A stretch of 6,975 nt of DNA from Dethiobacter sp. (lineage in GTDB: Bacteria > Bacillota_D > Dethiobacteria > Dethiobacterales > Dethiobacteraceae). The notes beneath the pieces were generated by a model that saw only the letters and a list, made by a program, of their open reading frames with translations, was not told the origin of the DNA and did no database searches. The stretch covers positions 1-6,975 of the forward strand of contig JAGXSQ010000105.1 of the NCBI GenBank assembly GCA_018333395.1, read 5' to 3'. How positions within the stretch are numbered: the stretch's first letter is position 1; each line of letters begins with the position of its first letter. Positions 1 to 6,975 of this stretch are shown here, piece after piece. A program made the translations under genes and the position numbers.

Positions 1-5
1 CATCA

Positions 6-164
6 TCATATTACCAAGTGAAAATGAATAATATTTTGTTGCTGCACAGGCAAATCAAACAATGCTTGATACAGTAGAGCCATTTGCGTTGCACCCGCTG
101 TGCAACTTAAGGGTTCTTTCAATAGTGCGGGCTTACTGCCTGCCTGAAGTAATAATGTTCCAGG
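6..164 (-). pseudogene. Possible pyrroline-5-carboxylate reductase (ProC)-like C-terminal remnant
   Basis: Read on the minus strand this stretch is open for about 52 codons. It begins GTLLLQAGSKPALLKEPL and continues SCTAGATQMALL. The spacing of G-T, LL, G, P, LK and the S-x-x-G-x-T block resembles the C-terminal dimerisation domain of ProC, the NADPH-dependent last enzyme of proline synthesis, where the consensus is roughly G-x-A-x-x-L-x-x-x-G-x-x-P-x-x-L-K followed by SPGGTT. Similarity fades after the GAT motif, and the frame is blocked upstream by a stop at 165-167. Just upstream, another frame (195 down to 160) reads LPALVITW and could be the preceding segment across a frameshift. No start codon, ribosome site or NAD-binding N-terminus is present. 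The resemblance is from memory of the family, so chance similarity remains a real alternative. Confidence 0.3.
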
Positions 165-262
165 TTATTACGAGTGCAGGCAAGGTGTCTGCGCAATGAT
201 GAAAACCACAATTCTACAGTTTCTTTGTGGGGTAGATATAGTTTACTGCCTCTTAGAAAGCC

Positions 263-514
263 TTGCAAATCGGGCCTCTTCCAAGAACGCAAACGGCTCT
301 AGTAAAAGGGTGTAACGGCCCCCTAATTTACCGGGCAAAGTTAAGCTTAATCACATTGTATCAAATTAAAGGGGATTTGACCACAAAAAAGAAATTCGAA
401 ACACCCAATGGTTGGATGATGATGTGGGTCGAGCATGACGGCACCGATTACTACCTGGTTAGTGCTAAGGGGTTATCCTTTTACCCGAAAAAGGTCCATG
501 CTCGCTGCCGCTAA
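263..514 (+). CDS. Short hypothetical protein, probably lacking its true N-terminus
   Basis: I do not recognise this product. The frame is open for 83 codons from a TTG, but no ribosome binding site precedes that codon. A later TTG at 377-379 has GGGG only two bases upstream, too close to serve it. The C-terminal half looks protein-like: a lysine-rich stretch, then PNGWMMMWVEHDGTDYYLV, then FYPKKVHARCR at the end. There is no signal peptide, membrane segment or known motif. A strong terminator starts 24 bases after the stop, which supports this frame as a real gene end. The first part (263-370) may be non-coding, so this could be the 3' end of a longer gene whose front was lost. Function is unknown. 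Confidence 0.4.
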   Translation: MQIGPLPRTQTALVKGCNGPLIYRAKLSLITLYQIKGDLTTKKKFETPNGWMMMWVEHDGTDYYLVSAKGLSFYPKKVHARCR

Positions 515-537
515 GATTAAACAAATTGTATTAAACT

Positions 538-582
538 GCAGCATGCTTGTGGTAATATATACCTGAAGCATGCTGCTTTTTT
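538..582 (+). terminator. Rho-independent terminator
   Basis: An 11-base perfect stem (GCAGCATGCTT at 538-548 with its complement at 566-576) is followed directly by six T residues (577-582). Inside it, GGTA (551-554) pairs with TACC (560-563) around an ATATA loop, separated from the outer stem by a 2x2 mismatch. The T-run on the plus strand makes it a terminator for rightward transcription, ending the short gene that stops at 514. It isolates the downstream defence operon from read-through. Confidence 0.9.
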
Positions 583-979
583 AACCGACACTTTTCATTG
601 GAATTAGCCGCCATTTTGCGCCGGCTTTAACATTTAGCACCTGCTATTCTATATAAACGTTTGCGGATTGCATAAAAAGCAGAATCCTTTTCACATATTT
701 GCAGGGAATTTGTGGAGGAAAGCAGAAAAAAACAAGTAGTCAATTCCAAAGAAGTGGCCATGACCGACCGAAAGGTTGTTATTGTGTTTTTTTAGGGCTC
801 ATTTAAGACAGTGGGGCTGTTTATCGGATCGGCCGCTATTGTCCCGGCAAGGTTTTCACCTGTAATATTTCTACCTCAGTGACAGGAAGTTTACAGTCCT
901 TCCCGGTCTTTGGTTCCTGGCCCCATATAATGCCTGACATGGGTTAGCCTGATGAAAAATAATGGAAGGTGATAGAGAT
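583..979. other. Gene-poor spacer before the defence operon
   Basis: I see no convincing gene in these roughly 400 bases. A plus-strand frame from GTG 712 to the stop at 793-795 encodes 27 residues (VEESRKKQ...TDRKVVIVFF) without a ribosome site in front. A minus-strand frame from ATG 940 to the stop at 836-838 encodes 34 residues (MSGIIWGQEPKTGKDCK...) with only a weak ribosome site. Either could be a gene scrap. The 5' leader and promoter of the operon beginning at 980 must lie here or farther upstream. No tRNA, direct-repeat array or terminal inverted repeat of an insertion sequence is apparent. Confidence 0.6.
839..868 (+). promoter_or_regulatory. Candidate sigma-A promoter for the operon
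   Basis: TTGTCC (839-844) and TAATAT (863-868) are separated by 18 bases, and a TG lies immediately before the second box. Each box matches the consensus at four of six positions. The predicted transcript would have a leader of about 105 bases before the start codon at 980. It is the best candidate I see in the spacer, but hexamer matches of this quality occur by chance in AT-rich DNA. Confidence 0.3.
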
Positions 980-2293
980 ATGTTAAAGAATGAATATTTA
1001 TGTGACTCTGATGTAAAGCTCTTTATGCGCTGGTTAATTCATTTATGCGACAAAAAGGGTGTATTTACACATCAATGTATAGATCGCCGCAGCGGTGAGA
1101 TGTGGCGGTGTAATTCAATTTATGATGCCTTCTCAAAATACCAATGGTCATTTACATATACAGACCAAAACGGCCAAGTATATAGCGGTAAAGGTTTTGC
1201 GGAAAATGCGTAGCTTTATAGCGTTTGCGAAGCCAATTAAGGTGTGCTTTTTTAGATAAGGATTTAGACCGTTTATGCGGAAGCACTTGTATGATTTTTG
1301 ACTGGGGCGGGGTTCCAGGAAGGAACAATAGCTGGGCGAAAGAAAACCGTAAACATTTATATAGCATTTATCGGCAGGGAATGCTTATGCTTAAACCAGG
1401 AATCGCGAATGATATCGGCCCGTTCCCCGATCGCTTTAATTCTGGCATGACAAAGATTTACTCATTATTGCTAAATGACTTTATGATATATGATAGCCGG
1501 GTAGGTGCGGCAATTGGTTACCTTATTGTCCATTACTGTCAGGAGCGGCAACTCAAAAATACACCAAGCTTGTTAAAGTTCCCTTGGGCTGAGGCAAAAG
1601 AATCAAACCCTGTAAATGCAAAAAACCGCAATCCAAGCTGCGGTAGTTTAAAATTAAATCGAATTACTAATCCTCAACAGCATGCACGCTGGAATTTACG
1701 TGCAAGTTGGCTGCTAAATGAAGTAGCGAAGTCTTCGCAGCTTTTTTCCCAAGAAAAAAATCCTTTGCGTTCATTAGAGGCAGCCTTATTTATGATAGGC
1801 TATGACCTTGGGGGAGATAGCAAACCGAAGGAAGTTTTATGTAAACAGCAAATTGTGAAACAACCTGAAGATTACCCTTTAAAAACACGAGGCAAAGGTT
1901 ATTACTTTCGGGTAGACATAGACAAAAACAGTAATCTGCTGGTCTTTTCCTATCCAGTGAAATCTGATGGGAAGCAAAGATCAGTCGATCGGTTTTCTAT
2001 TTCTGAAATTGAACAAGTTATTGCATATTTAATGCAAAATTTCCAAGGGAGACCGTTTCCTCTTGCCAATGATGTTTCCCTGTTGAAAAAGTATGCAGCA
2101 AAGCCGGGATTAGGAATGGCCCTAATGTCAGTGACCGGAGATGTTACCAAGGCACAGGCAGGCAGCATCTTATCTTGGGCCATATATGGAAGATGTGGGT
2201 GCTTTTGTACTGGTAGCAACATATCCGGCACAATGGAGATTAATTGCATATCCCAATGACTTTAAAGGATTAATATATGCTTACCATGCTTAA
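980..2293 (+). pseudogene. Decayed first gene of the DUF262 operon, unknown function, about 436 residues when repaired
   Basis: The start is ATG 980, with GGAAGGTGAT (964-973) as ribosome site about six bases away; the in-frame ATG at 962 has none. The frame runs about 77 codons to a stop at 1211-1213, then resumes one frame over. There a TAG at 1219-1221 must also be crossed before a long open stretch (1222-2259). The simplest repair is one lost base near 1208-1212 plus a CAG-to-TAG change, giving FAENAVALQRLRSQL across the break. A third lesion is a GGCA duplication at 2157-2164. Removing one copy restores AQAASYLGPYMEDVGAFV and an ending QWRLIAYPNDFKG...YAYHA at 2291-2293. Conserved-looking motifs include IFDWGGVPGRNN, FPDRFNSGMTKIYS, YDSRVGAAIGYL and NPSCG. 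There are no membrane segments. I cannot assign a family. Its place before two DUF262 genes suggests a component of the same defence system. Confidence 0.75.
2157..2164 (+). repeat. Tandem GGCA duplication causing a frameshift
   Basis: GGCA occurs twice in a row within GCACAGGCAGGCAGC. With both copies the reading frame of the decayed gene (980-2293) runs off into SILSWAIYGRCGCF and stops at 2259. With one copy it continues for 43 further codons of well-behaved protein ending at 2293. This fits a slipped-strand duplication. Two units are too few for efficient phase switching. Confidence 0.75.
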
Positions 2294-2341
2294 TGGATAA
2301 ATATCAACACTTGGTGATCCAATAAGCTGATTAGCTAAACT

Positions 2342-2610
2342 GTGAGAAATGATAAGAGCCTTATTTGCGCGGGGTTGGAGATTATTCAGCCGGACGTTGT
2401 TGTCTGCGGGGCTATGTTTGGCTACGCAAAGGAATTGTTTCCGGACTTAGCTATGCAGAAGCCCTTGGAATGGCATAAGGGGAAATGTTACAGGTATGGA
2501 TTGATTATTGCCATCCGTCTGCACGCTTTGCCCGCAACATGACGGATAATACTGCTATTAAACATGTTTAGGAGGAAGCATTCCAAAACATTGGACGAGG
2601 AGAATTATGA
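2342..2610 (+). pseudogene. Remnant of a uracil-DNA-glycosylase-like gene (C-terminal part)
   Basis: One frame reads GLEIIQPDVVVCGAMFGYAK then ELFPD...KGKCY up to about 2491. The next frame continues VWIDYCHPSARFARNMT and AIKHV to a TAG at 2569-2571. Joining them needs one restored base near 2491. Past the TAG the same frame continues EEAFQNIGRGEL to a TGA at 2608-2610, which overlaps the ATG of the next gene as ATGA. The buried strand PDVVVCG followed about 50 residues later by an HPSAR motif resembles the second half of uracil-DNA-glycosylase-fold proteins, whose catalytic loops include an HPS motif. The N-terminal half is absent, since only 48 bases separate it from the preceding gene. It is therefore truncated, frameshifted and carries a nonsense codon. 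The family assignment is tentative; that it is a gene remnant is more certain. Confidence 0.55.
2597..2602 (+). promoter_or_regulatory. Ribosome binding site of the first DUF262 gene
   Basis: GAGGAG lies 4 bases before ATG 2607 and 10 bases before the in-frame ATG at 2613. Either codon could be used, and the longer spacing to the second is about as acceptable as the short spacing to the first. The site lies within the last codons of the decayed upstream gene, consistent with former translational coupling. Confidence 0.7.
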
Positions 2611-4352
2611 AAATGAATTCAATAAAAGCCGATATAAAACTCGAAACTAAGTACGTGGGTTTCGTTCAAGGAAAATTCTATGTTCCGTCATTTCAACGCG
2701 GATATCGATGGGGACATGATGAGGTAACCCGTCTACTTGATGATGTTAATTCCAACGGGACAAAAAACTACTGCCTGCAGCCGGTTGTTGTAAGAAGAAG
2801 AGAGGATTCTTTTGAACTGATCGATGGACAGCAGCGATTAACGACGTTGTTTCTTATCTATAAGTATATGAACATTTCTAGCTCCGGCTTCTTAGACGAG
2901 CCAAAATTTTCTTTAGTTTATGAAACAAGAGAAAAATCAGAAGAATTCCTTGCATCCATTGACCGATCAAAAAAGGAAGAAAACATAGATTATTGGTTTA
3001 TATGCGATGCCTATGAGACGATTGAGAAGTGGTTTGCCAACAAGGATAAGAAATCAACGCTGACCAACATCAACAAGTATTTCGATGAAAATGTCAAAAT
3101 AATCTGGTATGAGGTGGATAAGTCTGAAGATGCCATAGCACTGTTTACGCGTCTCAATATTGGGAAAATACCACTGACGAGCGCAGAACTAGTAAAGGCA
3201 ATGTTCCTGAATCGTGATAATAATTCCGATATGGATCGGGAGAAGCAGGAAGAGATTTCTCTCCAGTGGGACAACATTGAGAAGGAGTTGCATAACAACT
3301 CTTTATGGTATTTTCTTACCAATCGCTCAAATGCAAAATATCAAACACGTATTGACTTGATCTTAGATTTGATTTCTGGCAAACAAGCGGATAACAAAGA
3401 AAAATACTACACATTTTTCTATTTTGATGACTTGAAACAAAAGGAGAATCTAAATGAGATATGGAAAGAAATCCAGCATACATTTTTAATTCTCAAAGAC
3501 TGGTTTGAAGATCACGAGCTCTACCACAAAACCGGCTATTTGATTGCTTCAAATACTAAATCGCTGCAGGATATTTTTGCATTATCCAAACGCGAAATAG
3601 ACGGAAGAGGCATAACAAAAAATCGGTTCAAATCAGAATTAGACGCATACATCAAGAAAAGCATTGCCATATCCACCAATTATTCTGAACTAAGCTATGA
3701 GAAAACTACGGATTATACAAAAATCAGCAAGTTGTTGCTTCTATTCAATGTTGAATCTGTTCGGCAAAACGGCGAGCAGACTCATTGGTTTCCGTTTGAG
3801 AAATTCAAGTTTCAAAAAGCGAGCAAAGTCTCCTGGAGCTTGGAGCATATACATGCGCAACAGTCTGAAGGTATGCAAAAGCAAGATGATTGGAAAGAAT
3901 GGTTAAGATTGCATCTTACTTCTATTATGTCCCTAGACAACGGGAACGACGAACTGATCGAGGAAATGAAAAACGCCTGTGCTAAGGAGCGTCTGGAACG
4001 TCAGGAATTTGAAGACATCCAGCAAAAGGTAATACAAAAATTATCAGCACAGGGCAACACTGAATATATGCATTCTATTGCAAATTTGGCTTTGCTTAAT
4101 ATGAGTGATAACGCGGCTCTTAATAATTCCACATTTGATGTTAAGCGAAATGCAATTATAGAAATGGACAAAAAGGGTCAATTTATCCCGTTTTGCACGA
4201 AGATGGTTTTCTTGAAATACTATACGTCATCTGAAAGCAATCAGCTGCATTTCTGGGGACAGCGAGACCGAATCGCATACATAAAGGCGATCAACAGTAC
4301 ACTTAAAAATTACCTGGCCGAAGAAATTTCAATTGAAAAGGAGGCTGAATAG
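2607..4352 (+). CDS. DUF262-DUF1524 protein (GmrSD-type nucleotide-dependent HNH nuclease)
   Basis: This intact 581-residue protein has the fused architecture seen in GmrSD, BrxU and SspE, cytoplasmic anti-phage enzymes that couple NTP hydrolysis to DNA cleavage, often of modified DNA. The DUF262 domain starts with VPSFQRGYRW (26-35). It carries the ParB-like catalytic motif IDGQQRLTT (72-80) and the helical segment LFTRLNIGKIPLTSAELVKA (179-198). The C-terminal DUF1524 HNH nuclease is marked by WSLEHIHAQQ (410-419), with H414 the likely catalytic histidine, and by the second block ANLALLNMSDNAALNN through VKR (492-514). The usual GNL is ANL here. It follows the decayed uracil-glycosylase-like gene with an ATGA overlap and precedes the second DUF262 gene by one base. 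Substrate and target modification cannot be read from sequence. Family assignment is firm; the defence role is inferred from the family. Confidence 0.9.
   Translation: MKMNSIKADIKLETKYVGFVQGKFYVPSFQRGYRWGHDEVTRLLDDVNSNGTKNYCLQPVVVRRREDSFELIDGQQRLTTLFLIYKYMNISSSGFLDEPKFSLVYETREKSEEFLASIDRSKKEENIDYWFICDAYETIEKWFANKDKKSTLTNINKYFDENVKIIWYEVDKSEDAIALFTRLNIGKIPLTSAELVKAMFLNRDNNSDMDREKQEEISLQWDNIEKELHNNSLWYFLTNRSNAKYQTRIDLILDLISGKQADNKEKYYTFFYFDDLKQKENLNEIWKEIQHTFLILKDWFEDHELYHKTGYLIASNTKSLQDIFALSKREIDGRGITKNRFKSELDAYIKKSIAISTNYSELSYEKTTDYTKISKLLLLFNVESVRQNGEQTHWFPFEKFKFQKASKVSWSLEHIHAQQSEGMQKQDDWKEWLRLHLTSIMSLDNGNDELIEEMKNACAKERLERQEFEDIQQKVIQKLSAQGNTEYMHSIANLALLNMSDNAALNNSTFDVKRNAIIEMDKKGQFIPFCTKMVFLKYYTSSESNQLHFWGQRDRIAYIKAINSTLKNYLAEEISIEKEAE
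4338..4344 (+). promoter_or_regulatory. Ribosome binding site that sets the TTG start of the second DUF262 gene
   Basis: AAGGAGG is a near-perfect anti-16S match placed 9 bases before TTG 4354. It lies inside the last codons of the upstream gene. It excludes the in-frame TTG at 4333, which would precede this site and overlap the upstream gene, and it supports coupled translation of the two proteins. Confidence 0.85.
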
Positions 4353-4353
4353 T

Positions 4354-6528
4354 TTGGGAACCTCTCTTAATACCTTTATCGAAATATTTAATACCGGTTT
4401 TGAAGTTGACGAAGAAACCGTTCAGCTAAAAAAGATAGCAATCCCAATTATACAGCGCGACTATGCCCAAGGCCGCATAGATGCAGAAATTAATCGTATT
4501 CGGGCACGTTTTCTAAACTCTTTATACCAAGCCATAATGGCTGATTCAGTTACCTTGGATTTCGTTTACGGAGACATCAATACAAATGGCGTTATGACAC
4601 CGTTGGATGGCCAGCAGCGCCTTACAGCACTCTTTCTTCTCCATTGGTACGCTGCTAAGAAAGAAAATATAGACGCTGCAGAGCATCAATTCTTGGGAAA
4701 CTTCAGTTATGAGACACGATACAGCGCACGTGATTTCTGCTCTTTTCTAATCAGGTTTAACCCCTCATTTATAAAAAAGCTGTCAGAAGAAATCGTTGAT
4801 CAGGCATGGTTTCCGCTCGATTGGAAAAAAGATCCGACAATCAGTTCAATGCTGGTGATGCTTGATGCGATTCATGATGAATTCGCGAAAACACAGGGAA
4901 TTTGGGCAAGGCTGAAGGAAAAGGCAATAACCTTCTACTTTCTTCCCATCAAAGATATGGGACTCACCGATGAATTGTATATCAAAATGAATTCGCGTGG
5001 AAAGCCGCTAACGCAATTTGAGCACTTTAAAGCCGAATTGGAACGTGAACTGCGTAAGATCGATGAACCTACGGCAAAACGTATCATCAAGAAGATCGAT
5101 CTTGATTGGACTTATTTGCTCTGGCAGTATCGCGGCGACGATAATGTGATTGATGATGAGTTCCTGCGTTACTTCAGGTTCATTTGTGACATCATTTGTT
5201 ACCAGAACGGCGGGACAACTCAAGGCAAGAGCAATGATGAATTTGACCTCTTGAAAGAATATTTTTCTGGTCAAAATGAAAATGTTATGGCTAATATCCA
5301 AACGCTAGAAGACTATTTCGATTGTTGGTGCTGTCTTCAGGGCGATAACACTCCGGACAAATTTTTGGAACGATTTATTTCACACGAACATCAAGCTGGA
5401 AAAATTAAAGTTGAAAAAAGGTACGGAATTAACATTTTCAAAGACTGCGTGCGTAATTATGCTGATATATCTGGCAATAGTAACAGGCTGTTCCCGTTGA
5501 ATAGGATTGTCCTTATATATGCTGTTATCTCTTACCTATTAAACAAGGACACCGTAACCGATAAGGAATTCTCAAGAAGACTTAGAATCGTATGCAACTT
5601 AATCCAAAACTCCGAAGATGAGATCAGCGATAGTGAGCTCAGAACAAGCGGCAATAGAATGCCAGCAATTTTAAAGCAAGTTAATGACATTATTAAAACT
5701 GGCACAATCGATGACACCATAGAAAAAAACCTAAACTTGAGTCAATTGGCTGAAGAAACATTAAAGATTACATGGGTCGAAAATAATCCGGATAAGGCGG
5801 AAGCGTTATTTGAATTAGAGGACCATGATTTGCTTCAAGGTCAGATCAGCATTATTGGCTTAGATCACCCTGAATACTTCCTGCGTTTCCAATCGTTGTT
5901 CTCCTGCAATTGGGACCTAGTTGATTGCGCGCTTATGTCCATCGGGAATTACGGGCAAAAAGAGAAAAATGGATGGAGATATCAATTGGGTTCGAAAAAG
6001 AACATGAAGGCTTGGCGAAATCTGTTTCACAAAAGCGGTAATGACGGGTTTGAAAGAACAAAGGATGTCCTCGTGGAGTTGTTGTCTCGCGCTGATTCGT
6101 TTACCGACGAACTTTTGTCCGGCATCCTCAACACCTATATCAACGATTGCGAAACCAACAATAACTATGAGTGGCGATATTACTATATTAAGTATGACCT
6201 TTTCAGACCGGGAAGCTTTGGAAAATATTACTGGAACGATTTTGAGAAGCGGCCATACGAGTTTTCCGTTATGTCAACAGAGTCAAAGATTTCTGAAAAC
6301 ACATATCAGCCGTTTTTAAAGGCGGTTTACAGCAATAATCTGTCAAAAGACCATTATGGGCAACGCGCCATTGATGGTGATAATTATATTATTTGCGCGA
6401 ACTCTGCCTATGTTGTTAAAAGCACTGCTACAAATGCGGAAGTCAAAAGAATAGTAATCGCACAAAACGATAATAGCATTGACACGGAAGATAGAATTAA
6501 AAAATTTCAATTACTCTTGGAACAGTGA
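4354..6528 (+). CDS. Second DUF262 protein, without DUF1524 nuclease domain
   Basis: This is an intact 724-residue protein started by TTG. It begins one base after the stop of the DUF262-DUF1524 gene, so the two are almost certainly co-translated. The DUF262 domain has the variant N-terminal motif IPIIQRDYAQGR (30-41), the catalytic-type motif LDGQQRLTA (84-92) and YIKMNSRGKPLTQFEHFKA (209-227). In many such proteins this last region reads N-S-R/T-G-x-x-L-x-x-x-E. I find no EHI nuclease motif and no DUF1524 end block. The remaining 500 residues are helical-looking, with no membrane segments, and end in a short beta-rich tail around NYIICANSAYVV. It is likely a nucleotide-hydrolysing or sensing partner of the upstream nuclease. 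Family membership is well supported by motifs. The partner role is inferred from adjacency and complementary domain content. Confidence 0.85.
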   Translation: MGTSLNTFIEIFNTGFEVDEETVQLKKIAIPIIQRDYAQGRIDAEINRIRARFLNSLYQAIMADSVTLDFVYGDINTNGVMTPLDGQQRLTALFLLHWYAAKKENIDAAEHQFLGNFSYETRYSARDFCSFLIRFNPSFIKKLSEEIVDQAWFPLDWKKDPTISSMLVMLDAIHDEFAKTQGIWARLKEKAITFYFLPIKDMGLTDELYIKMNSRGKPLTQFEHFKAELERELRKIDEPTAKRIIKKIDLDWTYLLWQYRGDDNVIDDEFLRYFRFICDIICYQNGGTTQGKSNDEFDLLKEYFSGQNENVMANIQTLEDYFDCWCCLQGDNTPDKFLERFISHEHQAGKIKVEKRYGINIFKDCVRNYADISGNSNRLFPLNRIVLIYAVISYLLNKDTVTDKEFSRRLRIVCNLIQNSEDEISDSELRTSGNRMPAILKQVNDIIKTGTIDDTIEKNLNLSQLAEETLKITWVENNPDKAEALFELEDHDLLQGQISIIGLDHPEYFLRFQSLFSCNWDLVDCALMSIGNYGQKEKNGWRYQLGSKKNMKAWRNLFHKSGNDGFERTKDVLVELLSRADSFTDELLSGILNTYINDCETNNNYEWRYYYIKYDLFRPGSFGKYYWNDFEKRPYEFSVMSTESKISENTYQPFLKAVYSNNLSKDHYGQRAIDGDNYIICANSAYVVKSTATNAEVKRIVIAQNDNSIDTEDRIKKFQLLLEQ

Positions 6529-6587
6529 AATCTAAAATAACCACGAAGTATGGCCATTTAATTATATGGCTGGAGGAGGAAAAGAAG

Positions 6588-6668
6588 ATGATTACAGACA
6601 AACAGTTTGATGACGCACTGTTTTTGCTAACCCATAATGCCCTGGAAAACCAAAATTCGCGTACGTGA
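6588..6668 (+). pseudogene. 5' stub of a truncated operon gene
   Basis: A textbook ribosome site (GGAGGAGGA, 6572-6580) lies about eight bases before ATG 6588, 59 bases after the second DUF262 gene. The frame encodes MITDKQFDDALFLLTHNALE and then NQNSRT before a stop. It starts like a real helical protein but ends after 26 codons, exactly where base composition changes, so I read it as the front of a fifth operon gene whose remainder was removed. I cannot name it. A genuine 26-residue peptide is possible but less likely. Confidence 0.5.
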
Positions 6669-6687
6669 TTATCGTTGTGTTTTCCAT
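6592..6687 (-). pseudogene. Stub of a leftward gene from the right-hand element
   Basis: On the minus strand, GGGGAG lies four bases upstream of ATG (6687-6685), and the frame reads MENTTIITYANF before passing into sequence that is the complement of the truncated plus-strand stub. It stops at 6592-6594 after 31 codons. Only about the first 12 codons, with the ribosome site, look genuine; the rest is antisense to the other stub. I read it as a second gene cut at the same junction. The product is unknown. Confidence 0.4.
6640..6665. other. Inferred junction between defence operon and right-hand element
   Basis: Two convergent reading frames, each with its own ribosome site, lose coherence here: the plus-strand one started at 6588 and the minus-strand one started at 6687. 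To the left the DNA is AT-rich operon sequence; to the right it becomes GC-rich and hairpin-rich with genes pointing left. No duplicated target site or terminal inverted repeat can be recognised from one end only. The exact breakpoint is uncertain by about 15 bases. Confidence 0.4.
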
Positions 6688-6705
6688 ATTGCTCCCCATT
6701 ATAAC

Positions 6706-6720
6706 CGGCGCGAAGCGCCG
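6706..6720. other. GC-rich hairpin, CGGCGC stem with three-base loop
   Basis: CGGCGC (6706-6711) and GCGCCG (6715-6720) form a perfect six-base stem around GAA (TTC on the other strand). It lies 18 bases upstream of the minus-strand start at 6687, in what would be that gene's leader, so a regulatory or element-specific role is possible. There is no T-run on either side, so it is not a standard terminator. Confidence 0.5.
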
Positions 6721-6834
6721 ATACCTTGCGGGATGGCAACCCTTCCCACAGCTTGATTCTTTCGTAAAGCAAGGGCCTTAGAGTGCCATTTCATGCTATG
6801 TGTGTCAGGGTTTTACCGCCACAGAGTGCCGGGC

Positions 6835-6853
6835 GGCGGGAATCCCGCCTTTT
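6835..6853 (+). terminator. Terminator-like hairpin with short T-run
   Basis: GGCGGG (6835-6840) pairs with CCCGCC (6844-6849) around AAT and is followed by TTTT (6850-6853). The T-run is short and on the plus strand, whereas the recognisable gene at this end reads leftward, so its use as a terminator is uncertain. It may instead be part of a larger structured element with the adjacent hairpin at 6854-6884. Confidence 0.4.
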
Positions 6854-6884
6854 CCTCCGGCCTTCCGCTCCGGGAGTCCGGAGG
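6854..6884. other. Imperfect GC-rich stem-loop downstream of the leftward gene
   Basis: CCTCCGG (6854-6860) is complementary to CCGGAGG (6878-6884), and the intervening bases contain CTC-CGG-GAG, which can form a small inner stem. It begins about 30 bases beyond the stop of the leftward gene ending at 6915. It could help end or stabilise that transcript, although no T-run follows on the minus strand. Confidence 0.4.
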
Positions 6885-6914
6885 GGGTCAATACGCCGGT
6901 ATTTCTATATGAAA

Positions 6915-6975
6915 TCAGAATTTTCTCGCAAAGATGCTTTTCTCGTCCAGCAAGCTCTCCACCGTTTCAAAGCCC
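6915..6975 (-). CDS. C-terminal end of a leftward gene, cut by the window edge
   Basis: The minus strand is open from the window end to a TGA at 6915-6917 and encodes GFETVESLLDEKSIFARKF. The acidic/leucine-rich helical character is that of a normal protein end. Only about 19 residues are visible, so the family cannot be assigned. The gene points left, opposite to the defence operon, and is followed by hairpins at 6854-6884 and 6835-6849. This orientation and the GC shift suggest it belongs to a different, possibly mobile, element. Confidence 0.4.
   Translation of the reverse strand, partial: GFETVESLLDEKSIFARKF

Follow-up and report, generated by a model that had tools for sequence, protein, structure and literature searches.

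A contig of Dethiobacter sp. carries, in the 6,975-nucleotide stretch of DNA analysed here (the window), two adjacent genes for DUF262 proteins, the first with an HNH nuclease domain and the second without one, and this raises the question of whether the second protein is a part of the same enzyme or a gene in its own right. We consider it probable (about 0.83) that the two genes, hereafter A and B, constitute a single GrwAB-like restriction system of two genes and of type IV (modification-dependent), with A as the nuclease and B as an obligatory partner most likely involved in sensing or licensing.

The two proteins and the junction of their genes

Both reading frames are open at the coordinates collected in Table 1, as the first-pass annotation had them. 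It had further stated that DGQQR occurs in both proteins and the EHI and ANL blocks in the first only, and this is what the sequences hold: DGQQR at residues 73-77 of A and 85-89 of B, EHI at 413-415 and ANL at 492-494 of A, both absent from B. The Pfam search that it had suggested agrees, with GmrSD_N above the cut-off in A and B and GmrSD_C in A only. The latter match is barely above the Pfam cut-off (23.7 bits vs 23), and the domain is recovered in 37 of 39 A sequences at E 0.01.

Table 1. Features of the A-B locus, in coordinates of the window
Feature	Coordinates	Strand	Evidence
Gene A (GrwA-like), DUF262 + DUF1524 fused nuclease, 581 aa	2607..4352	+	open ORF and Pfam domains
GmrSD_N (DUF262) of A, residues 22-200	2670..3206	+	Pfam, E 3.4e-33
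GmrSD_C (DUF1524, His-Me/HNH nuclease) of A, residues 400-517	3804..4157	+	Pfam, E 5e-5
Shine-Dalgarno AAGGAGG for B, within the end of A	4338..4344	+	sequence; similar site in most relatives' junctions
Gene B (GrwB-like), DUF262 partner with long C-terminal part, 724 aa, TTG start	4354..6528	+	
GmrSD_N (DUF262) of B, residues 26-229	4429..5040	+	Pfam, E 1.6e-18
C-terminal part of B, residues 253-724, candidate target reader	5110..6525	+	

All three DUF262 motifs are present in A (QR 30-31, the above DGQQR and FTRLN 180-184), and in an alignment of 39 A sequences Q30, R31, D73-R77, F180 and N184, as well as the nuclease residues H414, N493 and N502, are identical throughout. Profile matches of A to the PDB fall inside its DUF262 domain: SspE 6jiv (residues 19-88), 9jfl (18-223) and 7p9k (17-78), the last of which we take to be BrxU. 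Among the PADLOC models, HEC-06, described as working independently (PMC11411939), matches A at 83.6 bits (E 2.6e-24) in three stretches, one of them 72 residues long. The PADLOC SspE model gives no match over the full protein length to either protein; its best score with A is 38.1 bits (best stretch 25 residues), and B scores 14.8 bits, with 23 residues aligned to a model of 771 positions.

The motifs of B are QRDYAQGR (34-41), DGQQR and YIKMN (209-213), and the third motif of the B family takes the form YxxxN, as against FxxxN, in all 66 sequences. In the alignment of these sequences (A3), Q34, R35, G40 and R41 are identical in 66/66, D36 and Y37 in 65 and Q39 in 64. Thus, RDYAQGR, which had been singled out as a variant motif, is not peculiar to this copy but forms the QR-motif region throughout the B family. 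The A and B profiles align over DUF262 only (columns 25-223 of A with 30-252 of B; hhalign probability 97.4), and a Pfam search with the approximately 470 residues of B beyond DUF262 found no family above noise in 40 B proteins. A degenerate DUF1524 in B is rejected at this sensitivity, given the restriction of the profile alignment to DUF262 and the negative Pfam search, with no GmrSD_C at E 0.05 in the 40 B proteins. Against the PDB, the C-terminal part of B gave weak stretches only (FlgJ, with E 0.62 at best; DHT03 protein C, with E 0.096 at best), and no solved structure matched at E 1e-3 outside the DUF262 domain of A or B.

This C-terminal part is the least conserved region of the system. 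Residues 253-724 of B are less identical to the window than the DUF262 domain of B in 59 of 59 pairs, and less identical than residues 224-581 of A in 58 of 59; among the 16 most distant pairs, mean identity runs 42%, 34% and 34% along A and 46%, 18%, 24% and 19% along B. In the nearest relatives (L001) this difference is small or absent. Nine residues of B, namely R411, N415, Q464, E467, K471, E489, G496, Y533 and W554, are identical in 66/66 sequences.

The junction is equally as first described, with a single base between the genes and a ribosome site inside the end of the first: the TAG stop of A (4350-4352) is followed after one base by the TTG start of B (4354-4356), and AAGGAGG precedes that TTG by 9 bases. 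A purine-rich site is seen at the same place in most of the relatives' junctions examined. Relatives start B at about the same position, with ATG or GTG (the start-picking script favours ATG), and the alternative start at 4333 from a mechanical ORF list is therefore unlikely. An Rfam search for an RNA element returned no match, and since 2260-6975 has fewer promoter-like sites than shuffled sequence (7 vs a mean of 12.3), no promoter is claimed.

Pairing and co-inheritance of A and B

Genome contigs were scanned with peptide patterns drawn from the window's own B, so that the scan favours close relatives, and 49 loci were obtained. In 47 of these tblastn finds a match to A upstream of B; the exceptions are a contig that starts about 130 bases upstream of B (L038) and a locus with a broken B and no A found (L048). 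The distance from the stop of A to the start of B ranges from -14 to +12 bases in the 46 loci in which the A frame is open into the junction, some of these A genes running off the contig edge or being interrupted farther upstream (L014, L047); L024 has a broken A frame. Alignment A1 omits L011, L014, L015, L019, L024, L026, L027, L028, L038, L047 and L048, as partial, broken, absent or very similar to L023/L025, and alignment A2 omits L005, L015, L026, L028, L038, L041, L044, L045, L048 and L049, as partial, cut by a contig end, with an odd start or very similar.

A tblastn search of plasmids with B gave 17 records, of which 13 were examined after the near-duplicates H3, H4, H12 and H15 had been left out; all 13 encode a DUF262 protein upstream of B on the same strand, and 12 of these upstream genes score at least 100 bits with the A profile, the one from Segatella (L091) scoring 62 bits. 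When two further B proteins served as queries, 15 and 17 records were obtained, from the same organisms. Disrupted copies occur: in Paenarthrobacter AT5 an IS3 transposase separates A from B, both Paenarthrobacter plasmid records have a split B, and that of Paraburkholderia has a split A. On viral contigs A adjoins B on its upstream side in 12/12 B loci, and phage records searched with B gave no match. Far from usually lying apart, a possibility against which a survey of co-occurrence had been suggested, the two genes are thus found together in genome contigs, plasmids and viral contigs alike (47/49, 13/13 counting any upstream DUF262 gene, and 12/12), and the A-B pair is a real unit.

GrwAB-like pairs were recovered from eight phyla, six by record taxonomy and two by the titles of metagenome bins. 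The plasmid records come from Bacillota, Actinomycetota, Pseudomonadota, Campylobacterota, Bacteroidota and Spirochaetota; among the genome loci there are also bins titled Elusimicrobiales, Gastranaerophilales and Riflebacteria, as well as a Moraxella. Vibrio relatives (P0249, P0253, P0257) are among the matches listed; V. cholerae GrwAB is not among the named matches listed, most of the matches carrying no name. The pairing appears to be old, spans distant phyla and is no Vibrio curiosity.

In E. coli, B is present in 28 of 5,426 genomes. Seven of these records, with 85.9% DNA identity to HUE1, have two DUF262 genes annotated under the match, and the one examined among them, E400634, has an intact A-B pair with an 8-base overlap (against the window, 38% for A and 34% over 513 columns for B). 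The other 21 are at least 99% identical to HUE1 over the matched part; four or more are split or partial. Two of the 21 were examined, HUE1 (L184, 5109-7857) and MIN6 (L185): an IS5-family element lies upstream of B, and of A only the C-terminal end is left (profile positions 522-563). The frame of B is open in HUE1 and breaks close to the start in MIN6. E. coli DNA searched with the G346 genes gave no match.

The reverse survey addresses which A proteins have a B. With the A profile at E 1e-20, 8 of 291 clostridial genomes were matched, including the centre (G006), which had been picked for having the pair and was left out of the count; among the remaining 290, a full-length A is found in three (G023, G211, G255), each with B alongside. 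One further genome (G112) has a fragment of A and no B match, and three (G178, G204, G250) have two neighbouring DUF262 genes of other kinds. Among Gammaproteobacteria, B is present in 3 of 369 genomes, including the centre (G014), and both of the others (368 searched, centre excluded) have A adjacent, B being split over two contigs in G503.

Searching viral contigs with A gave 148 confirmed relatives, and 79 loci were retained from these. Sixteen score at least 100 bits with the A profile and 12 of these have B adjacent, 11 being contigs already recovered in the scan with B and only L117 being new; the remaining four have a remote DUF262 neighbour (L118, L119), end at the contig edge (L115) or have a truncated A and no B (L114). 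Below 100 bits, 61 of 63 loci show no second DUF262 ORF, a count in which some loci are cut short by the contig edge and from which a very remote DUF262 neighbour could have escaped at E 1e-3; the other two (L120, L122) have DUF262 pairs in the other order. Comparison of the loci above and below 100 bits thus indicates that B goes with this A subfamily and not with GmrSD proteins generally. The second DUF262 protein, whose role was left open by the describers of TgvAB and GrwAB, is in other words the steady partner of one nuclease subfamily.

The two genes have also been inherited together. Seventy A-B pairs passed the score and length limits, and 60 remained after removal of 10 identical ones; across these, the distances in the A and B trees correlate with r 0.975 (0 of 2000 permutations as high), and with r 0.964 when remote pairs only are taken. 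The nearest neighbour is the same in both trees for 31 of the 60 pairs, and agreement in the fine branching is thus partial.

Relation to published two-gene systems and the part played by B

The first-pass annotation had taken a fused enzyme with a large second DUF262 protein to imply a two-component mechanism not explained by the standard model. Conserved adjacency, junction geometry and co-inheritance give good support to the first half of this proposal, but the second is out of date, as two-gene GmrSD-like systems that depend on both genes have been published, namely TgvAB (2024; PMC11411939), GrwAB (2025; PMC12137116) and GmrSD-ECOR17 (2025; PMC12373910). The two-component reading is thus supported but not new. 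An enrichment of DUF262 genes beside GmrSD genes had already been reported (PMC4619093), and three two-gene systems are given among 15 enterobacterial groups in PMC12373910 (further literature: PMC12409362, PMC10952713, PMC12707154). In the literature searched, in which few subscription journals are covered, no title claims a mechanism for such a two-gene pair and no phage assay of a clostridial member was found.

GrwAB, from Vibrio cholerae WASA VSP-II, consists of GrwA with DUF262 and DUF1524 and, as the product of the second gene, GrwB with DUF262 and unknown domains; point mutants in either DGQQR or in nuclease residues are inactive, the system acts against Queuovirinae, Tevenvirinae and some Markadamsvirinae, and it had 471 matches in 45,725 genomes (PMC12137116). 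The window pair appears GrwAB-like, with a gene order and layout that match this system: a fused DUF262-DUF1524 gene comes first and a DUF262 gene with a long C-terminal extension second, adjacent and on the same strand, with DGQQR in both proteins and the His-Me residues H, N and N in A. The motif positions (R77, H414, N493 and N502 in A, R89 in B) show the same order and similar spacing as the residues mutated in GrwAB (R81, H431, N521 and N530 in GrwA, R86 in GrwB; PMC12137116), with H-to-N and N-to-N distances of 79 and 9 in A as against 90 and 9 in GrwA. This membership is drawn from architecture and motif positions in the published description rather than from a sequence alignment, and an R at exactly position 86 is found in 18 of 360 collected B proteins. 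GmrSD-ECOR17 (GmrS1-GmrSD2 of E. coli) is likewise a two-gene type IV enzyme that needs both genes and the HNH (PMC12373910), but differs in that GmrS1 lies upstream of GmrSD2 and in the HNH at E582/H583. The order of DUF262 then DUF1524 in A is shared with GmrSD, BrxU and SspE, which are described as single-protein systems (PMC12137116).

For the preferred two-gene system, we propose that the DUF262 domain of A would bind and hydrolyse NTP and its His-Me (HNH) domain would cut DNA. B would be an obligatory partner with a DUF262 NTPase site of its own and a long C-terminal part that matched no nuclease family, and would most likely sense a base modification on incoming phage DNA, or license A to do so. 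Cutting by A would then follow NTP turnover within an A-B complex, both DUF262 domains binding NTP. That A and B form a complex, and that the window pair restricts modified DNA, are presumed here; the need for both genes, for both DGQQR motifs and for the nuclease residues in defence is established for GrwAB (PMC12137116).

As judged from its low conservation, the C-terminal part of B is a candidate reader of modifications. It is possible, as a tentative extension of this, that GrwAB-like pairs are an ancient restriction architecture, with a conserved A as the cutting chassis and with B as an HsdS-like specificity subunit whose DUF262 is coupled to the NTP cycle of A and whose fast-diverging C-terminal part reads different base modifications; if so, the family would be a source of proteins that recognize different DNA modifications. 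The combination of invariant B residues and a fast-diverging tail makes the question of the reader testable by mutation and domain exchange.

A divergent tail would suit a recognition module, an inhibitor-tracking surface or plain weak constraint equally. The second of these belongs to a reading that we regard as rather unlikely, in which B is a counter-inhibitor or regulator that shields A from phage inhibitors (Ip-like) or restrains its nuclease, the system still being one of two-gene restriction. The TgvAB authors raised this option (PMC11411939), and GmrSD-ECOR17 is specifically blocked by Ip3 and is toxic when both of its genes are co-induced (PMC12373910). The loss of defence in GrwB R86A and the mapping of Bas24 escapers of GrwAB to the modification enzyme DpdA (PMC12137116) speak against this reading, though both are compatible with such a shielding or restraining role.

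It is improbable that A works by itself as a complete single-protein GmrSD enzyme, with B an independent DUF262 defence gene merely travelling along. GmrSD enzymes most commonly take the form of a single fused protein (PMC4619093), as the low-scoring viral loci, nearly all with no second DUF262 ORF and some cut by a contig edge, would also have it, but in the loci of at least 100 bits the partner tracks the A subfamily, the junction geometry and the agreement of the A and B trees tie the genes together, and in GrwAB both are required (PMC12137116). An assignment of the pair to the TgvAB type, found in V. cholerae VPI-2, is very improbable: the general plan of a DUF262-only protein and a DUF262-DUF1524 protein, both needed for defence, is the same, but there the DUF262-only gene comes first (PMC11411939), the window having the fused gene first and a B with a long tail of no known family, GrwB and TgvA are reported to differ outside DUF262 (PMC12137116), the H-to-N spacing in TgvB is 31 (H571-N602) as against 79 in A, and DUF7834, seen in the partner of the four Tgv-order pairs scanned, is found in 0/40 B proteins.

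Neighbouring genes and other DUF262 pairs

The four Tgv-order pairs (L068, 66-3285; L120, 4932-8021; L122, 4935-8093; L067, 2-3486) consist of a short DUF262 + DUF7834 protein followed by a DUF262 protein with GmrSD_C, no GmrSD_C being found in L067; their gene order is that of TgvAB.

In the window itself, 962-2259 holds two ORFs in different frames, which may be one frameshifted gene and which match no Pfam or PHROG family, and 1-2606 gave no plasmid DNA match. Around the relatives, 9 of 10 proteins hand-picked from L003, L004, L007, L009 and L020 (a biased sample) match PADLOC defence models. A PADLOC PLD_Helicase gene lies directly upstream of A in L004 and L007, and L004 has PDC-S14 and CBASS genes (SAVED effector, cyclase, E1-E2) downstream (5989-11285).

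A 3'-5' exonuclease and a WYL regulator are found beside the pair in Bacteroides (L043), on plasmids of Prevotella (L092) and Chryseobacterium (L084) and on a viral contig (L096, the same as L108), the exonuclease being recognized as Pfam RNase_T in L084 and L092 and by phmmer in L043 and L096/L108; the four genes together are possibly a variant of the system. An ORF that appears exonuclease-like by eye also precedes the lone truncated A of L114. In the Selenomonadaceae/Quinella bins L031, L037, L038 and L048, B lies just before an ORF that reads like gatB, suggesting a preferred insertion site.
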